Below are positions 1-64,000 of a stretch of DNA of 64,000 nt, in pieces (position 1 is the first letter of the stretch; each line of letters begins with the position of its first letter). The translations under genes and the position numbers were made by a program. Source of the DNA: Meghimatium bilineatum. Its lineage: Eukaryota > Mollusca > Gastropoda > Stylommatophora > Philomycidae. Under the pieces are notes generated by a model. That model was not told the origin of the DNA. It did no database searches and was given only the letters and a program-made list of their open reading frames with translations. Location of the stretch: contig CM067311.1 in the NCBI GenBank assembly GCA_034231615.1, forward strand, positions 11,976,660-12,040,659. Reading direction: 5' to 3'.

Positions 1-39
1 TAAAACAAACAGAAAATAAAACACATCAAAATATCGATA

Positions 40-360
40 GAACAAAACAAACAGAAAAATTACGGAACGACAGAATATCTACACACGGGACTGAACGGCA
101 TTGATCACAAAGAGGCTCGATTGTGACACGTTGATAGATGTAAGGATTCTCAAATGAGTTTCGAGTCCGATCACTTGAGAAACACGATTTATGGCAGTCA
201 CATGAAAGTCACAGGTAAACCAATGGTCCGTGTCATTGAAGTGATCATCAACTGGAGTACCGTCTGGTTTGTGACGCTGTACAGAAGCTCGAAGAATCGA
301 TATTCAAGTCTCCTACAAGTTTTCTCTATGTACTTGATGGCGCAACGCTCGCAGATGATG
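40..360 (-). pseudogene. GIY-YIG-like retroelement fragment, minus strand
   Basis: The reverse complement of about 40-360 resembles 840-1100 over its length (shared TGACACGGACCATTGG-type and ACTGCCAT blocks, then a TIEPL-encoding segment). The translated pieces recall the C-terminal part of GIY-YIG nuclease domains found in Penelope-type elements. The frame is broken by stops and shifts. Homology to the partner copy is clear; the family name is inferred. Confidence 0.45.
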
Positions 361-739
361 GGGTAGAAATGACATTGTGGGAGACACATATGAAGATCTC
401 TTCAATGGCGAAAGTTGGCTTTGGAAAATGTGGCAGAACGTGTCTGGGTGACAAATAGTGTAGCATTCCTACGTTTTCAGCTGATTGTGTCAAAATGGTT
501 AGGATCCGCACGCGTGAGATGGCCCTGGACTAGTATATACCTGACATGCCTGAAGTTATTGTCACTTCTTTAGGCAAACTGAAAAGGGTGGAGGGGGGGT
601 CGCAGAACATATTATGCGTCTTGTGATTCGATTGAAGACGAGGAAGGTGTCGGAATAGGATTTGACGGGTAGCAGAGTTTTAGGGGGAAGGGAAGATAAG
701 AACAAGTTTGATCCTGTCCGTGGAGGATGTCCTTTGAGT

Positions 740-1120
740 TTTCCTGGTTGTCTCCTGGTAGGAAAGCACACACAAAGCAAGCCAGAGTTTAAGACTCCTG
801 CAGGGTATATCCGGCAGCGGAAGCTTTCTATCATCACATTGACTGTCTCGAGAAAGTCTCCCAACTGCACACACGCTGTACAGCAACAAATATCAGACTG
901 GTACACATGTTGCTGACCATTTCAATGTCACGGACCATTGGGGGTGCCCGTGATATTTATATGACTGCCATTACATCGTATTTCACAGATGACCGAGTTC
1001 GGAGCTCGATTGAAAATAATTACATCTTTCAATTTAGTACAATAGAGCCCCTTGGGGTCAATATTCGTCAGTCCTACAAGGAGATTTTCAGTTGTTACGT
1101 CATTTTTCTTTATCTTTAAT
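740..1120 (+). pseudogene. GIY-YIG-like retroelement fragment, plus strand
   Basis: Translated pieces read VADHFNVTDHW, then, in another frame, RSSIENNYIFQFSTIEPLGV followed by NI. The pattern of V..HF....H, then a charged helix, then F.T..P.G.N is typical of the end of GIY-YIG domains in Penelope-like elements. One or more frameshifts separate the parts, so this is a dead fragment. It is inverted relative to the copy at 40-360. Confidence 0.5.
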
Positions 1121-1384
1121 TTTATACGTATGTCTGTTTGTTTTGTATATTTTGTTGTATATGTTGTTTCACCTCTGAGTTTAGAATATAGAGCTTCAGA
1201 TAATAAAGAATAATGCACATGTTTCAATTCAATTCTCTATTGCAACCATACTAGTTCTCGTCTAAGCATCTGTTTGTTTATGTCTTCTGTGAGCAGTGTT
1301 TTACATTTGTTTAGTGGTTGTTTGGTTTGTTACTGTTCCATGAGTGTATACCCTATGATACAATGCCATTGTGTTATATATATA

Positions 1385-1698
1385 TATCATGTATTTGCGT
1401 ATCATGTATTTGCGTATCATGTATTTGCGTATCATGTATTTGCGTATCATGTATTTGTGTATCATGTATTTGCGTATCATGTATTTGCATATCATGTATT
1501 TGTGTATCATGTATTTGCGTATCATGTATTTGTGTATCATGTATTTGTGTATCATGTATTTGTGTATCATGTATTTGTGTATCATGTATTTGCGTATCAT
1601 GTATTTGCGTATCATGTATTTGTGTATCATGTATTTGTGTATCATGTATTTGTGTATCATGTATTTGTGTATCATGTATTTGTGTATCATGTATTTGT
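1385..1698 (+). repeat. 15-bp tandem array
   Basis: About 21 copies of ATCATGTATTTGCGT with C/T variation at one site (TGCGT or TGTGT) that comes in runs, which suggests local homogenisation. All six frames stay largely open because the period is divisible by three. Confidence 0.97.
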
Positions 1699-1867
1699 GA
1701 GTTGTTGTTTTGTTACTATAAAGGATTTCCTTTAATGTGAGATTGAAGTGAGAAACATTTTTCTAAAACCATCCAGCGCTGGACATTCAAAAATGTAGTG
1801 GTCGTTTCGCAAGAATGAGTGAACAGCCAGAATCTGGAGAGCGTTGTAGCTAACTGTATTCTATTCA

Positions 1868-2800
1868 GGTGATGTTAAGCAAATATTAAGAAGAGGAGTA
1901 AGACAAGGATGCATTTGATCACCAAACCTGTTTAATATCTACACAGAGAATATATTTAAAAATATAGAAGTAATTCCAGGACTCAAGATCAATGGGAAAA
2001 TGATAACCAACATGAGATATGCAGATGACACTGTTCTTTTAGCAGAAAGTGAACATGAACTACAAAGACTAATAGACCAAGTCAATAAATCAAGTAATGA
2101 ATATGGACTGGATATAAATATCCAAAAAATAAAAACCATGATAATCAGGAAAGACACAGAAGAAGAGGAGGTAACCATAAACATACAGGGAGAGAAACTA
2201 CAACAAGTAAAGCATTATCAATATCTTGGACACATAGTCACAAATGATGGCAGATGTGAAACAGAAGTTAAAAGGAGAATAGGAATGGCTAAAAGTAAGG
2301 TTCAATGACATGAGGAAAATATTAATATCTAAACAAATTATAAACAAGTTAAAAATGAGAAATATAAAATGCTACATCTATTCTATATTAATGTATGGCT
2401 CAGAAACATGGACACTAAATAAACAATTAGAAGATAAAATTGATGCCTTTGAGATGTGGGTATATAGAAGAATAGGGAGAACATCATGGAAAGAGAAGAA
2501 AACAAATAAAGAGGTACTAAAACACTTAATATGAAGAAAGTATTACTAAGAGAAATAAAGATCAGACAAATAAAATACCTTGGACACATTAAAAGACATG
2601 ACATCTTATTGAAGACCTTAATTGAGGGTAAAGTCAAAGGGAAGCGAGCAAGAGGTAGGCAGAGATACACGTGGGAGAGTAACATCACACGATGGACAGG
2701 TTACAGTCTTGCAGAGTGCACCACCAAGACAAGAGACAGAGGATGTTGGAGATCCGTTGCAGCCAATCTTCGTTGCGGACGGCACTTGATAATGATAGTG
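1868..2800 (+). pseudogene. LINE reverse transcriptase fragment, family L1 of this window
   Basis: 5'-truncated non-LTR retrotransposon. In order it shows RRGVRQGCI (motif before the active site, with a stop TGA at 1916-1918 where the better copy at 45.5-46.4 kb has Leu), FNIYTE, the catalytic MRYADDTVLLAE, QYLGHIVTNDGR, YGSETWTLN, and the tail KGKRARGRQRYTWESNITRW. Frameshifts occur near 2305 and 2525. It ends GCACTTGATAATGAT, a diverged form of the family's GATGAT tail. Dead copy. Confidence 0.9.
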
Positions 2801-3258
2801 AAGCGGTACATTTTTTCAAAGCTTGAATTTGGTACTCTGGTCTTTCATTCCCAGAAACTTGATATTGTCCTTGGGATTTGGGTAAGCCATATTCTTATAT
2901 AATTTCTCTTCCAGTGTTTCCAATGGTCCACCTATTCAGCCAAGTTTCTTTTATTTTTTCTCTGTCTGAGTCCGGCTCGATTAAATTCCTCTACGCAGAT
3001 CTCGTATCATCATCTAGTATAAGTAATGCTATTTGATTTTGAGCATGCCTGTCATTGGTTGGGGATACATAGTATACGCAAACTGACCAATAAAACGTCA
3101 CATCAGCCTAGATGAATGACTCGTCATGCAGGGCTATACTAGAGAGATGGCATTACATTTTCCGTCATGTTATTTAGTAGAATTCATCATCATCAAGTGC
3201 CGTATCTAAAAATATACGAACGGAATAGTTCACTTTTCCTTGACACACAGAGAAAAGA

Positions 3259-3345
3259 CATGGGCTGGAAGCAGATCGTGATAAATGGGAGAATTACTAA
3301 ACACAAATGGGACAGAGAAAGAAGAAACATGACAGTTTGACGCAG
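3259..3345 (+). pseudogene. Possible short retroelement fragment
   Basis: Translates MGWKQIVINGRITKHKWDRE and a little further, in a style seen in retroelement reading frames. A remnant CATCATCATCAAGTGCCG of the L1 tail, minus strand, lies just upstream at 3187-3204. Too short for a firm call. Confidence 0.25.
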
Positions 3346-3481
3346 TGTCATGGACGAGTGTCAACAACAGAAGTGATTACTGTCATCGTTTGCGGAAAGG
3401 GAGAGAGCTCTAAAGAGAACAATTACCTGGATGTAGGTAATGTACCTGGGCATGTTGCCGGTTACACATTAGTTCTACTGT

Positions 3482-3775
3482 TTCTTCTTCTTCTTCAACT
3501 TCTTCTGCGTTCGTTCTCAAACTAGCAGATTAGCAGGATATAGTCCGAAGAACGGAATGCGCTGTGTTATGTTTTACAGCATTGCTGCGATATATGCGCC
3601 TTTCGGCCTGACACATCCTATTTCAGGATAACTTTGGGTCACTGACCCTATATGGGATGGGACAGCCAACTCCATTCCATAACCTCCTTAGTCGCCTCTT
3701 ACGACATGCATGGAAGGTAAACAGTTTTGCTATTCTTTGCTCCTCTTTCTGGCCCCGGCAACACACAGACGGCTG
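3482..3775 (-). mobile_element. SINE-A copy, full length
   Basis: One of at least a dozen copies here of an approximately 290-bp element. Read on the minus strand it starts near GTGTGTTGCCGGGGCCAGAA, carries TTACCTTCCATGCATGTCGT, GACCCAAAGTTATCC and GTCAGGCCGAAAGGCGC, and ends in a (GAA)n tail after GAGAACGAACGCAGAAG. No obvious pol III A and B boxes. It is a non-coding, non-autonomous retroelement by shape. Confidence 0.8.
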
Positions 3776-4327
3776 TTAATATAACATATTAACCCGAAAA
3801 TAACATATTTAGTTGATACTTGGGCTCATTTACTGCTTTTTTGTATGTGCAATATTGTATGTACATCTTTTTTTATCTCAAGCCCGTAGATAGGAGGAAA
3901 ACGATTGGGGTGGGGTTCAACACCCTTCCTCCCATAGGAACTCAGAAAATTAAATTTAGTAGTAAGAAGCAAGTGAAATAGCTGGTAACATTCCTCTCAC
4001 CCCCAAACGGTATTGGCTCTCCACCAAATATGAAGAAATTAAATACAAACACAAGGACATGACTATTTTCGATAACCGCCCCTCCCCGTTGAAGAGGTAT
4101 TTATGGGCTTGATTGATCTACAGGACGTCTTAAACAGTGACAATCCATCATTCAATAATTCCCTGAAGTATTGTACTTATGACAATCTCGTATCAGAGAC
4201 ATACTAGCTATCATAATTACTGCTCAACCCAAAGATCGAGATGGAAGTCAAGTGACAGATGATTAACAGTATTTTTATGCCAATAATCTGCTACCAATGC
4301 CAGACATGTGGGCTGACAGCAGCCCAG

Positions 4328-4568
4328 CATCATCATCATCATCATCATCAAGTGCCGTCTCCGCAACGAAGGTTAGCTGCAACGTATCTCCAACATCTCC
4401 TGTCTATTGTCTTGGTGGTGCACTCTGCTAGACTGTAACCTGTCCATCGTGTGATGTTACTCTCCCACTTGTATCTCTGCCTACCTCTAGCTAGCTTCCC
4501 TTTGACTTTACCCTCAAGTAAGGTCTTCAATAGGGTGTCATGTCTTTTAATGTGTCCAAAGTATAGAA
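4328..4568 (-). pseudogene. LINE L1-family 3' fragment
   Basis: Minus strand encodes FGHIKRHDTLLKTLLEGKVK, then RGRQRYKWESNITRWTGYSL, then AECTTKT and AANLRCGDGT, ending in a (GAT)n tail. It is truncated at its 5' end where it meets another LINE piece. Confidence 0.88.
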
Positions 4569-4599
4569 AACTTAAAAAATGTGAGATTAAATTCCTGAA

Positions 4600-4985
4600 A
4601 AAATGGTGCAATAGTGACCAAACTAGACAAAATTAGAAATGAGGACATCAGGAGAAGAATCGGAATGAGCATGTACATAATACACCGAGAAACAACAAAT
4701 AAAATAGTTTGAACAAATTATGAAAATAAACCATAATCAACTACGAGCAACAAGAACATATAAGAAAATATGCGTGCAAGACCAGAGGAAGACCTAGAAC
4801 AATATGGATAGATAACATTAACACAACACTCAACAAATGCGGATTCACAGTTGTCAAGGCGTGTCATCTGGCCTTGAATAGACAACTAAAGCTCCCAGTC
4901 ACCACCACTACGCTTAACGGCAAGTGTGGATGTTCTGACCATCATCCACTTTGGGATAGATAATAGACAAGACCATGGATTACCG
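4600..4985 (+). pseudogene. LINE 3' fragment, family L2 of this window
   Basis: Encodes LDKIRNEDIRRRIGM, then, after shifts, KTRGRPRTIWIDNINTTLNK, the C-terminal basic region typical of non-LTR retrotransposons. The 3' end (CACCACTACGCTTAACGGCA then GATAATAGACAAGACC) matches the element at 19527-19834. Degenerate. Confidence 0.7.
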
Positions 4986-5217
4986 GGACCCGAAAGGGGA
5001 GAAGCATATAGAAACACTGTAAAGCATGTCGTAAGAGAGGACTAAGGAAGTTTTCTGGCGGAGCTGGCAGTCTCATGCCATATATGGTTAAGGTGACCCA
5101 GAAACAATTCAGGTTGAATAGTGTAATTATCGCAGCTGAGCTGTAAACAGTGTATTCCGTATTCCTGACTACATCCTTCTGATCTTCAGGAGTTTTAGAA
5201 TCAACGCAGAAGAAGAA
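4983..5217 (+). mobile_element. SINE-A copy, diverged
   Basis: Plus-strand copy from CCGGGACCCGAAAGGGGAG to CAACGCAGAAGAAGAA. It has many substitutions and indels against other copies, so it is old. Confidence 0.7.
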
Positions 5218-5292
5218 ACTAAACCTATTCCCCCAAAACAAAAATACGGCCAGAAACATCCGATTTAAGCTTCACTTTGACTCTATTTATGT

Positions 5293-5406
5293 TAGAATAG
5301 CCAACTTTCCCTCCCTAAAATATTCTTAGTCTCTTCTTATGACGTTCATTGTAGGTAAACACTGTCGCTATTCTTTACTCACCTTTCAGGCCCCCTATTA
5401 CATACG
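5293..5406 (-). mobile_element. SINE-A 5' part
   Basis: Minus-strand fragment matching only the first third of the element (AGGTAAACACTGTCGCTATT, then CACCTTTCAGGCCCC). The GAA tail end is missing. Confidence 0.6.
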
Positions 5407-5409
5407 AAA

Positions 5410-6570
5410 AACTAAACTAAATACATGTAGTTCTAAATGTAGTTGTGACAATTTCAAACAATTAATCTTTGTATTATGTATCTGAGATATTTAAAACACA
5501 TTTGAGATCCTGTTATGTGGATTACTGAACAGATGAAATATAATATCAATGGGAAAATGTACAAATAATATATACAGAATGCTAAATTAAGATGTCCTGT
5601 GATTTTAAACAATAAAATTATAAAAGTTCTCAAGACATTTTGGCGTCAGTCAAGGCCGTTTTTTTGTCAAGTCTATCTTCTTGGGTTGAGTAACGGAAGA
5701 GCAACTACAATGACGAAATTGCAATCATAATTCTTTCTCAAGGTGTGGATGGTGTAGATCAGGGGTTCTCAAACTCCTTCCTGTCACCACTGCTTTCGTA
5801 TAGAATTTACAGACCAACGCCCATCCCCTTCCCAAATCAGTATCGTAGTTGATGTCTTCGGTAAATGTGGGAAGGGGGCCGGGGTATCTAAACAAAAATA
5901 TTTATTCAATTCTTTGGGATTTTTAGTGACTTTTTTCACTTATCGTCAACATCGATAACTTGATAGTCTTATTGAAGAACGACTTGTGTACTTCAAGAAC
6001 AATGAGGTGTGAAATGTTTTCAGCAGTTTTATGACAAATAGCGATGAGTTGGTATTAATAAATATTCAACATTGTACTAGCAAAACACTAATTATTGAGA
6101 AATGTTTTCTGTTATAGTTGGGGATAGAAATTATACAAACAACAGTATGTTTTACGAAAATACCTATTCAAATTGTCAATCACAATAAAAAAAAAGTACG
6201 TATATATAATATTTTCGTCTAGAAAAATAATAATAAACACACTGTGAAAGATAAAACACTGTACCTTGTTGAGTGTTACATTGAGTTTATAACGTGTTTT
6301 TGTAGGTGGCACTGAGCTTGTTCTATGTTGTTGAATATATCATATTAATTTAAGTTGCATACAGTTTAAAAGTTTCCAGTTTCCATTAAATTCTCTTCGT
6401 TGTTTCTAATATTCGTAGTTGACACTATCTGGAATTGAACCAGGCCCATTCTAGTGGCACCGAATTGCCTGGTAACTCAAGTAAACGGAATTTTCCGCAT
6501 GTTTTTGTGGGGGGAGGGGGGGGGGAGGGTATCAGATCTTTACAACCGTAAAAGTTATAGTGCAAGAATA
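5410..6570. other. No gene recognised; repeat remnants
   Basis: AT-rich DNA. 5761-5776 (AGGGGTTCTCAAACTC) looks like a hAT-type MITE terminus. 6421-6480, minus strand, contains GGTTCAATTCC, a B-box-like word, in a tRNA-like setting. A G-rich run lies at 6511-6530. No reading frame of interest. Confidence 0.4.
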
Positions 6571-6574
6571 GTGA

Positions 6575-6935
6575 TAAACCAGTCACAACGACATCCTAGT
6601 TTGATACTATTTGCGACGACTGTGGCTTGACCATCAATACTAATAGTACAGGAGTTTTATGTCAAGCAGCTCCAAATAATCTACGCTAAATTTCCCACGT
6701 CAATAAATCAAAGAGAAAGAGATTGAAACTGTTAATAGTTTCACTTACCTAGACATCACTCTCACAAAATTATGTACATTATCTTATACCTATTCTTCTC
6801 CTCATGTCATCATTTCTCATTTTGTCTAGTTTTCTCATTCTTGTGGTTAAACATTTCATCTGACATGTTGTAAGTCTTCTCTGCTGGGCTGCTGTCAGTC
6901 CCCATGTTACATATCATCATAGCTCCCATCATATA
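6575..6935. pseudogene. Two short LINE fragments head to head
   Basis: 6600-6770 (+) reads CDDCGLTINTN, LCQAAPNN and TVNSFTYLDITLTK, which matches the palm-end and YLG region of non-LTR reverse transcriptases. 6770-6935 (-) reads KTRQNEK and is similar in DNA to 4610-4680. Both are broken. Confidence 0.55.
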
Positions 6936-7111
6936 TATATATAAAATCCTTTACTATCATTCGGCATTGTTTATCACTAAGTCATGTAGCTATAGGGAAT
7001 TGGCGAAGCAGGGTTGCTAGAAGATTGCATCGCCACCCACATTCGTTTTTATCAACTAAGTGCGACCTTTCACTAGCCGTTGATAATGTTAGGATATTTG
7101 TGTTTTACATT

Positions 7112-7134
7112 ACTAACCCTAACCCCAACCCTAA
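7112..7134 (+). repeat. Short telomere-like CCCTAA tract
   Basis: CTAACCCTAACCCCAACCCT followed by AAA: about three to four units of the CCCTAA telomeric repeat with one variant. Interstitial, so either a relic or chance. Confidence 0.5.
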
Positions 7135-7139
7135 ATAAA

Positions 7140-7660
7140 TAAATATTTCAATTATTAAATGATGAACATGACATTTACAAACATAAATAAGGGAAAGTAA
7201 ACATGTGGCGGCGTCTACTTGCACTGTACTAAAAACGGTTATATGGTAACACTCCCTACATGCCCATCAAATCGTGAGGACAGAAGATGCGCTTTACTGA
7301 CACTCTTAAGACAACACTGACTCATTTCAACGTAGACAGAAATTCGTGTAGTCTTGTACAAGAAATATCTGAATAGCGTTGCAGAATCTGGATTACTGAA
7401 GCTGAGGTCCTCAGATTGGATTTTGCTCAACAAAAACGTGCGAGAGGAAATGCAAGAGCAGCTCAATGTCTCACCAACTCCCACACATGTTCAAAGTTGA
7501 CTAAAAAATACAATTCCAGGCATACATAGGACAAATTAGTCACAGCCGGACACAGTCCAGTTCTCATAATCTTCATCATCATTTCTGTTGAGCTAATATG
7601 GTCATCATTGATTCCGACGACAGAACAAGGTAGTAGTTCTTTGATATCAGAGTTTATCTT
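7140..7660. other. No feature recognised
   Basis: Unremarkable AT-rich sequence. Reading frames under 90 residues show no known motif. Confidence 0.4.
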
Positions 7661-7670
7661 GCAACCAAGG

Positions 7671-7737
7671 GTCAAGCATGGTCAAACATGGGTCAAGCAT
7701 GGTCAAACATGGGTCAAGCATGGTCTAGCATGGGTCG
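7671..7737 (+). repeat. About 22-bp tandem array, three copies
   Basis: Unit GTCAAGCATGGTCAAACATG plus GG, with internal near-11-bp half repeats. Confidence 0.85.
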
Positions 7738-7895
7738 CAGAATAAAGGCAAACTAATACTCATAAATAGTAAGAAATATTAAGACATCGTACCTATGTTT
7801 TCCTTGTCACTTCTCGTTATCGTTACAAGCTTCAACTAAGGCATCATGAGACAAGTATTATCAAATACCTGTACCGAAACCGCTGAATGTAGAAG

Positions 7896-8120
7896 ACCTC
7901 TGCACAGAATTAATTAGGACTTAATTCGTTCCTTTTAAAAAAAACAATATATTATTGTCTTTCTTTGGTTCAACACTATTTATATACTTGGAATTCCATG
8001 CCAAAAATAGCCACGGCGACTTCAAGTATATACCTAGTGATCAAACATAACGACAATACAAAACCACGACAATAATGGAAAACATAACGAATGAAATTCT
8101 ATTTAATTCTGCGCAGAGGT
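7896..8120. mobile_element. Palindromic MITE, copy 1
   Basis: 225 bp. The left end ACCTCTGCACAGAATTAATT and the right end (reverse complement ACCTCTGCGCAGAATTAAAT) are near-perfect inverted repeats. The arms keep pairing inward (ATTCGTT, then CAATATATTATTGTC-like, then TATACTTGG against its complement). No coding capacity. It would fold into a long hairpin. Related to the element at 13622-13805. Superfamily not assigned. Confidence 0.8.
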
Positions 8121-8519
8121 ATTATAAGTAACGTTGAAGGTCACGCATGTTTGTATCATACACTTTTCATTCTACATCTGTACTTGAGTAAAATAGACAA
8201 TGTTTAAAAATTAGTTAATATTCATAAAAGAAATTGCTACTAAATTTGTAGGTAAACGTCAACAAGAAAATAATGGGGAAGTAGATATGTTTTCAAAGCA
8301 GAAAATGGCCAAATAAACATACCATTAATCGAAACAAATTTCATGGAAAATAGCCTTTAAAAATGAACAAATGTGTTAAATCTGATTTTAAATGAACAAT
8401 ATGGCAACACTGGACTTTAGTGGATTGATTGTTCTACATCATTGAATGATTGTAGAAAAATATTACATACTAGTTTATAGAGAGAGTTATACATTGCGAC
8501 ATATAATGAAATACAGCGT

Positions 8520-8800
8520 GGCTTTGTTACAATTATGTTGAAAAAAGAGTTCAAAAGATGTATGCGACTGACTTCAGAGTACGCGAATTTTCTTAAATGT
8601 ACTTTAACTCAATCCGCAGAGCAGCACACACCCTCCGGTAGTACCACACATAGCACGCAACTTCGTAGCTTCAAGCTATAACCCTGAAAGGCATTTCCGA
8701 AAAGGCACATGAAAAAAATGACCTTGTATCGAACCCTTCACCTCCTAAACATAGAACAAATGGCTTAGAGACTACACAACCAAATTCGTGGAATCGAAAC
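8520..8800 (-). mobile_element. tRNA-derived SINE, family T1
   Basis: Minus strand: a tRNA-like head with GAAGGGTTCGATACAAGG (B-box form GGTTCGAnnCC), then a body with CCTTTTCGGAAATGCC, AGCTTGAAGCTACGAAGTTG and TGAAGTCAGTCGCATAC. The body is shared with 36340-36560 (-) and 17688-17792 (+). The head has been tandemly expanded in the neighbouring array. Confidence 0.7.
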
Positions 8801-8990
8801 CTTCACCTCCTAAACATAAAACAAATGGCTTAGAGACTACACAACCAAATTCGTGGAATCGAAACCTTCACCTCCTAAACATAAAACAAATGGCTTAGAG
8901 ACTACACAACCAAATTCGTGGAATCGAAACCTTCACCTCCTATACATAAAACAAATGGCTTAGAGACTGCGCCACTAAAATCCCTGTATT
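8730..8990 (-). repeat. 65-bp tandem array made of the SINE head
   Basis: Exactly 65-bp spacing (units start at 8730, 8795, 8860 and 8925). Each unit holds, on the minus strand, GGCTTAGAG-type tRNA-like sequence and GGTTTCGATT. The first unit is continuous with SINE T1, so the array grew from the SINE's tRNA-like head. Confidence 0.85.
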
Positions 8991-8999
8991 GAAAAATAA

Positions 9000-10060
9000 T
9001 ACGATGCATGCAAGCGGCAAGGCAACGTCCTCTTATTCATTAACGCTACAGTGGCCACATAAACCCAGAATTTTAAAACGTGCTGAATTGGAATCTCACT
9101 TAATATACCCTTGCTCGTCACTTCCGTATTTCACAGATCTCTAAAAAGTTTCTAAACCATTTTGGGAATCACTCAATAGCGCACCACTAAGCTCGCGCAG
9201 CTGTCTGATTGGTTTAATTCCCAGCACGTGCTTCTTGTGAGCCCGGAGTGCTTCAAAACCCATTACCGTTTCCTAAGGGGGAAATCTGTCAAGCGGTATA
9301 ATGATGGTTTAAATAGGGAAAGTTTGGAGTGGGTGACGAATAGTCAAGTCTCTGCTAGTATCGATAGTTTCCAATTTTGAATGTCTTTGATAGCAGTGTT
9401 TTCGCTTTGGTTTGTTGGTTACAGGGAGTTCTGTATTGATCTTCAAGAGAGTACCCATTTGCTGTCTTGCTCCTTATGACGGTTGACAGAATAGTTTGTA
9501 CTGTCGAATTTATCTCGATGTTTCCAGTTGGACAATTTTTGACGAGACATATTTCTATAGTATTTGTTCGGGACATTGTAAGAAAACTTTACTGTTTTGA
9601 ATAATATTTTTAAACGAAATATTTACGTTTCGTAGTTTGTTTCTAAAAAACTGCTTTCTAAAACATTCGGCGGTCCAACAAATCACCAACAAACCCATAG
9701 CCCCTTAGGGTAGTAAGAGTGCCACTTTAACAACATCAACACAAAACTCCCACCATTTCTCTATGTTCTCAGTTCCTGATGAATGGGAGCAAAGAATAGT
9801 GACACTTTTACCTTCTAACATGACGTAAATGGCTATTAGTGTAGGTTTTAGGGTGGAGTTTAATGTCGTATTATATTCTAGCGTCAAGGTGATACAGAAG
9901 CCACCTGAAGTCGAGTGTCTCATTCTGAGAAGCGCATAATAGCTAAGTTGTAAGCTATGACACACCGCCAGCCGTTATAGGATTCTAGGACAACTTTGAG
10001 ATCATCTGCATGAGTTTCAGAATGAACTCATACGAAGAATTATCGATATATGCTGCTTCT
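9000..10060. other. No gene recognised
   Basis: No motif-bearing reading frame and no clear repeat. The short frames on the minus strand look random. Confidence 0.4.
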
Positions 10061-10061
10061 T

Positions 10062-10455
10062 CTTCTTCTTCTTTCGCTAATAATGTCTATATCTGCAGTG
10101 TTGTTTCTTGTATAAATTGGACAGTGTTTTCCATTTCTTGTTTTGTACCATAAAGTTTAACATTCATTGGTGTATCAGAAGGCCAGTATGTGCATCTTAA
10201 TGTGTCATAGTTTGCACATTCTTGAAGGATATGTTCTGAAGTCTGGTTGACTTGTCCACAATTACACTTTGCTGTTGTGCCAATTTTAAATTTTGTATAC
10301 ATATGGCTGTTTAGTCTATTGTGTTCAGTTCTCAGTCGAAATATGATGACCTGTTCTTGTCTGTTAAGTAGGTGGTAGTCATCCCGTGGAGGTAAGTTAG
10401 GCTTTCGTTGTGCATTTATCATGGATTTCTTTTGGTGATAGCTGATTGGTACATC
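10062..10455 (-). pseudogene. RNase H-bearing LINE 3' end, family R-b
   Basis: A 111-residue minus-strand frame reads KPNLPPRDDYHLLNRQEQVI, IFRLRTEHNRLNSHMYTKFK, CNCGQVNQTSEHILQECANY and ends QETTLQI. Such tails follow RNase H in some non-LTR elements and contain a CxC-H-C cluster. The 3' end is a (GAA)n tail after AGCGAAAG. Same family as 61600-62158. 5' truncated. Confidence 0.85.
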
Positions 10456-10740
10456 CGTTATATATGCTGCTAAATTATCAACACATTACAGGAAAGAGCT
10501 ACAAGTAATTTAGAAGCATCAAAGAAACTAAAAAAACAGACTCACATGAACAAACAGTATTCTTCCTGTTGCCTCCCCAGATAGTACAGAATGAACCTAA
10601 AGAACTTCTACCACAAACAATCTTAGAACTTTCAAATCATCTGTGTACTAACACGGAGGTAATGTGTAGTTGATCCATGCACTACACGCAGAAAATTCAG
10701 GAACAGAAATCAAACTTCATCATAGATTATCACTGAAGGA

Positions 10741-10880
10741 CACACATGCGGTTGTGTCTGTGAATCTCACCAATAGCCCACTAGACAAACTATCCATGCA
10801 AAAGAAAACTTTAGTAGATGACATGTCGCTATATTGAGGCTCTCTTATTGAAGATTTGTAGTATGTCATCTATACAATTA
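10741..10880 (+). repeat. Dispersed repeat E, copy 1
   Basis: ATGCGGTTGTGTCTGTGAAT, then CTAGACAAAC and TTTAGTAGATGACATG match 51285-51412 (-) and partly 22196-22240 (-). Non-coding, function unknown. Confidence 0.65.
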
Positions 10881-10935
10881 TAGACCCACTTTGAATAGAA
10901 TACTTCTTCAATCGGCATTGCACTAAGCCGAAAAG

Positions 10936-11180
10936 AATTACTAAGAGAAATAAAGATCAGGCAAATAAAATATTTTGGTCACATGACACTTTATTGAAGA
11001 CCTTACTTGAGGGTAAAGTCAAAGGGAAGCGAGCAAGGGGTAGACAAAGATACAAGTGGGAGAGTAACATCACACAATGGACAGGTTACAGTCTAGCAGA
11101 GTGCACCACCAAAACAAGAGACAGTGGATGTTGGACATCTGTTGCAGCCAACCATCGTTGCGGAGACGGTTCTTGATGCT
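10936..11180 (+). pseudogene. LINE L1-family 3' fragment
   Basis: Encodes KTLLEGKVKGKRARGRQRYK, then WESNITQWTGYSLAECTTKT, then RCGDGS. 5' truncated, with a short internal deletion at GHIKRHDT, and ends near GATGCTGATGA. Confidence 0.88.
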
Positions 11181-11403
11181 GATGAAGGAAATAGATGTTT
11201 TTTTAAAAAATAAGCAGTGGAACTAAATATGTTTCTTATAAGCAGTGGAAATGAACATTCGCTAAACTTGCAACTGTTGAAAATCAAAAGCAACCAGATA
11301 AGCCAATGGAAAAGAGTCAGAGGATTAAAGTAGTAAAACATACGAAATTAAACAGACATGAGACATATTAAATTATACAGCAAAGTAGCATAACGAAATT
11401 ATA

Positions 11404-11700
11404 TAGTAAACCGAAGAGAAAGAGAAAGAGAAGAGAGAGAGGGAGGGAGTGAGAGTGAAAGTGAGTGAGAGGGAGAGAGAGTGTGAGAGAGGGTGCGAGA
11501 GAGAGTGAGAGAGAGAGAGAGGGTGCGAGAGACTGAGAGAGAGGGAGGGAGGGAGAGAGAGTGTGAGTGAGAGTGAGAGAGAGAGAGTGAGAGGGTGCGA
11601 GAGTGAGAGAGAGAGTGAGAGAGGGTGCGAGAGTGAGAGAGAGAGTGAGAGAGGGTGCGAGAGAGAGTGAGAGAGAGAGAGAGAGAGAGTGAGAGGGTAG
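11404..11700 (+). repeat. GA-rich low-complexity array
   Basis: Impure (GA)n with GAGAGGGTGCGAGAGTGAGA-type interruptions. The minus-strand Ser/Leu reading frame is an artefact. Confidence 0.95.
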
Positions 11701-11773
11701 TGAAAACTTAATGAACATAAAAAATGAAAGCCGCAAAAACATAATCACAAACAACGAGATACTGTAGCAGAAC

Positions 11774-11935
11774 TTATTCTTCTTCTTCTGCGTTCATTCT
11801 CAAACTCCCACTGGATTTAGCAGGACCATGGTACTCCTGCTAGATTTCCACCAGGATGTAGTACAGAAAATGGAAATGCGATGTGTTGCAGTTTTATTTG
11901 CACCAATGGCCCGACACATCCGTCTTCGGCGGAGT
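11774..11935 (-). mobile_element. SINE-B copy, full length
   Basis: Approximately 160-bp element. Minus strand starts CCGCCGAAGACGGATGTGTC, carries GGGCCATTGGTGCAAATAAA and GGAAATCTAGCAGGAGTACC, and ends GAGAATGAACGCAGAAGAAG. The 3' half is homologous to SINE-A, while the approximately 110-bp 5' part of SINE-A is absent. Confidence 0.82.
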
Positions 11936-11989
11936 AGCAGAACTAAATACACATTAAAAACTAACAACGCAAACTAACATGCTTTGAAC

Positions 11990-12190
11990 AATTAAAAAGA
12001 TACAATGGTTTAGAAAGATTAATTCTGGAGGGAAAAATTCCAGGCTGGAGAAAAAGGGACAGATCAAGATTATGATGGACACAGTGCATCGAAAACCTTC
12101 TGAACATGACACTGTAAGAGGCCTGACCGATTGCATAGAACCGAGAATTTTACTTAGTGGCAGTTATGACAACTTTCTGTAAAGGACACG
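11990..12190 (+). pseudogene. LINE 3' fragment
   Basis: Encodes ERLILEGKIPGWRKRD and, after shifts, WTQCIENLLNMTL and VMTTFCKGHA, the C-terminal segment of a non-LTR reverse transcriptase. Degenerate. Confidence 0.65.
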
Positions 12191-12194
12191 CCAT

Positions 12195-13170
12195 ACAGAC
12201 AGATAGATAGATTAACATCACAATAAAAGATCACACATTAATACACTCATATATTAACAACAGAATAAAAGATCACACATTAATACACTAATATATTAAC
12301 AACAAGAAACATCAATATTTCTTTCACTATAAACATACACTTCCTTATCAGACGATTCACAGAATGTGAGACTGAAAAAATATCGAGCATTGCTCAATTA
12401 AACAAACCATGATTATTTCATACGTGGCTTCCGTTACCGCCAGAATTTAGATACGGTTTCTCCAATAATTGAGAAATCCCTTAACAACCGCCATTTTGAT
12501 TTCTCATTGTTTTCGCCAATAATTGAGAAGTCCCTTAGCAACCGGCATTTTGATTTGTCCTTGTTTTAGAAACAAAATATAACACAACACATTCCGGACA
12601 CTTTCTAGAAATGTTCCAGCCATGACAGATCATATGGCTGCAAGAACAAAATGACGTTCCATTTATTATAAGACTTCTTTCTATTTTAGAAAAACATTGA
12701 TTCAGATCTAGGCTACTATAATTGTACTATCATTATCATTGTCAGTCGTCTTTTGATGTTTTGTTTGTGTCTTGATCAAGACCTTTCGGTTGAAATGTTG
12801 AATGTGATTTGTGTATTGTAATTTTTATGATTTCTTGTGTGATCATTATTGCCCATCAATACCTACTAGTTTTAGCCTGTCGTGTCTCATTGAAGCGATA
12901 TATAAACCTGTGTTTTACATAAGTATAATTGTTGTTACGTTTCACGCAGTTACCTTTTATTGATTATCATTGTCACGGAAGATTTCGTAAATTTTGAAAT
13001 TTGGTTATATTCTTCTCAGTTCACATAAAGTTAGTTCTTCATCAAGAACAACAGCAATTATCCCCTTTAGAATAAAACCAACTGTGAAAGCCACTCTGTA
13101 GAATAAAACCAACTTTGAAAGCCACTTTTCAGAATAAAACTAACTGTAGGTCACACTTCAGAAAGGCAAT
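12195..13170. other. Small duplications; hairpin relic; no gene
   Basis: Two copies of a 47-bp unit (AATAAAAGATCACACATTAA) at 12215-12305. Two copies of a roughly 60-bp unit (CAATAATTGAGAA) at 12450-12560. A GACCTTTCGGTTGAAATG hairpin at 12780-12798 resembles Penelope-like element ends. Three copies of an AGAATAAAACCAACTGTGAA unit at 13065-13165. Confidence 0.6.
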
Positions 13171-13181
13171 GTACTGTGGCA

Positions 13182-13232
13182 ATGTAGTTGATAGGCGGTT
13201 TGGTGCCGTTGAAAGGACTGGTTCAATTCCGG
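13182..13232 (+). mobile_element. tRNA-like SINE relic
   Basis: GGTGCCGTTGAAAGGACTGG then GTTCAATTCCGG has a B-box-like word in a tRNA-like setting. The same kind of word lies at 6421-6480 (-). No recognisable body. Confidence 0.35.
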
Positions 13233-13310
13233 TTAGTCTCAAAGTTTTTTAATTTATCCTCTGGCTTCCTTCTTGAATTTACTTGTATAAACAAACCAAG
13301 CTGTAGTTTT

Positions 13311-13455
13311 TGTACGTCTGTTCTCAAACTCCCACAAGATATGTATCAGAGCTGGACAATGGTCCTACTAGATTTTCAACACGATGAAGTCCTGATATGG
13401 TAAATAAGATACGTCGCCATTTTTTTAGCATCACTGGCCCGAAACACTCGACTTT
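13311..13455 (-). mobile_element. SINE-B copy, diverged
   Basis: From GTCTGTTCTCAAACTCCCAC to GGCCCGAAACACTCGACTTT. The GAA tail is lost and many substitutions are present. Confidence 0.65.
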
Positions 13456-13621
13456 AGCAGTGATAAATAATACGTTCGATGTTTTTAATCACTTTCACTG
13501 AACGGTGCATATCTGTAACCATATCACTAGTAGGCTAGCCGTACGAGAGAGCTAGTTAATGTACTATACCTGCTTTCTAACCTCAAAAGCTAACTTGCAT
13601 TACAAATGTTCATCCATGAAA

Positions 13622-13805
13622 AGACCGTCTAACAGAACTTATTAGGACCACATTCGTGACGTTTTTTTTATTATGGTTGGATGCCCATTTACATACCTGA
13701 AATCATGTGCTAAAAATTGCCAAGTATATAAATAGTCACCAACCAAAAGCCCAACAATAATCGAAAACGTCACGAATAGGGTCCTAATAAATTATGTCGG
13801 AAGGT
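13622..13805. mobile_element. Palindromic MITE, copy 2
   Basis: 184 bp. Left AGACCGTCTAACAGAACTTA then TTAGGACC and ATTCGTGACGTTTT; the right end is its near complement (reverse complement AGACCTTCCGACATAATTTA then TTAGGACC and ATTCGTGACGTTTT). The centre CCAAGTATATAAATAGTCAC resembles the centre of the MITE at 7896-8120. Non-coding. Confidence 0.82.
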
Positions 13806-13901
13806 CTTTTATATCGGTGAAGGTCTGGTCTCATCTGTAGGAGTTTTAGAACACATGATTTATATGAATAAGTGTGCTCCACGAATACCGTTATCTTGAA
13901 T

Positions 13902-14172
13902 GGACTTCTGCGCTGGTTCTCAAACTCCTGCTGATGAGCAGGACGTAGTTCTGAGAACGGAATGTGTTATCATGGTTTATATCGTAACTGCGATATCTGT
14001 GCGTGTCGGCCGGACACATCCAACATCAGAAAGGCTTCTGCGTCACATTGTCCCTACATGTGATGAGGGATGGGGGATCCAGCTCCACACTAAATTCTGC
14101 GTAGTCGCTTTTTGCATGCGTGGTAGGTAAACAGTGTTTCTATTCTTTGCTCACCTATCGTGCCGCAATAAC
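13902..14172 (-). mobile_element. SINE-A copy
   Basis: Nearly full length on the minus strand, from CCCGTGTGTTATTGCGGCAC to GAGAACCAGCGCAGAAG. Confidence 0.78.
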
Positions 14173-14282
14173 ACACGGGTGATATTGTCTATGATTTCTT
14201 CCTCGGAGTCTACGTTTTAGATGAGGAAGCCGAGTCCCGAAAAAATATAGTCCTATAATATTTTGATTGTTTTTCACTTAGT

Positions 14283-14441
14283 GTCAGTGACCCAAAGCCA
14301 TGCTGAAGTCGGATGTGTCAGGCCGAAAGGCGAAGATATCGCATCAATGCTGTAAACAATGACACAACGCATTGCGTTCTCTGGACTACATCCTGCTAAT
14401 CTGCAAGAGTTTGAGAACGAACGCAGAAGAAGAAGAAGAAA
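14283..14441 (+). mobile_element. SINE-A copy, 5' truncated
   Basis: Begins at GTCAGTGACCCAAAGCCATG and runs to GAACGCAGAAGAAGAAGAAG. 5' truncation is the expected product of LINE-type target-primed reverse transcription. Confidence 0.82.
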
Positions 14442-14451
14442 GAATATATTC

Positions 14452-14500
14452 TTAAGAAGGACCTAACGGTTCGAAACGTTGAAAATGTCTTGAGTATTGT
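14452..14500 (+). other. Hairpin relic of Penelope-like type
   Basis: AAGGACCTAACGGTTCGAAA then CGTTGAAAATG: short hairpin followed by GAAACG. Penelope-like elements carry hammerhead motifs with stem II followed by GAAAC. The CTGATGA box is not intact here. Confidence 0.3.
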
Positions 14501-14582
14501 AATTTATATGTTTTTGTGTTTACGCCTCATGACTCCTTAGTCCTAGTTCTTCTGTTGTATTCACATGAAACATCACAAACTT

Positions 14583-14720
14583 GTGTTCTTCGTAGGCAAA
14601 ACCTGTGTTCTACGTAGGCAAAACCTGTGTTCCACGTGGCAAAACCTGTGTTCCACGTGGCAAAACCTGTGTTCCACGTGGCAAAACCTGTGTTCCACGT
14701 GTCAAAACCTGTGTTCTACG
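14583..14720 (+). repeat. 21-22-bp tandem array
   Basis: Six to seven copies of CAAAACCTGTGTTCCACGTG plus G, with end variants TCTACGTAGG. Confidence 0.9.
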
Positions 14721-14839
14721 TAAGTACTATTATAAACTCAATGGAATCATCATCTAAAGGGACGATATTAGAAACTTTTCCCCGTGATGTTCATTAGTCA
14801 TGAAACATAGGCATGATTATACGCACGCTATTCCTGTAG

Positions 14840-15420
14840 TTTGCCGTTGCTTTCAGGAGATCCGTTTATCGAATAGCAAACATAGAAAACACATTCAGTT
14901 TCTACGCCATTTTTTTAGCGCAAGTATTCCGAGAAACATGGGACACATTCTATACAATGGAGTAATATCAATGCATACACGAGTTCGAGTGCAAAAATGT
15001 TATATTGAGCCAATCCTTCTTTATGGAGGCGAAGCATGGAGAGCAAACAAACGTGTCCAAGATAAGCTGGAGGCAAAACTGAGATGTGGTTTTTTAAGAA
15101 TAATGATTAAAATTATATGGACAGCCAAGATAGCTATTGTAGAAGTTCTCAGAGATGCTGAAGTAAAACAACAAATTATAGCGGAAATTAGAAAGATAGA
15201 ATCAAGATTTTTAGGGTATGTGATGAGAAAAGGAAAACTTGAACATTTAGTAACCACAGGGAAGATCAAGGGGAGGAGATAGGAAGACAAGGAGAGAAAT
15301 TTCCGGAAGGGTTGTCACTGTGGCACAAAAAGATCAGCAACTGAACTTATTAACAACGCAAGAGACAGAGAGTTGTGGAGAAGCATGATCACCTACGCCA
15401 CACGCATGAAACTTGATTGA
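14840..15420 (+). pseudogene. LINE reverse transcriptase C-terminal fragment, family L3
   Basis: Reads VQKCYIEPILLYGGEAW, KRVQDKLEAKLRCGFLRIM and SRFLGYVMRKGKLEHLVTTG, then KIKGRR and a stop. After a shift, the usual downstream ARDRELWRSMITYATRMKLD region and a TTGATTGATT tail follow. Dead. Confidence 0.8.
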
Positions 15421-15429
15421 TTGATTTAT

Positions 15430-15965
15430 TGATTGTTCATTGGTCATTTTTGTCTATATTTTGTGTCAATAACCATTGAAAATCAAAGGAAATTCAAACT
15501 ACGTCACTTTAAAACGATGAATCCCATGAGTCCACATGACTGAATTGTAGCGGGAATTGCGGACACTTGTATCAGCGTTAGAAAATCAAAACAACCACTG
15601 TGTCGCTATGTTCTTATCTCTGGGTGAACACTCGCTCACTCCACCCCTACCAACGCACTCCTTTAATTAAGAATGTGTACACAGTTCTACAGAAGTATCG
15701 ACACGAAGTGTTAGTCACACCTTATCAAGAGGAAATCTGCATCCGGTCAGGTTCCAAAATTGGGCTCCTTTTTCAGTTTGATGACACATTTATTACAAAT
15801 TGTAATTCTCCAGTGCTCTGTGGTTCAGTGCTCTGTGGTTCAGTGCTCTGTGGTTCAGTGCACTGTATGCAACTGGTCAGTCTTCTTCGTGGCCACTGTG
15901 CACATTATACATTAGTTTCAATGAATTTATATACGACCACAAGAAATGTATTTGATACATATTAA
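15430..15965. other. No gene recognised; one 15-bp mini-array
   Basis: Only a 15-bp repeat (GTGCTCTGTGGTTCA, about four copies, 15813-15866). Nothing else supported. Confidence 0.6.
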
Positions 15966-15969
15966 CCAA

Positions 15970-16137
15970 CTACTCGCCGAAGACGGATGTGTCGTACCAT
16001 TGACGCAATTAAAACAGTGATACAACGCATTTCCATTCCATGGACTGCATCCTGCTGGAAATCTAGTAGGACTATGGTCCTGCTACAAGGGAGATCTAGC
16101 AGTAGTTTGATAATGTACGATAAAGAAGAAGAAGAAG
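15970..16137 (+). mobile_element. SINE-B copy
   Basis: Starts CGCCGAAGACGGATGTGTCG and ends with GATAAAGAAGAAGAAGAAG. The last part of the body is diverged. Confidence 0.8.
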
Positions 16138-16194
16138 ACCCACTAAAGGGATAAATATGGAAGTGTGGCACCATGAATGAAATATCATTTTTTA

Positions 16195-16410
16195 AAAACC
16201 CATAAATATTGCATTTTCTCTGTTAGGTAGTTCCACGTAGGTTGTGAATGATTTTTGTGATGAAGACCGCACTTCATTTGTGCACTTCATTTTAAGGATG
16301 GGTTCTTTAGATTACCCACCAACATAAAATGTCAGCTGTTACTTAGAGTCGAACCCTGGATCTCACGGTTTTAAGACCAATGTTCAAACCTCTCGGTCAT
16401 GCTAAAGACG
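16195..16410 (-). mobile_element. tRNA-derived SINE, family T2 (Leu/Ser-like head)
   Basis: Minus strand: TTTAGCATGACCGAGAGGTT holds the A-box TGACCGAGAGG, then TTGGTCTTAAAACCG and CAGGGTTCGACTCTAAG with the B-box GGGTTCGACTC. Body: GTTGGTGGGTAATCTAAAGA then ACCCATCC. The head resembles a leucine tRNA, but a proper acceptor stem is missing, so it is a SINE and not a tRNA gene. Confidence 0.65.
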
Positions 16411-16455
16411 TAACATGTCATAAATATGTATAAATTGTAATAAATATAAACGATA

Positions 16456-16743
16456 TCTTCTTCTCCTTCTGCGTTCGTTCTCAAACTCCTGCAGATTAGC
16501 AGGATGTAGTCCGGAGAACGAAATGCGTTGTGTCATGGTTTATAGCATTGCTACGATATCTGCCTTATACGTTTTCGGTCTGACACATCCGACTTCAGCA
16601 TGACGTTGAGTCACTGACCTTATTTGTTATGGGGCAACCAACTCCATCTCATAACTTCCTTACTCGCCTCTTACGACATGCATGGAAGGTAAACAGTGTT
16701 GCTATTCTTTGCTACCCTTTCGGGCCCTGACAACACACGGGCG
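16456..16743 (-). mobile_element. SINE-A copy, full length
   Basis: One of the better copies. Minus strand from GCCCGTGTGTTGTCAGGGCC to GAGAACGAACGCAGAAGGAG. Confidence 0.85.
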
Positions 16744-17009
16744 ATATAAATGATATGAACACTGAAAATTTCGACTATGGAAACAATTTATAAAGGAACA
16801 ATTATAAATAAGAAATATTGAAGTTATATGGAACGAGTTCACCAAAGTAGTGCTTGTCTGTTTGTTTCATTATGTCAGACATCTTGATTACAAGAAATGT
16901 ATTTTCTCTCTCTGGGAATCGAGAGCATTCACCGTAATCAGATTCTTATTTAAGAATATCATTGGAGAAAGAGTGGGTGTCATATCAATTCTACAATACA
17001 TACAAAACT

Positions 17010-17260
17010 AACAGATACAATGTTTTGGTTATCTGGAAAGAAATCCGTGTGATTCATTCGTTTATAAAGCATATATGAAGAGAGGAGAAGCAGAAAGAAG
17101 AGCCAAGGGTAGACCTAGAGTACGCTGGATCGACAACATCAAAGAGACATTACACAAACACCAAATAACATTATCTGAAGCTGCCAGAAAAGCGAGAACA
17201 AGAACATTGTATCTCCCTCGACACCCGTAAAAGGTAAAAGAGGAAGGGAAGAAGAAGAAT
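17010..17260 (+). pseudogene. LINE 3' fragment
   Basis: Encodes MKRGEAERRAKGRPRVRWID, then NIKETLHKHQITLSEAARKA and RTRTLYLPRHP, with a GAAGAAGAAG tail. 5' truncated. Confidence 0.75.
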
Positions 17261-17687
17261 ATTGTGGGGTATAGTTATAAACAAATCAGCGCACAGCTTT
17301 ATTACCATTCTTATAAAATCTTTACATGATGCTTTTGTACACACTGGTACTGCCTGCTGAAAACTAGTAATAACAAAATCAATACTGAAACATATATCAA
17401 ATATTGATAACTATAATATGAAGAGATATCAAGTTAAAGTATAAATGTATACAAAACATGCATAACGCATTGACACTATTGGTGCTAGTGATGTAGATAT
17501 GGTGGAAGGGCACTTAACCCATCAACTCCCTTTCTTAAGAATATAGACTATTACACTTAGTACAAAGAAATAAGTAAATACTTGAGTCAATACAAGAAAA
17601 TATTATGGGGATGTCCTGATCGAATCCCTAATATGATGTTTTGTTTATAAATGAGGTGTTTTTTTCTCTCGAATATCACTAATAATT

Positions 17688-17792
17688 GTCACTTGAAGCT
17701 ACGGAGAAACGTGTTATGTGTAGTACTTTCGACAGACTGCGTGATGCTTCGTCCAAAGGGAGCAACCTCCAGTACAATGAAGTCAATACTCT
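17688..17792 (+). mobile_element. SINE T1 3' half
   Basis: ACTTGAAGCTACGGAGAAAC, then GTACAATGAAGTCAATACTC, match the body and 3' end of SINE T1 at 36340-36560 (-). It runs directly into the 42-bp array. Confidence 0.65.
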
Positions 17793-18285
17793 ATACGGCT
17801 GTTAAGTCTGTGTAACAACGAAATCCCTACTCTATACGGCTGTTAAGCCTGTGTAACTATGAAATCAACACTCTTATACGGCTGTTAAGTCTGTGTAACA
17901 ATGAAATCAACACTCTTATACGGCTGTTAAGTCTGTGTAACAATGAAATCAACACTCTTATACGGCTGTTAAGTCTGTGTAACAATGAAATCAACACTCT
18001 TATACGGCTGTTAAGTCTGTGTAACTATGAAATCAACACTCTTATACGGCTGTTAAGTCTGTGTAACAATGAAATCAACACTCTTATACGGCTGTTAAGT
18101 CTGTGTAACAATGAAATCAACACTCTTATACGGCTGTTAAGTCTGTGTAACAATGAAATCAACACTCTTATACGGCTGTTAAGTCTGTGTAACAATGAAA
18201 TCAACACTCTTATACGGCTGTTAAGCCTGTGTAACAATGAAATCAACACTCTTATACGGCTATTAAGCCTGTGTAAAACTAGGAT
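17775..18285 (+). repeat. 42-bp tandem array grown from a SINE 3' end
   Basis: About 12 units of AACAATGAAATCAACACTCT, TATACGGCTGTTAAGTCTGT and GT. The first unit (ACAATGAAGTCAATACTCTA) is the end of the SINE T1 copy. Confidence 0.92.
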
Positions 18286-18715
18286 AACAAACCAAACTGG
18301 TTTAACATAAATATACCAATCTCCCCCCGGGTAAGGAAAACAAAGTGGAAACACTTTTCACTCTCTAAATAACGTATGAATTTAGTTTATCAATGCTCCA
18401 TCCCATTTTTTAGTTTATCAATACTCCATCAATACTTTTCTGGTTTAAGCAATCACAAATCTACGGCTTCGCTAATGGTGCCGAGACATTTCAATCAATA
18501 GATCATATAATAAATAGTTATGAAGTCTTGTTGTCGTGACAGCCATGGTTACTTGTACCACTGTACCAGAAGGGAAGAGGTTTTCAAGCTTATCCCCAAG
18601 TCCTTAGATAAGAGGGGGGAGGTGGATCGAGGAGTACAACCCCTGTACTCCCCCTTATTAAGACATTAGAACATGACAATTCGTGTTAGCAAGTGACTAA
18701 ATTAGCGTGTAAAAC

Positions 18716-19305
18716 TTGATATATTTCTGTAAAACTTAATCTCCTTGATATATTTCTGTAAAACTTAACCACCTTGATATATTTCTGTAAAACTTAACCA
18801 CTTTAATATATTTCTGTAAAATTTAACCAGAATATATTTTAAAAAAATTTGACCACTTTAATATATATCTGTAAAACTTAACCATCTTAATATATGTCTG
18901 TAAAACTTAACCACAATATATTTCTGTAAAACGTGACCATTTTAATATATTTCTGTAAAACTTAACGACCTTGATATATTTCTGTAAAACTTAACCACCT
19001 TGATATATTTCTGTAAAACTTAACCAACTTGATATATGTCTGTTAAACCTAACCACCTTGATATATTTCTGTAAAACTTAACCAACTTGATATATGTCTG
19101 TAAAACTTAACCATCTTAATATATGTCTGTAAATCTTAACCACAATATATTTCTATAAAACTTGACCACTTTAATATATTTCTGTAAAACTTGACCACTT
19201 TAATATATTTCTGTAAAACTTGACCACTTTAATATATTTCTGTAAAACTTAACCCTCTTGATATATTTCTTTAAAACTTAACCACTTTAAAATATTTCTG
19301 TAAAA
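18716..19305 (+). repeat. 30-bp tandem array
   Basis: About 20 copies of GATATATTTCTGTAAAACTT plus AACCACCTT, with several short-unit variants. Confidence 0.95.
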
Positions 19306-19429
19306 ATGATAATAAAAACTTTCCACAAAAACAATGTGATTAGTTTTTTAAATTGTGTATGTAGCCGCCATACTCCTACCGAATGCATCTCTGTGGTCCT
19401 GCAATAACCTCCCCCTACCCCTACCCCCC

Positions 19430-20085
19430 TTGCTAAATGTCTGTTGTAAACATTTTCTTCCAATATTAGAAACTTTACTTGCTAAATGTCTGCTGTAGAC
19501 ATTTTCTTTCAATATTGGAGACTTTTTATAATACCTCGTACAGATTACATAGAGAGAGAAAAGATCAAGTGGTTTGGCCACATTATGAGATTGCATCACG
19601 AAAAGTTGCCCTTACAGGCATATAACCAAATGAGATCAGGGTTCAATGCCAGAGGAAGACCACGGAAAAGATGGATAGAAAACGTCAGGGACATCCTGAA
19701 CAGACACGGCCACAGCACAAGCGAAGGCCACACATCTGCCTTTAGAACGCAAGCTCGAACTCCAATCACCACTACGCTTAACGACAAGAGTTGATCACAA
19801 ATCACCTGGGAAAAGACAATAGACAATAGCCAATTTGGAGACTTTTCTTGCGAAATGTCTGCTGTAAACATGTTATTTCAATATTGAAGACTTTTCTTGC
19901 TAAATGTCTGCTGTAAACATTTTCTTTCAATATTGAATACTTTTCTTGCTAAATGTCTGCTGTAAACATTTTCTTTCAATATTGGAGACATTTCTTGTTT
20001 AATGTCTGCTGTAAACATTTTCTTTCAATATTAGAGACATATCTTGTTTAATGTCTGCTGTATACATTTGCATACAATCGTATCC
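19430..20085 (+). repeat. 49-bp tandem array, split by a LINE
   Basis: Unit TTGCTAAATGTCTGCTGTAA, ACATTTTCTTTCAATATTGG, AGACTTTTC. It is present at 19430-19526 and resumes at 19835-20085. The gap is a LINE insertion with a duplicated target. Confidence 0.93.
19527..19834 (+). mobile_element. LINE L2-family 3' end inserted in the 49-bp array
   Basis: Encodes IKWFGHIMRLHHEKLPLQAY, NQMRSGFNARGRPRKRWIEN and VRDILNRHG. 3' end CCACTACGCTTAACGACAAG, then GACAATAGACAATAG. Flanked by TTGGAGACTTTT at 19515-19526 and 19835-19846, a 12-bp target duplication. 5' truncated, as expected of target-primed insertion. Confidence 0.9.
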
Positions 20086-20315
20086 ATAAATAACCAAAAC
20101 TGCATATACATAAATATAAAACGGTGAGTGGTTTGCTGAATCGACTGCAGTGGACTCCATGAACCCAAAAAGAAAAAAAAGGTTCTGTCAGCAGATGGAG
20201 AAATGTATGAATGTCTGAAAGTTGAGTAGCTCACTCATTGTAAAACATCACCATCGTATATTTCAATTGTCCACGTCTACAATCTCCCCAAGTCATTCCA
20301 CATTTTTAATACTCA

Positions 20316-20655
20316 GTCTAATGCACCGTGGTGTCATCCACCTTGGTCTCATCCATTCTCGTCTCATCCAACTACCTTGGTCTCATTCACCACTGTCTCA
20401 TCCACTTTTGACAATCCACCGTGATTTCATCCACATTGAATCATCCAACATGGTGTCATCCACCTTGAATCATCCAACATGGTGTCATCCACCTTGAATC
20501 ATCCACCATGGTGTCATCCACTGTGAATCATCCACCATGGTGTCATCCACCTTGAATCATCCACCATGGTGTCATCCACCGTGAATCATCCACCATGGTG
20601 TCATCCACCTTGAATCATCCACCATGGTGTCATCCACCTTGGTCTCATAGTTTAA
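20316..20655 (+). repeat. 27-28-bp tandem array
   Basis: CATGGTGTCATCCACCTTGA plus ATCATCCAC, about 10 units with degenerate leading copies. Confidence 0.92.
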
Positions 20656-20699
20656 AGAAACATAAAAAGAAAATGGAATTCATAATTTAGCCATTGTCA

Positions 20700-22190
20700 T
20701 CTGTCCTTACGTCCCACGTGTGCCATCGAATCTAGACTGTAAACTCTCTAATTAACTTGATCTCTAGATTTTCTATAGCAAATTATCCACTTAAGCATTG
20801 CATTTATGAAACCCAAATATCATTCATCCACTGGTAGTGCAGTCATTCATTTGGAGTCATGCTGTTCATATACTGAGTGCACCACAATAACCGACATCAC
20901 CGACAATATCTGAGAGCAGCGACTTGCAACGTCATCCTTTCTATCTGATTGCTAATAAGAGATTTTACCGAGTGATCAACTAGGAGGCTCGGTTGGGGAA
21001 GGGGGCATGTGAAATCTTGCATTTATGTTAACGAAACCATCTAATTTCAAAGTTTAGTTAACCGTCTGCCAGTCTTCGTTAAGTCTTCTGGGAAATGCGA
21101 ATTCCGATTGAGTGCGGTTAAGAAATTGGTTAACGTCAATCACTTCATTTGGTTGAAATACTTTCTTACGTCCCAATGTGATGTGTACAATCCCCTGATG
21201 TCGTTCTTAGTTCTTGCAAGAACAATATATTCATAGCTTATACTTACAGACAAGTGCGTTTTTAGATAGAAAAGAAATGGTATAGAGGGATTTTTACATG
21301 AATGTAAGCATGGTGCGTATTGAAATGTGTCAGCTGTATTTGATAATTCCTAGCAAATCACATCGCATATATGCGCAGACATCGGAACCAGGAATATAGC
21401 ACAAATTAACACGTTTCTTTCTTACATAAAGTAAGGGTAATCGTGTGATATCGTATGCTAAAGGGGAGTAGATCATGTTTCCTCGAAGCTGCGCAGCTGC
21501 GCGGCGCACATATTGTCAGAAAGTGCTGCACTCGGAATTTACCACATAATATTTATAATGATGATATAATAATCAGACTATCTCAAGTGGTATGCATATC
21601 CTGTTTAATAGTTGCTAAAAATATCGTCTGATCTGCACATACAGACAAGATATAAATGCAAGTTTTGGGCCTCGAGTAAGTAAGCTTCACACTTGGAACA
21701 TGTATAGTTTAAATGTTAAATCTCTATAGTAGGTGTGTCTGAACCAGACATATTATTGTCCACCTCATGGCATTTTCCTCCCCTTAGATTACGATATTGT
21801 GGTATGTCTTGGTAGTACGAATAGTCTACTTATTTATTTCAGTCAGTTCTCGTCTTCCTTGAAATTTTAAAAATCTTCCTTTAATTGAGCCCCTGACCTG
21901 GGGAAGATGATAAAATTACTGGTGTGTGAAATTGACCACATCTTCTGTCACTCCCATTTCTTTTTTTTTTTTGGACATCCAGTTAAAAACTAAAAGATCA
22001 AAAAAGTACAGGTGTGATTCGTTTCTCTATTCCTGTTGCTCAGGAATTTAGAGAGATAAGTCTTGCATCTTAGTGTGAAATTTGGGAGGTTCTCCAGAGC
22101 TGTATTCCATATTCAGACTACTTCACATCTCATCGGTGCGGAAATGAGAAGCCTCTGCCTCAGAGGAGATATTAATATAATAGTATAGAT
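20700..22190. other. Longest unassigned stretch; no gene recognised
   Basis: No reading frame with a known motif and no tandem array. 21490-21515 is a small GC-rich palindromic patch (GCTGCGCAGCTGCGCGGCGC). It may hold regulatory or old repeat sequence. Confidence 0.4.
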
Positions 22191-22195
22191 TAAGT

Positions 22196-22322
22196 GTTAT
22201 AAGGCTTCTACAAGAAGAAACCCTCACTATATGTACATCTCTTTTACTGGGCATCTCTTTTACTGGGCATCTCTTTTACTGGGCATCTCTTTTACTGGGC
22301 ATCTCTTTTACTGGGCATCTGC
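22196..22322 (-). repeat. Dispersed repeat E piece with 16-bp array
   Basis: AAGGCTTCTACAAGAAGAAA then CCCTCACTATATGTACAT match repeat E at 51.29 kb. It passes directly into six copies of ATCTCTTTTACTGGGC. Confidence 0.75.
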
Positions 22323-22534
22323 TACTGCATGATGGTTTAATTGTGTGATGGGTCACTGATTAGACCTTCAGATCTTTATCATTCCGGGAGTGGGAATGGA
22401 AGTTGTGCTGTTTTCATATTCTGGTTCTTATGATTGCCTGCGGCTTCTTTTAAGGCAATGGCGGGTCAGATCTCTGAGGTCAATACTGTTTTTCGAACTG
22501 TTTATACATTACCTTTCTGTTTAAATCAGGCACT

Positions 22535-23045
22535 TGATTAGTTGCATGTTCCGTTAATCAATTAGTTGCAATAGTTGCATGTTCCGTTAATCAATTAGTT
22601 GCAATAGCTGCATGGTCCGTTAATCAATTAGCTGCAATAGCTGCATGGTCCGTTAATCAATTAGTTGCAATAGTTGCATGGTCCGTTAATCAATTAGTTG
22701 CAATAGCTGCATGGTCCGTTAATCAATTAGCTGCAATAGTTGCATGGGCCGTTAATCAATTAGTTGCATGGTCCGTTAATAAATTAGTTGTAATAGTTGC
22801 ATGGTCCATTAATCAATTAGTTGCAATAGTTGCATGTTCCGTTAATCAATTAGTTGCAATAGCTGCATGGTCCGTTAATCAATTAGCTGCAATAGTTGCA
22901 TGGTCCCTTAATCAATTAGTTGCAATAGTTGCATGGTCCGTTAATCAATTAGTTGCAATAGTTGCATGGTCCGTTAATCAATTAGTTGCAATAGTTGCAT
23001 GGTCCATTAATCAATTAGTTGCAATAGTTGCATGGTCCGTTAATT
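22535..23045 (+). repeat. 33-bp tandem array
   Basis: About 15 copies of TTGCATGGTCCGTTAATCAA plus TTAGTTGCAATAG, with alternation of GTTGC and GCTGC. One unit (near 22750) is shortened. Confidence 0.95.
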
Positions 23046-23049
23046 GATT

Positions 23050-23600
23050 ATAAGGCGTACGTGTAATGTTTTTGTATATCTATCCATATACCATCAACAT
23101 AATACCGACATCCATCGTAAATAGTTTCGACTTTACTCGGGTTAAACGTTTACGGATTCGTAAATTACATCAAAACATTTTGTCATTTATTTACCCGTCA
23201 CTTCCCATTTCATCAAGTGTCAAAAATACAAGGATCCCCTGATTGAGTCAACATTCCATTAACTGAACAGAAAAATAAAAGACTACATTATCTATTTCAA
23301 ATTCCAACACATGCTCACAGGATGAATGTGAAATTATCGCCCACAACAAGACAGCAGATAACACTTAGGAAACAAAAATAGGAGGGAGGGAATTACCGAA
23401 AAAAACATGTTTTTGTTTGTTTCATAGTTTGCTTGTTTTTTTAGCGCAATCTTTCATTTCATGTTATGTATTTTAAAAATATTAATTTAATTGTATCATT
23501 GTTGATAACAGCTTTTCATGTACAACCCCTCCCCTTCCTCAACGACTCTCAATATTTCTTAGAAGCCCTATATCGCATCTAGTATGTTGATGTAATGTAT
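23050..23600. other. No feature recognised
   Basis: AT-rich sequence with no supported gene or repeat. Confidence 0.4.
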
Positions 23601-23604
23601 GGAC

Positions 23605-23960
23605 ATCCATTTACCAGAACAGGACATCCGCTTACCAGAACAGGACATCCGCTTACCAGAACAGGACATCCACTTACCAGAGCAGGACATCGAATTACCA
23701 GAGCAGGACATCCACTTACCAGAACAGGACATCAAATTACCAGAGCAGGACATCAAATTACCAGAGCAGGACATCAAATTACCAGAGCAGGACATCAAAT
23801 TACCAGAACAGGACATCCACTTACCAGAACAGGACATTCACTTACCAGAACAGGACAACCACTTACCAGAGCAGGACATCCATTTACCAGAACAGGACAT
23901 CCACTTACTAGAACAGGACATCCACTTACTAGAACAGGACATCCACTTACTAGAACAGGA
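23605..23960 (+). repeat. 21-bp tandem array
   Basis: About 17 copies of CAGGACATCCACTTACCAGA plus A, with variant blocks (ATCAAATTACCAGAGCAGG) clustered at 23725-23805. The period is divisible by three, so all frames are open; the reading frames are artefacts. Confidence 0.96.
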
Positions 23961-24028
23961 GAGCGTAGAACGATGAAATAAAAATACTGTAAAGCAATCA
24001 CCGGTCAGACTAACCTAACCACTGACCC

Positions 24029-24315
24029 TCTTCTTCTTCTGCCTTCGTTCTCAAACTCCTGCAGATTACCAGGATGTAGTCCGGAGAATGGAATGACCTG
24101 TGTCATGGTATACATCATTGCGGCGATATCTGTGCCTTTCTACCTGACACATCCCAGTTCATCATGGCTTTGGGGTATTTTGATCCAATATGGGGTGGAA
24201 CAGTCAACTGAACCCCCCATAACCTCCTTAGTCGCCTCTGACGACATACATGGAAGTAAAATATATTCTTCTATTCTTTGCCAGCCTATCGGACACCGAC
24301 AACATACCGGCGGCG
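24029..24315 (-). mobile_element. SINE-A copy, full length
   Basis: Minus strand ends GAGAACGAAGGCAGAAGAAG. The 5' end region is moderately diverged. Confidence 0.82.
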
Positions 24316-24454
24316 ACTAACCTGATCAATGTAGTCAAACGATTTCAATATCAGTCTACCGATTATCTGATTTAATCATTACGATTAATCCATTAATCTT
24401 AATATATAGACATATGTCTTAAAATCTGCATGTCTACCCATATATCACTAAGTC

Positions 24455-24690
24455 AGCGTGCCGCTAATTCTTCTTCTTAATTTAGCGTATCCTTGTGTAA
24501 GACCCATCAACCCAGCAACGTTTGGCTGTAGTGATTTTCTAGGCAAGATAAGTTCAGTAGTTTTGCAATAGTTTTCTGAACGGTCCGGATGCACAATTGC
24601 CTGTGGTGATATTCGAATCCGGTACCTTAACCGCCACAGACACGATCTGTACCACGCCGCCACATAGTCGGACACTGTTAATTAACATAT
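24455..24690 (-). mobile_element. tRNA-derived SINE, family T3
   Basis: Minus strand: CCGACTATGTGGCGGCGTGG holds the A-box TGGCGGCGTGG, then CCGGATTCGAATATCACCAC a B-box. Body ACTACTGAACTTATCTTGCC, TAGAAAATCACTACAGCC, then GTTGCTGGGTTGATGG. Two other copies: 37140-37345 (-) and 40135-40240 (-). Tail near AAGAAGAAG. Confidence 0.82.
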
Positions 24691-25007
24691 CTTCTCTGTC
24701 GTTGGAAAAAACACTCAAATCTTTACTATCATCCTATGATCATCTTTCTGACAATCATTTACCACATGATTTTCAGCCAACAGGCACATATTCCAGTGGT
24801 CCGGCATACCTTCACGTCTGTCTGTAAGAGGTCCACATACTGGTAAATCAGGAAGTACATGCTTATCTCTCAAATCTTCTTTTGTTGTCTTGACACACTC
24901 AGACGATTCCTTGTCAAGATTTGCTCCCAGGGACAACGTGATGAGTACCTGGTGATAGGATAGCCTACTTGTATTTGTGTGTTTACGCGTGACCGTCTGC
25001 ATTCAAA

Positions 25008-25060
25008 GACCTCTGCACAGAATTAATTATTGAAAATAACCACACAAAAACCCTTTATTT
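25008..25060 (+). mobile_element. Half of a palindromic MITE
   Basis: GACCTCTGCACAGAATTAAT then TATTGAAAATAA matches the left terminus of the MITE at 7896-8120. No matching right end was found nearby. Confidence 0.5.
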
Positions 25061-25362
25061 TCACATTTTCCCGTATAAAAACTGCATTTTCACAAGACAT
25101 TTTGTTGACTTTTTAACCAAAACAATAACCATTAAACTGCATTTTCACAAAGATGTAGAAAAAGATTTTGTGTTGACTTTTTTCCTCAGGAAAACCATTA
25201 AAGGATGGATAGGACTTATCCACTTTGTCGCTTGCTTCCTAGTTCTAAATCGCATGTTCCGATTTCCTAAGTTGAAGATATATTTATCCCCCCTTCTCAG
25301 AAACCCCTCTCCTCACTGATATATGGGCTTGGCTAAATTAAATAATTGTTAATAATAAAATA

Positions 25363-25762
25363 AACATCACGTACTATGAATGTAAGAATGATAAAAGCAG
25401 AAAATAAGAAAAAGTGGTACCACTTGCACCCAACTGCAGAACCAAATGACCCCTACATCAAATATCACGCAGGGAACGAACCATCATCTTCAGACTGCGA
25501 ACTGGTCACAACAGACTGAGAAATCAAATGTTCCGAAAGCTGAAGATTAGCGAGACAGACCTGTGCAGCTGTGGACGAAGTCCAGAGACTGCAGAACACA
25601 TTCTTCATGCCTGTCAACTCTACCCCGAAGAGAGGGAGAAAATATGACCTACTGAGACCTGATGGGTTCCACTGATGACCTGAAGCGAATCACAAAATTC
25701 ATTGAAGTTATTGGCGCCGTCACCTGATATTTGACTAAAGAACGATGAAGAAGAAGAAGAAT
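25363..25762 (+). pseudogene. RNase H-bearing LINE 3' end, family R-a, broken
   Basis: Matches 40500-40895 in DNA. Frames are broken: KAENKKKWYHLHPTAEPNDP, then a shift, then pieces of RLRTGHNRL and CAAVDEVQRLQNTFF. It ends GAACGATGAAGAAGAAGAAG, the family's GAA tail. Confidence 0.82.
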
Positions 25763-25844
25763 TAAACATCACCATCCACCTTTTACATTTAATCCCTGAA
25801 CTCAGAAAACCGTTGTCGCATTTATTATTGTTATTAATAGAACT

Positions 25845-25990
25845 ACACACGATTCATCATGCCTGTCAACTCTACCAAGAAGAGAGGGAGAAAATATGGC
25901 CTACTGAGACGGCACTACTTCCAGACTTGAGGGGTTGCATGGATGACCTGAAGCGAATCACACAATTCATTGAAGCTATTGGTGCTGTAA
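25845..25990 (+). pseudogene. RNase H LINE (R-a) final codons, seed of the 33-bp array
   Basis: Encodes HHACQLYQEEREKIWPTETA, LLPDLRGCMDDLKRITQFIE, AIGAVT and a stop, the intact last part of family R-a. 5' truncated. The stop and 3' UTR run straight into the 33-bp array. Confidence 0.85.
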
Positions 25991-27030
25991 CCTGATATCT
26001 GACTGAAGCTATTGGTGTTGTAACCTGATATCTGACTGAAGCTATTGGTACTGTAACCTGATATCTGACTGATGCTATTGGTGTTGTAACCTGATATCTG
26101 ACTGAAGCTATTGGTACTGTAACCTGATATCTGACTGATGCTATTGGTGTTGTAACCTGATATCTGACTGAAGCTATTGGTACTGTAACCTGATATCTGA
26201 CTGAAGCTATTGGTGTTGTAACCTGATATCTGACTGAAGCTATTGGTACTGTAACCTGATATCTGACTGATGCTATTGGTGTTGTAACCTGATATCTGAC
26301 TGAAGCTATTGGTACTGTAACCTGATATCTGACTGATGCTATTGGTGTTGTAACCTGATATCTGACTGAAGCTATTGGTACTGTAACCTGATATCTGACT
26401 GAAGCTATTGGTGTTGTAACCTGATATCTGACTGAAGCTATTGGTACTGTAACCTGATATCTGACTGATGCTATTGGTGTTGTAACCTGATATCTGACTG
26501 AAGCTATTGGTACTGTAACCTGATATCTGACTGAAGCTATTGGTGTTGTAACCTGATATCTGACTGAAGCTATTGGTGTTGTAACTTGATATCTGACTGA
26601 AGCTATTGGTACTGTAACCTGATATCTGACTTAAGCTATTGACGCTGTAACCTGATATCTGACTGAAGCTATTGGTACTGTAACCTGATATCTGACTGAA
26701 GCTATTGGTACTGTAACCTGATATCTGACTGAAGCTATTGGTGTTGTAACCTGATATCTGACTGAAGCTATTGGTACTGTAACCTGATATCTGACTTAAG
26801 CTATTGGTGTTGTAACCTGATATCTGACTGAAGCTATTGGTGTTGTAACCTGATATCTGACTGAAGCTATTGGTGTTGTAACCTGATATCTGACTGAAGC
26901 TATTGGTGTTGTAACCTGATATCTGACTGATGCTATTGGTGTTGTAACCTGATATCTGACTGAAGCTATTGGTACTGTAACCTGATATCTGACTTAAGCT
27001 ATTGACGCTGTAACCTGATATCTGACTGAA
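25970..27030 (+). repeat. 33-bp array expanded from a LINE 3' terminus
   Basis: About 32 copies of GAAGCTATTGGTGTTGTAAC plus CTGATATCTGACT. The unit equals the last codons (EAIGAVT), stop and first 3' UTR bases of LINE R-a. The array ends with GACTGAAGAACGATAAAGAA and the GAA tail, so the true LINE 3' end is kept. GTGTTG and GTACTG variants alternate in runs. The 381-residue minus-strand frame is an artefact of period 33. Confidence 0.95.
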
Positions 27031-27093
27031 GAACGATAAAGAAGAAGAAGAACTACACACATCAGAGATCTTATTACTTTTATGGGAGAGTAC

Positions 27094-27265
27094 CAGGGCC
27101 GGGTTTAGACATGATAAGAAACTAAGATATTTGAGATATGGGGCCCGTTATACTTCCTTTATATATAATATATGATAATTGTTCACTCGGATAATATTTT
27201 GGGGCCCCAAAAACCTGGGGTACCTAAGCTATAGCTTGTGTAGCTTATACGTAAATCCTGCATTG
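27094..27265. mobile_element. Non-autonomous hAT-like element
   Basis: 172 bp. Ends CAGGGCCGGGTTTA and (reverse complement) CAATGCAGGATTTA, 10 of 14 matching. Flanked by an 8-bp duplication, GAGAGTAC at 27086-27093 and GAGAGCAC at 27266-27273. An interior GGGGCCC palindromic patch is typical of these elements. Non-coding. Confidence 0.75.
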
Positions 27266-27269
27266 GAGA

Positions 27270-28200
27270 GCACGTATTTCTGCTATATCACCACATTCAG
27301 CCATACAAAAACAAAGACAGGCATACAGTTAGACAAATAGGTAGGTAGAAGTCCCGTAGATAAGGGGAGGAGGTTTGTGATGTTTAACCCACTCCCACCC
27401 CCACCCCAGCAGCTCTAATATGACATTTAATACTAGGAACCTAGCCGAAAAGGTCTGTGAAAACCCCTCCCTTTGCATTTTTTTTACACAAAGATCTGCA
27501 AATTTCTCGTTATTTTGTGAACTTTACACACAGAAATGGACAGATGGCTTTTTTTTGTAAGTAAAACCCCCTCCTTAAGGTAATCATATCTACGGTCCTG
27601 GCAGGTAGATATTCAGGTATGCAGGTAAGTAAGTAATAGGACAGGTAGGTAGGTATGCATTATATATGGAGTTATATAAGTAAGCAGACATGTAGGTTGG
27701 TAGATACATATTTGTCTCGTCTATTACCACCTGCATTTTCTTTTTTTTCTCTGTATATGACATTTTCTCTATCTCTATTTATCTACCTGTCGTCATATTA
27801 CACCCCCTCCCCCTTCCCCCCCCCCCGACTACCGCAAAAGGGCTCTCACTTCAATCGTCAATTGTCTTATATGGGAACGCATTCCCAAGAGAAATTAATG
27901 TTCCCATCAATTTTTGTTCCTTAACTGAATTCTTCCTCACATGTTCTTCCTGAAACGTTTTCGTCGCATTCCACGTCCCTCTCTCCATCTTACTCTGTAC
28001 ACAATCATTTCAAAGTTCTGTTGTCTCTTCCCTGGAGAAATTAAACTTATCACTTCCTCACTGTCGTTCCTTGTTTGAAATTTTCATTCAAGGAGGCCCT
28101 TCAAACTCTCTGTCAAACCCTACTTTATTTTTCTATCTTTACAGCTGACACTTCCAGGACATCGTTCTATTGTTTAGTGGCCCCTTAAATAACATATTCA
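27270..28200. other. No gene recognised
   Basis: Pyrimidine-rich patches and a GTAGATAAGGGGAGGAGG motif (27355-27372) that also occurs near 3890 and 18600, perhaps a worn dispersed repeat. GGTAGGTAGG-type low complexity at 27335-27700. Confidence 0.4.
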
Positions 28201-28211
28201 TCTAAAATCTT

Positions 28212-28632
28212 AAACATCTATTTTATATTAATGTATGGCTCAGAAACATGGACAATTAATAAACAATTACAAGACAGAATTGATGCCTTTGAGATGTGGA
28301 TATATAGAAGAATAGGGAGAATATCATGGAAAGAGAAGAAAACAAAGTTCTAAAAACACTTAATAGGAAGAAAGAGTTATTAAGAGAAATACAGATCAGG
28401 CATATAAAATATTTTTGACTCATTAAAAGACATGACACCCTATTGAAGACCTTACTTGAGGGCAAAGTCGAAGGGAATCGAGCAAGAGGTAGGCAGAGAT
28501 ATAAGTGGGAGAGTAACATCACACGATGGACATGTTACAGTCTAGCAGAGTGCACCACCAAAGCAAGAGACAGGGGATGTTGGAGATACGTTGCAGCCAA
28601 CCTTCGTTGCGGAGACGGCACTTGATGATGAT
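28212..28632 (+). pseudogene. LINE L1-family 3' fragment
   Basis: From LMYGSETWTINKQLQDRIDA through MWIYRRIGRISWKEKKTK, then LRRKELLREI (shifted) and KTLLEGKVEGNRARGRQRYK to RCGDGT and a GATGATGATGA tail. Two or more frameshifts. Confidence 0.88.
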
Positions 28633-28639
28633 GAATGAC

Positions 28640-29240
28640 TCTTTTTGTCAGGATGTATATTATGAACTCACAAATTCCTATCTCATTTTTAAAGTGAAGA
28701 CCAGCCTGGCGACATGTTAGTTTCTCATCCTAAGTTTAGGGATTCCTGTGTAGTGGGTGAAGAAGAAGAAGATAATATCTTGATAGTGGAATGTCTAGTG
28801 ATTGTACATGTTCTTGTGTCCTTGCAAGTGCTTTAGTTTGTTTGTATTACGAGATTACAAGTCAGATTTAAAGACCTTTGTAATGTCGGAAGCATAGTTA
28901 CCACTAAACATTAATTTTTAAAATCGATTCTTCGAAAATAAACCAAACTCCCCAGCGCTTGTCGAAAGTGTATAGATTTTGGGAAAGAAGACCGGGAGTG
29001 GCATCGATGGTTGGAATTCTAGATGTGACAGCAACATTCTTAGTGTGGAAGCACGCGAAGAAACGAAGAGGATGAACTCACTGCGAATTCCTTGAGATTC
29101 TCTTTTATTCCGCCCACTCTGGTCGGTACTGGTCGCGTGCTATGTTCTTTTTGTGATACAGTTTTTTCCTTGGGGGTGTGGGGGGGGGGAAGAGAATGTC
29201 GAAATGTCGATTACGTGTATGTAGGTGTGTTTTCCTGTGT
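28640..29240. other. No gene recognised
   Basis: No motif-bearing frame. A TGGGGGTGTGGGGGGGGGA run lies near 29174-29192. Confidence 0.4.
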
Positions 29241-29246
29241 AATCCT

Positions 29247-29401
29247 TCTTCTTCATCGTTCATTCTCAAACTCCTGCTGGATCTCCCTTGTAGCAAGACC
29301 ATTGTCCTACTAGATTTCTAGCAGGATGTAGTCCAGAGATTGGAAATGCGTTGTGCCGCCCTTTATTTGCGCCAATGTCCCGACACATAAGTCTTCGGCG
29401 G
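29247..29401 (-). mobile_element. SINE-B copy
   Basis: Minus strand from CCGCCGAAGACTTATGTGTC to GAGAATGAACGATGAAGAAG. Confidence 0.82.
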
Positions 29402-29545
29402 GGTGTGATTCTAATATTATAATAGTTTTCAAAACTTCATAATCCTGTGTTGTCATTTTCTATTATCAAATAACAGGTGTGCTGCAAGTCAGCTTGTTAC
29501 GGTATTTTTTTACTACAAGAAATTTGTCTTCATTGGTATCCATTT

Positions 29546-30170
29546 ATAGCAGTGAATCCCAAACTGTTGCGACCCGTAGAACACGTGCCGATTTTTTTGG
29601 GTTTCCCAATGCCTGCTCAATACGGAATTTTCCTGAACATATTTAATGCTAGCACGGTGATGCTCACTGGAATCGGGGATTTTATTTTTTTATAGAGTGG
29701 ACAATTGTAAAAAGACAGAAGAACATATACACTTTTTATTAATATTTTTATTGAATAAAGTACAAAATTGTGTACCTCGAAATGTTTTTTTCTGCTGACG
29801 TTGACCCCCTGCTGGTCAAAATCAACCTTTAGGGGTTCATATGGACAACTTGTTACGAACAATTAACTTCCAGGGAGGCTGGCTTCTGAACACCATATTA
29901 AAGAAAAAGGTAGTTTTTTCGGTCACATTAGGAGACACGACGGCATGGAGAGTGTTACTGAGGGGATGATAGAAGGCAATAGGGATAAAGGCCGCCCAAA
30001 ACGCCGTTGGACAAAAAACATTCAAGAATGCCTGCGCATGTCGCTAGAAGAGGCAGGACAACTTGCTCAAGACCTGGGAAAGTTCAAGAAATGCATAGGA
30101 AAGACTACGTTCTGGAAAGAATATATCACCTGATGATGATGATGGACAACTTTGGGAACCTATGATTAAT
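29546..30170. mobile_element. hAT-like MITE interrupted by a LINE
   Basis: Left end CAGTGAATCCCAAACTGTTG and right end (reverse complement) TAGGTTCCCAAAGTTGTC are inverted-repeat termini of the common CAGTGGTTCCCAA type. The interior is non-coding. A LINE piece sits inside at 29852-30141. Confidence 0.6.
29852..30141 (+). mobile_element. LINE 3' fragment nested in the MITE
   Basis: Encodes FGHIRRHDGMESVTEGMIEG, NRDKGRPKRRWTKNIQECLR and MSLEEAGQLAQDLGKFKKCI up to YIT, a stop and a GATGATG tail. Flanked by ATGGACAACTT at 29841-29851 and 30142-30152, an 11-bp target duplication. Confidence 0.85.
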
Positions 30171-30228
30171 ATACGTTTATAACAAGAGTATACTTTGTGT
30201 TAACTTTATCAATATATACTTTATCATT

Positions 30229-30813
30229 ATACTTTATCAATATCTTGGACACATAGTCACAAATGATGGCAGATGTGAAACAGAAGTTAAAAGGAGAATA
30301 GGAATGGCTAAAAGTACCTTCAATGGCATGAGGAAATTATTAATATCTAAACAAATTACAAACAAGTTAAAAATGAGAATTATAAAATGCTACATCTATT
30401 CATATTAATGTATGGCTCAGAAACATGGACACTAAATAAACAATTAGAAGACAAAATTGATGCCTTTGAGATGTGGGTATATAGAAGAATAGGGAGAACA
30501 TCATGGACAGAGAAGAAAACAAATAAAGAGGTGCTAAAGACACTTAATATGAAGAAAGAACTACTAAGAGAAATAAAGATCAGGCAAATAAAATACTTTG
30601 GACACATTAAAAGACATGACACCCTATTGAAGACCTTACTTGAGGGTAAAGTCAAAGGGAAGCGAGCAAGATGTAGGCAGAGATACACGTGGGAGAGTAA
30701 CATTACACGATGGACAGGTTACAGTCTAGCAGAGTGCACCACCAAGACAAGAGATGTTGGAGATACGTTGCAGCCAACCTTCGTTGCGGAGACGGCACTT
30801 GATGATGATGATA
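30229..30813 (+). pseudogene. LINE L1-family 3' half
   Basis: From YQYLGHIVTNDGRCETEVKR and RIGMAKSTFNGMRKLLISKQ through MYGSETWTLNKQLEDKIDAF to KGKRARCRQRYTWESNITRW, ending with a GATGATGATGA tail. One frameshift near 30400 and a 13-base deletion near 30755 (TTKTRDVGDTL). Otherwise quite fresh. Confidence 0.9.
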
Positions 30814-30856
30814 ACAAGAGTTCCTTTTGAACAATACCTTTCAACATCTCCAGTTA

Positions 30857-31149
30857 ATTTCTTCTTCTTCTTCTGTGTTTGCTCTGATAACTTTTTCAGA
30901 TTAGAAAGATGTACAATATAGGACGTAATACGATGTGTCATGAGTTATAGCTTGGCTACAATATTGGTGCCTTTCGACCTAACACATTCAACTTCAGCAT
31001 GACTTCTAAGTAACTTGGAGCTCATCAAATGCAACAGTTCAAATGCCACTTCACTGCCACATTTCCTTAGCCTCTTCATACGATATATATGGAAAGTAAC
31101 AGTGTTGCTCTTTTGTTGCTCCCCTTTCTGACCCGACAACACACGGGCG
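30857..31149 (-). mobile_element. SINE-A copy
   Basis: Full length but diverged. Minus strand from GACGCCCGTGTGTTGTCGGG to the tail AAACACAGAAGAAGAAGAAG. Confidence 0.78.
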
Positions 31150-31178
31150 TCTAGTTTGTTTACTCTTTAATGTATATT

Positions 31179-31335
31179 CTTCTTCTTCTCTAAACTTTCA
31201 TTCTCAAATTTCCGCTGGATCTCTCTTATAGCAAACATTGGTTCTACTAGATTTCCAGCAGAATGTAGTCCAATGAAATGCGTTGTTGTCACCGTTTTAT
31301 TTGCGCCAATGGCCCGACACATCTGTTTTTCCTGC
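31179..31335 (-). mobile_element. SINE-B copy, diverged
   Basis: TTCTTCTTCTCTAAACTTTC to GGCCCGACACATCTGTTTTT on the plus strand, that is, a minus-strand element with a GAA tail. Confidence 0.75.
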
Positions 31336-31339
31336 GGAT

Positions 31340-31850
31340 TTTCATGTATGTTATTGTATATAACACATTTTCATTATTACATATATATATATATATATTG
31401 TCGGTTCGGACCAATTTGTTATAATTTTTAAAGGGATTTCATTCTATTATATCTGTAGGTGTCAACTCAGGAGATATCTCCCTAGCGTGTGTGTTATCTC
31501 ACCTTATATTGCATTTCGTTGTGCAAAGCTTTCAGACTCTTCTGCATAATTTATGTTTCCATCAAGTTTGTACCTCTACAATCACTACTGCCAAAAAATG
31601 TTCCGTTGTTGTATTGCAACGTCCTAAATAGGATAAGCTACTTTTTCTCGGATAAAAATCAAGTTTGAACACTTTGTAACTTTTTTCAAATATGTGCTAG
31701 CGTTAGTTATCCATGATGTGTTGCAAGGAAATGGGTCCACCGAATCACAAGTTCTTACCAACTCACTCGGGGTTTTTCCTTAGTAAAAAAGTAAAACGTA
31801 AAGTAACCCATAGCATTTATTAATACCGTAGGGGTGTGAGATGTTAGTGA
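31340..31850. other. No gene recognised
   Basis: Contains a (TA)n tract at 31380-31398. No other feature supported. Confidence 0.4.
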
Positions 31851-32066
31851 TCTCACATTTCAGAGGGTCTGCAGATGAGGGTGTTAGCCATCTCCTCTCC
31901 CTCGCAGTCTTTACTTCCCGGATTAATCCGGTACCCATTTAAGGCTGGGTCGACCCGGGAGCCGTTGCGATCTGAAAAAAAATTCCGCCTCAACTGGGGA
32001 ATACACCCAGCACCACTCATATGCGAAGCCAGTGCACTAACCACTGCGCTACGCAGCAGAAACGGT
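31850..32066 (-). mobile_element. tRNA-derived SINE, family T4
   Basis: Minus strand: GCGTAGCGCAGTGGTTAGTG holds the A-box TAGCGCAGTGG, then GCTTCGCATATGAGTGGTGC. The body holds CTCCCGGGTCGACCCAGCC and TTAAATGGGTACCGG, a block common in animal tRNA-SINEs. The B-box is decayed. Confidence 0.75.
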
Positions 32067-32361
32067 AAAACCCGTTCACCGTCCAAACAAATTAAATCTG
32101 CAATATCTCGTTTTCAATGACCATCAGCGTTATAATGGAATAGCTTTTCTGGCTAAACACATAGATCATTCATCTCCACAAACGTCTATTCTGAGTACAG
32201 ACCGGCAGCGCTGATATTGACAGTTTTTTCATTACACTGTAGTTAACTGTCAATTTTGTCGCTTTAGTTCTGTTTCTAGTCTCATGGGTTATTTTTTTGT
32301 CTTATATTTTCTTGACGGGTCTAAAGAAAATTATAACGTTCTTGAGATTCTAATCTCTTCT

Positions 32362-32545
32362 TTCTTCTTCTTCTTCTTCTTCTGCTTCGTATGCGGTGGC
32401 TGTTAAACTCTTTCTGATTAAGAGGATAAAACCCGAAGAATGGAATGTTCTGTGTCATGATTTACTGATTGATTGAAATATTTGCACCAATCATCCAGAA
32501 AATCCGACTTTAGCATGGCAGAATCACCATGACGTCTTATATTAT
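32362..32545 (-). mobile_element. SINE-A copy, 5' truncated
   Basis: GAA tail at the left (TTCTTCTTCTTCTTCTGCTT). The similarity fades after the CCGACTTTAGCATGG block. Confidence 0.7.
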
Positions 32546-32590
32546 CTGACAGTCAACTCAGTTAAACATCATTAATGGCCTTCTACAATG

Positions 32591-32760
32591 CGCATAAGAG
32601 GTCGTATAAGAGGTCGTATAAGAGGTCGTATAAGAGGTCGTATAAGAGGTCGTATAAGAGGTCGTATAAGAGGTCGTATAAGAGGTCGTATAAGAGGTCG
32701 TATAAGAGGTCGCATAAGCGGTCGTATAAGAGATCGTATAAGAGATCGTATAAGAGGTCA
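32591..32760 (+). repeat. 12-bp tandem array
   Basis: About 14 copies of AGGTCGTATAAG. Frames read KRSY, IRGR or their complements and are artefacts. Confidence 0.97.
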
Positions 32761-32809
32761 CGTGTTGGTGAGATTCGATTTTCAGAGTACCCTCGTTGGT
32801 TCTATTAGT

Positions 32810-33050
32810 AGTCATCTATTTCTCTGTATTCTAATGTAAAGTTACATCTCTGTATTCTAATGTAAAACCATATCTCTGTATTCTAATGTAAAGTTACATC
32901 TGTATTCTAATGTAAAACCATATCTCTGTATTCTAATGTAAAACCATATCTCTGTATTCTAATGTAAAGTTACATCTCTATATTCTAATGTAAAACCATA
33001 TCTCTGTATTCTAATGTAAAACCATATCTCTGTATTCTAATGTAAAGTGT
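32810..33050 (+). repeat. 26-bp tandem array
   Basis: CTCTGTATTCTAATGTAAAA plus CCATAT, about nine units. Further copies reappear at 33450-33545 beyond a LINE piece. Confidence 0.9.
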
Positions 33051-33159
33051 TTATAAAAGGGACAATTAGCTAAGAGAAGATCTTGCAGGTTTTCAACAAA
33101 ACAGGTCAAGCAGTGACCGTATAGCAAACCTTGTGTATAATAAAATAATAGAACAAAAC

Positions 33160-33290
33160 TTAGGCTAGAATTTATAGTCTATAATATTATAACAAAACTT
33201 AGGCTAGAATTTATAGTCTATAATATTAGAACAAAACTTAGACTATAATTTATAGTCTATAATATTAGAACAAAACTTAGGCTAGAATTT
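33160..33290 (+). repeat. About 40-bp tandem array
   Basis: Three to four copies of AACAAAACTTAGGCTAGAAT plus TTATAGTCTATAATATTAG. Confidence 0.88.
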
Positions 33291-33294
33291 ATAA

Positions 33295-34060
33295 CTATAT
33301 GTTGATTTTCTGGACTACAAAAAGGTATTTGATAGCTTAGAGATAACGATTCTATGTACATTATTATATTAGAGTATTGTGGAATTCCAATCAAGTTTAC
33401 GAACCTTATAGAAGAAATAACATTGGATTTACGTTTATATTTCTTCATGAAGTATTCTAATATAAAGCCACATTTATGTATTCTAATGTAAAATCACGTT
33501 TCTGTATTCTAATGTAAACCCACATTTCTGTATTTTAATATAAAGCCTTTGAGAAAAGAATCTATTGAAAGGATGTCTCTTCCCATAATGTCTCTTTTTG
33601 CTAGATATAGACTGGATTATGGAATCAATAATAGCGACTAATCGATATTGGACATTGCGTAACAATGAGAGGAATTGTATTTTGCGGACGATCTTGCATT
33701 GCTGTCGCTAAACTACGCTCAAGTAAAAGAAAAGACGAATAATTTAAATATGAAGTTACAACATATATACTTCAATATATACAGGGAAAAAAATACAAAA
33801 AGTTATGAGAATAAATACAACGAATGGCAACTAGATTACTATAGGTAAAACACACATGCAGAAGTTGGATTCGTACGTATACCTTGACAGTATCATTGAC
33901 AGAGGGAAGAGTAGACGAAGGGTGTCAGGATAACAATGTAGAAAGCAAGAAGATACAGTATTGCATTAGGCAATATATCGAAATCAAAAGAAATGATATC
34001 AAATACAAAACTAACAATATTAAACTCAACTAAGCTCAGCGCTCACGTCAGTAGTTGGAT
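33295..34060 (+). pseudogene. LINE reverse transcriptase in two pieces, family L4
   Basis: 33298-33430 reads VDFLDYKKVFDS and, after shifts, RVLWNSNQVYEPYRR, the part around the first catalytic aspartate. 33655-34055 reads LEELYFADDLALLS (the FADD active site), then broken pieces including EVGFVRIP and KARRYSIALGNISKSKEMIS, then NTKLTILNST. The two pieces are separated by copies of the 26-bp array. Dead. Confidence 0.75.
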
Positions 34061-34210
34061 GTGGGTTTTTGAAATTAATAAAATTAACAATTTTAAACTC
34101 AGCTAAGCTCTTTGTCCCAGTCAGTTGTTGGATCTGGGTTCTTGAAGTTAATAAAAAAATTAACAATTTTAAACTTAACTAAACTCTTTGTTCCAGTAAT
34201 TTTTTGGATC
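33990..34210 (+). repeat. 85-90-bp triplication inside LINE L4
   Basis: Three diverged copies of ACAATTTTAAACTCAGCTAA plus the following CAGTTGTTGGATCTGGGTTC region. The first copy is LINE coding sequence (TILNSTKLSAHVSSW), so the array grew from the LINE interior. Confidence 0.8.
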
Positions 34211-34292
34211 GGGGATATTGAAATTTTGTCCAGAAAGAATGCATTTTCTGTCTTCTTCTTTGGTCCATCCTATTTAATTTATTCTCGTAATA

Positions 34293-34715
34293 TTCTTCTT
34301 CTTCTTCTTTCGTTCACTTGAAACATGTCTAAATCTGTAATTCTGTCACCTGAATAAAACTCACTGTCTTTTGTAGTTCATACAGTGTCCCATAGAGCTT
34401 TGATTCCAGTGTTGTTTCTTCTGGCCAATATGTCTGCCTCAGCGTTTCATGCTCAGAACACTCTTGAAGTATATGTTTGGCACTCTGTACTACCTGTCCA
34501 CATGTACACATGGCCGTGCTACCAACCTTGAACTTTGTGTACATGTGACTGCGGAGTCGGCTGTGTCCTGTTCTGAGACGTAGAATTATAACTTGTTCTG
34601 ATCTGTTCATAATATGATAGTCATCTTGTGTTGGTGTTTGTGGCTTCCTTATTGACTTGATCATCTGTTTTTTTTCTCGTAATATAAATAATGTTTCTGC
34701 CAACATCCTCATAAT
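34293..34715 (-). pseudogene. RNase H-bearing LINE 3' end, family R-c
   Basis: A 127-residue minus-strand frame: KPQTPTQDDYHIMNRSEQVI, ILRLRTGHSRLRSHMYTKFK, VGSTAMCTCGQVVQSAKHIL, QECSEHETLRQTYW, ending VTELQI and a stop. (GAA)n tail after AAGTGAACGAAAG. Another copy lies at 56190-56403. 5' truncated but the frame is intact. Confidence 0.87.
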
Positions 34716-35059
34716 AATTTTATGTGTATACGTAACTGTCCAAATTTAGTCAATTATTAATAGAAATGCCCGATATTGTCTTCCTTCATGTGCGCACAAA
34801 ATTGAAAGTACTTTCCATTTGTTTGTGTCTGTTAATGTGTTCAGAGTTATCTGAAGCTTCATCACCCCCTGATATCCTTTGCAAGTGTCATACAGAGCTC
34901 TCCCTGAAGGGTGGGTAGAGTAGGGTAAAGGATGATCGCAAAGTTTGAGAAAACCTGTTACAGCAGCAACATTTATTCAGCAATAAGTGCAAGTACTTCC
35001 AATCTTGTTTTCGTATACTTTAACTCTGGTGTCAAATTCTCGTGTCTCATTCTATATTT

Positions 35060-35160
35060 CAGTGGTTTTCAACGTGGGTTATGTATCCCCAGAGCGTCAC
35101 AAAGGCTTAATTGTGTGGAGGGGCACAAAGAAAATTGTTTAAATGGGGTAGAACAGACTC
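35060..35160 (+). mobile_element. hAT-type MITE end, fragment
   Basis: CAGTGGTTTTCAACGTGGGT is the common hAT terminus; then ATCCCCAGAGCG. No partner end identified. A similar end on the minus strand lies at 36780-36825. Confidence 0.45.
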
Positions 35161-35334
35161 GCCCTAGGGGCAGAGGCAGGTAACTGTAGGAACGATGATG
35201 CTAATACTGATGAAATAAACCCCCTTAGTTGTGAGCAGGCAGCTCTCGATATCTCGTAGCTTTCTGACACAAGACATCCTCTGTTTAGTAATTGATACGA
35301 TACCCGCACTCGTATAAGATGTGTTGACATCTTC

Positions 35335-35960
35335 TTCTTTCGTTCAACTGGAACTTGCTTATATCTGAAATTTTGTTTCTTCTATATACTTGACTGTGTT
35401 CTGTCGCACGTGTGTTGCAGGTGCCCGAAAGGGGAGCAAAGAATTGCCACACTGTTTACCTTTCACGCATGTCGTAAAAGGCGACTAAGGAGATTATGGG
35501 ATGGAGTTGGCTGTCCCAGCCCATATAGGGTCAGTGACCAAAATCCATGCTGAAGTCGGATGTGTCAGGCCGAAAGGCGCAGATATAACAGCAATGCTGT
35601 AAACCATGACACAGCTCATTCTGTTCTCCGGACTACATCCTGCTAGTCTGCAGGAGTTTGAGAACGAACGCAGAAGAAGAAGAAGACTATGTTCTGTAAC
35701 TCGTATAGAGGTCTGTAGAGTTCGTTTTTTCCCCACTATTGTTTCTCTGGGTCAGTGTATTAGTCTAACCATTTCGCCCTCGGGCATTTCTGAAGAATAT
35801 GCTCTGCTAAGTTGCCTGTACACAGGTACATGTCTAAGTTGCCTGTACACAGGTACATGTCTAAGTTGCCTGTACACAGGTACATGTGGTCCTGTTGTCA
35901 ATATTGAATTTTGTAAATATGTGGCAGCGAAGTCGGGCTGTCTCAAAGGCATTGGTGTGT
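35335..35960 (-). pseudogene. RNase H LINE (R-c-like) split by a SINE, with a triplicated segment
   Basis: Minus strand 35960-35690 reads ARLRCHIFTKFNID, then TCTCVQAT three times, then broken VRLIH and VTEH-like pieces. It continues at 35404-35335 with the GAA tail end (GAACGAAAGAAGAAG). A SINE-A interrupts it. The 27-bp repeat (35812-35888) is a triplication of the CTCGQ-equivalent codons. Confidence 0.7.
35405..35687 (+). mobile_element. SINE-A copy inserted in a LINE
   Basis: Begins CGCACGTGTGTTGCAGGTGC and ends AACGCAGAAGAAGAAGAC. Flanked by TGTTCTGT at 35397-35404 and again just after the tail, an 8-bp duplication. This copy defines the true 5' end of SINE-A as the CGTGTGTTGC region. 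Confidence 0.85.
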
Positions 35961-35999
35961 TGGTGTGGTTAGGGGGTGTGGATGCATATTAAGCCACCC

Positions 36000-36340
36000 A
36001 ACCCTGAGTGGTATTCCAGTGCGGCAGTATCCTATGATCATTACGTTCTGGACTGTAGTCTTGTTTAAAACTTCTATGTCGCGATTCTTCTGCGAGATTT
36101 GTTGAAGCATCCGCAGTTATGGCACATCTAGCATTTACCGCCACCTAAACTCTGCCACAGAAGAACAATGGTTCAATGTCAGATGGACCGCACCTCTTTC
36201 TCAATTATGAGAATCATTTGATAAGAGATACTTAACAAATCTAGAAAAGACATGCAGTGGCATAATGATGATTTATCACCCGTGATAGGTTAGCAGCCTA
36301 TCATCCAACTTTCCTTTAGTAATAGCAAAAAAAGGTTCAA
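36000..36340. other. No gene recognised
   Basis: Nothing supported in this stretch. Confidence 0.4.
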
Positions 36341-36560
36341 AGGTTGTAGAGGATTGACTTCACTGTACTCGGTTTACCATATATACTTCGTCACTATCAA
36401 CGAAGCGACACGCCTCCCGCGTAATTCCGTAGCTTCAAGTGGTACTCCACAGGGATCTACGAAAAAATCTACCTTGTACACAAGACGACACGAGCCGTAT
36501 TTGAAGCAGTGACCTCTTGAACACAAGGCGAACAGCTTCCTTAGTCACCTCCTATGCCTA
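36340..36560 (-). mobile_element. tRNA-derived SINE, family T1
   Basis: Minus strand: GGAGGTGACTAAGGAAGCTG (A-box-like), GGTCACTGCTTCAAATACGG (worn B-box), then CTTGAAGCTACGGAATTACG and GTACAGTGAAGTCAATCCTC. Same body as 8520-8800. Confidence 0.7.
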
Positions 36561-36829
36561 GAAAGAAGACTGTGATCCACTTCTCTACAATCCGAACTAG
36601 AAGTCCTGGCCACCCGGATTGGATGACACAAGGGGTGTTTCCGCGATATATAGCACGATATATATATATATATATCGGTACACCATGAGAGGCCTCCAAG
36701 ATTTGCTAAAAACATAATCTTTCTTTTAAAATACAAGTGTTGCCACAGATTTAAAACAAAATTATTCACTGGGGAACCGGGGGAAATCAAGGTTGAGAAC
36801 CACAACTATATCACACCTGGGCTGTTATA

Positions 36830-37135
36830 ATCTGTATAATCTTAATGACATACCCCCGTAATGTGTTTGGTTACTCGTCAGTTGGGGTAACATTCACACG
36901 TACCTATGTCGCCTATATTCCATTGTCCCGCTGATAATCAACTATATGATAGTGAGTCACTCCAGGACATTGCAAATCCCGTTGCCGTGAGAAATACAAA
37001 GATTATACAACCGTGAACAATCAACATGAGACCGGTGGGTTCATTAGAAAAAAAAAAAGGCCTCGTAAAGTGATTCATGTTGACTGTTCCCGAGATTGTC
37101 ATCGACTGTCGACATAGTAAAAAATATAAACAACG
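36830..37135. other. No gene recognised
   Basis: Nothing supported apart from a poly-A tract near 37050. Confidence 0.4.
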
Positions 37136-37139
37136 TGAA

Positions 37140-37345
37140 CAAGTTGGTAGCGTGTCCTATTCATGACATAGCCATCAACCCAGCAGTTTTTGACTAGTGA
37201 TTTTCTAGGCAATATAAATACGTTCAGTAGTTTGTCATTGCTTTCTGAAGAGTCCAGATGCTCAAATGTGGTGGGGATCGATCTCGGTACATTGGTCGTC
37301 ACAGACGAGCACTGTACCACTTCGCCACAGAGCCGGACATATAAC
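37140..37345 (-). mobile_element. tRNA-derived SINE, family T3
   Basis: Minus strand: TCCGGCTCTGTGGCGAAGTG holds the A-box TGGCGAAGTGG; CCGAGATCGATCCCCACCAC the B-box. Body GACAAACTACTGAACGTATT, TTGCCTAGAAAATCACTAG and CTGCTGGGTTGATGG, as at 24455-24690. Confidence 0.82.
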
Positions 37346-37549
37346 CAAAATCACCAGTGAAAAAAAAACAAGGGAAAAAAGGCAAATGAGTAACTCCAGA
37401 AGGCAATTTTTCACTGACCCCACGGTCTTATATCGTCGATGTCAACATCCATTTAGTATTGTGTCACTAAAGCGAGGGGGGGGGGCAATACAATTATATA
37501 GAGCCTATACCTCGTTACATATTCTTTCCAAAACACTCTCCTCGCCGTG

Positions 37550-38290
37550 GATACTCAGAAGGTGTCTATATCCCGGGCAAGCAGACCTGCGTTGGTCAGA
37601 AACATGTTCATACATACCTCCATGTCACTGGTTCACCGTCGTCTTGGTCGTCCTCTTTTTCTCTCACCCGGCACTCTGCCCACCAGAATCTGCCTTTCGA
37701 TACAATCATCTTTCTCTCTCTTTCATCATCATCATCATCATCATCATGTGTCATGCCAGCTGGCGTAAGCGATCATGACTCTCCACAGCTCTGTCTCCAG
37801 TATTATGTATCAAGATCATTGTTGTTTCCCTGCCGTGCCAGGTTGTCAATCTTTCTAATATTTTCTCACGTTGTTATCATTTCTCTCTATTGCCTTAAAT
37901 CTTGCCTGTTGTGTCTATACTCTCCAAACCTGCCTGTCTCATGAAGTGGCCAAAAAAATGAATATTTCTTTTTCTTTTATTATTGATTAATCTCCGTTTC
38001 GCATTTGACTCTTTCAAAACCTCTACATTAGTTTTTCTGGCAGTCCATGGTATTCTCAGCATTCTTCTATAGAACCACATCTCTATCGCCTCTAACTTCC
38101 TACTTTCCAGTTTGTTCATTGTCCAACACTCGCCTCCTATGTTTGTATAGGGGTTACATAGCACTGCAGAACTCTCGCTTCAAGTTTCCAAAATACTCTA
38201 GCTTACTTCTTGTACTGGTAATTTCATTTAGTTTCAGTAATTTCAAAACTTCATGTGTTTATTTTACTCTGCCCGTGATTTTCGTATGAT
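37550..38290 (-). pseudogene. LINE C-terminal fragments
   Basis: 37895-38164 (-) reads MLCNPYTNIGGECWTMNKLE, SRKLEAIEMWFYRRMLRIPW and TARKTNVEVLKE, then FFGHFMRQAGLESIDTTGKI. 37720-37890 holds the remaining C-terminal part and a (GAT)n tail. 37550-37700 (-) has an RKRGRPRR piece of another LINE end. Frames are broken between pieces. Confidence 0.78.
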
Positions 38291-38299
38291 CTTCCTGTT

Positions 38300-38800
38300 G
38301 CACTTAATAATATGATAGACAGATAAAATAAAATAAAGAAATAAATTGAAACGCCCCTACAAGGGACGCTATCTGCACAACAGTTTAGCGTAACCTAAGG
38401 CTGCCACGACGAAGTCAATGACCCGATTAGATCTACTACAAGGTAACCACAAATATTCATGAACAAATCCAGTTATTTGTTGAATAACACTTCCCAACTT
38501 GTAATAAATTTCATACCTTGACCTGTTTAAATCGCGTGTGTAGTGTCTTTTTCCCCCCTGTTCTTTCGATAATCTCTATAAAGCGTGTAGCTTATCACAT
38601 TTATGTCATAATGACCATGTGACGACTATATACAAGGACACCAAAAACATCATAATAAAGGTGTATTTCTTTTAGTATTTTGTTGTTGAACAAATTCTCA
38701 CTAGAATAAGCTAGAAAACTGGGTACTTCTTCATGGCAGTTTTTCGCGAGGATATCATACAGTAACACTTATCGTGATATACCTTATTTTTATTTGAATG
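38300..38800. other. No feature recognised
   Basis: Unassigned AT-rich sequence. Confidence 0.4.
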
Positions 38801-38805
38801 TCGAC

Positions 38806-39013
38806 GCGACTAAGGAGGTTATGGAATGGAGTTGGCTGTCCCAGCCCATATAGGGTCAGTGATCCAAAGCCATGCTGAAGTCGGATGTGTCAGGCCGAAA
38901 GGCGCAGATATCGCAGCAATGCTGTAAACCATGACACAGCGCATTCCGTTCTCTGGACTACATCCTGATAATTTGCAGGAGTTTGAGAACGAACGCAGAA
39001 GAAGAAGAAGAAG
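38806..39013 (+). mobile_element. SINE-A copy, 5' truncated
   Basis: Begins at GCGACTAAGGAGGTTATGGA, very close to consensus, and ends GAACGCAGAAGAAGAAGAAG. The low divergence suggests a recent insertion. Confidence 0.87.
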
Positions 39014-39224
39014 TCATAAGGAGTGACTCCGTGTGAGATCATCACACCAGTCGCGAGGAGTGACACCGTGTGAATTCATCATCCGTGACTATTCTGTAGG
39101 ACCTGGCACATGTTGTATGTGAAATCACCATAATTTATGGTTACAAATGATTGTGTCGTTTTACAAGTCCATTTCATTTCCGTATATACATCGAGATTTT
39201 CTTTGTAAATACACCCACTGTTCA

Positions 39225-39960
39225 ATTTGTTTGTCGGTCATCTGAAGTATTCTCCCAAGGATGTTGTCTTCCCAATGAACTCTTTGAACCCTTCTCTGTC
39301 TTGGGCCATGCGGCTTGCAATTTCCAACGACGTATTCATGCTATCTTTAATTTCGTCAGTCCATCGTCTTCTTGGTCTGCCCTTTCTTCTCCACTCAGGA
39401 GTTCTGTCGTCCATTATTTGTCTTTCTAAAGAGGTGTGTCTCTTTATATGACCAAACAGATGTAGTTTTCCTTTTTGCTATTGTGTTTATTAACGAACAC
39501 TCTTGAATCTTCAATGTGTTTATATCTGAGTTTCTGTTTTTTCTTCCTTCCATGATATTCTAAGTATCTTTCTATAGCATTTTATCTCAAAGACGTTGAA
39601 CTTCTGCCGCTGTTTTACTTAGGGTCCATGTTTCACAGCCGTATGTTGCAACCGGAAAAATAAGTTCTTAGCATTAGTAGTTTCATTTCTATTTTGTTGT
39701 TTTTCAATTGTGTTATTTTACAGTATGTCATTGCCAATCTCTTCCTTATCTCTGCCATGCAGTCTCCTGCACCCTTGATGGTTGTTCCTAAGTATTCGAA
39801 TTTATCGACACACCCTATCTCGGAATTGTATGTTATGTTGTTTTATCTCTTGAGATCTGTTTCTTTATTTTTGGTGCTGATTTTATATTCAATATTTACA
39901 TTTAGAATACTGCTATTGATTTCTGAAAAATCCGGATTCTTAATTGCCTGCGACTGAAAT
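39225..39960 (-). pseudogene. LINE reverse transcriptase C-terminal fragment
   Basis: Minus strand from FEYLGTTIKGAGDCMAEIRK near 39800 through broken middle pieces to LHLFGHIKRHTSLERQIMDD, RTPEWRRKGRPRRRWTDEIK and DSMNTSLEIASRMAQDREGF, then KEFIGKTTSLGEYF. Several frameshifts. Similar C-terminus to the LINE at 29852-30141. Confidence 0.8.
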
Positions 39961-40044
39961 CTAAATAGATACAATGCAGGTTCAAGATGCAGTAACTAAC
40001 AGCCAGTCTTTATAAGACATAGTCAAGTACAAGTGAAAAAAGTT

Positions 40045-40135
40045 CGTAACATACCTTATTTGTGACGTAATATAACCATATTAGTGACGTAACATACCAT
40101 ATTTGTGACGTAACATGCCCTATTTAAGACGTAAT
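40045..40135 (+). repeat. Short array with TGACGTAA core
   Basis: Four imperfect units of ACATACCATATTTGTGACGT plus A. TGACGTAA is a CREB/ATF-type half palindrome. Probably just a minisatellite. Confidence 0.7.
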
Positions 40136-40240
40136 GATCAACTCAAAATATATTTGCTATAGTGATTTTCACGCAAGAAAATAAGTGCAGTAGGTTGCCA
40201 TTGCTTTGTAAACTACACGATGTACTTAATGTGGTGTTTT
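40135..40240 (-). mobile_element. SINE T3 body fragment
   Basis: TAGTGATTTTCACGCAAGAA, then GTGCAGTAGGTTGCCATTGC and TGTGGTG, match the body of SINE T3. The tRNA-like head is mostly missing. Confidence 0.6.
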
Positions 40241-40374
40241 TTTTTTAATACAGTATTCGCCTCGGTGTGTGGCAGTCCAGGAGGAACTTGTCCCCTCCCA
40301 AATTACCATTTGATTTTTCTGCCTCGCACATAACTATATATTGTCGACTTTGAAACCACTGGTCTACGCTACGG

Positions 40375-40900
40375 GCATGAAACAGTACTGCAGTGGATCC
40401 CAGGTCACTGTGGCATACCTGGAAATGAAAAAGCTGATCTCCTGGCAAGGAAAGGGGGATCACTAGAACAAATAGAAAATGATAATACGTACTAGGAAAG
40501 TAAGACCATGTTAAAGGCAGAATACAAGAAGAAGTGGAAGCAAATGCACCCAACTGCAGAACCAAATGACCCCTACCACCAAATGTCACGCAAGGAAAAA
40601 ACCATCATTTTCAGACTACGAACTGGTCACAACAGACTGAGAAGTCACATGTTCCGAAAGCTGAAGATTGGTGAGACAGACCTGTGCAACTGTGGATTGA
40701 GCCCAGAGACTGCAGAACACATTATTCATGCCTGTCAACTCTACCAAGAAGAGAGGGAGAAAATATGGCCTACTGAGACGGCACTACTTCCAGACTTGAG
40801 GGGTTCCATGGATGACCTGAAGCGAATCACACAATTCATTGAAGCTATTGGTGCTGTAACCTGATATCTGACTGAAGAACGATGAAGAAGAAGAAGAAGC
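40375..40900 (+). pseudogene. RNase H-bearing LINE 3' end, family R-a (best copy)
   Basis: 40382-40500 reads ETVLQWIPGHCGIPGNEKAD then LLARKGGSLEQIE, the last RNase H motif (HCGIPGNEKAD). There is a stop just before KTMLKAEYKKKWKQMHPTAE. Then RKEKTIIFRLRTGHNRLRSH, MFRKLKIGETDLCNCGLSPE, TAEHIIHACQLYQEEREKIW and FIEAIGAVT, stop. 3' UTR CTGATATCTGACTGAAGAAC and a GAA tail. RNase H suggests an I/Jockey/CR1-like lineage. Confidence 0.9.
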
Positions 40901-40909
40901 TACGGGCAT

Positions 40910-42230
40910 GACATTGACTGATGGCACAACATTGGCTGTATGTAATACACATATGCATTCATAATTTCTTGTTCGTGGTTTCATTACAAAGGGATATACC
41001 GGGAGAGAAATTTTTGAAACTCTTTTCATCATTGATAAAATCTGAAATCTTGTTTGTCTTCATTCTCATAACTTTTCATCAGATTATGTACACTTTCTTC
41101 TTCCTGAATTCTAAGCTCGAGAACTGGTTATAGAAGTAAAATGACAGCTTTTATGAAGTGTGTTATTCGATAACACGTTCGGATGACGCAGAGCTGATAC
41201 GCAAGAAAGATAACAATAGACTGGTTACAGACACTTGTGTTCTAAAGAATTTCGTGGAGCTAACTAGAGAGATAAGGAACTGGCTCATTCATACACTAGC
41301 TTCTGAAGGTATTCTCAAGTATTTATACCCTTCATGAGCACGACCAGATCATCTATTGCCATCTGCTCAAACAAAGGTCTATGATGTCAGATCTCATGAT
41401 CATCTTGTCCAAATTTCTCTTGTCGGTGTCTAGTAACGTCTAGGTGTCATATTCCCCTATTCTTTGTTGTGCAGCGGTCCTGTAAACCTTGCAGAGAATA
41501 CAGATTCCAGACATTTTAAAAGCTCAAAATAGATTTCTGCAGATCTAAAGATAGTTGAAATTGCTGATATATTTTAAATTTTCACATTGTGCCAGACATT
41601 GTACGTTTAATGTTCTACATTGCTGGCAAGCAGACATTCAAAGTTCCAGGTTATGTTCATCAAACATATTTCAAATCTCTGTCAACGTTGTTGGAACATT
41701 TCCTTCACGAGAATGCTATTTCTAAAACATGCAACTAGTTAGTTCCTAAGCGAAATTTTGGATCTTTGTTGGAAAATGTTTGGCATCTGGGTTATTTGCT
41801 ATGAGCAATGTTATCCATATACAACTTTCTGATCGGATAAGAGTGATACGTGTTGTTCGTCCATCACAAGTGATAATGCCCATTTGTTACATCCACTTTT
41901 AAAATTCAGTTAGGACTCTGCCCTTGATTATGAATTCGTAGATGACGAATGAGTCCTATTCTGACCGCAAATATCCTTTAACAGCTCGGGCATGAGATTA
42001 TTGTAGGTGGTTTATGATCTACCTGTAATTTTCTAGGTACTCTCCACTGTAGAGTTGTGTCTTTTTTTGTTGTCTGTATAGCGCCAAGTAGCTCTATTTT
42101 GTGTAACTCCTTCCCATGTATCGAGATATGTTTCAAAGTCTTGCAGTGAGTAATGTGTCATATAGTGCTTCTTTTGACCACCTTGAGATCGTATACCCTT
42201 CTGTAACTCACCATAGAGTATCTTTGACAG
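40910..42230. other. No gene recognised
   Basis: No tandem array and no motif-bearing frame. 41855-41880 shares TTCGTCCATCACA with the complement of 61272-61290, a possible worn dispersed repeat. Confidence 0.4.
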
Positions 42231-42236
42231 ATAGCA

Positions 42237-42332
42237 TGCGCTATCTCCAATGTGTTATCTCCAATGTGATATCTCCAATGTGCTATCTGCAATGTGTTAT
42301 CTCCAATGTTGCGACACTGATGAGTTATGGGT

Positions 42333-42370
<38 letters not shown>

Positions 42371-42392
42371 TACTACTACTACTATAGTTAAT
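42237..42392 (+). repeat. 14-15-bp array and (ATT)n(ACT)n microsatellite
   Basis: Five units of ATCTCCAATGTGTT at 42240-42310, then (TTA)n at 42336-42370 passing to (CTA)n at 42371-42386. Confidence 0.9.
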
Positions 42393-42559
42393 ATCTGTTA
42401 AATTATTATTGGACTGACGTTATGTGCACTAATTTTGACACTTTCATTCAGCGCCTATGTCTTAGAAAGGGGTCCAAAGGCTACGTTGGTCCTGCGTGTA
42501 TTGTCGCACTCTGCCCAATGTATCTGCTTTCTTTTAAGAAAACTATCTCAAGCACTGCA

Positions 42560-42910
42560 GAATCGATCCTATCTCCCGTGAGACTGCAGCCCTTGATCGC
42601 TCAGCTTGGTACACCCAGATCACTGCCGGCATCTCTAAATTTGAAAAAGAAAGAACATTGCGATCACATTACAAGCGACGAAATCGGAAGGACAAATCCG
42701 AAAACTCTCCTACTCCGAACCCTCTACACTCCTGCACGCACTGCAGTAAAACTTTACTGGCACGAATCGGACTCATCGAACATCTACGAACTAACAAACC
42801 AAATTAGACCATCACAAATGTTTTATTGTTCTTCTACTTGTTCATCACATTTATAGTTTTTCGTGCTATGCTCATCTGTGCTTGAAAAGGAGGAACACCA
42901 TCTGCTTTCC
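42560..42910 (+). pseudogene. LINE C-terminus with C2H2-type motif, family Z
   Basis: Reads DRSAWYTQITAGISKFEKER, TLRSHYKRRNRKDKSEN, then CTHCSKTLLARIGLIEHLRT, a CxxC...H zinc-finger-like end, and a stop. The 3' UTR (TAGTTTTTCGTGCTATGCTC) also occurs at 63705-63760 with a (CAT)n tail. Related in style to 60530-61040. Confidence 0.7.
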
Positions 42911-43189
42911 TAATAAGACGCAATAAGTGACGTAAATCCTGCTCCGTGCATTGTTGTTTAGTCTACGGTTAAGTGAGACTTGGGCGCGATCTCTGAACCG
43001 TGCCCAAATGCACTGATCGCCACAAACCCGTTGAATCCAATCGGTGCGGTTAGTGCAGTATCAACCACAACTATCACACAGCCTGTCAACGCTGACACTG
43101 ACGCCTGGCGCCAATGTCTTGTCAAACCAGGAAGTCAGTTGGTTCATGAATTTGTTTTAGGTCAAAATTACTTTTCGAAATGTATGTCA

Positions 43190-43538
43190 AATTATATTAC
43201 AAATCAAACGGAGTGGGCCTGAAACAAACTAAAATTGTATTACAAATCAATGAGAGTGGGTCTCAAACAAACTAAAATTGTATTACAAATCAATGAGAGT
43301 GGGTCTCAAACAAACTAAAATTGTATTACAAATCAATGAGAGTGGGTCTCAAACAAACTAAAATTGTATTACAAATCAATGAGAGTGGGTCTCAAACAAA
43401 CTAAAATTGTATTACAAATCAATGAGAGTGGGTCTCAAACAAACTAACATTGTATTACAAATCAATGAGAGTGGGTCTCAAACAAACTAAAATTGTATTA
43501 CAAATCAATGAGAGTGGGTCTCAAACAAACTAATATTA
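43190..43538 (+). repeat. 43-bp tandem array
   Basis: Eight units of ACAAATCAATGAGAGTGGGT, CTCAAACAAACTAAAATTGT and ATT, nearly identical, which suggests recent expansion. Confidence 0.96.
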
Positions 43539-43671
43539 CGCATCTGTGATTTCATTGCTTGTACGTTGTCTACCGCGCAATCAGTTTAGATCGTCAGTTT
43601 AGATAGAGTGGAAATAGAGATATTTATTTGACTTAGAGATATTAATAGAGATATTAATAAATCTCGCATAT

Positions 43672-44290
43672 TTATTCTATCTCACATATCTATTCTATCT
43701 CTCATATCTATTCTATCTTGCATATCTATTCTACCTCTCATATCTATTCTACCTCTCATATCTATTCTACCTCTCATATCTATTCTACCTCTCATATCTA
43801 TTCTACCTCTCATATCTATTCTACCTCTCATATCTATTCTACCTCTCATATCTATTCTATCTCTCATATCTATTCTACCTCTCATATCTGCTCCATCTCA
43901 CATATCTATTCTATCTCACATATCTATTCTATCTCACATATCTATTCTATCTCACATATCTATTCTATCTTGCATATCTATTCTACCTCTCATATCTATT
44001 CTACCTCTCATATCTATTCTACCTCTCATATCTATTCTACCTCTCATATCTATTCTATCTCACATATCTATTCTACCTCTCATATCTATTCTACCTCTCA
44101 TATCTATTCCATCTCACATATCTATTCTATCTCACATATCTATTCTATCTCACATATCTATTCTATATCACATATCTATTCTATCTCACATATCTATTCT
44201 ATCTTTCATATCTATTCTATCTCACATATCTATTCTACCTCTCATATCTATTCTACCTCTCATATCTATTCTATCTCACATAACTATATT
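43672..44290 (+). repeat. 18-bp tandem array
   Basis: About 34 copies of CATATCTATTCTACCTCT with ATCTCA and ACCTCT end variants in blocks. Period divisible by three; frames are artefacts. Confidence 0.97.
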
Positions 44291-44299
44291 CTCACATAG

Positions 44300-45030
44300 A
44301 CCCACCACTTAAATTATTCTACCACTGACACTCCGAGTCTATTGTCTTCCTGCTATTGTCCTTCTGATTACGGTTGCATGTCTTTATTATGACAATATCT
44401 ATTATTCTGCGCCCACTCTTCGACAAAGACATATAGTTCTATCAATAGTTTTACTACAATATTCAAATATTGTTCATCTGTTGTCAGTCATGCATCGACA
44501 CGAAATCCCTTTTAGCAATGTTGACAAAATGCAATCTTATATTTCCGCGTATTTATTCTGGCGTACTGTAGTGACCTTAAGTCTGTTTACCAGATTAAGA
44601 AGGTTTGGCGTGCGCTAACAATCTTTAGTGAAGATCGGTTTTTTTCTCCACTACAAAAGTATATTAACAGAACAGAACTTGGGTAGTCGAAAGGACCACC
44701 CGGTAAGAGGAAAAGTGTGTGATCCAAGGAAGAATTCTTCTTGGTGAACAGAACGCAGACAAAATATAAATGAGTGTAATTTTTGTTTGAAAGATAATGT
44801 TCTTGTTCTTCTTCTTGCCTTGTGTTCGTTTACAAAGTCCTGCAGGATGTACACTGTATACTTCTGAAAGTTTGAGTACAGTGTACATGTCTAAGGAGGG
44901 GGGGGGGGGGCTGGCGAGATAGTTTTTCCCTTCTTGTTATATCTTTCTATTTATATTTTTGTATGTCATTTGTTTATCGTCTATAACATAATATTTGCGA
45001 TGCACGTTTTTGAATATTTTAATTGATAGA
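44300..45030. other. No gene; SINE-A tail fragment
   Basis: 44801-44860 (TTCTTCTTCTTGCCTTGTGT, then CCTGCAGGATGTACAC) is a piece of a minus-strand SINE-A 3' end. A poly-G run lies at 44897-44910. Otherwise unassigned. Confidence 0.5.
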
Positions 45031-45039
45031 TTACTTAAT

Positions 45040-45345
45040 GAGGAGCGCGGTAGCCTAGTGGATAGTGAGCTCGCTTTCTATCATCTGGTTACAGCGTGCC
45101 AGGTTCGAAACCACGTCCGGACATTAAAAAAATCAATCTGGGTTGTGATTTCTCACGTGACACGACCACTCCTCCAGTCGACTCAGCTGTAAATGAGTAC
45201 CTGACGCATGAGTTAGGGAAGGTAAAAAACAGCAAGGAAGGGAACTGGCCACCCCACTTAATATTTGCTGCGGCTTAGTACATGAAGAGTTATCTTCATC
45301 CCCGACGGCACATGCCATGGGACCTACCTTTAATTGATAGATATA
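45040..45345 (+). mobile_element. tRNA-derived SINE, family T5, well preserved
   Basis: GAGCGCGGTAGCCTAGTGGA holds the A-box TAGCCTAGTGG; GTGCCAGGTTCGAAACCACG the B-box GGTTCGAAACC. Body has CTGACGCATGAGTTAGGG, and the end is CGACGGCACATGCCATGGGA. About 300 bp. Clear pol III promoter spacing (about 45 bases). Confidence 0.88.
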
Positions 45346-45503
45346 AAAGGATTTTGTAGAAAATTTCTTTCACTAACTCTCCATTATAACTCCTTTGCTA
45401 AAGTGGTATTATTGTACAACTCTTCTATAGCAGTTTTCTTCTTTAGTAGTTGCTTGGTTTGTTGATGTTATGGTCCGTGGTGCATTTTCTTCCCTCCCTG
45501 TAT

Positions 45504-46440
45504 CATCATCATCATCAAGTGCCGTCTCCGCAACAAAGGTTGGCTGCAACGTATCTCCAACATCTCCTGTCTCTTGTCTTGGTGGTGCACTCTGCTAGAC
45601 TGTAACCTGTCCATCGTGTAATGTTACTCTCCCACTTGTATCTCTGCCTACCTCTTGCTCGCTTCCCTTTGACTTTACCCTCAAGTAAGGTCTTCAATAG
45701 GGTGTCATGTCTTTTAATGTGTCCAGAGTATTTTATTTGCCTGATCTTTATTTCTCTTAGTAGTTCTTTCTTCATATTAAGTGTTTTTAGCACCTCTTTA
45801 TTTGTTTTCTTCTCTTTCCATGATGTTCTCCCTATTCTTCTATATACCCACATCTCAAAGGCATCAATTTTGTCTTCTAATTGTTTATTTAGTGTCCATG
45901 TTTCTGAGCCATACATTAATATGGAATAGATGTAGCATTTTATAATTCTCATTTTTAACGTGTTTGTAATTTGTTTAGATATTAATAATTTCCTCATGTC
46001 ATTGAAGGTACTTTTAGCCATTCCTATTCTCCTTTTAACTTCTGTTTCACATCTGCCATCATTTGTGACTATGTGTCCAAGATATTGATACTGTTTTACT
46101 TGTTGTAGTTTCTCTCCCTGTATGTTTATGTTTACCTCCTGTTCTTCTGTGTTTTTGCTGATTATCATGGTTTTTGTTTTTTTGAATGTTTATATCCAGT
46201 CCATATTCATTACTTGATTTATTGACTTGATCTATTAGTCTTTGTAGTTCATGTTCACTTTCTGCTAAAAGAACAGTGTCATCTGCATATCTAATGTTGT
46301 TTATTATTTTCCCATTGATCTTGAGTCCTGGTATTTCTTCTATATTTTTAAAGATATTCTCTGTGTAGATATTAAATAGGCTTGGTGATAAAATGCATCC
46401 TTGTCTTACCCCTCTTTTTATTTCCTTTTTATTCCTCCCT
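45504..46440 (-). pseudogene. LINE L1-family reverse transcriptase, best copy
   Basis: Minus strand from KRGVRQGCILSPSLFNIYTE and IPGLKINGKIINNIRYADDT (YADD codons at 46279-46290) to ERLIDQV-like sequence, one frameshift near 46175, then a 217-residue open frame: QYQYLGHIVTNDGRCETEVK, YGSETWTLNKQLEDKIDAFE, IKRHDTLLKTLLEGKVKGKR, ending CCGDGT and a (GAT)n tail. Lacks the N-terminal endonuclease. Confidence 0.92.
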
Positions 46441-46571
46441 GTATAGTGTTTGCAAATCTGGAATTTCTGTTGATGTTATAAGTACTTCTTCTGATGTTCG
46501 TTGTGTGACTGTGAACTAACCGAGGCTGGTCCCATCTGAAACCTTAACTAAGTCTTAGCTTCTAAAAGACT

Positions 46572-46815
46572 TCCCGTAGTCGTAACCTTCTCTAACAGAT
46601 ACCATGTTATTTCGACAGGCCGACGTTGTGCTTGAACTAGTTACGAGCACGGCGTGGGTGAGCGGAACAACAAAGAAACCTTTTGCAAGTGCCAGAGTTG
46701 TGCCCTGATGTCGACGTCTGTTTCGGCAACATTGGACTCAAAACACCATCGAGTCAAATGGCTGCTGGAACAGAGGGCGGAGCACTTATGGGAATGCCCC
46801 ACGTGCTGTGAGGCC
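46572..46815 (+). repeat. Left arm of a 240-bp inverted repeat pair
   Basis: GACAGGCCGACGTTGTGCTT, CCCTGATGTCGACGTCTGTT and CACTTATGGGAATGCCCCAC match the reverse complement of 51050-51275. The encoded piece with C..C clusters (CKCQSCALMS, WECPTCCEA) is not recognised. Confidence 0.8.
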
Positions 46816-46829
46816 ACTTTCCAATCAAG

Positions 46830-47970
46830 AATAGCTTCTAAAAGAAAGGAAACTGTATTGCACAAAGATTTCTTTAATAACACCTTTATTTCATGGACAT
46901 AAATTACGTGAGGACAATCTATAGTATAACATATAACACATTAATTCAGTCCTTATACTCACATGAAAGGAGGCAGTTCATTCCTTGGCTATAGGCTTAC
47001 AGCCTATTGTTTCTATTTTCAATTTAATGAGTCTATCCCAGCTATCCGACCTAATTATCATATTTAAAAATAGTTCATAAAATTGATTGACAGTCACTAT
47101 AAACCTATCCTTCAAGTCTATAGTTTGCAGTGGTCGAGGGTAATTATATTATTGGTCCGGTTATCCAAATAAAATCGAAAATAAAGCTGGTGGGGATACT
47201 GATAATGTAGTGTTCAATGTTCATAAACTTGGCCCATCCATTGGCTAGTGAGTTTACACAATTTAACAGGGGTGATTTTCATAACGTAGGGCTCACAGCT
47301 TATTCACTAAGCAATCCCATTGACTTGAAAACATACATCTCACACTTCTGAAGATGATTGCTCCCAAAGTAATGTTGACTGTTTGAGTCTTCAAGAAAAG
47401 ACAACAGGTCATCCATATTTAAGGCCTTTTTTTTATCCCGGGTTTTATCCCGAAACAGCCTCGAAATTGAGTAAATCTTCGTACAGGCTCATTCGGTAAA
47501 TAAAATTTCAGAAAGACAGAAACTCTGGTGAAATTTATAAAAATACGCTGCAGTAACAAGAAAAGAAACTACAAATACTCCCTTTGCGATGAAAAGTAAG
47601 CTGGAAAAAATGAGGAAAGCTTCACACAGGTTCACTCGGTAAATACGGCTTCAAAAAGGCAGGTAAGACATAATAAAAATACGTGGCAATTTCAATCGAC
47701 AAATCTTCCAATAACTGCTGCAAATTTAACTCTGGGCGTTAACACTGGGCGATCAATCACGTTGGAGAAATCCAACAACATATATGAAACCTAACTAATG
47801 ACTAAACGAACTCTTCGGTGGTGAGGAATACACACGCACAATATTTCCACTGCTCTGCTGCATTGAGAATATGACGACGTTTGAGAATATAGCTTCTCAC
47901 TTTCCCTACCTCTGTCATAAGACGAAGATTTTGTAGGATAGATTTCTCATTCTCTCTAATTTCATCAATT
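46830..47970. other. No gene recognised; one internal duplication
   Basis: Two related blocks about 150 bases apart (CAGGCTCATTCGGTAAATA near 47480 and CAGGTTCACTCGGTAAATA near 47628). The minus-strand piece IDEIRENEKSILQNLRLMTE next to the CT array has protein-like composition but no known match. Confidence 0.45.
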
Positions 47971-47975
47971 TGGCC

Positions 47976-48371
<396 letters not shown>

Positions 48372-48379
48372 GTCAAACC

Positions 48380-49360
48380 ATTAGAATATTTCGTATTCTG
48401 TGATGAGTATATTAATTTAGAAGCAATTTCACCACAGGTAAACCATACAAGGTGTCACGTTTTTGACGACTTACACAAATACCTGACTAATTTTTGTCAC
48501 TTTCTATAAACAGATTAATAACCTTTCTACTGCTATTTTACTTCTAACATATAAGCTTTTATCACAACCTACTCCTACTCACTCCTAAATCTAATATTCT
48601 ATCTATAACACTAGAATTCACAATATTCACTCTGACACTTTACAATAATATAGGAGCTCCTAATAAAACCAATATGCTGCAAATTCACCCGAAATTACGT
48701 TGTACATCTTGCACTCCAACAATCCTCTTGATAAAATATTATAGCGTTCGAAGAACCATGTCCTGCTTTATGGAGAGTTCCCCGATTATTCATTCTCTAC
48801 ATGGCTGAGCTGTTATTTAGTTGCAAGCAAATGAACGACTGATCACTAAAGATTGATTACAATCCGTTATATTAAATTTTTTAATGTGAATATTGCTGAA
48901 TACTCATGTGCATTCATATTTTTGTCCGCAAATTTTTTCCTACTAACCTAGTTTTACTCTAGTTTGCGCCACTCACGGCTGTCAACAACTTTCTAAAGAA
49001 TATTACGCTCTATAGGCATCCTTTCTTAAACTAACAGTTTTTAGCAATATTTTATTCTCCCCTACCATTCTCGTGCTTTGGTCAGGGCTGGTTGAATATT
49101 CGCGCTAACTAACTCGCCAATAATCCTGTCTCAACATTTACTAACAGTTATTTTCTTATGGTTCTATTTTATCTTCTTTACTTTTTAAAAGTACCATTTG
49201 AGCAAAATAAAGCACAGCTGATTTTAGTGTTATTATTCGTCAATTTTTCTTATCCAATTCCCGGCAAACCCGACAGTTTCTTCAATTCCCCCCCCCCTTC
49301 TTCCTTCCAAAGTTGGGCTAGATTGAGGAAACAAATTCAATTGTCCTAAATGTATCTTTT
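48380..49360. other. No gene recognised
   Basis: AT-rich, no supported feature. A short poly-C tract lies near 49290. Confidence 0.4.
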
Positions 49361-49361
49361 C

Positions 49362-49517
49362 TTCTTCAGCGTTCATTCTCAAACTCCCGCCAGATCTCTC
49401 TTGTAGCAGAAAAATGGCCGTACTAGATTTCCAGCAGGATGTAGTCCAGAGAATGGAAATGCGTTGTGTCGCCGTTTTATTTGCGCCAATGGCCCGACAC
49501 ATCCGTATTCAGCGGAA
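49362..49517 (-). mobile_element. SINE-B copy, near consensus
   Basis: Minus strand starts CCGCTGAATACGGATGTGTC and ends GAGAATGAACGCTGAAGAAG. Good match to other copies. Confidence 0.85.
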
Positions 49518-49865
49518 TTTATCTTTTTTTAAAAATTGTGCAGACTCAACTGCCCTTCTAGGATTCAAATGCCTTCTATCCCCTCTTTCATCCAAATCAT
49601 TAATCAATTCATTCATCTAAACAATGATTTATTCAATCAAATAAATTCAATCAATTTATTCAATCAAATACACATGCATCTTATTATACAGTTTAAAAAT
49701 ACAGTATTTAACAATTATTAACTTAACCATTTCACCTATAAATTTGTGCGTACTAAATTACACATGGACTTCTCTCCATCCATAATCTCCGTTATATTTG
49801 TTCAAAAATTCGTAATTTATGGGTTAATGAGTATTTTACAACTCTTGGCTTCTTCCTGTCAACAA

Positions 49866-50708
49866 TCTTCTGTTATACTTGTCTGTTATACTTCTGTTAT
49901 ACTTGTCTGTTATACTTCTGTTATACTTGCCTGTTATACTTGTCTGTTATACTTCTGTTATACTTGCCTGTTATACTTGTCTGTTATACTTCTGTTACAC
50001 TTGCCTGTTATGCTTCTGTTATACTTGCCTGTTATACTTCTGTTATACTTGTCTGTTACACTTCTGTTATACGTCTGTTATACTTGTCTGTTATACTTGT
50101 CTGTTATACTTGACTGTTATACTTGTCTGCTTTACTTGTCTGTTATACTTCTGTTATACTTGCCTGTTATACTTGTCTGTTATACTTCTGTTATACCTGT
50201 CTGTTATACTTGTCTGTTATACCTCTGTTATATGTGTCTTTTATACTTGTCTGTTATACTTGTCTGTTATACTTGTCTGTTATACTTCTGTTATACTTGT
50301 CTGTTATACTTGTCTGTTATACTTGTCTGTTATAGTTCTGAATATAGTTATGGTGTACTTGTCTGTTATATGCTTCTGTTATACTTCTGTTATACGTCTG
50401 TTATACTTGTCTGTTATACTTCTGTTATACTTGCCTGTTATACTTGTTTGTTATACTTCTGTTATACTTGTCTGTTATACTTGTCTGTTATACTTCTGTT
50501 ATACGTGTCTGTTATACTTGTCTGTTATACTTGTCTGTTATACTTGTCTGTTATACTTCTGTTATACTTCTGTTATACTTGTCTGTTATACGTGTCTGTA
50601 ATAGTTCTGAATATAGTTCTGTTGTACTTGTCTGTTATATGCTTCTGTTATACTTCTGTTATACTTGTATATTATACTTCTGTTATACTTCTGTTATACT
50701 TGTCTGAA
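49866..50708 (+). repeat. Mixed 10-bp and 15-bp tandem array
   Basis: TTATACTTGTCTG and TTATACTTCTG units interleave about 60 times, with two longer inserts carrying GTTCTGAATATAGTT (near 50335 and 50605). Those two inserts are about 270 bases apart, which suggests a higher-order duplication. Frames are artefacts. Confidence 0.95.
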
Positions 50709-50756
50709 GATTCCTCATTTATTAACTAATGACTACTTCATAAGGCTTCATGACTA

Positions 50757-50912
50757 AGGCGTATCCCACATGTCCACTTCCGTATCCCACATGTCCACTT
50801 CCGTATCCCACATGTCCACTTCCGTATCCCACATGTCCACTTCCGTATCCCACATGTCCACTTCCGTATCCCACATGTCCACTTCCGTATCCCACATGTC
50901 CACTTTCGTATC
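50757..50912 (+). repeat. 21-bp tandem array
   Basis: Seven near-identical copies of CGTATCCCACATGTCCACTT plus C. Confidence 0.96.
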
Positions 50913-51049
50913 ACTGAAATCGATGGTTACCTAATATCCACCTTAGAGGATTCGAGTTCCTCCTCCGACCTATTCTCTGACAATAACTCCACCTCCTTCC
51001 TCCGATTTACATGTTCCGGTCGAATGGCTATTACTTCTTGATTCTTGAT

Positions 51050-51412
51050 TAGAAACTGGCCTCACAGCACGTGGGGCATTCCCATAAGTGCTCCGCCCTC
51101 TGTTCCAGCAGCCATTCTAATGCTACCGAAACAGACGTCGACATCAGGGCACAACTCAAGCCCTTGCGACAGGTTTCTTTGTTGTTCTGCTCATCCACAC
51201 CGTGCCCGTAACTAGTTCAAGCACAACGTCGGCCTGTCGGAACAACATAGTAACTGTTATCGAAGGTTATGACTACGAGATTGTATAGATGACGTGCCAT
51301 GAAGCTTCTATAAGAAGATAACCTCAATATAAAGGCATGTCATCTACTAAGGTTTTCTGTTCCATGGTTGGTTTGTCTAGTGAGCCCCACAGACGCAACC
51401 GCATACGCGAAT
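51050..51412 (-). repeat. Right arm of the inverted pair plus dispersed repeat E
   Basis: 51050-51275 pairs with 46572-46815. 51285-51412 continues, on the minus strand, as repeat E (ATGCGGTTGCGTCTGTGGGG), also found at 10741-10880. So the arm and repeat E may be parts of one longer element of at least 360 bp. Confidence 0.75.
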
Positions 51413-51562
51413 TACCGCATTACTTGTCATTTGGAAGATTAATTTTATAGACAACACAATAAATCATTAATTATATATCAATTATGGTAGTTCACTGATC
51501 AAGTCTTTTTCAAAATGACATAATCTGTCTCCCATTTATCATCTTTTCTATATACTAAACTG

Positions 51563-52170
51563 TGAACTGGAGTACATTGTACACTGCTGCGCCTTGGGGT
51601 AAAATGTGCACTACTGTAGTTTGGAGTGCAGTGTGCATCTCTGTGGCTTGGAGTGCAGTGTACTCTGCAGTTAGTTGGAGTACAGTGTGCATATCTGTGA
51701 CTTGGAGTGCAGTGTACTCTGCAGTTAGTTGGAGTACAGTGTGCATCTCTGTGACTTGGAGTGCAGTGTACTCTGCAGTTAGTTGGAGTACAGTGTGCAT
51801 CTCTGTTACTTGGAGTGCAGTGTACTCTGCAGTTAGTTGGAGTACAGTGTAAACTGCTGTGACTTGGAGTACAGTGTACACTGCTGCGACGTGGAGTACG
51901 GTGTACACTGCTGAGAGTTTGAGTACGGTGTACAGTGCTGTGAACTGGAGTACATTGTACATCACTGTGATTTGGAGTACAGTGTAAACTGCTGTGACTT
52001 GGAGTACAGTGAACACTGCTGTGACTTGGAGTACGGTGTACACTACTGAGAGTTTGAGTACATTGTACACTACTGAGAGTTTGAGTACATTGTACACTAC
52101 TGAGAGTTTGAGTACATTGTACACTACTGAGAGTTTGAGTACATTGTACACTACTGTGAATTGGAGTATT
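51563..52170 (+). repeat. 27-bp tandem array with dimeric higher-order unit
   Basis: About 22 copies of a unit like GACTTGGAGTACAGTGTACA plus CTGCTGT. At 51620-51850 two variant units alternate, giving a 54-bp higher-order period. At 52030-52160 a different variant (GAGAGTTTGAGTACATTGTA) is homogenised. The core GTACAnTGTAC is palindromic. Both strands stay open because 27 is divisible by three, so reading frames here are artefacts. Confidence 0.95.
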
Positions 52171-52702
52171 CTTGACATGAAATATAGCCCTTGAAAAAAA
52201 ACATATTGCACATAGGAAACAGAAGTTTCATCGCTCATAATTCCTGGAGAATTAAAGTATCAACAAGTATCCGACTAAAGTCTCGGTGAGCCGAGGAATA
52301 GTTCTTTCAACCCAAGACCAGAATCTATTGTGTGTTAAACTAGTTCCAAGCTCCGCTATTTTTACAATAAAAACATGGTTTTTTCATACTTATTCTTATA
52401 GTAACATCACCATGATTCCAATCTGGTTATTTCGTAACGTTTGATGGTACAAAATGTTGAAGACTCAAGTACAATCTCCGAAGGTAACATTCATTCCGTT
52501 GTTTGTTTCAGACTCTAGGAGCCGGGGCACTCACTTTTTAACATAAAACAGCCACTAAAATTTGAGCTGTGTAAATACACGGGCTAATATCACGCGATAA
52601 CAGTTTACATACAATAACTCTCTTGGACGTTCGACTTTAGTTTTATGTTTTCGACTATCTTCGCCCGCGACTGAGTTCTGCTCTAAAACAAAGTGGAACA
52701 AA
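52170..52702. other. 5' flank of the sperm-protein gene
   Basis: Stretch between the 27-bp array and the ATG. It holds no recognised repeat. The last 80 bases before the ATG are richer in CpG than the surroundings (TTCGACTATCTTCGCCCGCG). No unambiguous TATA box or H1 promoter box is seen. It probably holds the promoter and the short 5' UTR. Confidence 0.4.
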
Positions 52703-53182
52703 ATGGCGTCCGAATCAGTGTCGGATCATCACTCCAGCGACACAAATAGTAGAATTACGGTAGATACCGTAATTTTAGCGCTGGAGTCTTTGAAAGAAGC
52801 TAAGGGTTCGTCCATGAGTACCTTGAAAAAGTACTTCTCATCGAACCTGCCTGACCATATTTCATCAAATGAGATATCCCTCCAATTGAAGAAAGCCCTC
52901 GCGAAAGGTATTCGCGAGGGTAAAATTTCCCAGATGGGTATGTCAAAGTTCCTTATCGGACAGGATGACGACGACGACGGTAGCAAAAAACGACGTCGTC
53001 GAAATCTAGATGATGATGAGGAGAGACCCCATCGAAGGAGACGACGATCACGACGCCGATGTCGTCGCAGGAGGAGGCGCAGGTGCAGGAGGAGAAGGAG
53101 AAGGTGTAGGCGTAGGAGTCGATCGCGACGTCGTTGTCGTAGGCGACGGCGTTGCAGGAGACGACGACGCTACAGACGTTAA
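52703..53182 (+). CDS. Protamine-like sperm nuclear basic protein (H1-like winged helix plus Arg/Cys tail)
   Basis: Predicted DNA-binding protein that would compact sperm chromatin. Seen: 159 residues in a single exon. Residues about 18-86 fit the linker-histone H15 fold (VDTVILALESLKEAKGSS, then LKKYF, then ISLQLKKALAKGIREGKISQ, ending KFLIG). Residues 88-92 are DDDDD and 103-107 are DDDEE, with a KKRRRR stretch between them. Residues 111-159 contain 40 Arg, five Cys (120, 128, 135, 145, 151), three Ser and one Tyr. The chosen ATG has a good context (A at -3, G at +4) and precedes the whole domain. Known: PL-type sperm proteins of molluscs and tunicates derive from histone H1 and keep the winged helix. 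Inferred: the Cys residues may cross-link or bind zinc in mature sperm. The tail uses mixed CGN and AGR codons. Other nearby sequence is all repeat. The alternative is a somatic H1 variant, but a Lys-poor, Arg-rich tail argues against that. Confidence 0.88.
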   Translation: MASESVSDHHSSDTNSRITVDTVILALESLKEAKGSSMSTLKKYFSSNLPDHISSNEISLQLKKALAKGIREGKISQMGMSKFLIGQDDDDDGSKKRRRRNLDDDEERPHRRRRRSRRRCRRRRRRRCRRRRRRCRRRSRSRRRCRRRRRCRRRRRYRR

Positions 53183-53217
53183 TCACTTCTTTCCTGTATT
53201 TTAATTTTATTTTTTAC

Positions 53218-53233
53218 GGTCCTTTTCAGGACC
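53218..53233 (+). promoter_or_regulatory. Histone-type 3' stem-loop
   Basis: GGTCCTTTTCAGGACC forms a perfect 6-bp stem with a TTTC loop. It matches the SLBP-bound 3' end signal of replication-dependent histone mRNAs (usual form GGCTCTTTTCAGAGCC). It starts 35 bases after the stop codon of the sperm-protein gene, within the usual histone spacing, and is followed by AATCCA where histones usually have ACCCA. No clear purine-rich downstream element for U7 snRNA is evident. It implies that the gene is, or recently was, expressed with a histone-type mRNA end. Confidence 0.9.
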
Positions 53234-53285
53234 AATCCATCAGTACCACTTTTCTAAATATTTGGTTTGGTTTATAGACTACTTA

Positions 53286-53291
53286 AATAAA
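53286..53291 (+). promoter_or_regulatory. Possible polyadenylation signal
   Basis: AATAAA lies about 53 bases beyond the histone stem-loop, right where the 27-bp array begins. Some histone genes carry both a stem-loop and a backup poly(A) signal, used in non-dividing or germ cells. In AT-rich DNA such a hexamer can arise by chance. Confidence 0.4.
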
Positions 53292-53815
53292 GTAAACATA
53301 TATAAATAATATAAGTACAGTAAGTATCTATAGACAATATAAGTACAGTAAGCATATAAAGACAATATAAGTACAGTAAGCATATACAGACAATATAAGT
53401 ACAGTAAGCATATACAGACAATATAAGTACAGTAAGTATCTATAGACAATATAAGTACAGTAAGCATATAAAGACAATATAAGTACAGTAAGCATATACA
53501 GACAATATAAGTACAGTAAGCATATACAGACAATATAAGTACAGTAAGTATCTATAGACAATATAAGTACAGTAAGCATATAAAGACAATATAAGTACAG
53601 TAAGCAAATACAGACAATATAAGTACAGTAAGCAAATACAGACAATATAAGTACAGTAAGTATCTATAGACAATATAAGTACAGTAAGCATATAAAGACA
53701 ATATAAGTACAGTAAGCAAATACAGACAATATAAGTACAGTAAGCATATACAGACAATATAAGTACAGTAAGCATATACAGACAATATAAGTACAGTAAG
53801 CATATATAGACAAAA
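53287..53815 (+). repeat. 27-bp tandem array with 4-mer higher-order unit
   Basis: About 19 copies of a unit like AGACAATATAAGTACAGTAA plus GCATATA, starting about 105 bases after the sperm-protein stop codon. The variant TATCTATAG recurs roughly every 108 bases (near 53327, 53436, 53544 and 53649), which shows four-unit higher-order repeats. Minus-strand reading frames through it are artefacts. Confidence 0.95.
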
Positions 53816-53989
53816 TATATCATTTCAACAAAAAAGGAGATCTTCCTATAAACTTGTTTAATAAAGCCGTGCACTTTGTTATTTCTTTTTCATTAATAAG
53901 TTGATTTTAGAAAATACACAAGGAGGAGAAGGGGGAGGGAACTGGAAGCTTTGTTGTGCTAACTAATATAACGTTTTATTTTTATACGG

Positions 53990-54050
53990 CTGGATGGGGA
54001 ATATAGTATGGGGAATATAGTATGGGGAATATAGTATGGGGAATATAATG
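53990..54050 (+). repeat. 14-bp mini-array
   Basis: Four copies of TGGGGAATATAGTA. Confidence 0.9.
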
Positions 54051-54118
54051 TGATAGATACATTTTCAGTCAATAATGTCTAAATGTCTAGTACTAAAAGT
54101 GTGTCCTCATTACCTAAG

Positions 54119-54307
54119 TGCTGCCGAAGACGGATGTGTCGGGCCACTGGCGCAAATAAAACTGTATGTTTTATATATAACGCATTTAATACACAACGCA
54201 TTTCCATTCTCTGGACTACTTCCTGCTGGAAATCTAGTAGGACCATGGTTCTGCTGTAAGGGAGATCCAGCGGGAGTTTGAGAATGAACGAAGAAGAAGA
54301 AGAAGAA
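54119..54307 (+). mobile_element. SINE-B copy with internal duplication
   Basis: CGAAGACGGATGTGTCGGGC to GAATGAACGAAGAAGAAGAA. An extra block (TGTATGTTTTATATATAACG then CATTTAATACAC) is inserted before the AACGCATTTCC site. Confidence 0.83.
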
Positions 54308-54309
54308 TT

Positions 54310-55690
54310 CCCTAAGTGTGAAGGGAACTTACTTTCATACCCCAATATTTTCTAGTATTTATTAAGCATGGTTACACATTTTGTGGCATGTTCTATTGTT
54401 TATAAACACGATCTATTCTACTCATGTAGAATGACGAGTACATGTTTCAGACTCTTAGCTCGGAACGTCCAAGTGTTAGCTTTGATATTGTTTCCAGATT
54501 GTCAAATAGTTACTTAACTGTATGATTATATTTAGTATTGCTTCTAGATTGTTATCAAGATGAGCTAACGGTCAGTGAGCAGTTGGTCAAAGACAAGACA
54601 CTGCCACCGGGTTCGATATACACATGTGTACCAAAGTTCACATATTGGTCACTTTAAGACCAAATTTCCATGTATGTATTTCAGACTCTTAGCTCGGAAC
54701 GTCTAAGTGGTACATTTGTTACAATAGAAAGACCAGATACAGCGAATAATAACACAGATATTTTCGTGGTAAGTTAGCCAAAGAGGACTAGATAATAATT
54801 TTTACAATAATATTACTGAAAATTTAGTTAATACATAGTGAAAAGTAGGATGTATACTGTATCTATACACAGAACAGATAAGTACCCTTATCGTTTTCAT
54901 AGATGTTTACAAGTCTAGAGAAAACTTACATCAAAATAGCATTAGAAAAGCCCAAATCAAGCTATCAATAACATACATGTGTCTTGTATAATGAATGAAT
55001 GTTGATCATTACAGAGAGGTAATATACATTTATAAAAATGCAGCATTATGGGAAATTCAGCATTTTCTTAGAGTGTTTTTTCTTACATCAAGGGCCTACC
55101 TTTTTTGCGGAAAGCGAAACGATATTTATGCAATATTTTCCAGCAAATTATTTTCCTTTTCTAATCGTTCTATAATTATCGATCCGTCATGGTTCGGGGT
55201 CGAGATAGTTATTTTAGAAGGGTGGGTCTCTCAGTGGGTGACACGAATATGTCGAATCCGAAAGCAGCACTTTTGATTGCAACAGAATTGTAGATATCTA
55301 ACGGAATTAACGATTACGGCAGCCAATGTCTACATAGGACTAATCATGTAATAAATGTCGTCCTAAAACTACACACAATTTCGGATTAGTGCAGATTTTT
55401 TTTCAAAAGTGTGAACGGTATGCCATTGTTGTGGGACACAACTGTTCTTAGTATTTTATACACAATTTAGAAATTTGATCAGTTTTTGCAATAGTTTACT
55501 AAAATTTTGGCCATAAACTGTTCCAACCATCTGGGAACCCTGATTTACACGTGCTTTTTAGATCAGTGTTTAGCAACATTTTTCAACTATGGACCAACTA
55601 TAAAGTGCAAATTGTTTTCATGCTTCCCATCATCACACAAGAGCCTACAATAAGCTTTAAACACCAGCACGATGCAGAAGTAAATCAGAA
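54310..55690. other. No gene recognised
   Basis: One 30-bp duplication (TTTCAGACTCTTAGCTCGGA then ACGTC) at 54446 and 54681. A hAT-like terminus at 55562-55580 (GATCAGTGTTTAGCAACAT). Nothing else supported. Confidence 0.45.
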
Positions 55691-55890
55691 TGTGTCTTTC
55701 CAAACTTTAATTCGAATTTGTCTTTGTTTGCTTTAATTGAAATCATTCAGCCGTTTACACTTTCAAGCAATTGAACGCACCCGATCACCTATTCTAGGGC
55801 CCATGTCTGTAATGAAACGTGTCCTTCCTTGCTTCTAAATTGAGTTCAGCCAAATCACACAATTATATCTGAATAATTTTATAATTATTA
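55690..55890 (+). repeat. Dispersed repeat F, copy 1
   Basis: TTCCAAACTTTAATTCGAAT, AAGCAATTGAACGCACCCGA and AACGTGTCCTTCCTTG recur in diverged form at 60340-60490. Non-coding. Confidence 0.65.
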
Positions 55891-55994
55891 CTCCGTGAAA
55901 TAGATCGCAAGCCTATGATATTTTTTGGGAGAACTTACTCTGTGAATTAGATTGGGGTCCTATAATATTTTGGGAGAAAGTAGTCTGTGAATTA

Positions 55995-56122
55995 TGTTTT
56001 GTTTGTTTTGCGTTCGCTCCATTGTAATCATCACGGATATCCGTGTGATTTCCGCCGGGAGCGTGATTACTTTGTGCCACCGTTATGCGCCTTGTAGGCA
56101 TAGCACATCCGATTTCGGCATG
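55995..56122 (-). mobile_element. SINE-A-related insertion in the 45-bp array
   Basis: Flanked by AGTCTGTGAATTA at 55982-55994 and 56123-56135, a 13-bp duplication. On the plus strand, TTTGCGTTCGCTCC at the left and TAGCACATCCGATTTCGGCA at the right match SINE-A landmarks; the middle is divergent, so it may be a third subfamily. Confidence 0.7.
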
Positions 56123-56189
56123 AGTCTGTGAATTAGATTGGGATCCTATAATATTTTGAGAGAAGTTACTCTGTGAATTAGATTGGGGT

Positions 56190-56403
56190 TCGCCATGTGT
56201 ACATGTGGACAGGCAGCACAGAGTGCCAAACATATACTTCAAGAGTGTTCTGAGCATGAAACGCTGAGGCAGACATATTGGCCAGAGGAAACAACACTGG
56301 AATCAAAGCTCTATGGACCACTGTATGAACTACAAAAGACAATGAGTTTTATTAAGGAGACAGAATTACAGATATAGACATGTTTCAAGTGAACGAAAGA
56401 AGA
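56190..56403 (+). mobile_element. RNase H LINE (R-c) 3' end inserted in the 45-bp array
   Basis: Encodes CTCGQAAQSAKHILQECSEH, ETLRQTYWPEETTLESKLYG and ETELQI, stop, then GAACGAAAGAAG. Flanked by AGATTGGGGT at 56180-56189 and 56404-56413, a 10-bp duplication. Very similar to 34293-34715 (-). Confidence 0.88.
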
Positions 56404-56829
56404 AGATTGGGGTCCTATAATATTTTGGGAGAAATTAGTCGGTGAATTAGATTGGGGTCTTATAATATTTTGGGAGAAATTAGTCGGTGAATTAGATTGG
56501 GGTCTTATAATATTTTGGGAGAAATTAGTCGGTGAATTAGATTGGGGTCTTATAATATTTTGGGAGAAATTAGTCGGTGAATTAGATTGGGGTCTTATAA
56601 TATTTTGGGAGAAATTAGTCGGTGAATTAGATTGGGGTCTTATAATATTTTGGGAGAAATTAGTCGGTGAATTAGATTGGGGTCTTATAATATTTTGGGA
56701 GAAATTAGTCGGTGAATTAGATTGGGGTCTTATAATATTTTGGGAGAAATTAGTCGGTGAATTAGATTGGGGTCTTATAATATTTTGAATTCTCCGCCTA
56801 CATCTAAAAGTCGCCGAATATTATGAAAA

Positions 56830-57049
56830 TGGTAAAAGACGAGTAAGGAAGTTTAGGGGTGTAGCTACCACACATCACACTGTGAATATAGGGTCATGTT
56901 GACACAGAGGCATGCGGAAGTCTGATGTTTTGGGCTGAATTATTGCAGATATTGCAGCAAAGCTGTAAACGTGGGCACACATAATTTCATTACCTCGACT
57001 AGATTTTGTTACGCTGTATGGGTCTAAGAACAAATTAAGAAGAAGAATA
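56830..57049 (+). mobile_element. SINE-A copy, old
   Basis: GACGAGTAAGGAAGTTTAGG to AGAACAAATTAAGAAGAAGA. Strongly diverged. Confidence 0.65.
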
Positions 57050-57059
57050 ATTTGTCCGT

Positions 57060-57575
57060 TTTGAATATTATTTTTTACATTTTTCCTTATTATAGTTTGA
57101 CAAATCATTTCAAATTGTTACATTTTGTGGCCTCTTGAGATGAGTTCGTTGTCCCCTCAATTGTTCATCCACAACTTGTGGCTTCGTGTGGGCGTATGTG
57201 CTAATTAGAGAACTACTGGTCCAGAAAACACGACTTGTTCCTGTTGCGTTGCAGATTTTACGTGAACTTTATCTTCGAAAATTTTGAACAATGAGTCACG
57301 TGAAATCTATTTATAACATGATGTGACGTTAAAGGCTGTGATTTTTTTTTTTTACATGAAGGTTAAGGTGACCGAGACGTCACGAGTCGATACTTGCTGA
57401 CATTTGTTTCTATGAAAAGTAAGATCAACTTGAACATTTCCGCTAATTTTCCTAGAAAAGTGTTGTTTAAAGGCAAAGTGGCAGAGTCATGGATTTCAAC
57501 AGATATGTTATGAGTGAAGGTTTTTAACGAAAAGTCTGGGTTCCGATTTCCGTCTCATTAAACAATCAGTGTAAA
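57060..57575. other. No gene recognised
   Basis: Nothing supported. Confidence 0.4.
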
Positions 57576-57582
57576 AGTAATA

Positions 57583-57640
57583 TAAGCAATATGCGCTTCA
57601 ATCTCTGTCGCAATAATCTATCAGTGTAACAATAACATAA
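57583..57640 (+). repeat. Left flanking direct repeat of the 20-bp array
   Basis: AGCAATATGCGCTTCAATCT, then GTCGCAATAATCTATCAGTG, recurs at 59719-59775 with four or five changes in the same orientation. Confidence 0.88.
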
Positions 57641-59720
57641 GTCTAGGAACAATAACATAAGTGTAGGAACAATAACATAAGTGTAGGAACAATAATATAA
57701 GTGTAGGAACAATAACATAAGTGTAGGAACAATAACATAAGTGTAGGAACAATAACATAAGTGTAGGAACAATAACATAAGTGTAGGAACAATAACATAA
57801 GTGTAGGAACAATAACATAAGTGTAGGAACAATAACATAAGTGTAGGAACAATAACATAAGCGTAGGAACAATAACATAAGTGTAGGAACAATAACATAA
57901 GTGTAGGAACAATAACATAAGTCTAGGAACAATAACATAAGTGTAGGAACAATAACATCAGTGTAGGAACAATAACATAAGTGTAGGAACAATAACATAA
58001 GTGTAGGAACAATAACATAAGTGTAGGAACAATAACATAAGTGTAGGAACAATAACATAAGTGTAGGAACAATAACATAGTGTAGGAACAATAACATAAG
58101 TGTAGGAACAATAACATAAGTGTAGGAACAATAACATCAGTGTAGGAACAATAACATAAGTGTAGGAACAATAACATAAGTCTAGGAACAATAACATAAG
58201 TGTAGGAACAATAACATAAGTGTAGGAACAATAACATAAGTGTAGGAACAATAACATAAGTGTAGGAACAATAACATAAGTGTAGGAACAATAACATCAG
58301 TGTAGGAACAATAACATAAGTGTAGGAACAATAACATAAGTCTAGGAACAATAACATAAGTGTAGGAACAATAACATAAGCGTAGGAACAATAACATAAG
58401 CGTAGGAACAATAACATAAGCGTAGGAACAATAACATAAGCGTAGGAACAATAACATAAGTGTAGGAACAATAACATAAGTGTAGGAACAGTAACATAAG
58501 TGTAGGAACAATAACATAAGTGTAGGAACAATAACATAAGTGTAGGAACAATAACATAAGTGTAGGAACAATAACATAAGTGTAGGAACAATAACATAAG
58601 TGTAGGAACAGTAACATAAGCGTAGGAACAATAACATAAGTGTAGGAACAATAACATAAGTGTAGGAACAATAACATAAGCGTAGGAACAATAACATAAG
58701 TGTAGGAACAATAACATAAGTGTAGGAACAATAACATAAGTGTAGGAACAGTAACATAAGTGTAGGAACAACAATATAAGTGTAGGAACAATAACATAAG
58801 TGTAGGAACAATAACATAAGTGTAGGAACAATAACATAAGTGTAGGAACAATAACATAAGTGTAGGAACAATAACATAAGTGTAGGAGCAATAACATAAG
58901 TGTAGGAACAATAACATAAGTGTAGGAACAATAACATAAGTGTAGGAACAATAACATAAGTGTAGGAACAATAACATAAGTGTAGGAACAATAACATAAG
59001 TGTAGGAGCAATAACATAAGTGTAGGAACAATAACATAAGTGTAGGAACAGTAACATAAGTGTAGGAACAACAATATAAGTGTAGGAACAATAACATAAG
59101 TGTAGGAACAATAACATAAGTGTAGGAACAATAACATAAGTGTAGGAACAATAACATAAGTGTAGGAACAATAACATAAGTGTAGGAACAATAACATAAG
59201 TGTAGGAACAGTAATATAAGTGTAGGAACAATAATATAAGTGTAGGAACAATAACATAAGTGTAGGAACAATAACATAAGCGTAGGAACAATAACATAAG
59301 TGTAGGAACAGTAACATAAGTGTAGGAACAATAACATAAGTGTAGGAACAGTAACATAAGTGTAGGAACAATAACATAAGTGTAGGAACAGTAACATAAG
59401 TGTAGGAACAATAATATAAGTGTAGGAACAATAACATAAGTGTAGGAACAATAACATAAGTGTAGGAACAATAATATAAGTGTAGGAACAATAACATAAG
59501 TGTAGGAACAGTAACATAAGTGTAGTAACAATAACATAAGTGTAGGAACAATAACATAAGTGTAGGAACAATAGCATAAGTGTAGGAACAATAACATAAG
59601 TGTAGGAACAATAACATAAGTGTAGGAACAATAACATAAGTGTAGGAACAATAACATAAGTGTAGGAACAATAACATAAGTGTAGGAACAATAACATAAG
59701 TGTAGGAACAATAACATAAG
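57636..59720 (+). repeat. 20-bp tandem array, about 104 copies
   Basis: Unit GTGTAGGAACAATAACATAA with scattered C/T and A/G variants. A one-base deletion near 58079 breaks phase. Blocks with GTCTAGG and CATCAG variants at 57920-58360 repeat, suggesting higher-order duplications. Three units equal 60 bases, so all three minus frames stay open (up to 584 residues); these are artefacts. Confidence 0.98.
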
Positions 59721-59778
59721 CAATATGTGCTCCGATCTCAGTCGCAATAATCTATCAGTGTAACAATAACATAAACAA
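59719..59778 (+). repeat. Right flanking direct repeat of the 20-bp array
   Basis: AGCAATATGTGCTCCGATCT, then GTCGCAATAATCTATCAGTG. Partner of 57583-57640. Confidence 0.88.
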
Positions 59779-59804
59779 TAATGCATTCTTATTGTTTTTA
59801 TACG

Positions 59805-60058
59805 ATAGTTCTCAAACTTCTGCAGATTTGCATGATATACTACAAAAAATAAAATATGTTATGGATTACAGGTTGGATGAGATTTCTGCGCCATTCCGTT
59901 TAACAAATCTTTCTTCAGCATGGCTACTGGGTCACTTTGGGTCTCTATGATACGGAACAATCCAACTCGTCCTAATAGCCTTCTTCAATGTCTCATGCGA
60001 CATGCATGGCAGTTAACAGTGGTATTCTATGTTTCCATTTCTGAGCCCGGCAACACAC
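59805..60058 (-). mobile_element. SINE-A copy, diverged
   Basis: From TAGTTCTCAAACTTCTGCAG to GAGCCCGGCAACACAC on the plus strand. The GAA tail is lost. Confidence 0.72.
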
Positions 60059-60137
60059 ATTTCATCAATACATTATACAGTAACATATTCCGTATACAAT
60101 GTTCTCCGATTTTTTAAGACATTAATGGAAAGAATAG

Positions 60138-60310
60138 CGCCGAAGACGGATGTGTTTGGCCACTGGTGGAAATGAAACGGCAACACAACGCATTTCCATT
60201 CTCTGGACTACATTCAACTGGAAATCTTGTAGGACCATTGTCCTGTTACAAGAGAGATCCAGCGGGAGTTTGAGAATGAACGCAGAAGATGAAGAAGAAT
60301 AAGAAGAATA
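60138..60310 (+). mobile_element. SINE-B copy
   Basis: GCCGAAGACGGATGTGTTTG to GAATGAACGCAGAAGATGAA then GAAGAATAAGAAGAA. Confidence 0.84.
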
Positions 60311-60339
60311 GCGACAAAATTGCAGGTAAATTATAATTT

Positions 60340-60490
60340 GTCTTTCGAAACTTTAATTTAAGACTCCAGGCGTCTACACTATCAAGTAGTTTAATGCACT
60401 CGATCGCCTATGTTAGAGTCCCTATCTGTACTGAAAAGTGTCCTTCCTTGACATGTATATTCAATGCAGTCAAATCACACACATTGATAG
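60340..60490 (+). repeat. Dispersed repeat F, copy 2
   Basis: Diverged match to 55690-55890 in the same orientation (AGTGTCCTTCCTTGACATGT, then CAGTCAAATCACACA). It lies directly before a LINE end. Confidence 0.62.
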
Positions 60491-60529
60491 TTCCATTTCT
60501 TGGTACACGCTAGTAAAATATGGACTGTG

Positions 60530-61040
60530 TGAGGAATCTCAATCACTTTCACACAACTTATTTCAGAAAAATTATGAACATCAGATGGCAAAACAAGATT
60601 CCAGATACCACTGTCTGTGAGAAATCTGGTTACCCTAACCTTGATACTATTCTGATGCAGACACAGATTTGGTCATTTGGTACGTATGTAAGAACATCGC
60701 CTGCCAAAAATACTTCTCTATGGTGAGCTGGAGATGGGTACATGATCTCAAGGTGGCCAAAAGAAGCGTTACAAGGACGTTAAATACCTCACTGAAATCT
60801 TTTGAAATAAACCAAGACACATGGGAAGAGCTTGCACAAAATAGATCTACATGGCGTTCTGCAGTCAAATAAAGAGCGCATCATCTTGTGAAAAGACGAA
60901 AATTGCAGCAGCTCAACAGCGGAGAGTAGCTAGAAAGTCACACGTAGAACAAAATCCTTTAACAGTAGTCATTCCATGCCCGTACTGTCCAATGACATTC
61001 GCAGCTAGAATAGTGCTTATTAGATAAAGCTTGAAACTAG
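60530..61040 (+). pseudogene. LINE C-terminus with CxxC motif, family Z-like
   Basis: Reads ILMQTQIWSFG, then shifted VAKRSVTRTLNTSLKSFEIN and QDTWEELAQNRSTWRSAVK, then KRRKLQQLNS and VIPCPYCPMTFAARIVLI, a zinc-finger-like end as in 42560-42910. At least three frameshifts. Confidence 0.75.
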
Positions 61041-61075
61041 GTAAAAGGCCTTTCGGTCGAAACGTCGATTTGTGT
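61040..61075 (+). other. Hairpin relic of Penelope-like type
   Basis: GGCCTTTCGGTCGAAACGTC: hairpin followed by GAAACG, as near 12780 and 14456. No intact CTGATGA box upstream. Confidence 0.3.
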
Positions 61076-61599
61076 GTGTGCGCGCGCCTATGTTGGTTTC
61101 CTATTATTAGCAAAAATTTATTAACTCGTTTCAAGTTTTACCTGTTGGATTTCAGTTTTGCGCATTGAGTACATATTTTCGATAGGTCTTATTAGCCTAC
61201 GAACTATTAAGCATGGACATAATTCTAACTGAATTTTCAAACGTGGATGTAACAATTGGTCATCATCACCTGTGATGGACGAACAAATATCTTAATGATT
61301 TTATAATTATGGGAGAAATAGCTCTGTGAATTAGATTTCAAGTATATAATAGGCATTGAACTCACTGCCTAAACCACGAAGGAGCAGTATATTATGTTTA
61401 AAAATTGTGTGTTTGCATATATAAATTTAAGTAAAACAATTAATATTCATACTATTCAAGAACTTCACAGAATAGCTTTTGAACAGACAGAATTGGAGAG
61501 ATCTGACCTCTAACCTATGCGCTAACTTTAGCGCGAAAGGAAAATGATGTGATGATGATATATAAATGTTGTGGACTTTATTTGTTTTTACTAAGTCGT

Positions 61600-62158
61600 C
61601 TCAATACATTCAACGATCGAAACGTAGGATTAGTATTGAGGTAAAAGAGGTATTGTCCATAGTACAAAATAGGTGTAGAGTTATACTGCAATGGATTCCA
61701 TCACACTGTGGAATAGCAGGAAATGAGAGAGCTGATCAACTCGCCAAGGAAGGTGCTAACATGCAGCAACCGGATGTACCAATCAGATATCAGCAAAAGA
61801 AATCCATGATAAAGGCACAACGAAAGCCTAACTTACCACCACGGGACGACTACCAACTACTTAACAGACAAGAACAGGTCATCATATTTCGACTCAGAAC
61901 TGGACACAATAGACTAAACAGCAATATGTATACAAAATTTAAAATTGGCACAACAGCAAAGTGTAATTGTGGAGAAGCCAAGAACATATCCTTCAAGAAT
62001 GTGCAAACTATGACACATTAAGATGCACATACTGGCCTTCTGATACACCAATGAATGTTAAACTTTTTGGTACAAAACAAGAAATGGAAAACACTATCCA
62101 ATTTATACAAGAAACAACACTGCAGATATAGACATTATTAGCGAATGAAAGAAGAAGA
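61600..62158 (+). pseudogene. RNase H-bearing LINE 3' end, family R-b (best copy)
   Basis: Reads ILQWIPSHCGIAGNERADQL (last RNase H motif), AKEGANMQQPDVPIRYQQKK, KPNLPPRDDYQLLNRQEQVI, IFRLRTGHNRLNSNMYTKFK and CNCGEA. A short deletion and shift near 61975 breaks the final part (IQETTLQI, stop at 62128-62130). (GAA)n tail after AGCGAATGAAAG. 10062-10455 (-) is the sister copy. Confidence 0.9.
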
Positions 62159-62159
62159 A

Positions 62160-62670
62160 GTATTGCTGCTAACGTTGTGACACTATCTCCAGTGATATTT
62201 ATTCTGGTCGCTATCATGCTGATGTCACCAACATTTTCAAACATTTATTTTACTTGGGATTGAAAACATCTTTCTCTGAGTCACATCGCTTCCACCCACA
62301 GATTGAAGCTCAATTTCTCACTTTTCACTTTTCTATTCATAGGGCCAAGTACAGGAACTGATCACCGGCCAGACGGAAAGTAAACACTGGAACTTGTTTA
62401 CAGAAATGGTTGCACCTTGTTGAAGTACGTGGAAGTGACTGCACAGTATAATTTTGGTACAGGAAATCCTGCCACAGCAGGGATTGTGAGAAATATATGA
62501 CCACGCTATTTGTTTGTTTTATATAGATATTATACGACGCGATCTTGTTAAATTGTGTTGCGGGCGGTACGAGACCCCACCCCCTTCCTCCTTCGCGAGC
62601 GGGAAGACACACTTGCTGGTTCTAAACGTGCATACATTTCCTCTCCCCCTCAATCATTCATAAACGTGTG
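62160..62670. other. No gene recognised
   Basis: Nothing supported. Confidence 0.4.
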
Positions 62671-62678
62671 CATAGTAA

Positions 62679-62750
62679 CAGAATGTAGTCAAGAGAAAGA
62701 AATGACGTGCGTCATGGTTTAATCCTTGGTTGCGATATCTGCTCCTTTTG
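62679..62750 (-). mobile_element. SINE-A fragment
   Basis: CAGAATGTAGTCAAGAGAAA, then GTCATGGTTTAATCCTTGG and CGATATCTGCTCCTTT. Both ends missing; the 22-bp array begins where it stops. Confidence 0.6.
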
Positions 62751-62754
62751 GATA

Positions 62755-63660
62755 CATACACCAAATGTTCTTAGTAATCTATACCATATGTTCTTAGTAT
62801 CATATACCATATGTTCTTAGTATCATATACATATGTTCTTAGTATCATATACCATATGTTCTTAGTATCATATACATATGTTCTTAGTATCATATACATA
62901 TGTTCTTAGTATCATATACCATATGTTCTTAGTATCATATACATATGTTCTTAGTATCATATACCATATGTTCTTAGTATCATATACATATGTTCTTAGT
63001 ATCATATACATATGTTCTTAGTATCATATACATATGTTCTTAGTATCATATACCATATGTTCTTAGTATCATATACATATGTTCTTAGTATCATATACAT
63101 ATGTTCTTAGTATCATATACATATGTTCTTAGTATCATATACATATGTTCTTAGTATCATATACCATATGTTCTTAGTATCATATACCATATGGTCTTAG
63201 TATCATATACCATATGTTTTAGTATCATATACCATATGTTATTAGTATTATATACCATATATTTTTAGTATCATGCAACAAATGTACTTAGTATCATTAA
63301 CCAAATGTTCTTAATATCCTATATCATATGTTCATAGTATCGTATACCGTAAATTCCTAATATAGTATACTGTTTGTTCTTAGTATAGTATACTATAGGT
63401 TCTTATTATCATTCACCTTATGTTCTTATAACTGTACAGTATATGTTATAGTATCGTGCACTGTATGTTTGTATAATCTTATACGGTATGTTCCTAGTAT
63501 CATATAATATCTGTTCCAAGATCGTAAACCGTATGTTCTTAGTAGTGTATACAATATGTTCTGATTATCATATACCATAATTTCTTAGTATTATATATCG
63601 CATGTTCTCTGTACCGTATACCGTAAGTTCTTAGTATCGTATACTATTTGTTCTTAGTGT
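62755..63660 (+). repeat. 22-23-bp tandem array fading into degenerate copies
   Basis: TTCTTAGTATCATATACATA plus TG (with or without an extra C), regular to about 63200, then increasingly diverged copies. It resumes at 63770-63920 after a LINE tail piece. Confidence 0.93.
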
Positions 63661-63689
63661 AGTATACCGTACCTACACTATACTACAAT

Positions 63690-63765
63690 TTTTTCCCCCA
63701 TCGCATTTAATGTTTTTCATGCTATACTCATCTTCGCTTGCGAATGAGGAACATCATCATCATCA
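63690..63765 (+). mobile_element. LINE family Z 3' terminus in the array
   Basis: CATCGCATTTAATGTTTTTC, then ATGCTATACTCATC and GAGGAACATCATCATCATCA match the 3' UTR at 42845-42905 and show a (CAT)n tail. It splits the degenerate 22-bp array. Confidence 0.7.
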
Positions 63766-64000
63766 TACCGTACCTCATTAGTATAGTATACCTCATCTTA
63801 TTAGTATCGTATACTATATGTTCTCAGTATCGCATACCATATTTACTCAGTATCGTATACCATATGTTATTAGTATCGTATACCATATGTTCCTAGTATC
63901 GTATACCGTATGTTCTTACAATACTTTGGAATTGGCGACATCCATGATGTGTGCCCCTGTGGACAGTCTCAAAGAAATTCGACTAAAATCATGACCATCC

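Follow-up and report, generated by a model that had tools for sequence, protein, structure and literature searches.

It has long been asked how near-pure arginine protamines originated from lysine-rich linker histones. A 64,000-nucleotide stretch of the genome of the slug Meghimatium bilineatum (the window, which lies on contig C14) raises it in the form of a single reading frame in which a linker histone head precedes a tail made almost entirely of arginine. Is this frame a functional gene, what would its product do in the nucleus, and how does it stand in relation to the histone genes of the same genome and to the sperm proteins described in other animals?

A linker histone head joined to an arginine tail

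The frame comprises 159 codons and runs uninterrupted from ATG to TAA at window positions 52703-53182 (+), intact as the original prediction had described it. Its parts are as follows.

52703..53182, + strand: single-frame coding sequence, 159 aa and a stop codon, of a predicted protamine precursor derived from H1 (open frame; three intact paralogues)
52754..52960, + strand: winged helix (linker histone globular domain), residues 18-86, its wing lacking 4 residues relative to the H1 of this genome (PF00538; PDB; H1 alignment)
52961..53032, + strand: linker (residues 87-110), in which a KKRRRR block has an acidic patch on either side, D88-D92 and D103-E107 (sequence; linker acidic counts)
53033..53179, + strand: protamine-like tail, residues 111-159 (49 aa), with 40 Arg, 5 Cys, 3 Ser and 1 Tyr (composition; silent codon turnover among copies)

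A search against linker histone (H15) profiles had been named beforehand as a test of the prediction, and it was positive. Pfam PF00538 (Linker_histone) matched residues 22-79 with 39.5 bits against a cut-off of 22.4 (E 6.8e-10), close to the winged helix that had been placed at residues 18-86, the borders of which are approximate. No further domain was found in the 159-aa protein by Pfam at E values up to 1. The best solved-structure matches by sequence were PDB chains 1ust and 1uhm, each named "Histone H1" (E 1.6e-5), which we take to be yeast chains. The shortened wing is a 4-residue deletion that, at the level of the sequence alignment, is common to all four copies of the gene (see below) relative to the H1 of this genome.

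The five cysteines lie exactly where they had been reported (positions 120, 128, 135, 145, and 151; spacing 8, 7, 10, 6). The two acidic patches likewise exist, and their placement can be made more exact: the first directly follows the head, the second follows the KKRRRR block, and both precede the main tail within a linker of 24 residues. The tail contains no lysine. The product has the Arg/Lys-rich, putatively disordered, protamine-resembling C-terminal region of the H1-derived sperm protein class (40 of 49 residues are Arg). A P-type protamine is a small Arg-cluster protein without a globular domain, and the globular domain of this gene product places it outside that group, although the tail would qualify by itself if released. 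Nor does it conform to a canonical somatic linker histone H1, with its Lys-rich C-terminal tail and complete wing, since the tail lacks Lys and the wing is shortened.

Tandem Repeats Finder reported a single 2-copy row of 21 bp inside the gene (53069-53110). Long tandem repeats flank the gene on either side (51560-52168 and 53284-53817), the latter being a 28-bp array of 19 copies that begins ∼100 bases past the stop codon. At window positions 57628-59720, ∼105 copies of a 20-bp unit form a further array. Elsewhere in the window, the frames at 45518-46475, 30351-30827, and 1919-2899 resemble pieces of a non-LTR retrotransposon reverse transcriptase, present in several copies.

Four intact copies under purifying selection

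A six-frame protein search of the genome (1.61 Gb in 32 contigs) using the head as the query recovered at least four loci with intact frames and arginine tails, on contigs C14 (the window), C8, C22, and C25, which we refer to as Arg-tail genes. The original prediction contained neither the three paralogues nor the shared upstream motifs and histone-type 3' stem-loop that we describe below. Head identity to the window copy is 74% for C8, 76% for C22, and 55% for C25, and a reciprocal search with the C25 copy, the most divergent, returned the same four loci among the matches listed (E up to 1). No decayed Arg-tail copy appeared among the matches listed in these genome searches. Each copy occupies a single frame, and the copies are dispersed over separate contigs, with no shared neighboring gene seen in their flanks: when six ∼10-kb flank stretches of the three other copies were compared with the window by blastn, 173 of 183 rows fell on repeated pieces, and the remaining 10 were one-to-one matches of 51 to 383 bases scattered over the window.

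The heads of the Arg-tail genes are under purifying selection, with dN of 0.16 to 0.29, dS of 1.2 to 3.4, and dN/dS of ∼0.06 to 0.21 (NG86, six pairs, with dS near or past saturation). In the linker plus tail of the three closest copies, 27 to 31 of 67 to 71 aligned codons differ silently, next to 12 to 14 residue changes (dS for this region is undefined in three of the six pairs). This silent turnover indicates that what is conserved in the tail is a protein of Arg, Ser, and Cys and not a repeated DNA sequence.

The family has kept both Arg and Cys. The two copies nearest to that of the window have 45/55 and 40/49 Arg in tails composed of R, S, and C only, and RS dipeptides number 3, 6, and 5 in the three Arg tails. 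In the C25 copy, by contrast, 17 of the 50 tail residues are Cys, many of them in CC pairs, and the tail charge is 22 compared to 40 to 45 in the other copies. The acidic patches are similar in three of the four copies, and acidic residues in the linker number 10, 8, 8, and 2, the last value being that of C25.

The spacing of the cysteines had originally been taken as a pointer to disulfide bridging. Among the copies the spacing varies (8,7,10,6; 7,17,11; 13,7,9), which rules out a fixed Cys geometry, though C120 and C135 (window-copy numbering) form two invariant columns in a gapped alignment of the four proteins. Cys as such is retained: it occurs 13 times in the three Arg tails together, from which His, Trp, and Gln are all absent. 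CGY codons change to Cys or His by CpG transition at about equal rates, so that the 13-to-0 contrast suggests selection for Cys, although it is only indicative because the copies share ancestry.

Conserved flanking motifs and a histone-type stem-loop

The Arg-tail genes also share sequence outside the coding frame, with the following elements at the window copy.

52621..52633, + strand: upstream motif TCTTGGACGTTCG, ∼80 bases before the ATG (a variant lies 80-82 bases before the ATG in 4/4 Arg-tail genes)
52673..52682, + strand: motif GAGTTCTGCT, 30 bases before the ATG (GAGT[TC]CTGCT, 25-30 bases before the ATG in 4/4 Arg-tail genes)
53218..53233, + strand: histone-type 3' stem-loop GGTCCTTTTCAGGACC, 6-bp stem and 4-base loop (fold; paralogues; canonical H1 genes)
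53248..53265, + strand: downstream motif ACTTTTCTA then ATTTGG, part of a stem-loop plus ACTTTYTA-type composite, perhaps for 3'-end processing
53286..53291, + strand: AATAAA, possible alternative poly(A) signal (sequence)

Neither the TCTTGGACGTTCG-type motif nor GAGT[TC]CTGCT was found at any of 10 other loci scanned. We infer that TCTTGGACGTTCG is likely a core-promoter element and that GAGTTCTGCT likely belongs to the transcription-start region.

The stem-loop starts 36 bases past the stop codon and has a predicted fold of -9.3 kcal/mol (z -2.99). Its stem is present in all four Arg-tail genes, in each of which the same order follows the stop codon: a T-rich stretch comes first, then the stem-loop, with a stem of 6 bp and a loop that reads TTTY, and after it either ACTTTYTA or ACTTTTCTA, with a TTTGG-like stretch last. 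Rfam returned no match at its gathering threshold, and a targeted search with RF00032 (Histone3) scored 17.6 bits on the stem-loop, under the gathering score of 34. Covariation in the stem is weak: 41 of 42 cells pair, both-sided changes affect one of six pairs (equalled by 188 of 500 shuffles), and the covariation score was reached by 19 of 500 shuffles. Better evidence than the Rfam score comes from controls within the genome, its canonical histone genes (see below). The composite of stem-loop and ACTTTYTA-type motif occurs at 7 places in 1.6 Gb, 4 of them Arg-tail genes, and at none in a reversed-pattern control. A looser pattern gave 12 places (0 in the control), including three copies on C24 of a single-frame, non-histone gene family whose products begin with MGN (the MGN family, described below); two pattern matches (L038 and L040) are unlike the others and may be due to chance. 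The stem-loop with ACTTTTCTA was also observed near unassigned frames at L024 and L039 on contigs C12 and C7.

The single frame and 3' stem-loop of these genes reproduce the intronless, stem-loop-bearing form of replication-dependent histone genes, like the canonical H1 genes of this genome and similar to its H4. Replication-dependent histone genes are marked, in the available excerpt of the source, by the stem-loop together with a purine-rich element (PMC5011920). The conserved downstream motif of the Arg-tail genes is the pyrimidine-rich ACTTTYTA, whereas the replication-dependent mark is a purine-rich element with no poly(A) signal. In the four Arg-tail copies the first AATAAA lies 104, 135, 262, or 466 bases after the stop codon, and since all four have one within 500 bases, ordinary poly(A) ends are possible.

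Histone genes and other carriers of the stem-loop

A genome search with PF00538 gave 10 places among the matches listed. Besides the four Arg-tail genes, these are four canonical H1 genes, each in a single frame (L005-L008, two of which form an identical inverted pair on C24), an H1-like exon on C19, and one further exon, which we take to resemble HP1BP3. The canonical H1 genes are single-frame like the Arg-tail genes, and all four carry after the stop codon a stem-loop, GGTCCTTTTTAGGACC, that is identical to that of two of the four Arg-tail genes. They differ in having Lys/Ala/Pro tails poor in Arg (L005 has 4 Arg among 210 residues), a full wing, and no ACTTTYTA motif in the downstream sequence examined. 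The C19 exon has a splice-acceptor-like end to its upstream sequence, and the stem-loop pattern had no match at that locus. One H4 gene has a close form of the stem-loop, GGCCCTTTTCAGGGCC. The heads were also joined in a small tree; it has no root, and the parent H1 lineage is not readable from it. Cross-matches of a CENP-T histone-fold profile marked tandem clusters of short frames at C21 15.31-15.37 Mb, C23 39.13-39.18 Mb, and C25 84.78-84.85 Mb; one short frame read from these clusters (L051) encodes histone H4.

The stem-loop is not a histone-only element, a notion ruled out by its occurrence at MGN genes and in an array on C9. Exact GGTCCTTTTTAGGACC has 88 copies in the genome (0 in the reversed control), of which 80 are arrayed in tandem between 36.02 and 36.14 Mb on C9, mostly ∼1.2 kb apart. 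The other eight are found at the four canonical H1 genes, two Arg-tail genes (C22 and C25), one MGN gene on C24, and one place on C1. The one array unit that we read (L050, C9:36026150-36027500) encodes, on visual inspection, pieces of a non-histone MGN protein in two overlapping frames. Because the stem-loop is common to histone and non-histone genes, it is by itself no proof of histone-type or S-phase control; histone-type regulation retains support because 4/4 single-frame canonical H1 genes carry the stem-loop and the H4 gene a close form of it.

Three loci on C24 (L028, L046, and L048) are single-frame MGN-family genes of ∼210 aa, and the stem-loop and CTACTTTTCTA come after every one of them. 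No Pfam family scored over its cut-off on the L028 frame. At L027, an open frame (1060-1452) precedes the same 3' element of stem-loop and motif; phmmer matched this frame weakly to the capsid protein of a rod virus in PDB (E 8e-4), and the corresponding match of L028 was weaker still (E 0.15); comparison of the L027 and L028 frames demonstrated no relatedness. The genome also carries a mitochondrial COI insert in nuclear sequence (L030, C2:121989805-121990428), the sole COX1 match among the matches listed, which reads like the COI of a heterobranch gastropod.

Two divergent genes for the stem-loop-binding protein, SLBP, are present, with two exons seen for each (L034-L037, contigs C2 and C1). 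As a lead only, this may leave room for a germline-specific SLBP.

A putative precursor of a sperm nuclear basic protein

We consider it probable (roughly 0.78) that the gene encodes the precursor of a sperm nuclear basic protein of the H1-derived (PL) type, the tail of which would condense the DNA of sperm. This reading is based on the Linker_histone profile and PDB H1 matches, the Arg/Cys tail, and the selected, intact copies. It is also favored by the 4-residue-shorter wing, which agrees with the wing hairpin reported as lost in PL precursors in the available part of PMC11607694. An H1-derived, sperm-type protein had been proposed from the start, and this is supported by the H15 domain, in a molluscan genome, with the sperm role a probable one.

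We hypothesize that male germ cells make the mRNA from the short promoter and that this mRNA ends in, or is controlled by, the histone-type stem-loop. The winged helix would bring the protein to nucleosomal linker DNA, and the acidic linker would stop the tail from binding DNA too early. Such a mask is compatible with the comparison of copies, in which linker acidic residues fall from 8-10 to 2 where the tail is much less basic. The RS sites of the tail may be phosphorylated at first and lose their phosphates later. Cleavage at a putative site in the linker would probably free the Arg tail from the head; the tail would condense the DNA, and its cysteines would form intermolecular disulfides that lock the chromatin. 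A replication-dependent-type end would fit expression in S phase or in spermatocytes better than in late spermatids, which counts against the scheme, and the presence of the stem-loop beside non-histone genes counts against a simple reading of that end.

Cleavage is the step at which a different mode of action could enter. The full-length protein might persist in sperm chromatin like clam PL-I, with its head on nucleosomal DNA and its tail bridging neighboring fibers. Purifying selection on the head argues that it is functional and not a mere leader, and a single large PL-I is described in mature Spisula sperm (PMC5550673, in part). We nonetheless regard uncleaved action as doubtful, given that, in the available descriptions, the terminal protamine-like region of an H1-like protein is removed by cleavage in Mytilus and occurs by itself in the sperm of spiders, and that the H1 fold has a shortened wing here.

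More distant still is the prospect of a non-sperm linker histone variant, or an Arg-rich nuclear factor (for example, one that binds RNA) built on the H1 fold. A histone-type stem-loop suits S-phase histones too, and the tails contain RS dipeptides, which occur in splicing factors as well. Such an identity seems improbable to us: a tail of ∼80% Arg with Cys and no Lys, together with a Cys-rich sister copy, has the traits of a protamine, and Linker_histone was the sole domain found by Pfam at E values up to 1. That the frame is decayed, or a chance or repeat artefact between the long tandem repeats on both sides, is refuted as far as sequence allows by four intact copies, purifying selection, and conserved upstream and 3' motifs.

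Within the sperm precursor reading, we tentatively raise a further proposal, which taken as a whole is rather unlikely. The Arg-tail precursors may derive from, or still run as, replication-dependent H1 genes, with an mRNA that ends in the stem-loop and does not depend on poly(A), and one of the two divergent SLBPs may store this mRNA until spermatids are ready for it. Were this true, the 3' signature of stem-loop plus ACTTTYTA would mark a wider regulon, with a non-histone gene family among its members. The usual account of where protamines come from would then need qualifying, since recent papers, in the excerpts available, derive such H1-type sperm proteins from replication-independent H1/H5.

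Comparison with known sperm proteins

H1-derived sperm proteins have precedents in bivalves, tunicates, spiders, and wasps, as far as the available excerpts of the literature extend. Proteins that join a winged helix to a basic C-terminal region, which is often cleaved, form a recognized class in which some members contain Cys (PMC11607694, PMC13148410, PMC12216123, each in part), so that the initial description of the slug protein as unusual as a whole was overstated. The available part of PMC13148410 cites PL cleavage for molluscs, tunicates, and a liverwort. Our comparisons with these published proteins are by description, the sequence matches being those to PDB and Pfam only.

A cysteine-containing PL-I was reportedly described by Zhang, Lewis, and Ausio in 1999. 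Among molluscs, the closest H1-derived proteins are PL-I of Spisula and the cleaved PL-II/PL-IV precursor of Mytilus, covered in PMC5550673 (in part), which have basic tails, are partly cleaved, and in some cases contain Cys. By description, the bivalve PL region is rich in both Arg and Lys (PMC13148410, in part), whereas Lys is absent from the slug tail and the whole protein is just 159 aa long. Two protamines, a cysteine-bearing one from Eledone cirrhosa, a cephalopod, and one of 106 residues from the gastropod Monodonta turbinata, are likewise molluscan Arg-cluster proteins (PMC12216123, in part), and a title cited there attributes Cys and inter-protamine disulfides to the former. Both are listed in the available part of that source as protamines and not as H1-domain proteins; a head-plus-tail gene such as the one described here could, by analogy, be how a tail like theirs gets made.

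Outside the molluscs, the spider H1/H5-like precursors (Araneus ventricosus AVEN_19411.1/GBL99906; Steatoda nobilis P1 and P2) combine a winged-helix head that lacks the wing hairpin with a short C-terminal protamine region in one protein (PMC11607694, in part). Compared by description, the slug tail differs in being nearly all Arg plus Cys, and the slug gene adds the acidic linker and the histone stem-loop. The wasp proteins Nv-PL1 and Nv-PL2 also join a winged helix to a basic peptide, and RNA interference against the highest-expressed PL gene caused partial male sterility; these are insect proteins, and an acidic linker is not among the features described in the available part of the source (PMC13148410). 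The excerpts of the literature available, in which older protamine work is little covered, describe no protein with exactly such a tail and acidic linker and no stem-loop in a protamine gene.

If our reading is correct, one genome catches the change from linker histone to protamine, with a selected H1 head, an acidic buffer, an Arg/Cys tail, and a histone-type gene ending, and the Cys-rich sister copy on C25 would be a second outcome of the same transition. The family offers concrete genes in which to study cleavage, masking, and disulfide locking, as well as which H1 lineage gave rise to protamines. The class to which the slug protein would belong is already known; what sets this member apart is the purity of its tail, its acidic linker, its Cys-rich sister copy, and the ending of its gene.
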